Notes under the pieces: generated by a model
The model's database searches: none
What the model saw: only the letters and a program-made list of their open reading frames with translations
What the model was told of the DNA's origin: nothing
Virus record (IMG/VR): IMGVR_UViG_3300035210_000069
Location: 1-40,927 of that record
Strand: one strand, 5' to 3'
DNA: 40,927 bases
Source of the DNA: a virus
Program-made: the position numbers and the translations under genes
Shown: in pieces, positions 1 through 40,927 of the stretch
How the letters are laid out: the number at the start of each line of letters is the position of its first letter
How positions within the stretch are numbered: the stretch's first letter is position 1

Positions 1-127
1 TTATCCAGGGAGTGTATAATGATGATTTTTTATTTATTTGATCCGTAGTCATTAAAGGTCCAGTCGATATTTGTATAAACCAAAACGGAGTTTCGTTTGG
101 TATTGAGCCATAATTATCGCAGATGAA
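1..127. repeat. Terminal direct repeat, left copy
   Basis: Bases 1-127 are identical to bases 40801-40927. The repeat lies inside a tail gene that reads continuously across the junction. This fits a circular assembly with a k-mer-length overlap rather than a true packaged terminal repeat. The unique circle is 40,800 bp. Confidence 0.97.
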
Positions 128-376
128 CAGTCGCGTGATCAGATGAAGCTCTTTTAGCACCCCAACATTAACTGTTTCTCCAGTTCCTAATGGGGGAGTT
201 GTTGGACCTCCGGGGTTATCCAGATCACCCTCAAGACTTCCAGAAGTTCCCGCTTTTACCGCAACGTTTCCTATTGCTGTTGGAGATAATGGGTCATATG
301 CAAATTGTTCCGTTGATATTGAACCAGTCAGAACATATCCTTCGCTTGGAATATTTGGTGGTATTGTGAATGACAT
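1..376 (-). CDS. Tail protein with Asp-box motifs, N-terminal part (continues at 40800)
   Basis: This is the 5' part of a gene cut by the linear ends of the contig. Reading from the ATG at 376 down to base 1 and on to base 40800 gives one open frame of 772 residues ending at 38858. The start lies just after the stop of the upstream tail gene (381). The methionine at 40850-40852 is residue 109 in frame, not the true start. The first 108 residues are proline- and glycine-rich with no recognised domain and may anchor the protein to the tail. The C-terminal entry describes the rest. Confidence 0.85.
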   Translation of the reverse strand, partial: MSFTIPPNIPSEGYVLTGSISTEQFAYDPLSPTAIGNVAVKAGTSGSLEGDLDNPGGPTTPPLGTGETVNVGVLKELHLITRLFICDNYGSIPNETPFWFIQISTGPLMTTDQINKKSSLYTPWI

Positions 377-380
377 AATA

Positions 381-3300
381 TTATCCCGTAGCCGTCAAAG
401 ATATATCGTCTGCTATAATCACGTTTGATACTACTTCCTTGTCTATCAAGGTTTTTGTTATTGTATGTTTTCTCTTTACTCCATCTATCGTAGAAAACAA
501 ATATCCCGAATATGTAGGACCGGTAGCTGTTCCGTATTGGCTTACTCGTTGATTTATTATATATGTTAATCCTCCGACCCCTCCTGCAATCTTTTGTGGT
601 ATAGGAGATATCATCACCGTAATTACTGAAGAAAACAATCCAGAATGAGATGCACTCAATTCTCGAAATGCGATTCCCACTTTTATTCCCTTGCTATCTA
701 TAAATGCGTAAGAATACCATACATTTGTGGTCGGTCCGGGTCCGGAAAAGAATGAATCTCTTACTATCGACGAATGGGGCATCCCGGTTATTCCTGTACA
801 TACGTCGGTTGAATCCTGAACGAACCCACTTGTCGTTCCAAGAACACCACTATACGTTCCAAATGGTCCCCCTGCGATAACCACCATAAAGTCAGTTTGG
901 AATGAATTTGACGCTGCATGAATAGTATCAATGCAGGTGAATGGGATATCTGCGATAAGAATACTCCAAGTCGTTCCTCCGTCAAACGACTGAATAATAC
1001 CCGTGAGTGAAGCGACAAATATCTTATCTCCGCCTCCAGTCGTAGATGGAATTACCGATATCGAATTCCATTTTTTAGTATATCCCGTATCACACTCGAT
1101 CCATGTTGCTCCATCGTCAGAAGATTTAAGGACTACTCCTTCCGAAGAACACGCATATACCGATGATATCCCGTGATCTATGCCTGTGAATGTGTATGAT
1201 CTTATCTTCCGTACCCACGCATTGTTTGTGTATGTAAATGTCTGAATAGATGCAATATTTGTACTGTTCGCACAATGTACCGTGGACCCATCACCCGACA
1301 CAACCGAATTCCAAATTCCTGCGTCGAGAGAGTTCCATCCAAAGGTATATCCATAGTCGATTGATATATAAATCCCGGAACTGGTTCCTGCTGCGATAAC
1401 TTTCCCGTCATCAGAAATAGAAACATTTTCCCATAACGCTGACGCTGATCCTGAATGCCATGACGTCCCGCCATCCTTTGTTGAATATATCGATCCTCCA
1501 TAGTCAGCGCACGAAACGCTTAACCCATCAGAAGAACACGCAATTCCTATCCACTTACGGGAGCCTGCACCAGAAGATATTGCCCAAGTCAATCCCCCAT
1601 CCGTTGATTTAAATATCCCTCCTCCATCGGTACACGCCCAAAGGATTTTTCCGTCGATTGATGTACAGATATCCGTCCAGGCCTTTGTGGTCCCGATTGA
1701 GTTTATTCTTCCGACTTTACCATTGGCGACGAATACGGTTGATGACCCTCCGTATGCGGGAAGTAACGATGCAATGACTCCCGTGGGAACCAGCTTCCAT
1801 TCTCCAGATATTTTTTCGTATACCGTTCCTTGTTCTTGGGTAACGAGTATTTTCTTTCCATCTTTTGATACTGCGCAAGCCCACCATGCTTCTGTGTTTC
1901 CGGAAGTTATATCCTGTTTATCCCATGAATTTCCTGAGTCCTGGGAAACATATACTCCATTCCCATCGGTAACGACACAATGAACAATCCCATCTATGGT
2001 CGTAGTCACGTTATTTGCTGAAGATGATAAGTATACTGCCTTCCCCACATTTATGTTCACCACAACCGGAGTTGTTCCTTCTGTTATCCGATATATCCCA
2101 TTGGTGTATGATGAGATCACTACTCCAGTAGCAAAACGTCTTATTCCCGTAGCTGAAGGGAATTTCATCGAGTTTATGATAACTCCCGTTGCATCTATGA
2201 TATAAGGATAAGATCCTCCGGTCACAAGGATACTCGATAATGATCTTGTAGCCTCAAGCGTTGTCCACGCAACAGACCCAATTGATGTCACCGAATAGAA
2301 TGTTGCGCCGGTGTCTGATGAAATATAGACGTATCCTGGAGAAATAACGACGGCGATCTTTGTTCCATCTTCAGAAACAACGACTCCTGGATAATTACCC
2401 GACCCAAGTCCGGGAAGGTCTGCCCATGTCGCATGAGGAGCGTCAGATGAAATCCGGCACTTCCCTGACGATACTGCGGCAACGACCACAAGTCCAGTAC
2501 TTGAACACGCTATCTTTGTCCACGTCCCGTTTCCTGATCCTGTCCTGTCAGAGAATGCCGTTCCAGAGTTTGTCGATTCAAATATGTGACCGCCGGCTAC
2601 TCCTGCGAATACCTTCGTCCCATCGCCGCTACAGCAGATTGCTCCCCAATCAAGCGCATTGGTAGCGGTGACGTATGCCCATGTAGCTCCGAAGTCTGTA
2701 GATTTATAGATCCGCGCTCCTGACACGGCTGCATACATCATGCTTCCATCATCTGATATCGCAATTCCAATTACCGTTCCTGTTGGTGGAGTGGTAGACG
2801 CGGCAAAGGTGAGTCCTTTATCCACGCTGAACTTTGTTGCAGCTCCAGACACTACGACATGGTTCCCATCGGCAGAACATGCGAGGACCGTGCCGGTAAC
2901 TCCGGAAACGGTTGTCCAGGTAACCATTTTATCTTTTGAATACTGAAAGACACCAGCAGTTAATCCAAATACTATTCCAGTATTCGAGTATGCGGCGAGA
3001 GACGGATTAACAGTAGATTTATTTGAAAACGTAATCCAAGTTGCTCCGGCGTCTACGGAATACTTATATACACCTTTTGACGTTACTCCGCCTATCTTTG
3101 CTCCATCTTCAGATATGCACACCGCCGACCAATCTTCGGTTCCGGCCGCGGTTCTTTCTGTCCACGTTGCCCCTGAATCGACGGAAGTCCATATTGACCC
3201 GTTGGCCACACACGCGACAAGGAGGGTTGCGATAGCGTTTCCTGCTACTCCCGACCAATTGAGCGTTCCGGGAGCCGTTATGTTTGAAAAGGTAACTCCC

Positions 3301-3812
3301 GCATTCGCGGACTTTTTTATGTACCCGCCATATTCAGCAGATACTATTTTTTGATTATCGGTAGAAACAACAAGTCCAATCCATTTTACTTGCCCGGGTC
3401 CAGTTATTGGAGTGATAGCGCCTGATCCGACGGGGCATATAAATGCTGCTCTTTGCATCATCGCCACAGGATCATATCCTGCGTCTGAGACAACGGTATA
3501 ATCCGGAGCGCTTCCTGAAATAGTTACTCTACCAAGTGGGTTTGAAATAGGATGAACTCTTGATTTGCCTTGATCGTTAAACCATCTCATTAACCAATCT
3601 TGATTGAACCTGAAAAATTCTACATCTCCACCACGGACCTCTTCGTCTGCGTCTCCATCGACGGGAATAGAATTGTCAAAATTGGTGTTTATTTGGTGGA
3701 TGTTTCCGCCCTCGATATACATATTCACCATATCGAGTATCTCGTATGGAGGATCGTTTTTCTCTCCGCCCGTATCGGTTATTTTGAAGTTGTTTATTAC
3801 GAGTTCTTTCAT
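381..3812 (-). CDS. Large tail protein with about 15 Asp-box (BNR/sortilin-like) repeats
   Basis: The 1143-residue protein has a tail-hub-like N-terminus (about 1-110) and then a long array of Asp-box motifs of the form S-x-D-x-G-x-T-W/F. They fall near residues 168, 209, 251, 291, 328, 370, 412, 454, 498, 623, 735, 777, 817, 897 and 942, spaced about 40 residues apart. Motifs such as SGxIYxSxDxG mark successive beta-propeller blades. Such folds (sialidases, sortilins, photosystem assembly factors) bind glycans or proteins, so a host-surface-binding or hub role is inferred. The start overlaps the preceding stop by ATGA. Its repeat content links it to the two next genes in the operon. A sialidase activity is not claimed, because no catalytic residues were assigned. 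Confidence 0.8.
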   Translation of the reverse strand: MKELVINNFKITDTGGEKNDPPYEILDMVNMYIEGGNIHQINTNFDNSIPVDGDADEEVRGGDVEFFRFNQDWLMRWFNDQGKSRVHPISNPLGRVTISGSAPDYTVVSDAGYDPVAMMQRAAFICPVGSGAITPITGPGQVKWIGLVVSTDNQKIVSAEYGGYIKKSANAGVTFSNITAPGTLNWSGVAGNAIATLLVACVANGSIWTSVDSGATWTERTAAGTEDWSAVCISEDGAKIGGVTSKGVYKYSVDAGATWITFSNKSTVNPSLAAYSNTGIVFGLTAGVFQYSKDKMVTWTTVSGVTGTVLACSADGNHVVVSGAATKFSVDKGLTFAASTTPPTGTVIGIAISDDGSMMYAAVSGARIYKSTDFGATWAYVTATNALDWGAICCSGDGTKVFAGVAGGHIFESTNSGTAFSDRTGSGNGTWTKIACSSTGLVVVAAVSSGKCRISSDAPHATWADLPGLGSGNYPGVVVSEDGTKIAVVISPGYVYISSDTGATFYSVTSIGSVAWTTLEATRSLSSILVTGGSYPYIIDATGVIINSMKFPSATGIRRFATGVVISSYTNGIYRITEGTTPVVVNINVGKAVYLSSSANNVTTTIDGIVHCVVTDGNGVYVSQDSGNSWDKQDITSGNTEAWWACAVSKDGKKILVTQEQGTVYEKISGEWKLVPTGVIASLLPAYGGSSTVFVANGKVGRINSIGTTKAWTDICTSIDGKILWACTDGGGIFKSTDGGLTWAISSGAGSRKWIGIACSSDGLSVSCADYGGSIYSTKDGGTSWHSGSASALWENVSISDDGKVIAAGTSSGIYISIDYGYTFGWNSLDAGIWNSVVSGDGSTVHCANSTNIASIQTFTYTNNAWVRKIRSYTFTGIDHGISSVYACSSEGVVLKSSDDGATWIECDTGYTKKWNSISVIPSTTGGGDKIFVASLTGIIQSFDGGTTWSILIADIPFTCIDTIHAASNSFQTDFMVVIAGGPFGTYSGVLGTTSGFVQDSTDVCTGITGMPHSSIVRDSFFSGPGPTTNVWYSYAFIDSKGIKVGIAFRELSASHSGLFSSVITVMISPIPQKIAGGVGGLTYIINQRVSQYGTATGPTYSGYLFSTIDGVKRKHTITKTLIDKEVVSNVIIADDISLTATG

Positions 3813-4897
3813 ATATGAAACCTTGCGTCCACAACTAGCGTCCCTATAAATTCACAAGCCACTCCTACTGTTGTTAGTCCCGTTACTCCTGAAACTCTAA
3901 ATCTGTAACTTTGTATTTCCACTTCGTATGCCACCAAAGCTCCGCAAGGATAATATGCTATGCCAGGTATTGTGATATCTTGTGTGCCAAAAGAAGGAGA
4001 TAAAATCGGATTCGCCCTCATATTGTACACGTCAACATAAAACGCTGCTAATCCTGGTCCATAAGAATACCCATGCAATTGTGAGTTGATCCTAAAATAC
4101 CTACTGATCAAATTTATTTCTTCTTGCTGCGTCCTTTCTACATACGGTTGAGGATCAGTCCCATCAACAAGCGTTACAAGGCCTACATCTAAAGTAATGG
4201 CTTGATGACCAAGAGTATCGTTCCGAGAATTATAATCACTTCCCGAAGATAACCATATATTTATAAATGCAAAAGAAGAATTTTGATCTGTTCCTATTGT
4301 TTTACCTGATATTGACGGCCACTTTATTTTTATGTCATATCGGTTCCATGATGAACTTATTTTTATTTTTTGAGGTGAAATAGGATAAACAAGTGCAGAT
4401 GGAGATCCTCCTGAACCAAACGACTGAACTCCTTCAATTGATATATTGGGTGTTCCCGAAGATGCCTTGCACCAGATAGATAGCACTTGGTCTTTATCTG
4501 AAAATTGTCTAACGTCTTCTAAATAATACGTTAATGCGGAAAAACTATTCCCTGTTGCATCATCTGTTACAATCGCTTGTGCGTAATACGGAGAAGAAGT
4601 TGGAACTTCCGATTGACCGATGACATGGTTCTGTTTACTCGCCGATATAGTATTTCCTAACGAACTAAAATACCATAATGTTGCAGAGTATCTTCCACCC
4701 GTACCGGCAGAAAATCCATCATTGTCCAGCCAATGTCTGAAATCGGGATTTATAATGTATTGTTTTGGACTCATTTTTACTTGAGCATCTTTTTTTGATA
4801 ACTCATCAAATACGTCTGCGCGTAACTGAGAAATCAATCGTGCGGTTGCGGGATCAATGTTCGGATCAGCGTTAAATGTACGAGACATCTTAAGCAT
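3809..4897 (-). CDS. Tail fibre/appendage protein with carbohydrate-binding-like domain
   Basis: The product is 362 residues from the ATG at 4897, or 359 from the ATG at 4888. GGAGG lies 4 bases before the first and 13 before the second, so the start is uncertain. The central part opens with a motif INPDFRHW followed by GGRYSATLWYF. This resembles the N-x-D/N-F-x-x-W ... Y-x-A-D-x-W opening of carbohydrate-binding modules in phage tail fibres. Near residue 250 the motif PYVERTQQEEINLISRYFRI matches the common fibre signature P-E-R-x-x-x-E-E-x-x-x-x-x-R-Y-F. The gene sits between the head-tail adaptor and the giant Asp-box tail protein, with ATGA overlaps at its downstream end. Receptor binding is inferred. 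Confidence 0.7.
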   Translation of the reverse strand: MLKMSRTFNADPNIDPATARLISQLRADVFDELSKKDAQVKMSPKQYIINPDFRHWLDNDGFSAGTGGRYSATLWYFSSLGNTISASKQNHVIGQSEVPTSSPYYAQAIVTDDATGNSFSALTYYLEDVRQFSDKDQVLSIWCKASSGTPNISIEGVQSFGSGGSPSALVYPISPQKIKISSSWNRYDIKIKWPSISGKTIGTDQNSSFAFINIWLSSGSDYNSRNDTLGHQAITLDVGLVTLVDGTDPQPYVERTQQEEINLISRYFRINSQLHGYSYGPGLAAFYVDVYNMRANPILSPSFGTQDITIPGIAYYPCGALVAYEVEIQSYRFRVSGVTGLTTVGVACEFIGTLVVDARFHI

Positions 4898-5570
4898 CAC
4901 GCCTCCAGTCGCTATCCTGAGACCGGTATTCATTACTTCTGGTGATAAGAGCTGAAAGTTCATCTGCGGCCATTGCCGCCCATATCTGATACGCATCCAT
5001 GCTCTTTCTTATTGCCGCCAATTCAGCGGTAAGTTTAGCCGTCAGATATGATCTCATTTCGTCAAGAACGATGTGCTCATACGTCGTTTCATCCCATGAA
5101 TTTGGAGTAAATATTCTTCGGTAAAATATTTTAAGAGCGTATACGTCGTTGGGAGTAGGATATAAATAAATTCCATGTTCCGTTATTGCATCTTCCTGAT
5201 ACTTTTCTGCGAACATTATCGGTTTTGAATTGTTTGAATTATCAAGTTCTGAGTAATCCATAATCCCGACTCTTCTCAGGCGTACCATTATATTCCCGCT
5301 TTCTATAAGAACGCGAGATATCTTCCCTATTCGATTGAATTCAGTTGCTCCCACCACGCTTGTCGTAAACGAAAGAAACGATACACCAGATGCAGTAATT
5401 GCAGATATAGAACAATCATTGAAGAAAAAAGGAATACGACGCTGAAGACGATCGAGGATATCAAACAGTCTTGATGCTGCTCGATCTTGTATGCTTTGTT
5501 CGGGAGTAGTGTCTCCGAATATATTAAACAACGCTTCATCGATAATGGTCTGTGTCGTCGTATTCTTCAT
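4890..5570 (-). CDS. Head-tail adaptor protein, P22 gp4-like position
   Basis: The protein has 226 residues. It starts with a helical segment containing Q-x-x-x-D-R-A-A-S-R-L-F-D-I-L-D, then an all-beta middle. It ends in a helical bundle with YEHIVLDEMRSYLTAKLTAEL, a layout seen in connector/adaptor proteins that dock under the portal. The place in the operon, after capsid and decoration genes and before tail genes, supports this. A GGGAGA ribosome site precedes the ATG. I cannot separate a P22 gp4-type accessory factor from a gp6/gp11-type adaptor by eye. Confidence 0.55.
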   Translation of the reverse strand: MKNTTTQTIIDEALFNIFGDTTPEQSIQDRAASRLFDILDRLQRRIPFFFNDCSISAITASGVSFLSFTTSVVGATEFNRIGKISRVLIESGNIMVRLRRVGIMDYSELDNSNNSKPIMFAEKYQEDAITEHGIYLYPTPNDVYALKIFYRRIFTPNSWDETTYEHIVLDEMRSYLTAKLTAELAAIRKSMDAYQIWAAMAADELSALITRSNEYRSQDSDWRRDA

Positions 5571-5585
5571 CTTGTCTCCCGGATG

Positions 5586-6035
5586 TTACTCCTCGTCAGT
5601 ACTGTCCGTACCTTCTGATTTTTTTGCAAGCTCTTTCTTCAGGGCTTCATTTTCCTTGGCTATTTTGGTGAGTTCGTCCATGAGAGAGCGGTCTGCTTCG
5701 TTCACAAACATCACTCTGAATCGTGGGATATCCACGTATTCATCAGGAGCGGCATCGTGAGGATCTTCAGCAATATCTTTTTTGAAGACCTCGTCGAATC
5801 CTTTCCCGCCTTCCTTTGTTTTCTTATATATCCGATACGCTCTTGTTCTCAGCTTATCGATGACCTCTTCGGTCAACAACGTCTTTTTACCTGGGGTTAT
5901 CCATACCATGTCTCCGCTATTCAAGCGGATAGGAATGTTGTTTGGTTCGTCTTCCTTTCCCGGAGCGTTACGTTCATTTGCAAAATTCCAATCCACAATA
6001 CATTCTACTTTTTTATCCTTCGTTTCCTTTGCCAT
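5586..6035 (-). CDS. Structural-operon protein of unknown function, C-terminal coiled coil
   Basis: I chose the ATG at 6035 because AGGAG lies at ideal spacing upstream; an in-frame methionine 13 codons earlier lacks one. The 149-residue product begins MAKETKDKKVECIVDW and contains a small beta-rich core (IPIRLNSGDMVWITPGKK). It ends with a charged coiled coil of about 25 residues and an acidic tail. The coiled coil and its place between head decoration and adaptor genes suggest a head or neck component. I do not recognise the family. Confidence 0.7.
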   Translation of the reverse strand: MAKETKDKKVECIVDWNFANERNAPGKEDEPNNIPIRLNSGDMVWITPGKKTLLTEEVIDKLRTRAYRIYKKTKEGGKGFDEVFKKDIAEDPHDAAPDEYVDIPRFRVMFVNEADRSLMDELTKIAKENEALKKELAKKSEGTDSTDEE

Positions 6036-6060
6036 GAGGGTCTCCTTTGAGTTTAAATGT

Positions 6061-6079
6061 GAGGGGAATTTCACCCCTC
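6061..6079 (-). promoter_or_regulatory. Intergenic hairpin in late operon
   Basis: A 6-bp GAGGGG/CCCCTC stem with a 7-base loop lies in the 54-base gap downstream of the InlB-repeat head protein. No U-run follows in the transcribed direction, so it is more likely an mRNA-stabilising or processing hairpin than a strong terminator. Confidence 0.5.
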
Positions 6080-6089
6080 AGTTATTGTG

Positions 6090-6533
6090 TTAAGTCAGAA
6101 TCCACCGAGCATACAGGGTCAACGCCGCTGACGGCATTTTAATGACCGTGGATACTGCATAGTTTGTTCCCGTACCATTCGCCAAGGTATTCCACCCTGA
6201 GAAGGTATAAGAAGTTTTTGCCAGAGTACCCGAATTGGTCTTCAGGGTTACCGCATCATTCTCATAATGGTTCACCGCATCGGTAGGGACAGTCCCCCCG
6301 GTATTGGTATTTCCATCATACGTAATGAGTTTTCCTGTTTCCCATTTAAGATACGGATCATGCGTCACATCCTCAAGATGAGTTGTTGCCACGAGAGTGA
6401 CAAAATTTTCATCCACGGTAATTTCCGATCCGACGGTGAGAGTTTTTATCTCCCCATTATAGGCAACGTCGTATTTGCTTCCATCAGAAGTTACAGGACG
6501 TGACCTTGTAAATTTTCCTGTGATATTTCCCAT
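6090..6533 (-). CDS. Head decoration-like protein with Listeria-Bacteroides (InlB B-type) repeat
   Basis: The protein has 147 residues. Residues about 25-70 carry the pattern NGEIKTLTVGSEITV ... HLEDVTHDPYLKW, which parallels the 67-residue product of the next gene upstream, so the two are paralogous. The C-terminal half (about 72-147) is a repeat of the Listeria-Bacteroides/InlB B-type: YDGN...GGTVPTDA, then YTFSGWNT and a final LTLYARW. These beta-grasp-like repeats occur in surface adhesins. The late-operon place after the capsid gene suggests an exposed head decoration or fibre. AGGGGG precedes the start. Confidence 0.75.
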   Translation of the reverse strand: MGNITGKFTRSRPVTSDGSKYDVAYNGEIKTLTVGSEITVDENFVTLVATTHLEDVTHDPYLKWETGKLITYDGNTNTGGTVPTDAVNHYENDAVTLKTNSGTLAKTSYTFSGWNTLANGTGTNYAVSTVIKMPSAALTLYARWILT

Positions 6534-6542
6534 AAGACCCCC

Positions 6543-6746
6543 TTATGCCCATACGAGATGAGGGCTGATCGCGGTATCACATAGGTGAGATCCGTCGATT
6601 GCTGCCTTTAATCCATTCTCAATGGTTATGGATGATCCAAGGGTTACCGATGCGATGCTTCCATTATGCGATATTTCTATCGATGTTGGAAGAACGGCAG
6701 ACGGAGTGTTGAATGTCCAGGTATATGTTCCTGTTGAAGTAGCCAT
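6543..6746 (-). CDS. Small head protein, paralogue of the downstream decoration protein
   Basis: This 67-residue protein directly follows the major capsid gene. Its core HNGSIASVTLGSSITI ... GSHLCDTAISPHLVW aligns with the N-terminal half of the 147-residue neighbour, sharing NG-I, T-(L/V)-GS-x-ITI/V, HL-x-D and P-x-L-x-W. An AAGGAG site precedes the ATG. A capsid decoration or cement role is inferred from position and duplication only. Confidence 0.65.
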   Translation of the reverse strand: MATSTGTYTWTFNTPSAVLPTSIEISHNGSIASVTLGSSITIENGLKAAIDGSHLCDTAISPHLVWA

Positions 6747-6760
6747 GTTTTATTCTCCTT

Positions 6761-6803
6761 GGGCGGTAAACGCCGCCCATCGTTTGCAAACGACTTATTG
6801 TCG
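6761..6803 (-). promoter_or_regulatory. Hairpin cluster downstream of the capsid gene
   Basis: In the 76-base gap between the capsid stop and the next start lie three inverted repeats. They are CGAC/GTCG, the palindrome TCGTTTGCAAACGA, and a strong GGGCGG/CCGCCC stem with a 6-base loop just before the ribosome site. No U-tract follows. Such hairpins can protect capsid mRNA 3' ends or attenuate read-through. Confidence 0.55.
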
Positions 6804-6822
6804 TGCAGAAATGATCAAAATG

Positions 6823-7830
6823 TTACACGGAAACTGCATGTTCATAATTGCACATAAAAAGGTCATTGGTGATAATGTTCGCAGTTGTGAGCTTCCATCC
6901 GACAAGAGTACGTCTCTTGAGAGGATCGGCCTGTCCACCAGGAGGAACGATGATCGGCTCGAAGGTTCCTTTATCCATAGGACATACGCTGAACGCATCT
7001 TTCGCGAAGATCAACGTCTGATATACGTCAAGCGCAGAAGCGGAAGTAGTGAATTTAAACGTGGTTGAAGCTGCGCCACCAGAGTCCGGAACAATCGGAG
7101 CCATGTCAGATAACAGAAATCTGAAATATCCATATGACCCTACCTCTGCTGGATCCCATTGAGACTCCTGAGGATAGTTGGCGAACGACACGAATTTTCC
7201 AGCCCAGTCAGAATCCGAAGGGTTCTCAAGACAGAATAGAGTGTCCGGATGCACAACCGCCATAAACGCAGGACGAATAGCCTGAGAAGACACTTTGGCT
7301 GAACCATAAATTGCAGAAGTGAATGGCTTAGCATGAGCGCGATCAAATGCCCTCTTAATTTTGTTAAAATCAGCAGGCTTTGGAAGCGTCACAATCGCTG
7401 ATCTGGTAGCGACTCCGCCAGCATAGAACACAGAAGACGTGCCCACGAGCACCCCTGCAAGAATCTTATCTCTGGTGTATGCCATCTGCTCTCCGAGAAT
7501 CATCATAACTTCGGTGATAATCGGGTCGGTGCTAGTAAGATCAGTAAGGTCAGTAATCATGCACAACGCGCCATACTGCACCAAGTTTGCCGATACTTCC
7601 GTATAGGTAAGCGCGGTATAACCTGGACTTGCGCCATCGTCTGACAGGGCAGATCCTACCGCAAACGAGTTGTATCGTCTGAAGAAAATGACCTTTCCAC
7701 TTCTTGAAGCAAACGGTTTTTTTGTTCCCAGTTTCGCATATACGAGGTTCGGGAGTGCTCTTTTCAAAAGCCCCCCATAAAATTTAAGTACCGCACTTGG
7801 TACGGTCGCGGTGGTGATTTCATTAGCCAT
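6823..7830 (-). CDS. Major capsid protein, N4-gp56 family
   Basis: This 335-residue protein forms the icosahedral shell. It begins MANEITTATVPSAV and carries the family pattern LPNLVYAKLGTKKP ... SGKVIFFRRY. Further on come GYTALTYTEVSANLVQYGA and EVMMILGEQMAYTRDKIL, as in N4 gp56-type HK97-fold capsid proteins. A GGAGG site lies before the ATG. It is flanked by a scaffold candidate upstream and decoration genes downstream, the usual head-gene order. A hairpin cluster follows its stop codon. Confidence 0.9.
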   Translation of the reverse strand: MANEITTATVPSAVLKFYGGLLKRALPNLVYAKLGTKKPFASRSGKVIFFRRYNSFAVGSALSDDGASPGYTALTYTEVSANLVQYGALCMITDLTDLTSTDPIITEVMMILGEQMAYTRDKILAGVLVGTSSVFYAGGVATRSAIVTLPKPADFNKIKRAFDRAHAKPFTSAIYGSAKVSSQAIRPAFMAVVHPDTLFCLENPSDSDWAGKFVSFANYPQESQWDPAEVGSYGYFRFLLSDMAPIVPDSGGAASTTFKFTTSASALDVYQTLIFAKDAFSVCPMDKGTFEPIIVPPGGQADPLKRRTLVGWKLTTANIITNDLFMCNYEHAVSV

Positions 7831-7842
7831 ATGGCCTCCTTA

Positions 7843-8568
7843 TTATTCCTGTCGAGGTCTCTTTTGTAATGTCGCAGCGATTTCTTTTTCAAATCGAGCA
7901 TCATCCCAATTGTCAGGATCATCGTCTGCCGAAGTAGACTTCGTCGCAAATTTTGACCCACTTGGAAGAGTTGGCCTGTTCAGGTTTTTAATCGTTTTAT
8001 CTACGATCTCGCTTTCCTTGTTATTTGCCGATTGCATAGTTTTCTCCTTGAGCGCTTGTCTCCATTCAGGATGCAATGATCCGAGAAGATAAGCCGCCTC
8101 GGCGGGATGTTTGTTTCCCATCACGGTATCAAAGACGTCCTGACCATTATCGTATCCAAGTTTTCGGGCAAGATCATCATTTTTGAAGATCTTGTCGGCG
8201 AACTTGAATACTTCGTCATAGTCTTCGTGGTCACGCCTTGCCCTTTCCTCACTCCGTTCGATCCTAAAGATTGCGTTCTCTTTCTGGATCGGACTTAATG
8301 CTTGTTCGAGATATCCCTGCAACTTGTCTTCGGTGATATAGTTGTTTGGATCAGGGTTGTCGAACAGAGGCTTCGGTTTAGCGCCACGCTGTTCTTTGAG
8401 TTGCCGCACCGTGAGCATCCCTTCAAGGTTCGAGATCTTGTCTGCATACTTTTCGTCTAATGCCCTCAATAATTCATTGGGGTCTTGTGTTCCTTCTTCT
8501 TGTACTGGCTCGGATTGAGGGGTTTCAACCACCTCTTCTTCGAGTCCTTGGGTTACATCGTCTTCCAT
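7843..8568 (-). CDS. Capsid scaffold/assembly protein candidate
   Basis: The 241-residue protein is acidic and mostly helical. It has a glutamate- and proline-rich N-terminus (EEEVVETPQSEPVQEEG) and a coiled-coil centre ending in a charged segment. It has no recognised catalytic motif. The position between portal and major capsid genes, the size and the composition match phage scaffolding proteins. AAGGAG within the end of the portal gene serves as its ribosome site. Confidence 0.7.
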   Translation of the reverse strand: MEDDVTQGLEEEVVETPQSEPVQEEGTQDPNELLRALDEKYADKISNLEGMLTVRQLKEQRGAKPKPLFDNPDPNNYITEDKLQGYLEQALSPIQKENAIFRIERSEERARRDHEDYDEVFKFADKIFKNDDLARKLGYDNGQDVFDTVMGNKHPAEAAYLLGSLHPEWRQALKEKTMQSANNKESEIVDKTIKNLNRPTLPSGSKFATKSTSADDDPDNWDDARFEKEIAATLQKRPRQE

Positions 8569-8571
8569 GTG

Positions 8572-10446
8572 TTATACTCCTTCAGGCGGCATCCCGCCCA
8601 TTTGAGATTCTGGTAGTGGTTGCTCCATCGGCATTACCGGTGGCATCCCTGATTGATCCGGAGGAGGCACTCCTTGATCCGGTGGTGGTCCCGCGTCATG
8701 CGGTGGTCCCTGTGGAGGGGCAGGAGCTGGAGGTGGCGGTGGGTTCGTTAGTTGTTTTATCTGCATTTCAGTTTGCAGAATCGCTAACTCCAATTGCTTT
8801 TCCTTTAATACCCTCTGTAGTTCCAGAGGTTTTTTCGCCAGCACTTTCGATTCCTCAGGTATTGGAGAAAAGTCTATAATTATTGAAGGATCGATGGGAA
8901 TCGTTTTTGACATCTCAAGAAGCTGTGTCATCATCCCTATCCGGTACGACGGAGAATCGGTTATTTCATCTATGACGATATCCATCTCGATGTTTTCTTT
9001 GTCGTCTTCCCATGTTGGAGGAAGAGGTCGACCAAGTATTCTCTCGAACTTTACCCTGGACCAGTTGGTATCGATCATCTTCAGGATAATACCCGCGATA
9101 ATTCTCTTCGCAAAGCTCATGTTCTGCGGGAAGTCCTGTATGGAAAGGATTCCTTGATCCCTTCTCATCTGAACGTTCATCCCTGGTTCAGACTTCGCCT
9201 GCATTATTCCAAGAAGGTCAGGAGATATGGAAACATTATCCATGGCATCTCCTGCGATACGATATAGTTCCGTGGTAGCAGAATTCAATTGAACAGGTTG
9301 CAGTTCTCTCCACATCCCCATCTGTCCCTTGTTTACGTGGATGCTGGTAACACCACCCTTTGAATTGGTCATTTCCCGTTCATCAACAAATGTTCCCTCC
9401 TCAGATATCACCCCTGCAATGGGTAGACGCTTAACCGCATCAACGGTCGTGGAGTGCATGAAGTTTACTTCCGATTGAAGATCAAAAATATCGTGAGGGA
9501 TTCCGTGGAGTTTTTTTGCCCAGTCTGATCCGGTGGGCGTATACCATCCGAATATAGGCACAATCTTAAAGTCGGTAACTCCATCAGGGTCTTCCGCATC
9601 CACAAGGACGATTGTGTCATTTGCGGTTACGCATACTTTTACGACACATACCGATCGGGTTATTGATTTGACTGAATCCCCTGACTCGTCTGTTTTTGCG
9701 GAAAGTTTTTTAAAGGTTGCGTCATCTCCTTTGAATTCTTTAAACTCTCCGTTAATAACAAAATATTTCTTTGTAATGAAGTCCTTATACCAGCGCTCCT
9801 TTACTTCCACCTTCTTCCCTTCGTAATTGATTTCATTGCCTGAATCATAGGATGGAGATCTTTCTTCAAGTTTGTCAATTTCTGCTGCCTTGTCAGGCCA
9901 TAGTGATTTCATTTCAGACTTTTCCATGAACGTCTGAGTCATTATGTCTCTTGCATCTGAAAGGTCAGGCTTCTGAGCAGTAGGATCAAAGAGCGTGTTC
10001 ATGGGATTCACCCATCTCACATGAATGTCTCCGTAGACAGGATCACGGTCAAGCGATAAGTCTATTCGTACAAAACCTATTCCACCGATTACCTGGTCTT
10101 TCCCTGCCATTGGGATATAATACTGGTTCATATTGTGTGTGAACACATACTTCATTATCTCGGTATAAATGTCGGCGTATGTCTGATCGTTCTTCTCTTG
10201 CGCAAGAAAACGAGGAACCGTATTATTCTGGGAGTACATCCCTGAAATTACATCACATCGTTTCTTGGAAAGGTTGATGTTTATCTGAGCACGTCCTTCG
10301 AGGGCGTCTTTTTCGGCAGGGGTGAAGGCGTCTGAAAAGTAATTAAGGTACGCACGTTTCCGATCTTTGATGCTGGTTCCCCAGGACCCTGTCATTTCAG
10401 AGAATCTTGACTTATTCAGTTCACATAGTTTCGTATCATCACTCAT
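8572..10446 (-). CDS. Portal protein, P22 gp1-like
   Basis: The 624-residue protein should form the dodecameric DNA gate. I chose the ATG at 10446 (MSDDTKLCEL) because it overlaps the terminase stop as ATGA; longer readings would run far into the terminase gene. The N-terminal third contains SFTPAEK-like helices and KKRCDVISGMYSQNN, followed by RFLAQEKNDQTYADIYTEI. The central region has PIFGWYTPTG and DLQSEVNFMHST, all typical of P22-type portals. The last 70 residues are strikingly rich in proline, glycine and methionine and probably flexible. It sits between terminase and scaffold genes. Confidence 0.88.
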   Translation of the reverse strand: MSDDTKLCELNKSRFSEMTGSWGTSIKDRKRAYLNYFSDAFTPAEKDALEGRAQININLSKKRCDVISGMYSQNNTVPRFLAQEKNDQTYADIYTEIMKYVFTHNMNQYYIPMAGKDQVIGGIGFVRIDLSLDRDPVYGDIHVRWVNPMNTLFDPTAQKPDLSDARDIMTQTFMEKSEMKSLWPDKAAEIDKLEERSPSYDSGNEINYEGKKVEVKERWYKDFITKKYFVINGEFKEFKGDDATFKKLSAKTDESGDSVKSITRSVCVVKVCVTANDTIVLVDAEDPDGVTDFKIVPIFGWYTPTGSDWAKKLHGIPHDIFDLQSEVNFMHSTTVDAVKRLPIAGVISEEGTFVDEREMTNSKGGVTSIHVNKGQMGMWRELQPVQLNSATTELYRIAGDAMDNVSISPDLLGIMQAKSEPGMNVQMRRDQGILSIQDFPQNMSFAKRIIAGIILKMIDTNWSRVKFERILGRPLPPTWEDDKENIEMDIVIDEITDSPSYRIGMMTQLLEMSKTIPIDPSIIIDFSPIPEESKVLAKKPLELQRVLKEKQLELAILQTEMQIKQLTNPPPPPAPAPPQGPPHDAGPPPDQGVPPPDQSGMPPVMPMEQPLPESQMGGMPPEGV

Positions 10447-12059
10447 AAATTCCCCAAACATCCTTTTCCTGAACTTTTCTTTCCGATCTGATCCCAGATA
10501 CTTTCTGGTCTTTTGGGCATGGTATTTGGTCTTATAGTGATCGGCGCGATAAGGCCAAGACGTGCATCGTTTATCAGACTCATACAATCAAGCATATCAT
10601 CGTGTCCATCGACCAGACACGTCGGATACCGCAAGTATTCCTCTTGGGTGAAAACTTGACACAAGTCAACCACTTTTCCACTTTGGTCTGTATATGGCAA
10701 ATAACTGGGAATCCAAATCTTTCCATCCTGGAACAATGGTTGTAGGGTTTCAATCCTTGCCTTGCCTTTTGGGAGTTCAGAACCCACTCCCGCGCCAAGC
10801 TGTACAAGGGGAAATTGGAATCCTTCCTCAAGCATTTTCTCGCGCATATACTGGATATCTGACTGCATCCCGTACTTCTCGTAACCCACATTCCTTATAG
10901 GGTCCCACTTTGTTATGAGGGCACACAGCGCCTTGTACCTTGCTCCAATGCTTAAACGGTCCCTGACACCATCGAGAATATATCTATTCTTAAGATGGTC
11001 TATTCCGACGACCCACATACTGGTATAGTCTGATTTTGAACTTTCTCCACCAGATGGATCACAGACGATGTACACGTTCATCTTTGCGGGATAGTTGGTG
11101 TAACGCTTGATCCATTCTAGTTTGAATTTCCGTTCTTCAGACCTTATTGGTTTTAACCATATCTGAGAATCGGCAGCGTAGGAAGACGCCACATTGAGTT
11201 CTTTTATCTTTGTTGAAAGTTCCTTTGGAGTCCATAATACGTTGGCGCCTTTTTCATCAAGAGGAGAATGCTTCCGAACTTTCCACTCACCCGAATGTTC
11301 AAGAAGGGTGATAAGGTCTCCGTCTTCATAAGGGGTTCCGACTATACGTTTCTTCCCGTAACGGTTACCGCATAGGGTTGACTTTGCGAATTGTTCTTTG
11401 GTCTTCTTAATCTGTTCAAGGGTGTTAACAGAATTGGCAGTTACGATATCATCATAATTAAGAACTTTATAGTGCGCTCCCGTGGGCATTCCATCCAGTA
11501 GTCCATGAGCTCCGACCGTGGGATCTTTTGAAATATACATACGCTTCACGATGATGCCGTCGTCTTCTGACCATTTAAGCGCGTCTCGTTTTGGATTCTT
11601 ATAAAGGATATCAGGGAAGGATGCTTTTAATAACTCATTGGTTTCGAGGTATGATTTAATGGCGACAAGGATCTTCTTTGCAAGAGCTTTGTATTCTGAT
11701 ATGATCCCGATGGTAATTTCAGGATCCTTAAGAATATCCTGGATGTTTAAGGCAATAGATATAATCGTCGTTTTCCCGAACTCTCTTGTCCATAAATCAA
11801 GGGTTCTATCATTATCATCTTGAGCATCGTAGATCCACCCCACCTGATGTTTGTTATTAAATATCTCTATCCCCAGAACGAAATGAATCAGGAAGAATAG
11901 ATCAAGAAGACAATATTTTTTTATGAGGCGCAGGAATTCCCTTGTATTCCCTTTAAGCGCAGCATCATTTAATTGCTCGGCGATAACCCAATATTTATAC
12001 CGGTACACCGCACCAGGAGCGCGCTCAAAAACGAATCCTTTACTTTCCTTCTCTTCCAC
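10443..12059 (-). CDS. Terminase large subunit
   Basis: This is the ATPase/nuclease that drives DNA packaging. From the GTG at 12059 the product has 538 residues. A Walker A variant TREFGKTT lies at about 91-98 and a Walker B YKVLNYDDI at 197-205. The RNase H-like nuclease has CDPSGG with the first acidic residue near 334, and GHDDMLD near 485-491. The GTG overlaps the preceding stop codon as TAGTG, with GGGGA upstream. An ATG at 12122 would extend it by 21 residues but overlap the YkgJ gene by 64 bases, so it is less likely. The stop overlaps the portal start. Confidence 0.92.
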   Translation of the reverse strand: MEEKESKGFVFERAPGAVYRYKYWVIAEQLNDAALKGNTREFLRLIKKYCLLDLFFLIHFVLGIEIFNNKHQVGWIYDAQDDNDRTLDLWTREFGKTTIISIALNIQDILKDPEITIGIISEYKALAKKILVAIKSYLETNELLKASFPDILYKNPKRDALKWSEDDGIIVKRMYISKDPTVGAHGLLDGMPTGAHYKVLNYDDIVTANSVNTLEQIKKTKEQFAKSTLCGNRYGKKRIVGTPYEDGDLITLLEHSGEWKVRKHSPLDEKGANVLWTPKELSTKIKELNVASSYAADSQIWLKPIRSEERKFKLEWIKRYTNYPAKMNVYIVCDPSGGESSKSDYTSMWVVGIDHLKNRYILDGVRDRLSIGARYKALCALITKWDPIRNVGYEKYGMQSDIQYMREKMLEEGFQFPLVQLGAGVGSELPKGKARIETLQPLFQDGKIWIPSYLPYTDQSGKVVDLCQVFTQEEYLRYPTCLVDGHDDMLDCMSLINDARLGLIAPITIRPNTMPKRPESIWDQIGKKSSGKGCLGNL

Positions 12060-12376
12060 TATAACACTTCCCCGCAACCGATTTTTTTTCCGTCTTCCTT
12101 GTACAATGGGAACTCTCTGCATTGCAAAGGCCTCATATCATATATCGTACACCTTTTTTCGTATTTCCCTCTCTTCACTTCCGCGTCGACAAGAAATGGG
12201 CAATGACTTCCCTTCCTCACCCACGCAACATAAAACCCTTCAATGAAATAGAAGTACCGTTCTACTGCTTCCTTTTCCTTGATCTTAAAATGGTCCGCCA
12301 CACGACGGACTTCATTTTTGCTGAACCTGATAAACCCATCAGTACTACAGCATTTTCCGCATCGAGTACAGGTCAC
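12059..12376 (-). CDS. YkgJ/UPF0153-type cysteine-cluster protein (copy 1)
   Basis: The 105-residue protein begins with a C-x-x-C-G-K-C-C cluster (Cys 3, 6, 9, 10). It continues with SHCPFLVD, then CTIYDMRPLQCREFP, the standard layout of the YkgJ (PF03692) metal- or Fe-S-binding family. Its function is unknown in bacteria and phages. It overlaps the upstream gene by ATGA and the terminase by TAGTG, so it is translationally coupled into the packaging operon. A second, longer member lies at 28285-28659 in the early operon. Confidence 0.8.
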   Translation of the reverse strand: MTCTRCGKCCSTDGFIRFSKNEVRRVADHFKIKEKEAVERYFYFIEGFYVAWVRKGSHCPFLVDAEVKRGKYEKRCTIYDMRPLQCREFPLYKEDGKKIGCGEVL

Positions 12377-12570
12377 TTCTTTCCTCTCACCATTTTCTCA
12401 AGTGGACCTTCACCCATCTCTTCCTTCATGGGCATAACCTTCCCCATACCCATCATCTTCCCCGAATCACTTTTCGGCGGGAACTTTGAACCACGAAAGT
12501 TTTTACCGAACGTTCCTTTCTTTGCAACCTTCTTCGCCTTTGACTTACCGACCTTTTTTACCGTTGCCAT
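12373..12570 (-). CDS. Small, strongly basic protein of the packaging operon
   Basis: The product is 65 residues from the ATG at 12570, which follows AGGAGG at good spacing. The first 35 residues are lysine-rich (KKVGKSKAKKVAKK) and the rest is rich in glycine, methionine and glutamate, ending KMVRGKK. It resembles small DNA- or RNA-binding or packaged basic proteins, but no family is recognised. It is ATGA-coupled to the YkgJ gene. Confidence 0.65.
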   Translation of the reverse strand: MATVKKVGKSKAKKVAKKGTFGKNFRGSKFPPKSDSGKMMGMGKVMPMKEEMGEGPLEKMVRGKK

Positions 12571-12571
12571 A

Positions 12572-12700
12572 TTATACCTCCTTTTCAGTATCTTTTGTTC
12601 CGAGGATACATCCCGCTGTTTTGTCTCCCTTATACGGACAATCTTCGCTTTGACACGTGTGACATAGTCCGAACATTCGTTCATCCATAATCCTATCCAT
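12572..12700 (-). CDS. Small cysteine-rich protein
   Basis: This 42-residue reading frame (MDRIMDERMFGLCHTCQSED...) has a CHTC pair followed by DCPYKG and AGC, which could hold a zinc ion. AGGAGCGAGG precedes its ATG and it ends one base before the next start. The layout fits the tightly packed small genes between the two terminase subunits. Function unknown. Confidence 0.55.
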   Translation of the reverse strand: MDRIMDERMFGLCHTCQSEDCPYKGDKTAGCILGTKDTEKEV

Positions 12701-12714
12701 GCCATCCTCGCTCC

Positions 12715-12873
12715 TCATTTATTTCCTACCTTGCAATCCGCCTCCAGCCTTTCCATCTCCCTGTCAAACTCATCATCCGTAAGAAGCGCCGTCTCCCCAG
12801 GCTTTAACTCGCCACGAATTTTTCTGGCCGCCTTAAGTCGATAACTCGTTATTTGTTTCGCCGAGTTCTTCAT
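12715..12873 (-). CDS. Small protein downstream of the terminase small subunit candidate
   Basis: The 52-residue product is MKNSAKQITSYRLKAARKIR... and ends in an acidic helix DDEFDREMERLEADCKVGNK. Its ATG overlaps the stop of the preceding gene as TGATG, which is good evidence for translational coupling. It is charged and predicted helical. No family is recognised. Confidence 0.6.
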   Translation of the reverse strand: MKNSAKQITSYRLKAARKIRGELKPGETALLTDDEFDREMERLEADCKVGNK

Positions 12874-13916
12874 CACTCTACTCCTTCCGTTGACATGACT
12901 GATTCTGAATTTTCCACAGTGCGCGTGTATGGGGTAGGGTGTTGGGTCGGGGGCGGGGGGTCAATTTGTCTGGCACCCCCCTTGCCTAAAGACTCGTCAG
13001 TAGTAGGTAGGGGATTCTGCAAGGGATCGGCCACAACTGTGCCCTCTGAATCGCCGCTTGGCTGCACGTAAATTGCGGTCACTGTCTGGATAAATCCATC
13101 GTCCTTCATGCTTTGGATATATCTATCTGATTCTAATTTATCTATACGTTCTATACTTTTTTGTGGAGGATCGTTTTGATCATCCTCAATAGTGCCTGTT
13201 TCAGGGGGCATCCCAATGCCTTGACCCTCTTCTTGCGCCTCTCCTGGGGCTTCCTGAGCAGAGTCATCGACCATATATTCGGGGATTATATCATCAGGGG
13301 AGCATTTAACAAGATCTATCTCGGCTTTGTCCTGCGCTTCTGTGCGTCTTGGCATGAGTGAAAGGACGTCCACGGCTATATCTACACGGTCTGCAATGCC
13401 GTATGATCGGTTAAGCTGCTTCTGTGCGCTCTCTCTTGCTTCAAAGTATACGTGATAATCCCTCATATTTAAAGGGGTTTTCCCACTTCCATAGCATGAT
13501 TTACACTTGCCAGTCTCACTATCTCCTATTCCGTCACCATTACAGGCGGGACAGCGTCTTTCCGTCAATTCCCTGAACTCTTTATCCATTTTATCAAGGG
13601 CGTCTCGTAATGCTGTACGCTCTTCGGACTGAAAGGAACTTATCTGATCTAGCAGTTTATCGCTATATCTGAGTATGCTTTGCTTACGTATATTGGCTAT
13701 GTATTGGTCTTTGAGTTTAGTCCATCCCTCCCTTGCGCACATAGTCCTTAGAGAGTTCTCCTTAGTATTAAGCTTATTGGCAAGATCGGCAATTGATATG
13801 GCTCCTGAGAGGTAAGCAAGTAAGGCGGAGTTTGCATCGGCATTGCGGAGAGTCGGCGCGTTTATGCCTGTTTTGACGGTGTTTGTTCTATTAACGCTTT
13901 TTTTTGGTCTGCTCAT
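12873..13916 (-). CDS. Terminase small subunit candidate with DnaJ-like zinc motif
   Basis: The 347-residue protein opens the late operon. Residues about 40-66 form a helix-turn-helix (SIADLANKLNTKENSLRTMC...), as in small terminase subunits that recognise the packaging site. A coiled coil follows (about 85-120). Then comes a zinc motif of DnaJ type, CPACNGDG ... CKSCYGSG, with Cys 122, 125, 138 and 141. The C-terminal half is acidic and proline-rich and looks disordered. Its place as first gene upstream of the large subunit supports the call, but the protein is longer than usual for this subunit. The ribosome site is weak. Confidence 0.6.
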   Translation of the reverse strand: MSRPKKSVNRTNTVKTGINAPTLRNADANSALLAYLSGAISIADLANKLNTKENSLRTMCAREGWTKLKDQYIANIRKQSILRYSDKLLDQISSFQSEERTALRDALDKMDKEFRELTERRCPACNGDGIGDSETGKCKSCYGSGKTPLNMRDYHVYFEARESAQKQLNRSYGIADRVDIAVDVLSLMPRRTEAQDKAEIDLVKCSPDDIIPEYMVDDSAQEAPGEAQEEGQGIGMPPETGTIEDDQNDPPQKSIERIDKLESDRYIQSMKDDGFIQTVTAIYVQPSGDSEGTVVADPLQNPLPTTDESLGKGGARQIDPPPPTQHPTPYTRTVENSESVMSTEGVE

Positions 13917-13956
13917 GTTAAGCCAGCGTATTACGTCTCATCACAATAGCAACTTT

Positions 13957-13983
13957 TTTTTATCTTTTTATCGCTTTTTTATC
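13957..13983. repeat. Three TTTTTATC direct repeats upstream of the late operon
   Basis: TTTTTATC occurs at 13957-13964, 13965-13972 and 13976-13983 in an AT-rich stretch. The stretch lies between the late operon (starting leftward at 13916) and a rightward promoter. The repeats could be activator sites for late transcription or a DNA-unwinding element. No clear sigma-70 late promoter is visible here. Confidence 0.45.
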
Positions 13984-13992
13984 ATTTATATG

Positions 13993-14021
13993 TTGACATG
14001 ATTGTATAGTGTTGTTATGAT
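13993..14021 (+). promoter_or_regulatory. Early promoter for the rightward 14-16.8 kb block
   Basis: TTGACA at 13993-13998 and TATGAT at 14016-14021 are separated by 17 bases. The -35 element sits in the octamer TTGACATG, shared with both promoters at 26.2 kb. The first gene starts 34 bases past the -10 box. Confidence 0.75.
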
Positions 14022-14054
14022 GTTATAGTAAGGTTATGAGGAAGGAGGCATTAT

Positions 14055-14219
14055 ATGAGTATCTGGGTAAGATTGTTTAAAGGAGTCGGTCGGGTTACTG
14101 CGGTTTATTATATCGGCGGCGTCACTTATGTCGAGATTAAGCCGAATAATCAACAAGTATGGGCGGCAATCTGCGAAAGATGTGAACGCCTGAACGCTCA
14201 ACCAGTATTGGCACAGTAA
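14055..14219 (+). CDS. Small early protein, unknown function
   Basis: This is a 54-residue frame starting MSIWVRLFKGVGRVTAVYYI with AAGGAGG eight bases before the ATG. A C-x-x-C pair (ICERCERL) lies near its end. It is the first gene after the early promoter and, like many first early genes, may act on the host. No family is recognised. Confidence 0.65.
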   Translation: MSIWVRLFKGVGRVTAVYYIGGVTYVEIKPNNQQVWAAICERCERLNAQPVLAQ

Positions 14220-14228
14220 GGAGGCTTT

Positions 14229-14375
14229 ATGTGTAAAAATACTATCCTTGTAGATGATTGCAAAGAATCGGCGCTTGAATCGGAAATCTGGTTTCTTACT
14301 CATGAACAGTCTATCAGGGCAACTACACCAGAAGAGGACGAGCGTCTTGAGTATCTGATCGGTATAGCAAATTAA
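14229..14375 (+). CDS. Small early protein, unknown function
   Basis: A 48-residue acidic frame (MCKNTILVDDCKESALESEI...) is preceded by AAGGAGG nine bases after the previous stop. Two cysteines near the N-terminus and an acidic helix EEDERLEYLI are the only notable traits. It is co-transcribed with its neighbours. Confidence 0.6.
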   Translation: MCKNTILVDDCKESALESEIWFLTHEQSIRATTPEEDERLEYLIGIAN

Positions 14376-14384
14376 GCAGAGAGG

Positions 14385-14431
14385 CCGCCCTTGTGGCGGT
14401 TAATGCGGCGGTCGAGTCTCAAGCCCTCGAC
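14385..14431 (+). promoter_or_regulatory. Structured leader with two hairpins
   Basis: CCGCC (14385-14389) pairs with GGCGG (14395-14399), and GTCGAG (14411-14416) pairs with CTCGAC (14426-14431), directly before AAGGAGG. The sequence GCGGCGG at 14405-14411 could pair with the first strand instead, giving two alternative folds. The place just before a ribosome site suggests translational control. Confidence 0.5.
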
Positions 14432-14444
14432 AAAGGAGGTCAGC

Positions 14445-14882
14445 ATGTATATATCAAACGAAGGTGGAAAAATAACGGTGTCTATGGTTAAAAAGTATCT
14501 AGCAGAAAACAAGGTCAAGGTATCGGCGTATGATTCACCGTGTGACATTGTTAAACTCAATGACGCTTTACTCTCAATGCGAAAGTCTCAAGAAAGGCAC
14601 AAGTATGTTAAAAAGGTCTTTGCTTCTTGCGACAAGGAACCGAGAAACCTTGATTCCGGGAAACATTACTTTTCTCTATACTTTGTAGACAAATCAGGTG
14701 GAGTTAATCGCTTCTGGTTTACTCCCTTTATGGATGTACAGAACAGAGATGAAAGCATTCCTAAGTATGGATTTTCATCAGGCGTGATTGGAATGTCAAG
14801 ACTTTTTGACGCCACAGATGGAATATTTATTCACCTCAGAAATATTGGCGGAGTATACGCGCAGATTGACGGGTGTCATTAA
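14445..14882 (+). CDS. Early protein of unknown function
   Basis: I chose the ATG at 14445 because AAAGGAGG precedes it; the frame is open further upstream but without a ribosome site. The 145-residue product looks like a compact alpha/beta soluble protein. Its centre is aromatic-rich (HYFSLYFVDKSGGVNRFWF) and it ends GVYAQIDGCH. It has no membrane segment. It is flanked on both sides by hairpin-rich leaders. No family is recognised. Confidence 0.65.
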   Translation: MYISNEGGKITVSMVKKYLAENKVKVSAYDSPCDIVKLNDALLSMRKSQERHKYVKKVFASCDKEPRNLDSGKHYFSLYFVDKSGGVNRFWFTPFMDVQNRDESIPKYGFSSGVIGMSRLFDATDGIFIHLRNIGGVYAQIDGCH

Positions 14883-14890
14883 AGACCGAA

Positions 14891-14937
14891 ATGCCCGGAA
14901 GGGCATCCGTGAGTTACTCTCACGCTGACGAGGTCAG
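14891..14937 (+). promoter_or_regulatory. Three consecutive hairpins in a leader
   Basis: ATGCCC-GGAA-GGGCAT (14891-14906), CGTGAG-TTACT-CTCACG (14908-14924) and CTGAC-GAG-GTCAG (14925-14937) follow each other almost without linkers in the 74-base gap before the clamp-like gene. The first has a GNRA-type tetraloop. No U-run follows, so this is a structured leader or small RNA rather than a terminator. Confidence 0.6.
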
Positions 14938-14956
14938 AAAGTTATAAGGGGGTCTT

Positions 14957-15508
14957 ATGATAAAAATTGAAAAGAACCAATATGAAGAGTTTGAAAATTT
15001 TGACTTTGTTCTACGCGCAAGAGAAAAACACAAGGACAATGTTTTTTCTTTTTTGCTTGTTACATCCATTGACGAATGCGCCGCTATCGTATGCACAGAT
15101 TCAAAACGTCTTCACTATGCATTTACCAAAAACGAAGAATACGAAAGCGGATTATATGAAATAATAAAGCACACAAAGTCAGAAATAGTATTGGATTTAA
15201 TAGCCAATCAGGACGATCATCAATATCCCGACATTATGAATGTAATCAAAGACATATCCAAAATGACCAAATCGGTTATAAATTGGAACAAAAGAGAAAA
15301 TGGAGCTTCCGCCCTTTTCATTCTTGCAAACAATCAGCTTTGTCTTAATCCTGAACATGTCAAAGACGCATCAGGATATCAAACAAAGGTATTTTTCACC
15401 GCTCCCGATGAACCAGTATATTTCAACAACGGAATAGGTCATGCAATCATCATGCCCATCTATAATCCTCGGCGTAATGTACTATCTGTTGAAGAAATAG
15501 TAATATGA
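14957..15508 (+). CDS. Sliding-clamp-like (DnaN beta fold) protein candidate
   Basis: The protein has 183 residues. The segment IDECAAIVCTDSKRLHYAFT resembles the ATDGHRLH signature of the DNA polymerase III beta clamp. The C-terminal FFTAPDEPVYFNNG...HAIIMPIYN resembles the clamp end (PVxF...YLIMPxR). It is about half the length of bacterial DnaN, so it may be a single-repeat clamp homologue or a host-clamp mimic. It would fit a phage with its own helicase and SSB but no polymerase. AAGGGGG precedes the ATG, and the stop overlaps the next start as ATGA. Confidence 0.5.
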   Translation: MIKIEKNQYEEFENFDFVLRAREKHKDNVFSFLLVTSIDECAAIVCTDSKRLHYAFTKNEEYESGLYEIIKHTKSEIVLDLIANQDDHQYPDIMNVIKDISKMTKSVINWNKRENGASALFILANNQLCLNPEHVKDASGYQTKVFFTAPDEPVYFNNGIGHAIIMPIYNPRRNVLSVEEIVI

Positions 15509-15939
15509 AAACACTATTTTCAATCATCATCGTTCTTTCAAGCTTGTCGGCCATTGCGGGGGATCGTTCCCCCTTTTGGCGTCAGGTACGGAATGACTTT
15601 GTCAACGCTCATCCTGCTTGCGAGATATGCGGATCGACGAAAGACCTTGAAGTGCATCATATAAAACCGTTCCACCTTCGCCCGGATCTTGAACTTGACC
15701 CCTCAAATATTATAACACTTTGCAAGTCAAAGAAATGGGGACTCGACTGTCATTTTACTTTTGGTCATGCAGGCAATTACTACTGGGAAAACAAGTCATT
15801 GCTTGCAGATATAAAAGTTGTCAAAGAACTGTATCACAAAAACGGGGATCGATTCAATAATAGCTTTGAATCTGATCTTGAAAACTACGCTCATTATGTT
15901 CGCGAGCGTGAAAAAATCAACAACAAAAGGAGGAAATAA
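15505..15939 (+). CDS. HNH endonuclease with N-terminal signal peptide
   Basis: The 144-residue protein starts with a textbook signal peptide: MKT, a hydrophobic run of 14 residues and SAIAG before DRSPFW. An HNH domain follows: CEIC at 39-42, EVHHIKPFH with His 51-52, then DPSNIITLC with Asn 68 and DCH near 83. Extra cysteines probably bind zinc. HNH folds cut or nick DNA, but the signal predicts export or membrane tethering, which is unusual for a nuclease. It is ATGA-coupled to the clamp-like gene. The hydrophobic N-terminus could instead be an uncleaved anchor. Confidence 0.75.
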   Translation: MKTLFSIIIVLSSLSAIAGDRSPFWRQVRNDFVNAHPACEICGSTKDLEVHHIKPFHLRPDLELDPSNIITLCKSKKWGLDCHFTFGHAGNYYWENKSLLADIKVVKELYHKNGDRFNNSFESDLENYAHYVREREKINNKRRK

Positions 15940-15940
15940 G

Positions 15941-16099
15941 ATGAATAAAAGAATTTCAGCGGGATTGATAATGGCTATGGCAATGTTCGCGGAAGCATTC
16001 AGGTCGAAGACATGGGATGTTCCCTCTGGACATAGAGGAGGGTATCCCATTCCGAATTCAAGGAAAATAAGAAACAAAAACAAAAGGAGAAAATCATGA
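15941..16099 (+). CDS. Small basic early protein
   Basis: The 52-residue product runs from the ATG at 15941, which follows AAAGGAGG. It starts with a short hydrophobic helix (AGLIMAMAMFAEAF) and ends in a very basic tail (KIRNKNKRRKS). It may be a small membrane-associated peptide. Its end overlaps the next gene (ATGA). Function unknown. Confidence 0.6.
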   Translation: MNKRISAGLIMAMAMFAEAFRSKTWDVPSGHRGGYPIPNSRKIRNKNKRRKS

Positions 16100-16257
16100 C
16101 GATTACAGCAGGATCAGACGGCATTGCCGTTACCGTGGCCGACATAGGCCAGTACAGACTTATCAGAGACGCCCTCATCCAATACGAACAGAAGTATATG
16201 GTCGAGTGTGGTGAATCGGGGATCTCAAACCTTATCGCACAAATGGAGGAACTATGA
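16096..16257 (+). CDS. Small early protein, unknown function
   Basis: A 53-residue frame MTITAGSDGIAVTVADIGQY... is coupled to both neighbours by ATGA overlaps, with AAAGGAGA upstream. It is predicted helical in its second half. The paired overlaps and ribosome site are the main evidence that it is expressed. Confidence 0.65.
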   Translation: MTITAGSDGIAVTVADIGQYRLIRDALIQYEQKYMVECGESGISNLIAQMEEL

Positions 16258-16436
16258 AAAAATTTGCTCTTCTTCTTTCCATGACCGGCTTAAATGAATA
16301 TGTTTATAACTCAATAAAACATTTCAACAAACATTCGTCATCCGATATAACACGTGGAGAAAATCCAGAACGTACAGGAGAATACTACAGGGATCAAAAC
16401 GGTTGCTTGAGAAAAACCAAAAAGGAGGAACTCTAA
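16254..16436 (+). CDS. Small early protein, unknown function
   Basis: The 60-residue product begins MKKFALLLSMTGLNEYVYNS and ends in a charged tail KTKKEEL. GGAGG lies just before its ATG and it is ATGA-coupled to the preceding gene and TAATG-coupled to the next. No domain is recognised. Confidence 0.6.
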   Translation: MKKFALLLSMTGLNEYVYNSIKHFNKHSSSDITRGENPERTGEYYRDQNGCLRKTKKEEL

Positions 16437-16588
16437 TGGCACTCTTTGAACACCATGATAAGTATGATATTTATTATCTTCCTGAAGGCATTTACCTTGC
16501 CATTGATCGGCTTGGTAATTGGCTTGCAAAGGCTGCAACAATTACAGAAACATCAACGATCGCAGAAGAGGTGCTCTCATGCTTATAA
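16436..16588 (+). CDS. Small early protein, unknown function
   Basis: The 50-residue product starts at the ATG overlapping the previous stop (TAATG), with AAGGAGG upstream. The sequence MALFEHHDKYDIYYLPEGIY looks like a small folded domain with alternating beta strands. It overlaps the next gene by 10 bases. Confidence 0.6.
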   Translation: MALFEHHDKYDIYYLPEGIYLAIDRLGNWLAKAATITETSTIAEEVLSCL

Positions 16589-16758
16589 CCATACCCGAAT
16601 GGCTACTCGTCCCAATGGTGGCAATTGCCCTTATCATCATCTTTTTCGGATGTGCGGCAATATTCTTCTTCTGCTGGTTCCTTTGGTGCTGGATATTTGG
16701 TAAAGATGAACCATATTCAATACCCTGCACAAACTGCAAAGAAAAAAAGGGGGGATAA
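16579..16758 (+). CDS. Small single-span membrane protein with CxxC
   Basis: The 59-residue product has one long hydrophobic segment (about residues 8-41, rich in Ile, Phe, Trp and Cys). A short hydrophilic end follows with PCTNCKEKKGG, a possible zinc or thiol site. It belongs to a run of tiny membrane genes at the end of this operon. These may act on the host envelope, but that is inference. Confidence 0.6.
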   Translation: MLITIPEWLLVPMVAIALIIIFFGCAAIFFFCWFLWCWIFGKDEPYSIPCTNCKEKKGG

Positions 16759-16847
16759 TGGGTCAACTTATCGGATGGATTCTATTCTTGTTGTTGATAT
16801 TTGTGTTCCTCGGTTTACAGATGAGGGATAAAGGAAGAGGGCGCTAA
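16758..16847 (+). CDS. Tiny single-span membrane peptide
   Basis: The 29-residue product MGQLIGWILFLLLIFVFLGL... has one transmembrane helix and a basic tail MRDKGRGR. Its ATG overlaps the previous stop (TAATG) after a GGGGGG site, and its stop codon lies in the loop of the operon terminator. Confidence 0.6.
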   Translation: MGQLIGWILFLLLIFVFLGLQMRDKGRGR

Positions 16848-16860
16848 GCCCTCTTTTTTA
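16836..16860 (+). terminator. Intrinsic terminator of the rightward early block
   Basis: AGAGGGC pairs with GCCCTCT around the loop GCTAA, followed by five T and an A. It separates convergent operons: the plus-strand small genes and the minus-strand replication operon that ends at 16861. Confidence 0.9.
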
Positions 16861-17325
16861 TCATCTTGCGTCAAGACTTGCCTGAATAAGATCTCTATAC
16901 GACATTCCCATCCACAAAGAAAGCATTTGATATGCTGCATCCCTGAACACCGTTACCCTTTCTTCTGTCGTGCTCATTGAAGTTGTATCCGGTATCGTCC
17001 TTTCCTTTCCGTCCCTATCGATGAACGTCTTAGTAAACCCGCAAGAATATTTCAGACAGACAAGAAGGTGTTCTTCTGCTCTGTCCTGATCCTTATTATT
17101 GTGGATGACGTACATCTCTGAACCATCGGCCTTCCGCATGTTGTTCACACAGTAACGTAAAACGGCTCGGAACTTATCATGCTCCTTGATATCCCTCTTT
17201 GTCGTGGAAACATTCCCCGCCAACGTCTCGCCAAGATGATCTCTTCCAAACTCTTCGCTACTCTTATCAAGTGGAGCATATAAAACACGATTATCGACAA
17301 GAGCAGCGCAAAGAATTATTTCCAT
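16861..17325 (-). CDS. DUF1367-like phage protein candidate
   Basis: The 154-residue product starts at the ATG at 17325, which overlaps the previous stop as TAATG. The pattern TTKRDIKEHDKFRAVLRYCVNNM, later LVCLKYSCGFTKTF and IPDTTSMST ... FRDAAYQML, resembles DUF1367 recombination/Nin-region proteins (K-R-x-x-x-x-H-x-K-F, then an IPxSISF-like block). The match is by eye and weak. It is the last gene of the leftward replication operon, before the convergent terminator. Confidence 0.45.
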   Translation of the reverse strand: MEIILCAALVDNRVLYAPLDKSSEEFGRDHLGETLAGNVSTTKRDIKEHDKFRAVLRYCVNNMRKADGSEMYVIHNNKDQDRAEEHLLVCLKYSCGFTKTFIDRDGKERTIPDTTSMSTTEERVTVFRDAAYQMLSLWMGMSYRDLIQASLDAR

Positions 17326-17954
17326 TATTTTTTCCTTTTTCTTCCCAATTTCAAAAGAGCGGCCTTTTCTATTGCTTCTGGAGTCTTTGTCCTTGCGGCC
17401 TTTATCTCCCTTATAGCGTTCTGGCGCATTACCCACGCCCTGACCGGCCACATTAGGAACAATCCTGCGAGAATAGACATTATCGAATGGAACAGTATCG
17501 AAAATAGAATGTCGATAATCTCTTTGAAAGTCTGAAGCAGATCGATAATGTAATAAAACACCCTCTGTCCGTATGCATGCTGAAGATCGAAATATTCCAG
17601 GTTGAAAACCCTCGACATAATAACGGGAACCGACATTTTGACGGTATTCTCTGGGCATTGGAGAATGTCTTCAGACTTCACAACTTTTGAAATGGTTTTG
17701 TCTTTATCAAAAACAACACCGTTCCATTTTTGTCCTTTTTTAATCTGCTCATGCACCCATCGCCCCTTGATAAACGTCCGCTTGTCCGTATAGTGAAACC
17801 GAATCTCTCCCGATACGATACCAATAAAACAGGCGACCATCAGCAGAATAATCGGAATTGCCACTACATTCGGGATAATCAGCAACCCGAAGATTGCCCC
17901 CGCGACAAGAGCGAGTGCATAAATCGCTCCGAAAACCATTGATACCTTTGTCAT
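17325..17954 (-). CDS. Multi-span membrane protein, unknown function
   Basis: The 209-residue protein has two hydrophobic helices near residues 8-28 and 30-50, a soluble middle, and a further hydrophobic stretch near 130-165. It then has a basic C-terminus (KLGRKRKK). The leader AAGGATGGTAT before its start also precedes the next gene upstream. It sits downstream of DnaB in the early operon. Early phage membrane proteins often act in superinfection exclusion or envelope remodelling, but nothing here proves that. Confidence 0.65.
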   Translation of the reverse strand: MTKVSMVFGAIYALALVAGAIFGLLIIPNVVAIPIILLMVACFIGIVSGEIRFHYTDKRTFIKGRWVHEQIKKGQKWNGVVFDKDKTISKVVKSEDILQCPENTVKMSVPVIMSRVFNLEYFDLQHAYGQRVFYYIIDLLQTFKEIIDILFSILFHSIMSILAGLFLMWPVRAWVMRQNAIREIKAARTKTPEAIEKAALLKLGRKRKK

Positions 17955-17981
17955 TTCATACCATCCTTTAAATTTAATTGG

Positions 17982-18134
17982 CTACATCCCAATATATTTT
18001 GCAACAATAGCTGCTGCATAAAACATGAACGGAGCAGCAACCATTCCATTTTTGTCATTCCCTTTATTCATAAAGGAAACAGTTACAACCATCGCCGATA
18101 ACCCAATTCCTACATAAAACAATACAATGCTCAT
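17982..18134 (-). CDS. Small two-span membrane protein
   Basis: This 50-residue frame (MSIVLFYVGIGLSAMVVTVS... ending AIVAKYIGM) has two hydrophobic helices joined by a polar turn FMNKGNDKNG. AAGGA lies about nine bases before the ATG in a leader repeated elsewhere in this operon. It lies between DnaB and the larger membrane protein and may work with the latter. Confidence 0.65.
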   Translation of the reverse strand: MSIVLFYVGIGLSAMVVTVSFMNKGNDKNGMVAAPFMFYAAAIVAKYIGM

Positions 18135-18160
18135 ACTATACCATCCTTAATTTATTATTG

Positions 18161-19411
18161 CTAAACCCCATACCCCGATGCCGGAACATTCCCATTACCG
18201 ACATAAACATTCCCGACTTGATATCGCCCTTTGTTCAGCATGATCTTACCTTTCCCTGCGGCCTCTGACCTCATCTTTGCCTTTGTCAGCCAACTCGATC
18301 CGTCTTCATCAGACCATAGGAAAACAACGTTGTTAGCATCCTGTTCTAAAGAACCAGAATCTTTAAGATCTGAAAGAATAGGCTCCTTGCTCGATCTTGA
18401 CTCTACCATCCGATTCAACTGAGCAACCCCGATAACCGGTATTGATAATCTTCCCGCCATCCTCTTCAAGGATCTTGATATGTCACCTACCCTCTCGGCC
18501 TTTGTATCTCCGTTTCCATCAAATAGCTGGACATAATCAAGTATCACTATACCTGGTTTTCTTTTTTTTGCAAGCTCTTTTACTTTTTGAATCACAGAAT
18601 CTACGTGACTCGTGATATCGTCCACATAATACAACCCCTTCCACCGGTCTTTAAGGCTATCGAAGGTATCGCACACAAGCTGATCTTCTTCAGGAGTCAT
18701 CGTCCGATCTCTTATCTTATTAAACTCAACCCCGGTTATTCTTGTGAGGTTTCGGTAATAGATGTGCCGCTTGCTCACCTCAAGGGAAAAATGAAAAACT
18801 GGAACCTTGTAATTATCCATAACATGGGCGGCGATCGCACAAGCAACGGTTGTCTTCCCTTCCCCTGGCCTTGCAGCAATCAAGGTAAGTTCCGTTTCCC
18901 ACAGATTAAACTTTTCACAAGAGATATCTATACCTGAATAAAATTTATTCTCAGGCTTTGCATCGTGTAAACTCTTCTCTTCTCCGATATCACATATTTG
19001 TGTCGGAGATGAAAACTTTGAGATATCGACATCTGCCTTTTCGAGAATATGCTCTATCGGATCGGTAGATGATACAAGATACTTTCCAAGCTCTTTAAGA
19101 TCATCCCTTATTGCCGACTCCTTCAGCTTCTCGATAAGTATCGGAACAGGAGCGTAATCGGAGCACTTCGCAGCGATAAGGAACGTCTCAGTCACACAAT
19201 TTTGGTCTTCTCCCATTGCCATTATCTGAGCTTGCACGGTGGTAATATTTATCGGATGGCACGATTCATACAGAGTTTTTATCGCCGCATGAATTATCTT
19301 TGAGTTTTTAGTGGTGAAATACTTGTCGTCCAACTCCGCGACATCACGAGAATAATCTTTTGAGAATATTGCGCCACCGAGTATCAGATCTGTAATATTT
19401 TTATTTACCAT
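18161..19411 (-). CDS. dnaB: Replicative DNA helicase, DnaB type
   Basis: The 416-residue protein unwinds DNA at the phage fork. The N-terminal domain (about 1-110) matches the DnaB N-domain that contacts primase. The RecA-like motor has Walker A RPGEGKTT (181-188), Walker B IVILDYVQL (288-296), the glutamine switch VAQLNR and the motif SDLKDSGSLEQDANNV. The last 15 residues are glycine-rich. It overlaps the upstream small gene by 11 bases. No primase domain is fused and no loader is evident, so host primase and loader may be used. Confidence 0.93.
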   Translation of the reverse strand: MVNKNITDLILGGAIFSKDYSRDVAELDDKYFTTKNSKIIHAAIKTLYESCHPINITTVQAQIMAMGEDQNCVTETFLIAAKCSDYAPVPILIEKLKESAIRDDLKELGKYLVSSTDPIEHILEKADVDISKFSSPTQICDIGEEKSLHDAKPENKFYSGIDISCEKFNLWETELTLIAARPGEGKTTVACAIAAHVMDNYKVPVFHFSLEVSKRHIYYRNLTRITGVEFNKIRDRTMTPEEDQLVCDTFDSLKDRWKGLYYVDDITSHVDSVIQKVKELAKKRKPGIVILDYVQLFDGNGDTKAERVGDISRSLKRMAGRLSIPVIGVAQLNRMVESRSSKEPILSDLKDSGSLEQDANNVVFLWSDEDGSSWLTKAKMRSEAAGKGKIMLNKGRYQVGNVYVGNGNVPASGYGV

Positions 19412-19619
19412 TTGCTTCCTTGTCTGCTACTTCAATTGATTCCGTGAGTATTTTTATTGTTTCACCTTTGCTTTTTTTCACTAGCGCAGAAGCAGAAATC
19501 TTGCCCATATCATACTCAGATATAACTATATACAAAGCAATCAATTCGTCCCTTATATCTATCTGCTTTTTCATTATTACCACTTTCTTCTTATAGAACT
19601 TGCAACTTGCACAATTCAT
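19401..19619 (-). CDS. Small early protein overlapping dnaB
   Basis: The 72-residue product begins with a C-x-x-C pair (MNCASCKFYKKK) and is otherwise helical and charged. GGAGGAATAAT precedes the ATG. It overlaps the start of dnaB by 11 bases, so translation is probably coupled and a role in replication is possible. Its leader repeats that of the replication initiator gene. No family is recognised. Confidence 0.6.
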   Translation of the reverse strand: MNCASCKFYKKKVVIMKKQIDIRDELIALYIVISEYDMGKISASALVKKSKGETIKILTESIEVADKEANGK

Positions 19620-19656
19620 ATTATTCCTCCATTCGCCTATTATTGCGAAGTTACTT

Positions 19657-19676
19657 CGCTTATGAGGTGTTAGTCG
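19657..19676 (-). repeat. attC-like half-site at the downstream end of the cassette array
   Basis: Read in gene direction, CGACTAACACCTCATAAGCG starts with a GACTAAC core that contains the TAA stop of the preceding gene. It then has a spacer ACCTC and the start of an L box. The core is the exact 10-bp inverted partner of GTGTTAGTCG before the same gene. The site then runs into a leader sequence shared with the initiator gene, so it looks truncated. A GCGAAG-TAA-CTTCGC hairpin follows. Confidence 0.45.
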
Positions 19677-19936
19677 TAATTATTTGCCGCTCTTTCCTTT
19701 ACATAAAAATCAGCCATTTCTCCCATCTGATTAACTATAGCTTCTTCATCAATTTTTACTCCAAGCTCATACTTTTGTTTTAATTTTAAACATTTTTTGC
19801 ACGTAACCATTTGCCATTCTTCTACAGCATTCATACATGGTTCTTCACCGGTACATCCACATAGAGTTTCTTCGCATGTTGATAACGGGTGTTCGTAATC
19901 ACCCTCATCTATGATTATTCCAAAATGTACTTTCAT
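19670..19936 (-). CDS. Cysteine-rich small protein, cassette-like gene A
   Basis: The product is 88 residues from the ATG at 19936, which follows GGAGG at good spacing. It starts MKVHFGIIIDEGDYEH and has two cysteine groups, CEETLCGCTGEEPC and TCKKC, compatible with a zinc site. A helical C-terminus follows. Its stop codon lies inside a GACTAAC core and the exact inverted copy stands upstream of its start, the arrangement of an integron gene cassette. Function unknown. Confidence 0.7.
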   Translation of the reverse strand: MKVHFGIIIDEGDYEHPLSTCEETLCGCTGEEPCMNAVEEWQMVTCKKCLKLKQKYELGVKIDEEAIVNQMGEMADFYVKERAANNYD

Positions 19937-19966
19937 GAGTCCTCCTATGATATCGGCGAATAACAA

Positions 19967-20021
19967 CGACTAACACTCGCTAACCGCCATAGTAACAGCG
20001 TCTAGCTCATAAGTTGTACGC
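19967..20021 (-). repeat. attC-like imperfect palindrome between genes B and A
   Basis: In gene direction this 55-bp element reads GCGTACAAC, spacer TTATGA, arm GCTAGACGC, a 10-base loop, arm GCGGTTAGC, spacer GAGT, then GTGTTAGTCG. The arms pair at 8 of 9 positions with one bulged mismatch, and outer AAC pairs with GTT. This matches the R''-L''-loop-L'-R' order and size of integron attC sites. The cores GTACAAC and GTTAGTC each differ from RYYYAAC/GTTRRRY by one base. Confidence 0.55.
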
Positions 20022-20037
20022 AATTTTTGAGCGCGCT

Positions 20038-20259
20038 TTACAATGCCTCTAATCTTATTTTCAAACTTTCAATCATTTTGCTATATTCTTTTATTGCTAT
20101 CTCCCACATACATTTTGATATAGTACAATCAATACTCATCGTTGCTAACTCTACACATCTTTGTTCTTTCAGTAAAAATGTTATTTCTGATTTTGTCCTT
20201 TCGCACCTTTCAATCATTTCTTTGATTCTGGTTGCTTCTCTTAGCGTTTCTTCTTTCAT
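20038..20259 (-). CDS. Small coiled-coil protein, cassette-like gene B
   Basis: The 73-residue, almost wholly helical and charged product (MKEETLREATRIKEMIERC...) probably forms a coiled coil. Three cysteines are spread along it. AAGGAGATGAAGC precedes the ATG. In gene direction it is preceded by GTTGTGCGC and followed by GCGTACAAC, which are complementary at 8 of 9 positions, as expected for the two ends of one cassette. No family is recognised. Confidence 0.65.
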   Translation of the reverse strand: MKEETLREATRIKEMIERCERTKSEITFLLKEQRCVELATMSIDCTISKCMWEIAIKEYSKMIESLKIRLEAL

Positions 20260-20300
20260 GCTTCATCTCCTTTATTATTATTCTCGACCGTCCGAAACCA

Positions 20301-20358
20301 GCGCACAACACCGCATAGACAAAATGGCTACACATCGTTTAGCTCATAAGTTAATTGC
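20301..20358 (-). repeat. attC-like imperfect palindrome between genes C and B
   Basis: In gene direction this 58-bp element reads GCAATTAAC, spacer TTATGA, arm starting GCTA, a variable centre, arm ending TATGC, spacer GGT, then GTTGTGCGC. It shares AACTTATGAGCTA with the next element (13 identical bases). The inner stem GCTA-a-AC/GT-c-TA-t-GC contains single unpaired bases, a normal attC trait. The rest of the 114-base gap holds only the ribosome site of the next gene. Confidence 0.5.
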
Positions 20359-20373
20359 AATTCAAAGAGCAAA

Positions 20374-20556
20374 CTATTGGTTTTTCTTGGGCTTCTTGCT
20401 CATCTGGTTATAATATTTCATAAAACACTTCATACTGCAAAAATCTATATTGCCCGTGAAAGAAAAATTACGGATTTTATAACCTCTCAAAAAAAGATAT
20501 TAGTGCTTTTCTTCATTAATTATTTTTCTGCATTCGTCACAAGCCTGTCGTTGCAT
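20374..20556 (-). pseudogene. Zinc-finger gene interrupted by an in-frame TAA, cassette-like gene C
   Basis: From the ATG at 20556 (AAAGGATAAATAT upstream) the frame reads MQRQACDECRKIINEEKH, then TAA. It continues in the same frame as YLFLRGYKIRNFSF ... DFCSMKCFMKYYN to a TAG at 20374. The CDEC before the stop and FCSMKC after it together form a four-cysteine zinc site, so the frame looks like one protein of about 60 residues broken by a nonsense codon (probably an ancestral Tyr). Programmed read-through or two mini-peptides are alternatives. A GTTAAGTGC/GCAATTAAC pair flanks it. Confidence 0.6.
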
Positions 20557-20591
20557 ATATTTATCCTTTTGCTTTTATCGCTCTTTGAACA

Positions 20592-20610
20592 GCACTTAAC
20601 AGCGGCTATG
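20592..20610 (-). repeat. attC-like half-site at the upstream end of the cassette array
   Basis: In gene direction CATAGC, spacer CGCT, then GTTAAGTGC parallels the L'-spacer-R' ends of the two complete elements (TAGC-GAGT-GTT and ATGC-GGT-GTT). GTTAAGT fits GTTRRRY exactly and is complementary at 8 of 9 positions to GCAATTAAC after gene C. The stop codon of the replication initiator lies inside the CATAGC arm. Confidence 0.45.
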
Positions 20611-21931
20611 CTCTTAAATTTATCTTCTCATCGAAGATCTTCTTCTTATCTTCTGCCGTTCCATATTTATACTTATCTGCCTCTTCCTGAGTCATCCCCC
20701 CAAATTTTACCATCAACTTATCAAGAGCATAGCAGAAGTGGTTCGGGCTGAAGGTGAACTTGTCGTACCCTTGTTCCCGCTTCGCCACTTGTTTATGAAA
20801 ATATTTAACCACATCCTTTAAAAATTCCAGCTTCCCGGAGAATGTAACGGCGATACGGGTGAACGCTTTTCCGTTAACTTTAAAGTCCAAAGGGATGTGA
20901 TTCATCGCCTCATACCCAAATCCAAAAGTCTCCCTTGCATAGTCCCAAATCTCTTTCTGCTCCGGAGTGAGCTTTTTGACCTTTGAAGTCTTTTGTACGA
21001 TGCCATTAGGCTTGCGGAGAGGCCTCTCCTTGCCATCCGGAACGCTTTTTCCAATACTTATATCGCCTCGGCTCTTGGATGCCTGTTTTTCATGTTTTCG
21101 CAAGAGTTCAGATCCGGTGATTATTTTACCGTTATCCACAAAGTTATCCACATTCTTCGCAATGGGGGAAATTATGTTCTCCCCTTTTCCCTTAGCGATA
21201 AAAACATCAAGTCCGGTAGCCTCTCTCAAAAATCTGTCTTTCATTATTTTCGCTTGCTCGGCCGATATTGGACCCAGCAAGTCTTCGAGTTCGGATGTCA
21301 ACTTGGAAGGCCATATTTTTTTTGCCTCCTCTTTCGTCATCCAAACAACATTTGAATCGGCGGGGGAACCGCCCGAAATGGAGGGGGTCTTAATTGGCTC
21401 CGGGGAAGGTTGTTTAGAGACTGAATCTTTCTCATCGTCCGTACGAGATTCTGTATTTTCAGAATTGAGTCCCATATCTTTAATGTCTGTGTCTGTGTCT
21501 GTGTCTGGCACTATTTGTCCCAGATTGTCTGTGACAGATTGCAATGGAGCATATTCTGGCAATAAAAGTAGACTTTTTTTATAATTTTGTATAAGAATAC
21601 GAAGTTTTTCTGATCTTGTGGCACTCATTTCAAGATCCCGATATATAGCAGCACAGGTAATCCTTCCGGTGGTTTCGCTCAATTCAAACATCCCTTGATT
21701 TATCATAAACGCAGCGATCTCTCCGATCTCAGTACTGTTCTCTTTATAAAAAGAAGCTATGTCTTCAACGGTCTCTTTAAGATCCGGGATGGGATCATCG
21801 TCGCATATAGTACTTACAATCGATTCAATCATAAGGCAATAAAGGCCATATCCTTTTATCCCGTATTTTGATATGAGTCTTCTTATTTTTGTGTCATGCC
21901 TTAAGTCGCTTTGGTGTTTAAAGTATTTCAT
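20606..21931 (-). CDS. Replication initiator, Lin1244/Lin1753 (DUF4373) N-terminal domain
   Basis: The 441-residue protein begins KYFKHQSDLRHDTKIRRLISKYGIKGYGLYCLMIESI. This is the winged-helix-like opening of DUF4373/Lin1244 proteins found beside phage helicases. The middle (about 145-300) is low-complexity, acidic and variable, and includes DTDTDTD encoded by four tandem TGTCTG-type hexamers. The C-terminus holds a further helical domain. The place upstream of dnaB supports an initiator or helicase-loader role. AAGGATAATT precedes the start. The C-terminus abuts an attC-like half-site, so its last residues may have been altered by insertion. Confidence 0.7.
   Translation of the reverse strand: MKYFKHQSDLRHDTKIRRLISKYGIKGYGLYCLMIESIVSTICDDDPIPDLKETVEDIASFYKENSTEIGEIAAFMINQGMFELSETTGRITCAAIYRDLEMSATRSEKLRILIQNYKKSLLLLPEYAPLQSVTDNLGQIVPDTDTDTDIKDMGLNSENTESRTDDEKDSVSKQPSPEPIKTPSISGGSPADSNVVWMTKEEAKKIWPSKLTSELEDLLGPISAEQAKIMKDRFLREATGLDVFIAKGKGENIISPIAKNVDNFVDNGKIITGSELLRKHEKQASKSRGDISIGKSVPDGKERPLRKPNGIVQKTSKVKKLTPEQKEIWDYARETFGFGYEAMNHIPLDFKVNGKAFTRIAVTFSGKLEFLKDVVKYFHKQVAKREQGYDKFTFSPNHFCYALDKLMVKFGGMTQEEADKYKYGTAEDKKKIFDEKINLRA
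21484..21507. repeat. Four tandem 6-bp repeats in the initiator gene
   Basis: TGTCTG is repeated four times in a row. Because the unit is six bases, changes in copy number would add or remove Asp-Thr pairs without shifting the reading frame. Confidence 0.85.
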
Positions 21932-21984
21932 AATTATCCTTTTAATCTATTATTGAGAAGTAACTTAATTTATAACATGTTGCA

Positions 21985-23280
21985 TTATAATTTAGAAGCC
22001 TGATGATACCGTTTCATATTGTATAGGCATTCCTTTATTAAGTAATCCTCAAACGCTCTAGTTTCATCACCTGATTTAGATTTATGGTGAAAATACTCAT
22101 GAGCTATAGTATCCAATACCTCGTCATACCCTCTCCTAAAAATAGGAAGATTTATATAAAGTTTTTCTTCAAAATACTGTCCGTCCGCTGCGTCTTCAGA
22201 CCGATTATCAGCAACAATAATATCTTCACATCTTATAGAATACCCACAGTCCCGTAAAAACTTGCAAGACTCATGGATCATTTTAAGCTCGTACTCTCCG
22301 ACCGTTACATCGTCATCCCATCCGTTAAGACGGCTTTCCTTCATAATGTCCCTTAACGTTCTCACGCCTGGAGCGCGTTTCATCTTTGCACAAAACTCTT
22401 CAGGGACTATAATCCGATCCTTGCTAAATAATTCTCGCTCATACATCTTTTCCTCTATAAAAGACACGCATAGTTTTCCCTCGAATACCTTCTCCCAAAT
22501 TGGCGAATCATAAACAACGCATCCCGGGTATAGTTTACTTTCAAAATAATCATCATCCGAAATAACTGAAACAATATCCTTCAGGATATCTACCGGGAAA
22601 AGATTCAACTGTGCCCCGAGCATATAGGTTACATCCCAACCGCTTGCCAGTCTTGATTCGGGCAACTGCAAAGAATCGAATTCATACCAGTACTTTGATT
22701 TTTTATTTTCATGGTATACCTGAACTCCCTTTCGATAAATCCTAGTTTCGTTATCATCCAGGGGGGTAAATATGCGGATATTATGTAATTTAAATATAGG
22801 CTTACGATCAAGAATAAACATCTTATCAACATGACCAAAATACTCGTCCATCTCAAAAGATGCGCTGATATATATACGAGTAACACCAGCACATGGATCT
22901 ATGGTTTCAGACTTAAACCATCGGAATCCACCTTCGTCTATAGCATTGGAAATAAATTCTCTCATCGCCTCATTTATAGTCCAGTTTTTCTTTCCCATCT
23001 CAACGGTCATAGTTGTCTCAACTTTTTTCTTTCCAGTCTCTTCTATGAAAATCTGGTGGAAGTCAGATCCCCTAAATTCCGTTTTCTTTGCGACAAACTT
23101 AATTGTCCTCAATCCAGAGGTTACAAATAAATCAAGTCCTTCTCTCATTACCGCAGAAATTCCGTATTTGTTTCCCGTTCCGAATTGTCCGATTTTATCA
23201 GATCCCTCCTTTGAAGACATCCCCATAACCCGGAACGCCCTTACGTCTACTTCGCCATTGTTTTCAATGCAATAATACAT
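21985..23280 (-). CDS. GHKL-type ATPase domain fused to an HExxH metalloprotease-like domain
   Basis: From the ATG at 23280 (GAGGGGAG eight bases upstream) the product has 431 residues. A glycine-rich lid GQFGTGNKYG lies at 31-40. It is followed by a GHKL N-box-like helix REFISNAIDEGG at 107-118, the reverse of the usual order. The C-terminus has AHEYFHH (HExxH at 394-398) followed by GDETRAFEDYL, as in zinc peptidases of SprT/zincin type. An ATP-driven protease-like or decoy function is inference. The ATG at 23325 is rejected because it lies inside a terminator hairpin. It is the first gene after the structured leader RNA. Confidence 0.7.
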   Translation of the reverse strand: MYYCIENNGEVDVRAFRVMGMSSKEGSDKIGQFGTGNKYGISAVMREGLDLFVTSGLRTIKFVAKKTEFRGSDFHQIFIEETGKKKVETTMTVEMGKKNWTINEAMREFISNAIDEGGFRWFKSETIDPCAGVTRIYISASFEMDEYFGHVDKMFILDRKPIFKLHNIRIFTPLDDNETRIYRKGVQVYHENKKSKYWYEFDSLQLPESRLASGWDVTYMLGAQLNLFPVDILKDIVSVISDDDYFESKLYPGCVVYDSPIWEKVFEGKLCVSFIEEKMYERELFSKDRIIVPEEFCAKMKRAPGVRTLRDIMKESRLNGWDDDVTVGEYELKMIHESCKFLRDCGYSIRCEDIIVADNRSEDAADGQYFEEKLYINLPIFRRGYDEVLDTIAHEYFHHKSKSGDETRAFEDYLIKECLYNMKRYHQASKL

Positions 23281-23310
23281 ATTATTTACTCCCCTCATAT
23301 CCTTTAAATT

Positions 23311-23370
23311 AAAAAACCCGCTCATAACTCAGACCTCTTTCGAGGGGGATCTCTGGGCTGTGAACGGGTT
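23311..23370 (-). terminator. Intrinsic terminator/attenuator before the replication operon
   Basis: A 10-bp outer stem with one G-U pair encloses a nested CAGA/TCTG and CCTC-GAAA-GAGG hairpin and is followed by TTTTTT in the leftward direction. Since it lies between a consensus promoter and a whole replication operon, it is best read as a conditional terminator. Confidence 0.75.
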
Positions 23371-23428
23371 CTTAAAGTCTTTTAAGGACTCACAGTTTCG
23401 ATCCCGTGAATCTGAGAATCCTTAATTG
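23311..23428 (-). ncRNA. Structured leader or small RNA with its own promoter and terminator
   Basis: A transcript starting near 23428 would fold into hairpin 1 (23384-23423; 11 of 12 pairs, AAGGATTCTCAG/CTGTGAGTCCTT) and a 6-bp hairpin CTTAAA/TTTAAG (23371-23386). A terminator (23311-23370) follows, with a 10-bp outer stem AACCCGTTCA/TGAGCGGGTT, an inner CCTC-GAAA-GAGG tetraloop and six U. The hairpin 1 loop contains ACGGG, complementary to CCCGT in the 5' arm of the terminator, which could give an anti-terminated state. It ends 31 bases before the GHKL gene, so it may gate the replication operon or act as a free RNA of about 115 bases. Confidence 0.65.
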
Positions 23429-23434
23429 GTTATT

Positions 23435-23462
23435 ATTATACTGATAAATAATCACCTGTCAA
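23435..23462 (-). promoter_or_regulatory. Consensus promoter for the leader RNA and replication operon
   Basis: Read leftward, TTGACA (23457-23462) and TATAAT (23435-23440) are perfect consensus boxes with a 16-base spacer. The -35 box overlaps the last codons of the NrdD-like gene. Expected start is near 23428. Confidence 0.85.
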
Positions 23463-23613
23463 CTTCTTTTATGTGAGATAGCGCTTTTTTTAATGAGTAC
23501 ATTTTACGATCTTCAAACTGTGCCTTCATCCCTTTGTTCCATTGGGCTACTGGACGAAAGTACCCAACTACGCGGCTGTAGCACTCTACTGGTATCTTCT
23601 TTTCTGATTTCAT
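23452..23613 (-). CDS. Stand-alone NrdD C-terminal glycyl-radical mini-protein
   Basis: The 53-residue product starts MKSEKKIPVECYSRVVGYFR and continues PVAQWNKGMKAQFEDRKMY. This is the C-terminal signature of anaerobic ribonucleotide reductase NrdD, with the glycyl-radical loop RVVGY (Gly 17) and a conserved cysteine (Cys 11). The large catalytic barrel (some 600 residues) is absent. By analogy with GrcA/YfiD, which replaces the damaged radical end of pyruvate formate-lyase, it may repair or redirect the host NrdD. AAGGA lies eight bases upstream and the gene starts nine bases after rusA. It implies an anaerobic host. Confidence 0.8.
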   Translation of the reverse strand: MKSEKKIPVECYSRVVGYFRPVAQWNKGMKAQFEDRKMYSLKKALSHIKEVDR

Positions 23614-23622
23614 ATTTTATCC

Positions 23623-23967
23623 TTAAAATAATTCTTCGATATCAACGGTCAGCCTTCCCCCCTTGTACTCTTCATCTTTAATCACAAACAATTGCTTAAT
23701 GATGGAGTCGTTTGATATTATTCCGGAATCTTCCATCCCATCCAATATTGGTTTGTTTGGATTATCTATGTCGAATCGAGATTTATAATCAACCCGTATT
23801 GTTACTCGTATCGGGATATTCCAAGATTTACTTTTCCGGCAGCATAGGGATATTATTTTTTTGAAATCCCGATATTCTTTTGAAAGGACAAGACGTCCGC
23901 GAGCAACAATGTATTTTCTATTCACGCTTGTTAACTTCACCTCATTAAGGTCTATTACTCGTGTCAT
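23623..23967 (-). CDS. rusA: RusA-type Holliday junction resolvase
   Basis: The 114-residue protein carries the RusA signature FDIDNPNKPILDGMEDSGI with the metal-binding aspartates near 66, 68, 76 and 80. The DNA-binding NRKYIVARGRLVLSKEY segment lies at the N-terminus. It would resolve branched phage DNA before packaging. An eight-G tract lies a few bases before the ATG in place of a normal ribosome site. The start overlaps a possible 18-codon coupling frame. Confidence 0.85.
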   Translation of the reverse strand: MTRVIDLNEVKLTSVNRKYIVARGRLVLSKEYRDFKKIISLCCRKSKSWNIPIRVTIRVDYKSRFDIDNPNKPILDGMEDSGIISNDSIIKQLFVIKDEEYKGGRLTVDIEELF

Positions 23968-24020
23968 AGTTCGCCCCCCCCAAATACCCGAAAATCATGG
24001 ATTACAAATGATGCGCTCAT
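23964..24020 (-). CDS. Possible 18-residue coupling peptide across a G8 tract
   Basis: The frame MSASFVIHDFRVFGGGEL overlaps the methylase stop (ATGA) at its start and the RusA start (ATGA) at its end. Ribosomes could pass from gene to gene without a fresh ribosome site. It contains a run of eight G, where slippage would change the frame. Expression is unproven. Confidence 0.35.
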   Translation of the reverse strand: MSASFVIHDFRVFGGGEL

Positions 24021-25057
24021 TTCAATCCCTTAAAAATGTGTGCTATTACGGAAACCGTCCATCCGTTACCTAACATTTTATAACGCTGTGAATTACTTAC
24101 ATGATTAGTGTAGTTATCAGGAATCGTTTGCAATCGTTCGCATTCAAGGGGAGTTAATTTTCGCCAGTGATAAAAATCAATCGCTATTTTAGGCTCTTGG
24201 TTCCCTCCTTGTATTTTTGTCAATGTCGGAGCCTTGCCCTCAGACGAATAAACCCTTTTTATAATATCATGGCCGCTTATGTTTGCCATCCCTGCCAAAA
24301 TTAAATGCTTTGAATTAGGGTCTTTTGATACTGTAGGATATTTGTCTTTTTCTGTTATGCTTTCTTTACAATATCCATGTGGTCGGGTATAAACCGGGAT
24401 TAAATCCATATCCGAATGAGTTCCTCCACTATGCGCTCCTGCGGTAAAACATTTCGATTTTCTGTTTAAACCTTTTTCCGGTTCGCCTTTTTTATTGATT
24501 ATATAATTTATATAGGTATCTGTAATCCCTTTATTTACCATTCCAGATTCAATTATATCTTTCAACAATATTCCTTTATCTTTTGGTTGTGTGACGTTCG
24601 GGATATTTGTCCAATAAAGTCTTTTCCTGTTTTGCGCCGATACGAGCGCAGAATTGATTCCAATCGGCTCTACCCCCACCGCCTTTGAAATTACGTCCTG
24701 GTATTCTTTCTTCATTTTTACATTTTCAAGTAAGAAATATTTTGGCTTATAGTGGTTAAGAATATCAACAAAAGTAAAAAATAACTTACTGCGAGGATCT
24801 TCAAAATTAAGTCCTTTACCCGCAAAAGAAAAACCCTGGCAAGGACTTCCCGCAATTATAATATCAGGCTTTCCAATTTTCCAATCTTGCCATTTAGTTA
24901 TATCCCCAAGACGTATAATGTCAGGGTAATTTTTTTCTGATACAATCTGAGCATATTTGTCGATCTCGCTTGCATAGTACTTTTCAACTTTTATTTTCGC
25001 TATGTCAAGGGCTATCCATCCGCAACTCATTCCGTCAAATAAAGACAATACTTTCAT
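24017..25057 (-). CDS. DNA (cytosine-5-)-methyltransferase
   Basis: The 346-residue protein should methylate carbon 5 of cytosine in a specific DNA site. Motif I is LSLFDGMSCGWIAL at the N-terminus and motif IV is GSPCQGFSFAGKG with the catalytic Cys 73. Motif VI is LLENVKM near 111, motif VIII is QNRKRLYW, and the C-terminal motifs are LTPLECERLQTIPDNYT and RYKMLGNGWTV. All needed motifs are present, so it is probably active and protects phage DNA from host restriction. It is ATGA-coupled to an HNH gene. The target site cannot be told by eye. Confidence 0.92.
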   Translation of the reverse strand: MKVLSLFDGMSCGWIALDIAKIKVEKYYASEIDKYAQIVSEKNYPDIIRLGDITKWQDWKIGKPDIIIAGSPCQGFSFAGKGLNFEDPRSKLFFTFVDILNHYKPKYFLLENVKMKKEYQDVISKAVGVEPIGINSALVSAQNRKRLYWTNIPNVTQPKDKGILLKDIIESGMVNKGITDTYINYIINKKGEPEKGLNRKSKCFTAGAHSGGTHSDMDLIPVYTRPHGYCKESITEKDKYPTVSKDPNSKHLILAGMANISGHDIIKRVYSSEGKAPTLTKIQGGNQEPKIAIDFYHWRKLTPLECERLQTIPDNYTNHVSNSQRYKMLGNGWTVSVIAHIFKGLK

Positions 25058-25302
25058 AGTTTTTTACACTTACTCCTTGGAGTTATTCCCATAATGTCAC
25101 AGAACTCCTGCTCCGTGATATGCTCCGCTGCATCGTGGTGATATTTACACAATCCCTTCATGTTCCTTGGATCGTGGATAAATTCAGGATACAGACCTTT
25201 ATTATATTTGGTCTGGCTGAATAAATGGTGGTACTCGATAGCCTTCCGAATGCATCCTCGATGGTCGCATAGTCCGTAAGGCGGCGGCATTCGTTCTTTC
25301 AT
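25054..25302 (-). CDS. HNH endonuclease-like small protein
   Basis: The product is 82 residues from the ATG at 25302, which overlaps the preceding stop as ATGA; a GTG three codons upstream is possible. It shows CDHRGCIRKAIEYHHLF, then PRNMKGLCKYHH, an HNH core with zinc cysteines and catalytic histidines. It lies between a PD-(D/E)XK nuclease and a cytosine methylase to which it is also ATGA-coupled, so a restriction-like pairing or a recombination role are both possible. Confidence 0.7.
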   Translation of the reverse strand: MKERMPPPYGLCDHRGCIRKAIEYHHLFSQTKYNKGLYPEFIHDPRNMKGLCKYHHDAAEHITEQEFCDIMGITPRSKCKKL

Positions 25303-26174
25303 CTTTTGCACGCCTTATAGACATTGCAGTATGATTTGCATTTATTCCCGCCCCATGTCTCTCGGTCAGAACACATCGGTGGGACCGTCCTTGTCGCAAG
25401 CGCACGAAGAATATCATTCGACTTCTTTTTGAAAAAATTGATAACGTCGTCATCGGGAAGGATTTTAATGGGTATGGTATAACATTTTTTCACCACGCCC
25501 CTATCCTTCGCAACCCTCGTATCTCCATCCCTGACAATAGCATGGATATCAAGATAATCAGGTACGGGAAGTTTTCCGTCCATGATAATAAGCATCCGAT
25601 ATCCGTTAAGTTGCATCGTCCAGTCAAACAGTTCTTCTGGATCGGGTTCTCCAAATCCCAGAACATCCTCGTGCTTCTGAAGTCCACGATTCTTCCCTGT
25701 CTTTAAAAGCACAGGCGCTCCAATTTCATCATAAACAGGAATCTTTGTCACCTGAACACCAATAGCCTTTGCCACCTTGTAGGAACCAGTTACCTTCTCG
25801 TCGTGGAGGGTGTGTGTTCCGTCAGGGTTACGCTCAAGGTTATCTATCCCTCCAGTCATAAGCTCGCATTGTAGGCGAACTTCCGTGGTGGAGTACTCGT
25901 TATCTACATTGACCACCGCATGACCCTTCGTTCCAGTTATACGGTATGCTGCATCTTCAGGGTCCATCGAATAGTCGGTGGTTAATTCAAGGTACGCTTC
26001 CCTTGTGCCTCGGAGTAACTGCGTGACAGACGGCTTCCCATCCCACTCTCTTTGATCTCCTGCTGCTCGTAGGTACGTGAGAGGATGGCATCTTAGGTTG
26101 AATCGACACTTTCCATCCATACAGTCTTTTGCTTCTGCGAGTTCCCCATCGGGGCAGATGAAATGTTTTAACAT
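25299..26174 (-). CDS. PD-(D/E)XK (RecB/Cas4-like) exonuclease with cysteine-rich ends
   Basis: The product is 291 residues from the ATG at 26174, which follows AAGGAGA; an earlier in-frame start has no ribosome site. The RecB-type pattern is clear: GTKGHA with His near 85, GGIDNL with Asp 111, HDEKVTGSYKVAKA with the D-x-K at 125-127, and TMQLNGYR. Cysteines at both ends (C7, C18, C23, C29 and four in CSDRETWGGNKCKSYCNVYKAC) could hold an Fe-S cluster, as in Cas4/AddB. Together with RusA it suggests a phage recombination set. It is the first gene of the leftward early operon. Confidence 0.75.
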   Translation of the reverse strand: MLKHFICPDGELAEAKDCMDGKCRFNLRCHPLTYLRAAGDQREWDGKPSVTQLLRGTREAYLELTTDYSMDPEDAAYRITGTKGHAVVNVDNEYSTTEVRLQCELMTGGIDNLERNPDGTHTLHDEKVTGSYKVAKAIGVQVTKIPVYDEIGAPVLLKTGKNRGLQKHEDVLGFGEPDPEELFDWTMQLNGYRMLIIMDGKLPVPDYLDIHAIVRDGDTRVAKDRGVVKKCYTIPIKILPDDDVINFFKKKSNDILRALATRTVPPMCSDRETWGGNKCKSYCNVYKACKR

Positions 26175-26196
26175 TGTTTTCTCCTTTATGGCTTTT

Positions 26197-26224
26197 ATTA
26201 TACGGATAAACTCTATCATGTCAA
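26197..26224 (-). promoter_or_regulatory. Leftward early promoter
   Basis: Read leftward, TTGACA (26219-26224) and TATAAT (26197-26202) are perfect consensus boxes with a 16-base spacer. The nuclease gene starts about 16 bases after the expected transcription start. Confidence 0.88.
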
Positions 26225-26250
26225 CTTTATTTTATTTTTTTGTTGACATG
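26217..26250. repeat. Perfect inverted repeat joining two divergent -35 boxes
   Basis: CATGTCAAC (26217-26225) and GTTGACATG (26242-26250) form a 9-bp perfect inverted repeat around a T-rich centre. The two arms are the -35 regions of the leftward and rightward promoters, so one dimeric regulator could cover both. Confidence 0.8.
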
Positions 26251-26270
26251 AACGAATAAACCCATATAAT
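26243..26270 (+). promoter_or_regulatory. Rightward early promoter
   Basis: TTGACA (26243-26248) and TATAAT (26265-26270) are separated by 16 bases. Transcription should start at about 26277, at or just before the ATG at 26278, which would make the first message leaderless. Confidence 0.88.
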
Positions 26271-26277
26271 ACTTATT

Positions 26278-26520
26278 ATGAAATCAATACACGACATCGA
26301 AGAACTGGAAAAAAGATACTCTGAGTACTGGGATCTTGAAAGATTCCATTGGCGGTCTTTGATCATTATGATATTTGTCGCACGTCCAGCGCTGGACTTT
26401 ATCAAATGGATCACAGAGGTGTTCTTCCCGTATCTTTGGTTCTGTCCATTCTTCATTATACTCGTAGTTTTTACGGTTAAGATGATAATATTCCATAGGA
26501 GGAATCATGGAAAAAGATAA
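26278..26520 (+). CDS. Small membrane protein, possibly from a leaderless message
   Basis: The 80-residue product has a charged N-terminus (MKSIHDIEELEKRYSEY). Hydrophobic segments lie near 27-40 and 50-70, and it ends in a basic tail. The ATG lies seven bases after a perfect -10 box and has no ribosome site, so translation may be leaderless. It overlaps the next gene by 14 bases. Function unknown. Confidence 0.6.
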   Translation: MKSIHDIEELEKRYSEYWDLERFHWRSLIIMIFVARPALDFIKWITEVFFPYLWFCPFFIILVVFTVKMIIFHRRNHGKR

Positions 26521-26758
26521 TGGTGGTAATGTTTTCCCAGTTATAACAGACATAGTAACATTTACAAGCGATTCTCCTGGCTACGATATCAAGTCTTCTA
26601 ACGGCATGTCTTTGCGTGATTATTTTGCGGCGCAGGCAATACAGGGAATATTATCGAATAGCACGGTATCGGCTCAACCATTAGGATGGGAGCGAATGGC
26701 AATGTGCGAAACTGCATATCAAATAGCTGACGAGATGCTTGAAGCGAAAGACAAATGA
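26507..26758 (+). CDS. Conserved-type small phage protein
   Basis: The 83-residue product contains GMSLRDYFAAQAIQGIL and ends AYQIADEMLEAKDK. This pattern (GMTLRDYFAAxA ... AxxxADAML) is common in small uncharacterised phage proteins. AGGAGG precedes the ATG. Function unknown. Confidence 0.7.
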   Translation: MEKDNGGNVFPVITDIVTFTSDSPGYDIKSSNGMSLRDYFAAQAIQGILSNSTVSAQPLGWERMAMCETAYQIADEMLEAKDK

Positions 26759-26816
26759 TTATTATGTATCCTTGGCGAGAGAACGATATTCCGGAATACA
26801 GGAGGTTAATAAATAA

Positions 26817-27071
26817 ATGCCGAAGATTAAATGCGAAGGTCCCTGCGAGAAAGAACTATACTCTCCCGAAGAGTATGACCCGAAAGACGAAAAGGACAAT
26901 TACTACTGGCAGAAAATAACATGGCGCGGAGCGAAGTTTTACTATATCCGTCGTCGTCAATGCAAAATCTGCTTTGTGCGTAATGACCGAGTACGTGAAG
27001 CTGCAAGAAACTATCGGAAGAGGAATAAAGTCGTCATTAAATTCAGAAATAAAATGAAGGATAAAATATGA
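26817..27071 (+). CDS. Small zinc-ribbon-like protein
   Basis: The 84-residue product pairs CEGPC near the N-terminus with CKIC near residue 50. A strongly basic C-terminus follows (REAARNYRKRNKVVIKFRNK). The layout suggests a treble-clef or zinc-ribbon nucleic-acid-binding protein, possibly a degenerate HNH. AGGAGG is upstream and the stop overlaps the next start (ATGA). Confidence 0.65.
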   Translation: MPKIKCEGPCEKELYSPEEYDPKDEKDNYYWQKITWRGAKFYYIRRRQCKICFVRNDRVREAARNYRKRNKVVIKFRNKMKDKI

Positions 27072-27151
27072 TAATCTATTTTGCCAGTCTATTAGTTCTT
27101 CTTACAATAGGAATTATTGCTTTTAAACAAGCCTCGAAGGAGGGTAAATGA
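27068..27151 (+). CDS. Tiny single-span membrane peptide
   Basis: The 27-residue product MIIYFASLLVLLTIGIIAFK... has one transmembrane helix. It is ATGA-coupled at both ends, to the zinc-ribbon gene and to the SSB-like gene. The AAGGAGG site of the next gene lies within its last codons. The double coupling argues it is translated. Confidence 0.6.
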   Translation: MIIYFASLLVLLTIGIIAFKQASKEGK

Positions 27152-27903
27152 ATCAATTAAAAATTTTATCACTCAATGGAGTGAGCCGGACATTCGACTA
27201 TAATGCGGATGGACGGCAGAAGCAGGGATATTCTGTCCCTTGCAACTGTGAAATCGACGGAGCCGTCAGGACCGCAGAAATAACCTCCTTCTCACCCAAG
27301 ATGAGAGACCGAATATTTGTCGGAGCAGTCTTCATCCACGGGAAGGATACCGACATAACCGCAGAAGAAAATCAGCAGTACGGCCTAAAGATCAAACTGA
27401 AAGCCGTCAAACAGGAGCAGGGAGGACAAGGTGGAGGATCATCTGGATATCAGGGAAAGGGAAACTATACACCGAAGAAGTATGTTACTCCTGAAAAGTT
27501 TAAGGAAATCCTTGTTTGGTGTAAACAGCAAGCGGTTGAATTATTTCCGGACCATGCGGTGGAGGCTTTCGATAAGATTCTCGGTTGCTATACCGTCATC
27601 GTGGATATCTCCCACGCCAGTACGCCCCAGTCCACTCCTCAACAGCCGATGGATCAAAGCAATGCGAAACCAGCGCTAACAAGGGACTTGTTCGACGCCG
27701 CGGTGACCCTAATAAAGACAAAGAATCCTGATGTTCAGGTAGAAGGATATCAATCGTTGTGGACCAAAGTATTGGCCAATAAGCCACTTATTTCAGAGGA
27801 TTTGTTCCGTGAAATCCACATGAACTTCGTTCTTTGTGCGGGATATGATCCGATGAAAAATGTTGGCACTCAACACTTCTCAGACGACGATATCTCATTT
27901 TAG
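27148..27903 (+). CDS. Single-stranded-DNA-binding protein candidate with acidic tip
   Basis: The 251-residue protein has a beta-rich N-terminal domain (about 1-90) that could be an OB fold. A glycine-rich linker GGQGGGSSGYQGKGN and a helical middle follow. The extreme C-terminus is SDDDISF. Bacterial SSBs end in the acidic tip DDDIPF, which recruits replication proteins, so the tip is strong circumstantial evidence. The helical insertion is unlike a classical SSB, so this may be a divergent or composite type. AAGGAGG precedes the start. Confidence 0.6.
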   Translation: MNQLKILSLNGVSRTFDYNADGRQKQGYSVPCNCEIDGAVRTAEITSFSPKMRDRIFVGAVFIHGKDTDITAEENQQYGLKIKLKAVKQEQGGQGGGSSGYQGKGNYTPKKYVTPEKFKEILVWCKQQAVELFPDHAVEAFDKILGCYTVIVDISHASTPQSTPQQPMDQSNAKPALTRDLFDAAVTLIKTKNPDVQVEGYQSLWTKVLANKPLISEDLFREIHMNFVLCAGYDPMKNVGTQHFSDDDISF

Positions 27904-27909
27904 GTAATT

Positions 27910-27993
27910 ATGTCGCGCAGGGTCAGGGTCATGGTTAACATAGGCACAAATGTCGCACTTGAGGCGAATTGTAGCATAGGAGAAAGAAGATGA
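27910..27993 (+). CDS. Possible 27-residue peptide
   Basis: A short frame MSRRVRVMVNIGTNVALEAN... lies seven bases after the SSB-like gene and overlaps the next tiny frame by ATGA. Its ribosome site is weak, so expression is doubtful. Confidence 0.3.
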   Translation: MSRRVRVMVNIGTNVALEANCSIGERR

Positions 27994-28043
27994 AGGACAC
28001 GAAAAAGCCCATCAAAAAGGGCGGTAAGAAACCGGGCTGCTGA
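27990..28043 (+). CDS. Possible 17-residue lysine-rich peptide
   Basis: MKDTKKPIKKGGKKPGC follows AGGAGA at good spacing. Seven of 17 residues are lysine and it ends in cysteine. It could be a nucleic-acid-binding peptide or chance; only the ribosome site supports it. Confidence 0.35.
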   Translation: MKDTKKPIKKGGKKPGC

Positions 28044-28094
28044 AAAAGCCTTGTTTGATTTGCAAGTCCGGGGAGTTATTGCCACGGACATTAT

Positions 28095-28167
28095 GGGACA
28101 GTAGTTCTAATGGGAGAGCGGCTGCTTTGCAAGCAGATGGTTGTGGGTTCGACTCCCACCTGTTCCA
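28095..28167 (+). tRNA. tRNA-Ala (anticodon UGC)
   Basis: The 73-base cloverleaf is complete. The acceptor stem GGGACAG/CTGTTCC includes the G3-U70 wobble pair that identifies alanine tRNA. It has a 4-bp D stem, the anticodon loop TTTGCAA with TGC at 34-36, and T arm GTGGG-TTCGACT-CCCAC. The first anticodon-stem pair is mismatched (G-A). The discriminator is A and no CCA end is encoded. It lies in the rightward early operon. Confidence 0.93.
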
Positions 28168-28200
28168 CATGTCGAGGCTACGACAATATAAATAAGCCAA

Positions 28201-28269
28201 CTTGGAGTCTGTGGAGAAAACTATAAGCGCTTATAGGCACAACGTAGGATTCGACGCCTACCTCCAAGC
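28201..28269 (+). ncRNA. Aberrant tRNA-like element
   Basis: A perfect 7-bp acceptor-like stem CTTGGAG/CTCCAAG encloses a T-arm-like hairpin GTAGG-ATTCGACG-CCTAC (8-base loop). Where D and anticodon arms should be, there is instead one long arm: TGTG/CACA around the 16-base palindrome CTATAAGCGCTTATAG. No normal anticodon loop with U33 is possible. It may be a decayed tRNA or a tRNA mimic. Confidence 0.45.
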
Positions 28270-28284
28270 ATCAAACGGAGGATT

Positions 28285-28659
28285 ATGAGTACACAAATAA
28301 GTCACGAATGCAAGCGCTGCGGTAAGTGTTGTTCCGAAGAAGGGTATGTGATATTCACCCGCAGAGAAGCCGACCTCCTCATGTTCCACTTCCATCATCT
28401 TGAAAATGAAGATATATTTGAAATGTTCAACCGTCAGGGAATCACAGGAAAGAATCAGGATGAAGCGAGTATCGTTGTTTTCATTGTCGGGAAAGATGAA
28501 ACTTGTCCGTTCCTTGTCGACAACAAGTGCCAAGTATATGACTTCAGGCCGAAGAGATGCCGTCTATTCCCTTTCTGGCCTGAGTATTTCACCTCAGATG
28601 AGAAGTTCGATATGAAGGGAAGAGAGTGTCAGGGAGTAACTGTTAAGGAGGTTTTATGA
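28285..28659 (+). CDS. YkgJ/UPF0153-type cysteine-cluster protein (copy 2)
   Basis: The 124-residue protein begins with CKRCGKCC (Cys 9, 12, 15, 16). It contains TCPFLVDNKCQVYDFRPKRCRLFPFW, the full YkgJ (PF03692) pattern. It resembles copy 1 at 12059-12376 but sits in an early operon just after the tRNA genes. GGAGG is three bases before the ATG, and the stop overlaps the next gene (ATGA). Metal or Fe-S binding is likely; the role is unknown. Confidence 0.8.
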   Translation: MSTQISHECKRCGKCCSEEGYVIFTRREADLLMFHFHHLENEDIFEMFNRQGITGKNQDEASIVVFIVGKDETCPFLVDNKCQVYDFRPKRCRLFPFWPEYFTSDEKFDMKGRECQGVTVKEVL

Positions 28660-28997
28660 GTGATAATGAATATATCAAGCGATTGATTAAATTGTCTGAG
28701 GAAAATCCTACACTCCAGATAATCGCGAAAGTTGACTCTGAATGCTGTCCATCTGATGATCATGGATGGTGGGGTTGCTCGATAGGCAATTCTGAAGTCG
28801 ATGTGTATTGGCTTCCCGATGAGGATTACGTTATTGGGGAAGAGGAAATCAAGGAAGAGATTTCGTGCAACCACGATTCTTTGGATTTTCAAAGATTATC
28901 GGAGGAAGAGCAGTATGCGTATGTTCAGGAACGGTACGATGAGTATAAGAAAGATGGCGAGATAAAAGAAGCCATATTTTTGGAAATAAATAATTAA
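28656..28997 (+). CDS. Acidic early protein, unknown function
   Basis: The 113-residue, strongly acidic product (MSDNEYIKRLIKLSEENPTL...) contains the aromatic-cysteine segment CCPSDDHGWWGCSIG and ends in a long acidic helix. High acidity is common in DNA-mimic inhibitors of host nucleases, but that is only a possibility. It is ATGA-coupled to YkgJ copy 2, with AAGGAGG upstream. Confidence 0.65.
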   Translation: MSDNEYIKRLIKLSEENPTLQIIAKVDSECCPSDDHGWWGCSIGNSEVDVYWLPDEDYVIGEEEIKEEISCNHDSLDFQRLSEEEQYAYVQERYDEYKKDGEIKEAIFLEINN

Positions 28998-29010
28998 AGA
29001 GGTAATATGA

Positions 29011-29466
29011 ATGATAAAGAAATTATGGGGAATGATCCCGACAAATGTGAGGATTGGACTGGCGAGCTTCTTATTCGGAGTCGTCGTGACGAGTGGGGTG
29101 GCTCTATACATCACCCGGACATCTGGGAAAGTCGGAGACGTGAGAATAAGCAACGAGACGATCTCAGGATATCCTCTATTGCCAAAGCAAACCCAGACTG
29201 TAAATCACTCTACGGTTATAGATTATTCGTATGCTGGTCAAGGCGAAAGCAAAGTGACAATACCGTGGGACTCAAACCCGTGGGGTTACAATTGGAGTCG
29301 CAAAACATGGATGATCACGAGCGATCTGAATTACTTCGGGAAAGAAGCGAGCCTCTTACTCTCGAAGAGATTTTCGACGGTTGTTTTGGGAGTGGGGGCA
29401 AGGTATGACTGGAATAATGCGAAAGTTTATCCGATCATTTCAGCATCGTATATATTCGAGTTGTGA
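29011..29466 (+). CDS. Membrane-anchored protein with beta-rich C-terminus
   Basis: The 151-residue product has one transmembrane helix near 13-33 after a short basic start. The beta-strand-like C-terminal half ends GARYDWNNAKVYPIISASYIFEL, similar to the last strands of outer-membrane or porin-like proteins. GAGG lies eight bases before the ATG. An overlapping ATG at 29007 opens a different frame without such features. It is the last gene of the rightward operon. An envelope role is inferred. Confidence 0.6.
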   Translation: MIKKLWGMIPTNVRIGLASFLFGVVVTSGVALYITRTSGKVGDVRISNETISGYPLLPKQTQTVNHSTVIDYSYAGQGESKVTIPWDSNPWGYNWSRKTWMITSDLNYFGKEASLLLSKRFSTVVLGVGARYDWNNAKVYPIISASYIFEL

Positions 29467-29476
29467 TCGATAAATA

Positions 29477-29515
29477 GCCTTCAGGGAACATAGATGAAGG
29501 CAGTAATATGTTCCC
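29477..29515. terminator. Interleaved hairpins between convergent operons
   Basis: GCCTTCA (29477-29483) can pair with TGAAGGC (29495-29501), and GGGAACATA (29484-29492) with TATGTTCCC (29507-29515). The two stems interlock, so they are either alternative folds or a pseudoknot. Being nearly symmetric, they could stop transcription from both directions, though U-runs are poor. Confidence 0.5.
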
Positions 29516-29552
29516 TTATTCTGGCATTTTGCACATATTTCCTCTTCTTTTG

Positions 29553-29849
29553 TCATTTTGAGTGAACCTTTATACCAAAGAATTCAACGTCTGAATCGGT
29601 TCTGTCTGCAATGATGATTACTCCCGCGAGACACATCAAAAATATTACTGCAGCAATGAGTAATTTCCAGAAGTTTTTAACGAGATAGGCTCCGAACTCA
29701 TACTTGTTTTCCACGTGGGGAACGGTGTCTTCCGTAAGGTTCGGCTGGTGATATCCGGCCTTTGTGGGGGTTATTGTCTCCGTGGTGGAGTCTGGAGTCG
29801 TAGTGGTTACTGACGACATACCTGTCTGCTGTACCGGTTGATCTACCAT
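29553..29849 (-). CDS. Small membrane protein of the lysis cassette
   Basis: The 98-residue protein has a polar threonine-rich N-terminus and a single strong transmembrane helix (FWKLLIAAVIFLMCLAGVIII, about 61-80). A short polar end follows. As the last late gene, directly after the endopeptidase (TGATATG junction), it is a holin or spanin candidate. No lipobox or spanin coiled coil is obvious. Confidence 0.55.
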   Translation of the reverse strand: MVDQPVQQTGMSSVTTTTPDSTTETITPTKAGYHQPNLTEDTVPHVENKYEFGAYLVKNFWKLLIAAVIFLMCLAGVIIIADRTDSDVEFFGIKVHSK

Positions 29850-29850
29850 A

Positions 29851-30279
29851 TCATCCCTCCTTATGCTTGTACGGAATTCCGTAAAGTTTCAGATAAAACT
29901 CTTCAGGGTCGATGACGCCACCGGACCATCCATCTTGCTTCCCGCCTTTCCAGACCTCCCAATGGCAATGCGCAGCGTCCGTTCCAGAACAGTCGGATTG
30001 CCCTATGACCATTCCTTCCTGGTATGATACCCCCTCGGTAAGTCCTATGCGCATGGTGTGCATGAACTTGTGGACGAGGTTTGTCTCTCTTCCTTTCATT
30101 ACGATGAAGTTTTCATGGTATTCTGCCCCGACTCCACTTCTCAGGAAAGTCACATCTTCAGGAGCGAATATCTCAATGCCTTTCGCAGCTCGAAGATCAA
30201 TACCCGGATGATTCCCCGGAGGATTCGTCCTCAGCCCGAACGGACTGGTGATAATTGGGTCGCTTGTAGGTGCTCTCAT
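29851..30279 (-). CDS. M23-family endopeptidase (endolysin candidate)
   Basis: The 142-residue enzyme should cut peptidoglycan cross-bridges at lysis. The LytM/M23 zinc ligands are visible: HPGID (His 24, Asp 28) and HCH (104-106). The opening SPFGLRTNPP is typical of the family. There is no signal peptide, so a holin must release it. AAGGAG precedes its ATG, and the first 83 bases overlap the end of the upstream holin candidate in another frame. Confidence 0.88.
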   Translation of the reverse strand: MRAPTSDPIITSPFGLRTNPPGNHPGIDLRAAKGIEIFAPEDVTFLRSGVGAEYHENFIVMKGRETNLVHKFMHTMRIGLTEGVSYQEGMVIGQSDCSGTDAAHCHWEVWKGGKQDGWSGGVIDPEEFYLKLYGIPYKHKEG

Positions 30280-30595
30280 TTCTTACTCCTTTTCGTAATT
30301 CTTTATCGGCATTTTCCTGTTTTGTCATCCATCTATCGGTAAAATATCCTGTGAGTGCGATGAGAAGCATGATTATCGGTACTATTATTTTAAAGGCCAT
30401 AGATAGATGCCGGCTTTTACATACGTTTTCTTGAAGTTCTTCATACCATTTGTGGTTATCGATATGGTCAATAAGCTTTTGGTCAATACGAGTTTGTATC
30501 TCCGTTGAAAAGCATACTCGCGTATTAAGCTCCTCTACTCGATCTATTATCATCTTCATCGAACTTATAATCTCATCTGCTTGGTCAGGCATCAT
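30197..30595 (-). CDS. Holin-like protein with one transmembrane helix
   Basis: The 132-residue protein has a helical N-terminal half of coiled-coil type (EELNTRVCFSTEIQTRIDQK). One transmembrane helix follows at about 68-87 (AFKIIVPIIMLLIALTGYF), then a hydrophilic C-terminus. The layout resembles small XhlA-like or pinholin-type lysis proteins. It overlaps the ATP-grasp gene by ATGA upstream and the endopeptidase by 83 bases downstream. Confidence 0.5.
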   Translation of the reverse strand: MMPDQADEIISSMKMIIDRVEELNTRVCFSTEIQTRIDQKLIDHIDNHKWYEELQENVCKSRHLSMAFKIIVPIIMLLIALTGYFTDRWMTKQENADKELRKGVRNESTYKRPNYHQSVRAEDESSGESSGY

Positions 30596-31620
30596 ATTAT
30601 ACCTACATTTTTAGCGTTCTTCCACCATGAAACACACATCTTTGCTCCGTCTGGTCTGTAACACAAATGTCGTGACGTTATTTTCCGTATAAATTCATAC
30701 GCATTTTCAAATGATGAATGGATATTTTCTCCTATCCCTATGCCAAGTCCTGCGATAAGTCCAGAGGATACGATCCCGTCAGTCGTCTTCACACAGTCAA
30801 TGGGAATTGTCCACTTGTTGTCGAATCCCTTAATGTAGGTGTTTGAAAGAAGAGGATCGAAGAGTACCACTCCCGAACAGTATCCCTTTGGAATAACGAC
30901 CGATCCCGTTATTATCCCAGGACCGCACAACCCCACCTTGCTCATCTCAAATAATGGATCATATCCGAAATGAATATTTCTGTAGATTGAATATCTTCCG
31001 CTTTCTGAGGATGGGAAGGATACGGTTTCGATGGTTACCGGTCCTCGGTATTCCCGTGCTTCCTCTGATATTATTCCTGCAAGTTTGTCGAATATGTCTC
31101 TGGTTATGATGTTCGGTTGTGTGAAGGTTGAAAATAGGGATATCCCCATGTCGGGTCCGGCTTCACCGTAGAGGAGTTTTTTACCGTATATCTTTACGAA
31201 GAAATTACTGAATTCTCCCCGTTCATAGAATCCTTCGGCACACAGAGTCATTCCGTGCTCAGGACGGACCGCTACGTTGTCGGACAGACGCTCCCAGTCG
31301 GGATTATCGGATAGGAAAAGGTCTACTCCTTTGTCGATTATCTTATATTCGGGTATTTTAAGCCCCAATTCGATGGCAAGTTCAATCTTTTTCTTAACCG
31401 AGAGGTTCACTTTATCAGTCCATGATGATGATCCGAATACTGCGTGGGTATTGGTGAGGCTATTGACGTGTTCTCCATAACCTTCTCCGACGATGATAAT
31501 AGTGTCAGAAGTTGAGGGAAGTTCTTTTATTGATTTGGTGATGCCATTTGAATCTGAAAGTAATGGAGAGTTGGTTATTGTGGCGAGTCCTGATCCGTTA
31601 TTTCTGCTCAGAATTATCAT
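30592..31620 (-). CDS. PurD-like ATP-grasp protein
   Basis: The 342-residue protein resembles phosphoribosylamine-glycine ligase (PurD). It has VFGSSSWTDKVNLSVKKKIELAIELGLKIPEYK near 60-95, as in PurD GPxxxAAxLEGSKxFxKxFxxxxxIPTA. An ATP-grasp core follows. The C-terminal segment YEFIRKITSRHLCYRPDGA is like the PurD end VxFEGMxYRxDIG. The N-terminal substrate domain is shorter than usual (PurD has about 430 residues), so the substrate may differ. It overlaps the large internal virion gene by 23 bases and is late-expressed, odd for purine synthesis. Confidence 0.6.
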   Translation of the reverse strand: MIILSRNNGSGLATITNSPLLSDSNGITKSIKELPSTSDTIIIVGEGYGEHVNSLTNTHAVFGSSSWTDKVNLSVKKKIELAIELGLKIPEYKIIDKGVDLFLSDNPDWERLSDNVAVRPEHGMTLCAEGFYERGEFSNFFVKIYGKKLLYGEAGPDMGISLFSTFTQPNIITRDIFDKLAGIISEEAREYRGPVTIETVSFPSSESGRYSIYRNIHFGYDPLFEMSKVGLCGPGIITGSVVIPKGYCSGVVLFDPLLSNTYIKGFDNKWTIPIDCVKTTDGIVSSGLIAGLGIGIGENIHSSFENAYEFIRKITSRHLCYRPDGAKMCVSWWKNAKNVGII

Positions 31621-34600
31621 TTAACCTCTCAAGAGCATTGGACTTTATGATTCTTTTCTTCATCTTTGGAGCCTTATCAAGAGGGTTGTTTCCCTTCTTC
31701 GACTCATACGTTTCTGCGATCTGTGGGTAATATGAAGGATCTACTTTTGATTGCAAGTAGTTTTTAAATTTGGTATCCACTCCTGTTATCCTGTCAAAAT
31801 ATCCCTGCTTTGCAGCGCTTACGATTTGATCGGCATGGGTCAGATCCGACTGCGCCCATTTGATCATATACGATAGGTATTCCTGACCATCTTTTATCTT
31901 TGCAGCCTCTTTTTCTTTTCTACTTATATCGATCTTCTCTTTGTACGTTTCCGTTTCAAACGTCTGAGCTTGGTCTCTCCACGGCTTATCTGGATTCGTA
32001 GGTACTATAAGCCTTCTGAGTACCGGGGCATCATACCACTCGTGATCTGGTTTTTGTAGAGCATTGGCATACCGTATAGGTTCGGTTACGAGGGTAGGAG
32101 GCAAGATCGTCTTTATCCCATATTCAAGCATCGCCGGCTGTACATCAATATTGAACCGTTTCCAAAATATTTGAGCAAGATCAATAAGTATTTTCGAGTC
32201 TTTATCCACATCGTATGCTTCATGCCGTGCGTTCTTAGGAGGCACGGGAACAAACGACAATGGTTCCTTCGTGTACGAATTCATGTTCACGTTGTTTACA
32301 ACCGCGTTAAAGGCATCCTGAGATGCTGTAAGAGGCTTTGAAAGGAAGTTGGCATACGGGATAATATCCATTACTGTCTGGAGTACTCCTTCAGTATCGA
32401 GTTTATACCCATATTTCAACCGGACCATTTGGCCACCAATCAATGCGGCAACACGGTCTTGTTGCTCAAGTGGATACCCAAGTTCTATGAATTTATCCTT
32501 ATATTTACCGAGATTAAAGCGAAGAGCATTAACCCTTTGTACGACATTAAGCATACTGTCGGGATCTTCTCCTTTTGCAGTCTTTAATCCAGTATATGCC
32601 GATACTCCCCCCGCAAGGAGCATCCATCCTACTCGTGCAGCGTATGCAGTAGGGTTCTGAAGCGCTACCTTAATATCTGCTCTTGGAGCTTGAACTGATA
32701 CGTTCATAAACGGTTGTATGGCATCGACTACCTTTGCCAGTTCTCCTGCCCTATTGTAGTCAAGCATATCTCCTACAATCTTACCGGCCTGTTCTGGAGG
32801 AAATCCTTTCTTCAGCGCCATCTTGTACATTGCCGTTCTCTGGAGATCCTCAGTAAACGCTCCGAAGAATCCCATTGCTCCTTGAACCTTTTGCTTCGCT
32901 CTTGTCATCGTACCCACGTATGGGTCATTGGCTACATCCATCGTCATTCGTCCTCGGAACGCTCTGTTCTGCATGGCTTCTTCCCATTTTCCCGAATGGG
33001 TCCATGTGTCTTTTATAGCTCCAATAACATTTGGGACATAATCGATGATGAATTTACCTGGGTTGTTTTTTGCGATTGTTTTTGCAATCCCGAGAGGAGA
33101 TAATGATTCGGGTTGCTCCATAGCCCCGCCAAGACGGAAATAACGACCAAAGTCTCTTGCTGCGTTGAACACGCCCCATATCGGATTATACCCGACGGCA
33201 AGCGCTCTGACGGGAGCAGATCCCGTTACGTAAGAAAGAGCGGTAACGGCTTTCCCGCCTATAGGACTGTTCTCCATTGACTTTTTAAGCCATTCAGGTA
33301 CGGCAGTTCTTGCCTCTATAATATTCCCGTCAGGTCCTTTAAGCCGTGCGATTATTATCGCCTCTCCCGCATTGGGAGCTTTGCCTTGTTCGAGAGGTCG
33401 CGCAATCGGAGATCCCTTTGCGGCCATTAAATAGATATCGCGAGCAATCGCATTCTTCGCAATGGCTCTATCTGATATTATTATGCGTCTGTGGAGTACA
33501 GCGGCTATGTCCATGTTCACAGGATACGGAGCACCGTCTTCAAGATATTTTATCGGATCGGTTCCGGATACGGATTGTTTTCTTCTTTGTCCTGATCCTG
33601 AATATGGATCTCCCGGAACGATATGTTCTATCCCAATATTGTCCCCTGCGTCTATAATCGCTCTGTGCTGTTCGTCAGATAATACTCCAGCGTCGTGCAA
33701 CTTCTCAATGATATCTTTGTTCGCTTTGAATATTTTATTAGCACTTTCCAAAATAGGAGCATACGCAGGATTCGATTCGTACTTACTCACAATATTGCTT
33801 ATTTGTTCAAGGCTCATTCCTTCTGGAAGAATATATTTTTTTCCTTGCGAAGCCTTTCTTTCAACGATATTCATCAGGTTTTTTGCAGTAATATATATAG
33901 CTCGATCATCATTTATCTGACCTTTAAAATTATTGTATTCCATGATATCGTTCAATGCCTTATTTGCATTGTGAACTGATATTTGTTCATCGGTTGGGAT
34001 AAATCGTATTTTATCTGCGAGATCCCTGGTTATGGGGGCGTCAAGTTCTCCCTTATTTATCTCATACCATGCTTCCCGTAGTGGGATCCCCTTATCGGCA
34101 GCGATACCTTTAACCTCTGCTGAAGAAAGCCTCCAAAGTTTGAACAGAGCTTTAAAAGAAGAGTCTCCAAACTTTTCTCCAACGGCCATGAACGCTTTTT
34201 TAAAAACATTATCTTCAGTATTTGTTTTTGCCAAAGACTGTTTGAACTCATCCCCCGGTTTTACTGTCGGAAGATCGTCGAGTATCGATTTAACGTTCTC
34301 TGTTGGAGAAACAAGTCTATCTCCAAACGAATCTACGATTCCCCTGGGAGCACCGTCGGGAGAAAGGCTTTTGCTTGATGGAGTCTTTTCGTTCGTCGAG
34401 ATAACCTTCCCTTGAGGATCGACTATTGTATACGGTTTTTCCTGAGCCGGCATAGTGGCTTTTGATATATTCACCATCTCTTTTACTGTCGGTTCATCTA
34501 CGCCTTTCATGTTCGCGATAGGAGCGATTGATTTAATATCAGGAGGAGTATGAGGATTCATATCGGTAGGCTTCTGAAACGTTTTCTTGTCCAACAATCC

Positions 34601-35689
34601 CGAAGCTACCGTCGGAGCGGACAATAGCGCGTTTGCCATAACATCTGCTCCACGATCTGAAAACGAGAAGGGTTTCTCTTTAAAAGGTTCCTGCCCTGCG
34701 GTCATACCCGTAGACAAGCCAAGGACTTCGGCTATTTTTTGAGATGCTTTTGGAATGGGATTTCCGGGAATCATCTCTGCTGCTTTCATTAACGGAGCAG
34801 CAACAATACCCCCTGCAAGCATTGGAATAGCTGCTTTTCCTGCCTCTACGGCGATATTGGTGTCCTCTCCATATCTTTTTCCGACAATGGCGTTTTCTAC
34901 TCCTTGCTCCGCGCCTATTCCTCCAAGTCCAAGAACCTTCGCGATCTTCCCCGCACCCCCTATTGCTCCACCAGAAAATGGAAGCATGTATGACATGGGA
35001 GATCCGGCCATACCCCCAAGAGCCTGTTCGAGCTTTGTGGCTACCTTAGGAAAGAACGACTTCTGATCGGTGGCTTTATCCGACTGTTGCGCGATCTGAT
35101 TCTGCGCAGCAATTGCCGAATCTCTTGCTTCTGGAGTTAGATTTGCAAGTTCTTGAGATCCGAAAAATGATCTCTTAAATCCTTGAGATATTGGTGAGTT
35201 TGCTACGTCTGCTGGAGATAAATTATTTATATCAGCTTCATTAGTTCCTATAGGAGCGGTGAAGTGCTTTGCAGCATATTCGGGAGTCCTCATCTCCGGG
35301 GGGATATAACTTACTGCATTAAGTTTATTCTGTGCAGCGGATACATCATAGGAACTTGGTCCGAAGTCAAGTCGTGGATCAATATTTGATATGAGCTTTC
35401 TAAAAATGCTTTGCGAATTATACTTCTTTTTTGTATCATCATACTCTTGCTGAGCAGAGTCTATTGCCGATTGACGTTCTGGAGTAATAAAGTCTTTTTG
35501 CTTTTGTAATACTGACTGTTCTTTATCCATGGATTCTGGATCATCAGCAAATATTGAATTTACTTGATCTGGAGTGAGGCCATTTTCGATCGCCTGTTTT
35601 GCAAGTTGTGACCGTATCTCCTTTCTTTTATCAAGGTCATCTATTTGGTTATATCCGGTAGCCTTTTTAAGGTCTCCCCATTTACCCAT
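31598..35689 (-). CDS. Large internal virion/ejection protein with LPD38-type domain
   Basis: The 1363-residue protein is the largest in the genome. The N-terminal third is charged and helical, with hydrophobic segments near 240-300 (AGSPMSYMLPFSGGAIGG..., LAGGIVAAPLMKAAEMIPG) that could insert in membranes. The centre and C-terminus (about 770-1200) contain VGYNPIWGVFNAARDFGRYF ... DLQRTAMYKMAL ... AIQPFMNVSVQAPRADI, the pattern of the large polyvalent protein domain LPD38 in podovirus internal proteins. It probably helps DNA cross the host envelope. Its start directly follows the stop of the previous gene. Confidence 0.75.
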   Translation of the reverse strand: MGKWGDLKKATGYNQIDDLDKRKEIRSQLAKQAIENGLTPDQVNSIFADDPESMDKEQSVLQKQKDFITPERQSAIDSAQQEYDDTKKKYNSQSIFRKLISNIDPRLDFGPSSYDVSAAQNKLNAVSYIPPEMRTPEYAAKHFTAPIGTNEADINNLSPADVANSPISQGFKRSFFGSQELANLTPEARDSAIAAQNQIAQQSDKATDQKSFFPKVATKLEQALGGMAGSPMSYMLPFSGGAIGGAGKIAKVLGLGGIGAEQGVENAIVGKRYGEDTNIAVEAGKAAIPMLAGGIVAAPLMKAAEMIPGNPIPKASQKIAEVLGLSTGMTAGQEPFKEKPFSFSDRGADVMANALLSAPTVASGLLDKKTFQKPTDMNPHTPPDIKSIAPIANMKGVDEPTVKEMVNISKATMPAQEKPYTIVDPQGKVISTNEKTPSSKSLSPDGAPRGIVDSFGDRLVSPTENVKSILDDLPTVKPGDEFKQSLAKTNTEDNVFKKAFMAVGEKFGDSSFKALFKLWRLSSAEVKGIAADKGIPLREAWYEINKGELDAPITRDLADKIRFIPTDEQISVHNANKALNDIMEYNNFKGQINDDRAIYITAKNLMNIVERKASQGKKYILPEGMSLEQISNIVSKYESNPAYAPILESANKIFKANKDIIEKLHDAGVLSDEQHRAIIDAGDNIGIEHIVPGDPYSGSGQRRKQSVSGTDPIKYLEDGAPYPVNMDIAAVLHRRIIISDRAIAKNAIARDIYLMAAKGSPIARPLEQGKAPNAGEAIIIARLKGPDGNIIEARTAVPEWLKKSMENSPIGGKAVTALSYVTGSAPVRALAVGYNPIWGVFNAARDFGRYFRLGGAMEQPESLSPLGIAKTIAKNNPGKFIIDYVPNVIGAIKDTWTHSGKWEEAMQNRAFRGRMTMDVANDPYVGTMTRAKQKVQGAMGFFGAFTEDLQRTAMYKMALKKGFPPEQAGKIVGDMLDYNRAGELAKVVDAIQPFMNVSVQAPRADIKVALQNPTAYAARVGWMLLAGGVSAYTGLKTAKGEDPDSMLNVVQRVNALRFNLGKYKDKFIELGYPLEQQDRVAALIGGQMVRLKYGYKLDTEGVLQTVMDIIPYANFLSKPLTASQDAFNAVVNNVNMNSYTKEPLSFVPVPPKNARHEAYDVDKDSKILIDLAQIFWKRFNIDVQPAMLEYGIKTILPPTLVTEPIRYANALQKPDHEWYDAPVLRRLIVPTNPDKPWRDQAQTFETETYKEKIDISRKEKEAAKIKDGQEYLSYMIKWAQSDLTHADQIVSAAKQGYFDRITGVDTKFKNYLQSKVDPSYYPQIAETYESKKGNNPLDKAPKMKKRIIKSNALERLNDNSEQK

Positions 35690-37147
35690 TTATTTGCCCC
35701 ATCCTGAAACATTAGAAGCCGCTCCCATGCTATCGGCAAATACCTGAGATACTGGCTTCTGAGATCCGTCGGGCATCTTATAGTACATGACGGTTTTACC
35801 ATTTTCTTTTACAGGAACTTTGGAATAATTTTTAACGGAGTCATTATACGCCTTGAATTTTGTGATCATTGTGTCAGGGATAAGAGAAACGTTACTTCCT
35901 GGATTGCTTGTCTGGGTCTGCATCGCCTGGATAATTTCACTATATCCTGGCATATCAATAAGTTTCTTGCCAGACCCTATCCAGTCTCTTGCTGCGTGAG
36001 CCGCTTCACTAGAATTTGGTATTCCATTTTCCAATTGTTTTATAAAATCCATAGGATTTTCAGAAGCATATTTCGCAGCGTTTGATCCTTTCGGAACAAC
36101 AAGGGGAATATTTTTCCCTACTCCCGCCTGAGCAGAAAGGTTTTCAACCGCCCCTGATCCCCCTCCCGTTTTCTTTCCTCCATACCCCATCAACCCAGAC
36201 TTATCTGCACCAAGGATCTGAGTTGTATTGGTGTTTGGGAAGTGCCCTGCAACTGACTGTTTCATCGCAGGATCTCCGCCATAGTGGGTGTCAATAAAGT
36301 CCATCGCTGCACCAAACGCTTCATCCGCATTGGGAGAAACGTTCCTTGCTGCTTCATATATCTGTTGAGGGTTTAGAGATGCAAGCTTTTGCTTGTACTG
36401 ATCTTGAGATACCTTTGCTGCATCGGTAACGTCCTGACGTGCCCCCTGCTCTTTCTGGAGGCTTGTGGGAGAAAATACGTCTCCCGTGGGAGCTTTCGGA
36501 GCAAATTGTGGAGCTGTAGGTTGAGTCGGAATTGGCATCATCGTGCCTTGCCCGGTCTGGGCTACTGTCGCATTATTCCGAGATACTTGTGCCGCTTGAT
36601 CCGCGTTGAACACTTGAGCGTCAGATCCTATTCCACGGGCGGCATCGGCCTTCTGCTGTCCGCCTCCGGACATGGCATTTGAAACATCGGCATCAGAAAC
36701 TTGCGCCCATGTCTTTTTGTCGCGATATCCACCTTCTCCGTTATTTAGGGTCTTATCGAACATATATCCCGCGCCTTGAAGAGCGGAATTAAAATTCTTT
36801 TCTCCTTCATTGGCGAATACTTGTCCTTCGTTATATCCAACCTGTCCCTTTTGTGGGGCAACAATCCCTCCTGGAATTGAGGCCGTAGGAGCTTGAGGCA
36901 TTGACTGTGCGGGGGTAGGGGCTTGAGCGTAGTCGAGCAAAGACTTCCCTTCTCCAAACTTTGGAAGAGATCCGTTCTTGGCTTCATATTGCGCTTGAGC
37001 CATCCTTCCCCTGAGTCCGCCTTCAGCCATTTGCTTCATCAAAGAATTGTCTTCTTCGTTACTTACCGCTCGCTTCTGGTTGAGTAATGAACCTATTTTT
37101 ATAAAGGTATCGTCCGGTTTTACTTCATTAAAGAATGATCCTGCCAT
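35690..37147 (-). CDS. Internal virion/ejection protein
   Basis: The 485-residue protein is rich in Ala, Gln, Gly and Asn, with a low-complexity centre (AQTGQGTMMPIPTQPTAPQ). Helical ends include DVTDAAKVSQDQYKQKLASLNPQQIYEAARNV. It has no enzymatic motif. Composition and position between two other candidate ejection proteins match the P22 gp16/gp20-type set. GGAGG precedes the start. Confidence 0.6.
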   Translation of the reverse strand: MAGSFFNEVKPDDTFIKIGSLLNQKRAVSNEEDNSLMKQMAEGGLRGRMAQAQYEAKNGSLPKFGEGKSLLDYAQAPTPAQSMPQAPTASIPGGIVAPQKGQVGYNEGQVFANEGEKNFNSALQGAGYMFDKTLNNGEGGYRDKKTWAQVSDADVSNAMSGGGQQKADAARGIGSDAQVFNADQAAQVSRNNATVAQTGQGTMMPIPTQPTAPQFAPKAPTGDVFSPTSLQKEQGARQDVTDAAKVSQDQYKQKLASLNPQQIYEAARNVSPNADEAFGAAMDFIDTHYGGDPAMKQSVAGHFPNTNTTQILGADKSGLMGYGGKKTGGGSGAVENLSAQAGVGKNIPLVVPKGSNAAKYASENPMDFIKQLENGIPNSSEAAHAARDWIGSGKKLIDMPGYSEIIQAMQTQTSNPGSNVSLIPDTMITKFKAYNDSVKNYSKVPVKENGKTVMYYKMPDGSQKPVSQVFADSMGAASNVSGWGK

Positions 37148-37159
37148 ATTATCCTCCGA

Positions 37160-37729
37160 TTATACCTTTGGTTTTGACGGGTTATAGAACATGGATGCAA
37201 GTCCCGCAAGAGATGATACTGGAGAAAGTGCATTCCCAAACTGTTGCGCTCCCGACGGAGCCGCCTGGACGCTTCCCGCTTGTCCCGTGTATACTCCAGC
37301 CCTTGCCTGAGCGTTGCCCTGGATTGCGTTAAGTGCTGCAAGCTGGTTCTGATTTGCCTGGTTCTGCATCTCGTTATACCCTGACTGAAGGCTACTCTGG
37401 AACGCATTTGCCGCGTTTTCCTGTCCTCTCATCCTTGACTGCGCCCAAGGGTTCGATCTGAACGATTCCGCAAGAGAAGGAAGAACACTCTGGTTATACT
37501 GTTGTGTCATTGGGGCGACGTATTTGTTCTGGAAATCTTCTTGGTTCACATTGGCGAGACCACCCGTCGCAAGGCGGTCGGTAATCCCTTGAGATTCTTT
37601 TGCATATTTATCTCCAGATAAAGCTCCAAGCTCATTAGTTGCTTGTCCGTAATACTCTGCCTGTCTTTTCGCTGCATCCGATGCCTGCTTTGCTCCGGTG
37701 AGTGAATTCCACATATTCAATAGTCCCAT
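37160..37729 (-). CDS. Small internal virion/ejection protein, P22 gp7-like
   Basis: The 189-residue protein is helical and rich in Gln, Asn and Ala (QNKYVAPMTQQYNQSVLPSLAESF..., GYNEMQNQANQNQLAALNAIQ). It ends in a small apolar segment AGLASMFYNP. This matches the short first member of podovirus ejection-protein trios such as P22 gp7. GAGAGGA lies before its ATG just after the tail gene stop. Confidence 0.6.
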   Translation of the reverse strand: MGLLNMWNSLTGAKQASDAAKRQAEYYGQATNELGALSGDKYAKESQGITDRLATGGLANVNQEDFQNKYVAPMTQQYNQSVLPSLAESFRSNPWAQSRMRGQENAANAFQSSLQSGYNEMQNQANQNQLAALNAIQGNAQARAGVYTGQAGSVQAAPSGAQQFGNALSPVSSLAGLASMFYNPSKPKV

Positions 37730-37730
37730 A

Positions 37731-38861
37731 TCATCCTCTCTTGTTCTCTGGCATACTGTCGTCGTATGTGAGAGATATTTGATTTATCAATGAATCATCC
37801 TTTTCTGGTGTTATCTTTGCCACAAACCTTCTCGTAGACTGATTCAGTCCGTAAGAATCATTGTCGATGAGGTCATAGAGAACATTACCGTCCTTGTCAA
37901 ACACTTCTACTTCAAACACTTGTCCAGGATTATGGTTCTCAGAGTTTATGCGTATCCTTTGGATCTTTTTCTCTATTGCAGAATTACCTAAGTTTGAAGA
38001 TATCACAATGTTTGGATACGTGATAGTTCCCATTTTTAGTGTATTACCAAAGGCGTCATTATAGAAATAGTTTTGAACATACCCGATCCGTTTAAAGGGA
38101 CTTGTCGGATCTTGCCATACAATATCTTTTCCCAGCATCCATTTCCCTGAAACAAAAACTGCTCCGATAAGTCCAATTTCAGTAAATGTTATTCCCGAAT
38201 CAAAAGATATCCTATCCCCCCATTTAACGATTTCTCCCGTCTCATTCGTCATAATGGATGCGATCGCGTGATAGTCAATATGGCCAAATATAGTTACGGT
38301 GTTTGTGTTGTAATCATAACTGCCTAATTTGCTGGTCTTTCCATCAGCGGATATAAATGTTAGGTACAGTCCGATTCCTTTAAGAAATGGATTTGACATC
38401 TCTGATAAAGTGTATCCGGTATATCCGGTGTATGGGATAATTAAATATCCATCTGGAAGCAAGGGACTCCATGTCTTCCCGCTGGTTGATCCCGACGGAT
38501 ACACCATTATGGTTTGATATTGATATCCGTAATATACTATATAGATAAATGATCCATCAAGATTCATTACATAGTCTTTCCCGAATACTGGAGACAAGTC
38601 GAAACCCAATTCTAAGACCGTCCAATTAGTTCCTGCGTTCCACGTTATAAGCCATCGGTAATATCCTCCTGCCGAATTGTACATTTGTGCGATAAACACT
38701 CCATTTACGGCATCGATATATTTAAGCATTCCCCTCGAATCAAAAACCCATCCCGATGGTATGGGATACTGCGAAAAAGACACTCCGTAATTATAAGATA
38801 CATTTATTTTTTGCGCCACTTGATCGGAATATGCGACTATTCTGCTTGATCCCAGAATCAT
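37731..38861 (-). CDS. Tail hub-like protein with Asp-box-like motifs
   Basis: The 376-residue, beta-rich protein contains degenerate Asp boxes (ITWNAGTNW, ISFDSGITF). Its C-terminal block KKIQRIRINSENHNPGQVFEVEVFDKDG...RRFVAKI resembles the end of phage tail-hub proteins. It is the third of three successive Asp-box genes and is ATGA-coupled to the previous one. It may be a P22 gp10-like stopper or needle-hub component. Confidence 0.55.
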   Translation of the reverse strand: MILGSSRIVAYSDQVAQKINVSYNYGVSFSQYPIPSGWVFDSRGMLKYIDAVNGVFIAQMYNSAGGYYRWLITWNAGTNWTVLELGFDLSPVFGKDYVMNLDGSFIYIVYYGYQYQTIMVYPSGSTSGKTWSPLLPDGYLIIPYTGYTGYTLSEMSNPFLKGIGLYLTFISADGKTSKLGSYDYNTNTVTIFGHIDYHAIASIMTNETGEIVKWGDRISFDSGITFTEIGLIGAVFVSGKWMLGKDIVWQDPTSPFKRIGYVQNYFYNDAFGNTLKMGTITYPNIVISSNLGNSAIEKKIQRIRINSENHNPGQVFEVEVFDKDGNVLYDLIDNDSYGLNQSTRRFVAKITPEKDDSLINQISLTYDDSMPENKRG

Positions 38862-40927
38862 ATGTGTCCTCCAGGCGAAAATACCATCTCGTTGGCGTAC
38901 ACGTATGGTCCGGTGTATGTTTTTGTGGCCATTACAAAATAGTTAAGTCCGCCATCCGTTGATTTTAATATGTCAAATGAATAGGTAGATCCTACCGTTA
39001 ATTCGTTTCCTGTTTTAACTCTAATATTGTCAAAGTCCCCTTCGACTCTTATTCTTCCAAATGATGGGATTTTTGACACCACTTCACCAAAATATGCCCC
39101 CCGTTCGATTCTCCCAATCTGTACCGTTCCAGATTTGATTCCCCCACTTATAACAACCCCCCAAGGTCCACTTGCGACTGAGTTTTGGAATATTATCGTC
39201 TTATCTCCAAACATTGCAGAATATATTGGTGCGACCTCAAATGTCGGAAGTGATTGTTTCTGAATTGAATAAGGGGAATCCCAGAATTCGTTCAACTTTA
39301 CGTAATCTTGTCCTGTGAATAACAGAATAATAGCCTTTCCATTTTCTTCTTTCATCACGGCGAACATAGTATCCACGGTACAAGCATACTTCCCACCCTT
39401 TGCGATAGATCCTTGATTGCTTGAGAATGGATTCGAGTGGTCTCCCGTTTCTGATATTGTTCCTGTCACGTCATTCTTTATAACGTACAGAGTTTGGCCT
39501 GATGGCATAATTCCCGTTATGTCTCGTGAGTTCGCGGGAAATTCAACGATATCTCCGCTTCCTTCATTGCTCACAAAGTCCTGATAATCAAGGATATCTG
39601 ATATGTAAATAGAGGATGAATGGCGTACCGCTTCGAGGCAATATACATCGCTTATCGTAACGCTTCGTTCTCCCGTATTAACAATTGAAATCTTTCCATA
39701 AGAATATCCGGGTTGAATAACTCTGAACCATCCGACGTTCACAAGGTCTGCATCTATCGCACAATCGGTAAACCCTGAGATGTCTCCCTTTGCATAGAAT
39801 ATCACCTTCGACATGGTATTTGTGGGAGTTTGAGATATACTCCCACCCGCAGCAAGAGTAGCTCCTTGGCTTGTTGCGCGTCCTCCTGCGATTATGGTGA
39901 ACACTCCGCTCCATCCCGTTCCTGTTCCGGTAAGGAAGTTTCCATTCACGCAGTTATCTACTCCGTTAAGTTCGACTACATTTGCCATCGCAAACCGTGC
40001 GCCAAACTGAGCAATAAACTCTGAACTCCAAATAAGATCCGTTTCTACTGCAAGAGTTATCCCTACAGGGGTATCAAAAAAAGATGTTATAGACGGGATG
40101 TTGTCTAATACTGAAGCCTTTATCAGTCTTCCTGAATCATTATCAAAAAATACTCCAAATCGCTTCATAGAAACGACGTCAGTGATATCCCCAAGATAAC
40201 TGACGTTTGTATCTGGAAAGACAAAATATTCTCCAAGAGGGATTATCTGTGAAGAATTTATTACCGACGATGATACCGATCCATTACACGGTCTTCGTAT
40301 AATGTGTGTAGTATCAGGAGAAACTCCTGTTGAATAAATGTATCCTGAATATTTTAGAGACGTTGCATTGCTTACCCAAAATTTTTGTCCTGTGGCACAG
40401 GCGATTGAATACGCAGAGTTGACCGCGACACCTGTTGCTGCGTAATCTGCGAGTTTCTCAAATGATTCCTGATACTTTCCCGAATAAATAGCATCTGAGG
40501 TCATAACCATAATCGTGGTATTATCGACTCCGAGAGATATTTTCTTAATGCCGGTTAGTCCAGGGTTTGTTTTAACCCAAGACACTCCAGCGTCTGGTGA
40601 ATGAAATATATTTATTCCATCGGTGCAGACGATTATCTTTCCATCTTTACTGCAATCTATTGATTTTATTATTGCTTGAGTACCGAAATCGGTTTTTACC
40701 CAATTCCCCGATACATATCTGTGGACTTCTCCAGATGAGCATACCAAAACATAACTATCTCCGATTCGAGTAGCCCCGCTAAACCAATACGCCCCAAGAG
40801 TTATCCAGGGAGTGTATAATGATGATTTTTTATTTATTTGATCCGTAGTCATTAAAGGTCCAGTCGATATTTGTATAAACCAAAACGGAGTTTCGTTTGG
40901 TATTGAGCCATAATTATCGCAGATGAA
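38858..40927 (-). CDS. Tail protein with Asp-box motifs, C-terminal part (starts at 376 across the junction)
   Basis: On the circular genome this gene runs from 376 down through 1/40800 to 38858 and makes 772 residues. It carries Asp boxes HSPDAGVSW (near residue 196) and KSTDGGLNY (near the end). A jelly-roll-like segment in the middle (NGNFLTGTGTGWSGVFTI) resembles carbohydrate-binding modules. The C-terminal third (VEGDFDNIRVKTGNELTVGS...) is beta-rich. Its stop overlaps the next start (ATGA). A tail-hub or adhesin role is inferred. Bases 40801-40927 are the duplicated assembly overlap. Confidence 0.75.
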   Translation of the reverse strand, partial: FICDNYGSIPNETPFWFIQISTGPLMTTDQINKKSSLYTPWITLGAYWFSGATRIGDSYVLVCSSGEVHRYVSGNWVKTDFGTQAIIKSIDCSKDGKIIVCTDGINIFHSPDAGVSWVKTNPGLTGIKKISLGVDNTTIMVMTSDAIYSGKYQESFEKLADYAATGVAVNSAYSIACATGQKFWVSNATSLKYSGYIYSTGVSPDTTHIIRRPCNGSVSSSVINSSQIIPLGEYFVFPDTNVSYLGDITDVVSMKRFGVFFDNDSGRLIKASVLDNIPSITSFFDTPVGITLAVETDLIWSSEFIAQFGARFAMANVVELNGVDNCVNGNFLTGTGTGWSGVFTIIAGGRATSQGATLAAGGSISQTPTNTMSKVIFYAKGDISGFTDCAIDADLVNVGWFRVIQPGYSYGKISIVNTGERSVTISDVYCLEAVRHSSSIYISDILDYQDFVSNEGSGDIVEFPANSRDITGIMPSGQTLYVIKNDVTGTISETGDHSNPFSSNQGSIAKGGKYACTVDTMFAVMKEENGKAIILLFTGQDYVKLNEFWDSPYSIQKQSLPTFEVAPIYSAMFGDKTIIFQNSVASGPWGVVISGGIKSGTVQIGRIERGAYFGEVVSKIPSFGRIRVEGDFDNIRVKTGNELTVGSTYSFDILKSTDGGLNYFVMATKTYTGPYVYANEMVFSPGGHI
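40801..40927. repeat. Terminal direct repeat, right copy
   Basis: Exact copy of bases 1-127. Removing one copy joins the two halves of the 772-residue tail gene in frame. Confidence 0.97.

Follow-up and report, generated by a model that had tools for sequence, protein, structure and literature searches.

A three-unit array of probable integron-like cassettes, with genes antisense to their attC-like sites, in a phage replication operon

The window, by which we mean the whole stretch of DNA that was analysed, is the 40,927-nt virus record IMGVR_UViG_3300035210_000069. Within it, a run of small genes lies between a replication initiator gene and a dnaB gene, and the order on the minus strand is initiator, unit A, unit B, unit C, gene 4 and dnaB. 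The genes that concern us are as follows.

20606..21931, minus strand: replication initiator with a Lin1244_N domain
20374..20556, minus strand: ORF A, zinc-ribbon-like MQRQACDECRKIINEEKH*YLFLRGYKIRNFSFTGNIDFCSMKCFMKYYNQMSKKPKKNQ*, broken by an in-frame TAA
20038..20259, minus strand: gene B, 73-aa predicted coiled-coil protein, ATG after AAGGAGA
19670..19936, minus strand: gene C, 88-aa Cys-rich protein, ATG after AGGAGG, homologous to phrog_30413
18161..19411, minus strand: DnaB-like helicase, downstream of the array

The initial annotation of this DNA counted three small genes in the interval, and its Cys-rich gene (C) and coiled-coil gene (B) are both present, whereas its Zn-finger gene (ORF A) is interrupted. 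The in-frame TAA in this zinc-ribbon reading frame, at 20500-20502, may reflect a pseudogene, recoding or a sequencing error. A family search with gene B and gene 4 gave no confident match. Gene C has a homologue in Vibrio phage 1.201.B (41%) and others in two contigs, and a search for own-end pairing around the homologues in the Vibrio phage and the two contigs recognised no cassette context. The suggestion that the cargo derives from chromosomal integrons is not supported; gene C belongs to a phage gene family. In Vibrio phage 1.201.B (locus L098, 1928-3123), the gene C homologue lies among small genes that run opposite to the tail genes, and is itself flanked by a weak 27-nt inverted repeat. 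Elsewhere in the window there is a tRNA gene (28095-28167, plus strand).

On the plus strand, the array divides into three units, each of which opens with GTT and closes with AAC. The ends of each unit are complementary to each other and not to those of its neighbours. The class score given with each unit is described further below.

19669..19974, plus strand: cassette unit C; start GTTAGTCGTAATTATT against its own R'' 14/16, mismatches at 10-11; class score 30.4, the top of the genome
20013..20309, plus strand: cassette unit B; start GTTGTACGCAATTTTT against its own R'' 11/16; class score 19.7
20350..20600, plus strand: cassette unit A; start GTTAATTGCAATTCAA against its own R'' 13/16, mismatches at 6, 10 and 11; class score 23.6

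The central claim of the initial annotation, that these are cassette-like units in which each start is complementary to the unit's own core, is upheld by this end pairing, and the pairings it quoted were all located (GTGTTAGTCG with CGACTAACAC, 10/10; GTTGTGCGC with GCGTACAAC, 8/9; GTTAAGTGC with GCAATTAAC, 8/9). Complementarity extends beyond the cores, over 23 nt at 87% in unit C and 21 nt at 86% in unit A, and is poorer in unit B. Across the whole 41-kb record, the two top-ranking inverted repeats with 21-nt arms spaced 100-1200 nt apart are those of units C and A, each matching at 18/21, and the same search in four shuffled genomes reached a maximum of 17-18 of 21. Within the R box, the start agrees with its own R'' at 6-7 of 7 positions in all three units. 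The pattern GTTNNNNGYAATT, which was derived from these units, occurs exactly three times in the window, always at a unit start, where 0.79 occurrences are expected. Taken alone, a 9-nt core rule at 8/9 finds 7 linked pairs in the window where shuffles have 6.4, which is no excess; the rule is weak by itself, and the case for the units rests on the longer pairing together with the class signature. A stop codon does lie within a core, as had been noted: the TAA of gene C occupies 19670-19672 on the minus strand. A fourth unit start was sought at the right edge of the array and none was found.

The attC-like sites and the array edge, read on the plus strand, can be set out in the same way.

19645..19669, plus strand: left array edge; hairpin GCGAAGTTACTTCGC (19645-19659), then TTATGAGGTG|TT; hairpin fold z = -2.2
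19968..20019, plus strand: attC-like site C; R'' GACTAAC, spacer ACTC, arms GCTAACCGC / GCGTCTAGC, spacer TCATAA, R' GTTGTAC
20303..20356, plus strand: attC-like site B; R'' GCACAAC, spacer ACC, arms GC(a)TAGAC / GTTTAGC within CGTTTAGC, spacer TCATAA, R' GTTAATT
20594..20747, plus strand: attC-like site A; R'' ACTTAAC, spacer AGCG, arm GCTATGCTCTT (20605-20615), 107-nt loop
20723-20733, plus strand: far side of site A; arm AAGAGCATAGC, 11/11 bp, then spacer AGAAGTG and R' GTTCGGG

The linkers between the cores are 38 and 40 nt long and have a 31-nt repeat in common at 81%. They had been described as imperfect palindromes, a description that the folding check does not bear out, as all linkers fold like shuffles (z about 0). 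The lengths of spacer'' and spacer' are 4/6 in site C, 3/6 in site B and 4/7 in site A. As for the extra-helical L'' base, site B has one possible bulge and sites A and C have none; neither its standard place nor spacers of 5/6 are found here. The right-hand boundary of the array, previously called a half-site, looks instead like a full site of about 150 nt (20594-20747). Site A is the sole AAC-stem-GTT arrangement in the record with a stem of at least 9 bp, and in 60 shuffles such arrangements arise at 0.27 per genome at 9 bp and never at 11 bp. Its 11-bp arms are perfect yet partly coding, and those of sites B and C are imperfect. Site A extends over the 3' end of the initiator gene; the final 45 codons of that gene (20606-20743) fall inside the site and have the look of normal coding sequence. 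With its far arm in normal-looking coding sequence, site A fits badly with arrival in a cassette, and we have not reached a full reconciliation of the two. We keep an initiator ending in FSPNTS* as the predicted empty site, and as a prediction only, because this idea supposes that a cassette brought in site A, and the coding statistics of the tail disfavour that. The left edge is a putative insertion site on the attI-like side, with a crossover that would fall after G19669; we assign it this role by analogy with the first-position exchanges in Muminvirus that are described below.

The polarity of these sites relative to the genes is the point on which our reading departs most from the initial annotation, which had assumed that attC polarity follows the sense strand. 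On the plus strand, an arm-and-spacer score places the linker of site C in the top 0.4% and that of site B in the top 2.5% of random stretches, as against 4.6% and 38% on the minus strand. The class score is likewise higher on the plus strand than on the minus strand for all three units (minus-strand values 25.2 for C, 14.5 for B and 18.2 for A). Read on the plus strand, each unit is followed by its own site, and read on the minus strand, there is none after unit C. We reject sense-strand polarity because of the scores and this absent site: attC polarity is that of the plus strand, antisense to the genes of the window. The antisense genes are B and C, both with ribosome-binding sites on the minus strand, and the remnant A, also on the minus strand. 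By the criterion of the longest open stretch alone, only unit C is clearly antisense, and in unit B the longest stretch lies on the attC strand (98 vs 74 aa).

As controls we used 80 integron-integrase loci together with known phage integrons, and built a covariance model from 44 attC sites. Among 53 adjacent control cassettes, the start agrees with its own R'' at an average of 6.5/7 positions, and the rule is confirmed in the integron loci and phage TJE1, over 34 distinct cassettes. In these 34 the match fades past about position 11, falling to 41% at position 12 and 15-24% beyond, and an A/G pair at position 11 occurs in none of them. The longer open stretch in the controls is sense relative to attC in 31 cases and antisense in 2. 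The attC covariance models R1 and R2 detect sites in integron loci and give the three TJE1 sites 20-23 bits. Within the array region they reach no more than about 3.7 bits and no junction stands out; typical attC sites, as the initial annotation would have had them, are not supported, and the best matches elsewhere in the window have E values of 2.7-6.5. This negative result, which the initial annotation had named as a refuting outcome, does not decide the matter, because the sensitivity of the models is limited: they miss most sites of Polaribacter phage P12002L and find one plausible site there. Integron integrases above the curated cut-off are present in 106/395 genomes of the phylum that includes a MAG titled Bacteroidales. 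In 20 loci of this Bacteroidales-labelled phylum, the cassettes have a spacer'' of 2-5 nt, their genes are mostly sense, and their ends pair as far as about position 10. This signature differs from that of the window, so we do not take the phage units for mere copies of such cassettes, and we reject the integron arrays of this phylum as their source.

Canonical integrons, both class 1 and chromosomal, have in common with the window the R''/R' rule, AAC...GTT cores, hairpin arms and the G|TT boundary, but differ in their sense genes, pairing of about 10 bp, extra L'' base and other spacer lengths. Complete integrons, unlike the window, carry an integrase gene. The CALIN of phage TJE1 (NC_019930) resembles the window in being a set of cassettes carried by a virulent phage that lacks an integrase, but has canonical attC sites found by the standard model and no extended pairing.

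Phage cassette arrays were reported in 2023, including the CALIN of Polaribacter phage P12002L (NC_028924; Qi et al. 2023, PMC9892861). That study showed that IntI1 recombined one P12002L site in the laboratory and noted the 'divergent directions' of the P12002L attC sites; the signature described here was not found in it. On the plus strand, the P12002L units start with GTTNNNN[AG][CT]AA as in the window, have spacers of 2-3 and 5-6 nt, and carry their genes on the opposite strand. A blastn search with the P12002L region led to phage P12002S and to the Flavobacterium Muminviruses (mumin, mymlan, tooticki and filifjonk; PMC7077304), and both sets carry chains of units. What unites these units is a signature with four parts: end pairing of about 15 bp, a mismatch that is near-fixed at position 11, the start motif GTTNNNNRYAAT and antisense genes. 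In 30 distinct phage units, the start agrees with the unit's own end in 22-30/30 at most positions up to 15, but at position 11 in only 2/30, where the start has A in 29 and the end G in 24. The window units have this A/G at position 11 in 3/3 and the start motif GTTNNNNRYAAT in 3/3.

The class score was trained only on those 30 units from P12002L/S and Muminvirus, with the window left out, and it ranks the window units first, second and third genome-wide on the plus strand in the order C, A, B. Shuffled genomes give 0.125 matches of at least 20 per genome, with a maximum of 25.7, where what is counted is single matches and not three-unit chains. The signature was arrived at by inspection; the score is out of sample for the window sequences, but the idea of the class arose partly from comparing the window with P12002L, and the cleaner test is provided by the contigs L217 and L221. 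Across the first 112 loci and the window, linked chains were found only in the window, P12002L/S and the Muminviruses, and marginally in the integron-type loci L006 and L040; loci L113 and L115-L124 are too short for array analysis, and links listed there are noise. Among 80 TerL-related contigs (800 kb), the detector found four linked units in L217 (IMGVR_UViG_3300035561_000070, units 1526-3485, immediately upstream of the terminase gene) and one unit in L221 (IMGVR_UViG_3300048836_001233, unit 8422-9519, with a YaaC-like protein, PF14175, as cargo). The position-11 mismatch is present in 4/5 of these units, which lie on the strand opposite to their genes. The arm CGTTTAGC of window site B recurs in one L217 site, and after another L217 site comes GTTGTACGAAATT, which resembles the sequence that opens window unit B. 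The loop of one L217 site, CATTAAAACGA, also occurs in two P12002L sites.

Like the window, the P12002L CALIN combines the GTTNNNNRYAAT start, own-end pairing, a short spacer'', a 6-nt spacer' and antisense genes with no recognisable recombinase gene; unlike it, the P12002L array has DNA methyltransferase cargo, other arm sequences and probably another host. The Muminvirus arrays bear the same signature but are longer, with mostly longer sites (85-122 nt) whose arms include G-U wobble; an integron-like description of them is absent from the main text of PMC7077304. Comparison of the window with the proteins of P12002L and mymlan detected none in common. A Shine-Dalgarno-like motif precedes 13/18 genes of the window phage vs 1/19 in mymlan, and this difference, together with the lack of a common protein, indicates that the host of the window phage is probably of another kind.

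Pairwise alignments of the Muminviruses contain three whole-unit differences between sister phages.

filifjonk vs mumin, first position: left flank identical over 1648 nt up to the G of G|TT; 7 nt ambiguity
filifjonk vs mumin, two units: left flank identical over 383 nt up to the G; 3 nt ambiguity
mumin vs tooticki, one unit: left flank identical over 1761 nt up to the G; 3 nt ambiguity

The first-position insert carries a hairpin after its R'' on the plus strand, which fixes its polarity; for the inserted unit by which mumin and tooticki differ, its own R'' was sought and not recognised. Further whole-unit replacements are suggested by the alignments. The initial annotation had looked to sister phages for presence or absence of single units with breaks at G|TT, and such differences are borne out, to within 3-7 nt of ambiguity, in these Muminvirus sisters, which represent the same variety. 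Searches for a sister of the window phage with DnaB, the portal protein and the initiator tail found none, and a TerL search returned only distant relatives at about 28-42% identity, with no initiator match in 25 of them. Scans of IMG/VR for exact patterns (the linker, and the core plus linker) gave chance matches only, one of them in a portal gene. The units of the window may themselves be mobile, by analogy with Muminvirus.

The initial annotation saw no integrase gene, and there is no match to TIGR02249 or PF00589 in the record, which may be incomplete. A PF00589 search likewise found none in P12002L, the four Muminviruses, TJE1 and PH101. With no such gene recognisable in the window or in the genomes of P12002L and the Muminviruses, we infer an integrase acting in trans. 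The L221 record has a PF00589 gene at its edge, which is probably the phage's own integrase.

Several other readings have to be weighed against this evidence. Under the one favoured by the initial annotation, the units would be ordinary cassettes of host chromosomal integrons, with sense genes and standard attC sites. The own-start/own-R'' rule and the G|TT ends agree with it, as does the frequency of host integrons in at least one phylum. We nevertheless regard it as quite improbable: the canonical models remain at background although they give the TJE1 sites 20-23 bits, unit C has no following site on the sense strand, the position-11 mismatch and 15-bp pairing are absent from the 34 canonical cassettes, and gene C is a phage gene. 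It is unlikely, too, that the arrays are of the phage variety but swap their units by homologous recombination in co-infection, with the sites acting as short homologies and no dedicated recombinase. Such a process would leave the Muminvirus joints unaccounted for, where the left flanks are identical to the G, only 3-7 nt are common across the joint, and the events coincide with predicted unit ends; nor would it be expected to select for 15-bp pairing between the two ends of a unit. In its favour are the lack of a recombinase in these phages, the readiness with which phages recombine and the resemblance of sites within one phage.

The paired ends might alternatively be mRNA structures around each small cistron, controlling processing or translation in a phage operon. 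Pairing within units only is also what RNA folding would produce, and the genes are co-directional, but this reading leaves unexplained the constant GTT/AAC ends, the start motif common to unrelated phages and the presence or absence of whole Muminvirus units at G|TT, and we consider it very unlikely. Chance and transposon-like terminal repeats we hold to be very improbable. Single-unit matches do arise in shuffled sequence, but the top three plus-strand scores belong to three adjacent units, and one family of transposon repeats would have a common end sequence, whereas here the ends vary by unit.

We think it likely that the array is composed of three cassettes of a phage variety of integron-like cassette, moved by an integrase acting in trans. 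The initial annotation was half right: the cassette-like units are real, and their polarity and type need correction. On the plus strand, each unit consists of G|TTNNNNRYAAT, a gene on the opposite strand, and an R'' whose pairing with the start of the same unit covers ~15 bp and is broken at position 11; a hairpin, formed by arms with spacers of 3-4 and 6-7 nt, would follow, and then the next G|TT. The ends with their pairing and signature are demonstrated, and so are the recurrence of the variety in P12002L/S, the Muminviruses and two uncultivated viral contigs and the whole-unit differences of sister Muminviruses. For the movement itself, we propose that such units travel as single-stranded folded or circular intermediates and recombine site-specifically at G|TT through an integron-type tyrosine recombinase that the host or a co-resident element supplies in trans. 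In the window, units would have been added into the 3' end of the initiator gene, with C the last to arrive. As the genes face the phage operon, they would be transcribed with it and not from an integron promoter. Counting against this interpretation are the canonical models at background, the imperfect arms in sites B and C, the shuffle-like folding of the linkers, the position of site A's far arm in what looks like coding sequence, the weak unit B and the unrecognised R'' in the mumin-tooticki difference, as well as the fact that some shuffled genomes reach single scores above 20.

What appears to be new is a reversed-gene signature common to phages without common proteins, together with natural unit-level differences. 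We also put forward, tentatively and as less likely than not, a broader hypothesis: that virulent phages possess their own cassette system apart from bacterial integrons, with antisense genes, in which strand choice is set not by the bulged bases of attC but by an A-C mismatch, near-fixed at position 11 in a stem of 15 bp, and which, moved by a recombinase still to be identified, carries DNA methyltransferases and small early genes from one unrelated phage to another. These arrays suggest that cassette exchange is one way in which genes flow between virulent phages, and the signature locates them where the attC model fails. The source of the recombinase in phages that have no such gene, and the reason for the reversed orientation of the cargo, also become testable.

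For the Muminviruses, the paper on their isolation links absence of one methyltransferase, whose gene may or may not lie in a cassette, to poor plating on strain LMO6 (PMC7077304). The long Muminvirus arrays (L105, 1648-8109; L107, 1648-10102) consist of reversed-gene units carrying several DNA methyltransferases. Their first array position varies between sister phages and resembles a hot spot on the attI side.
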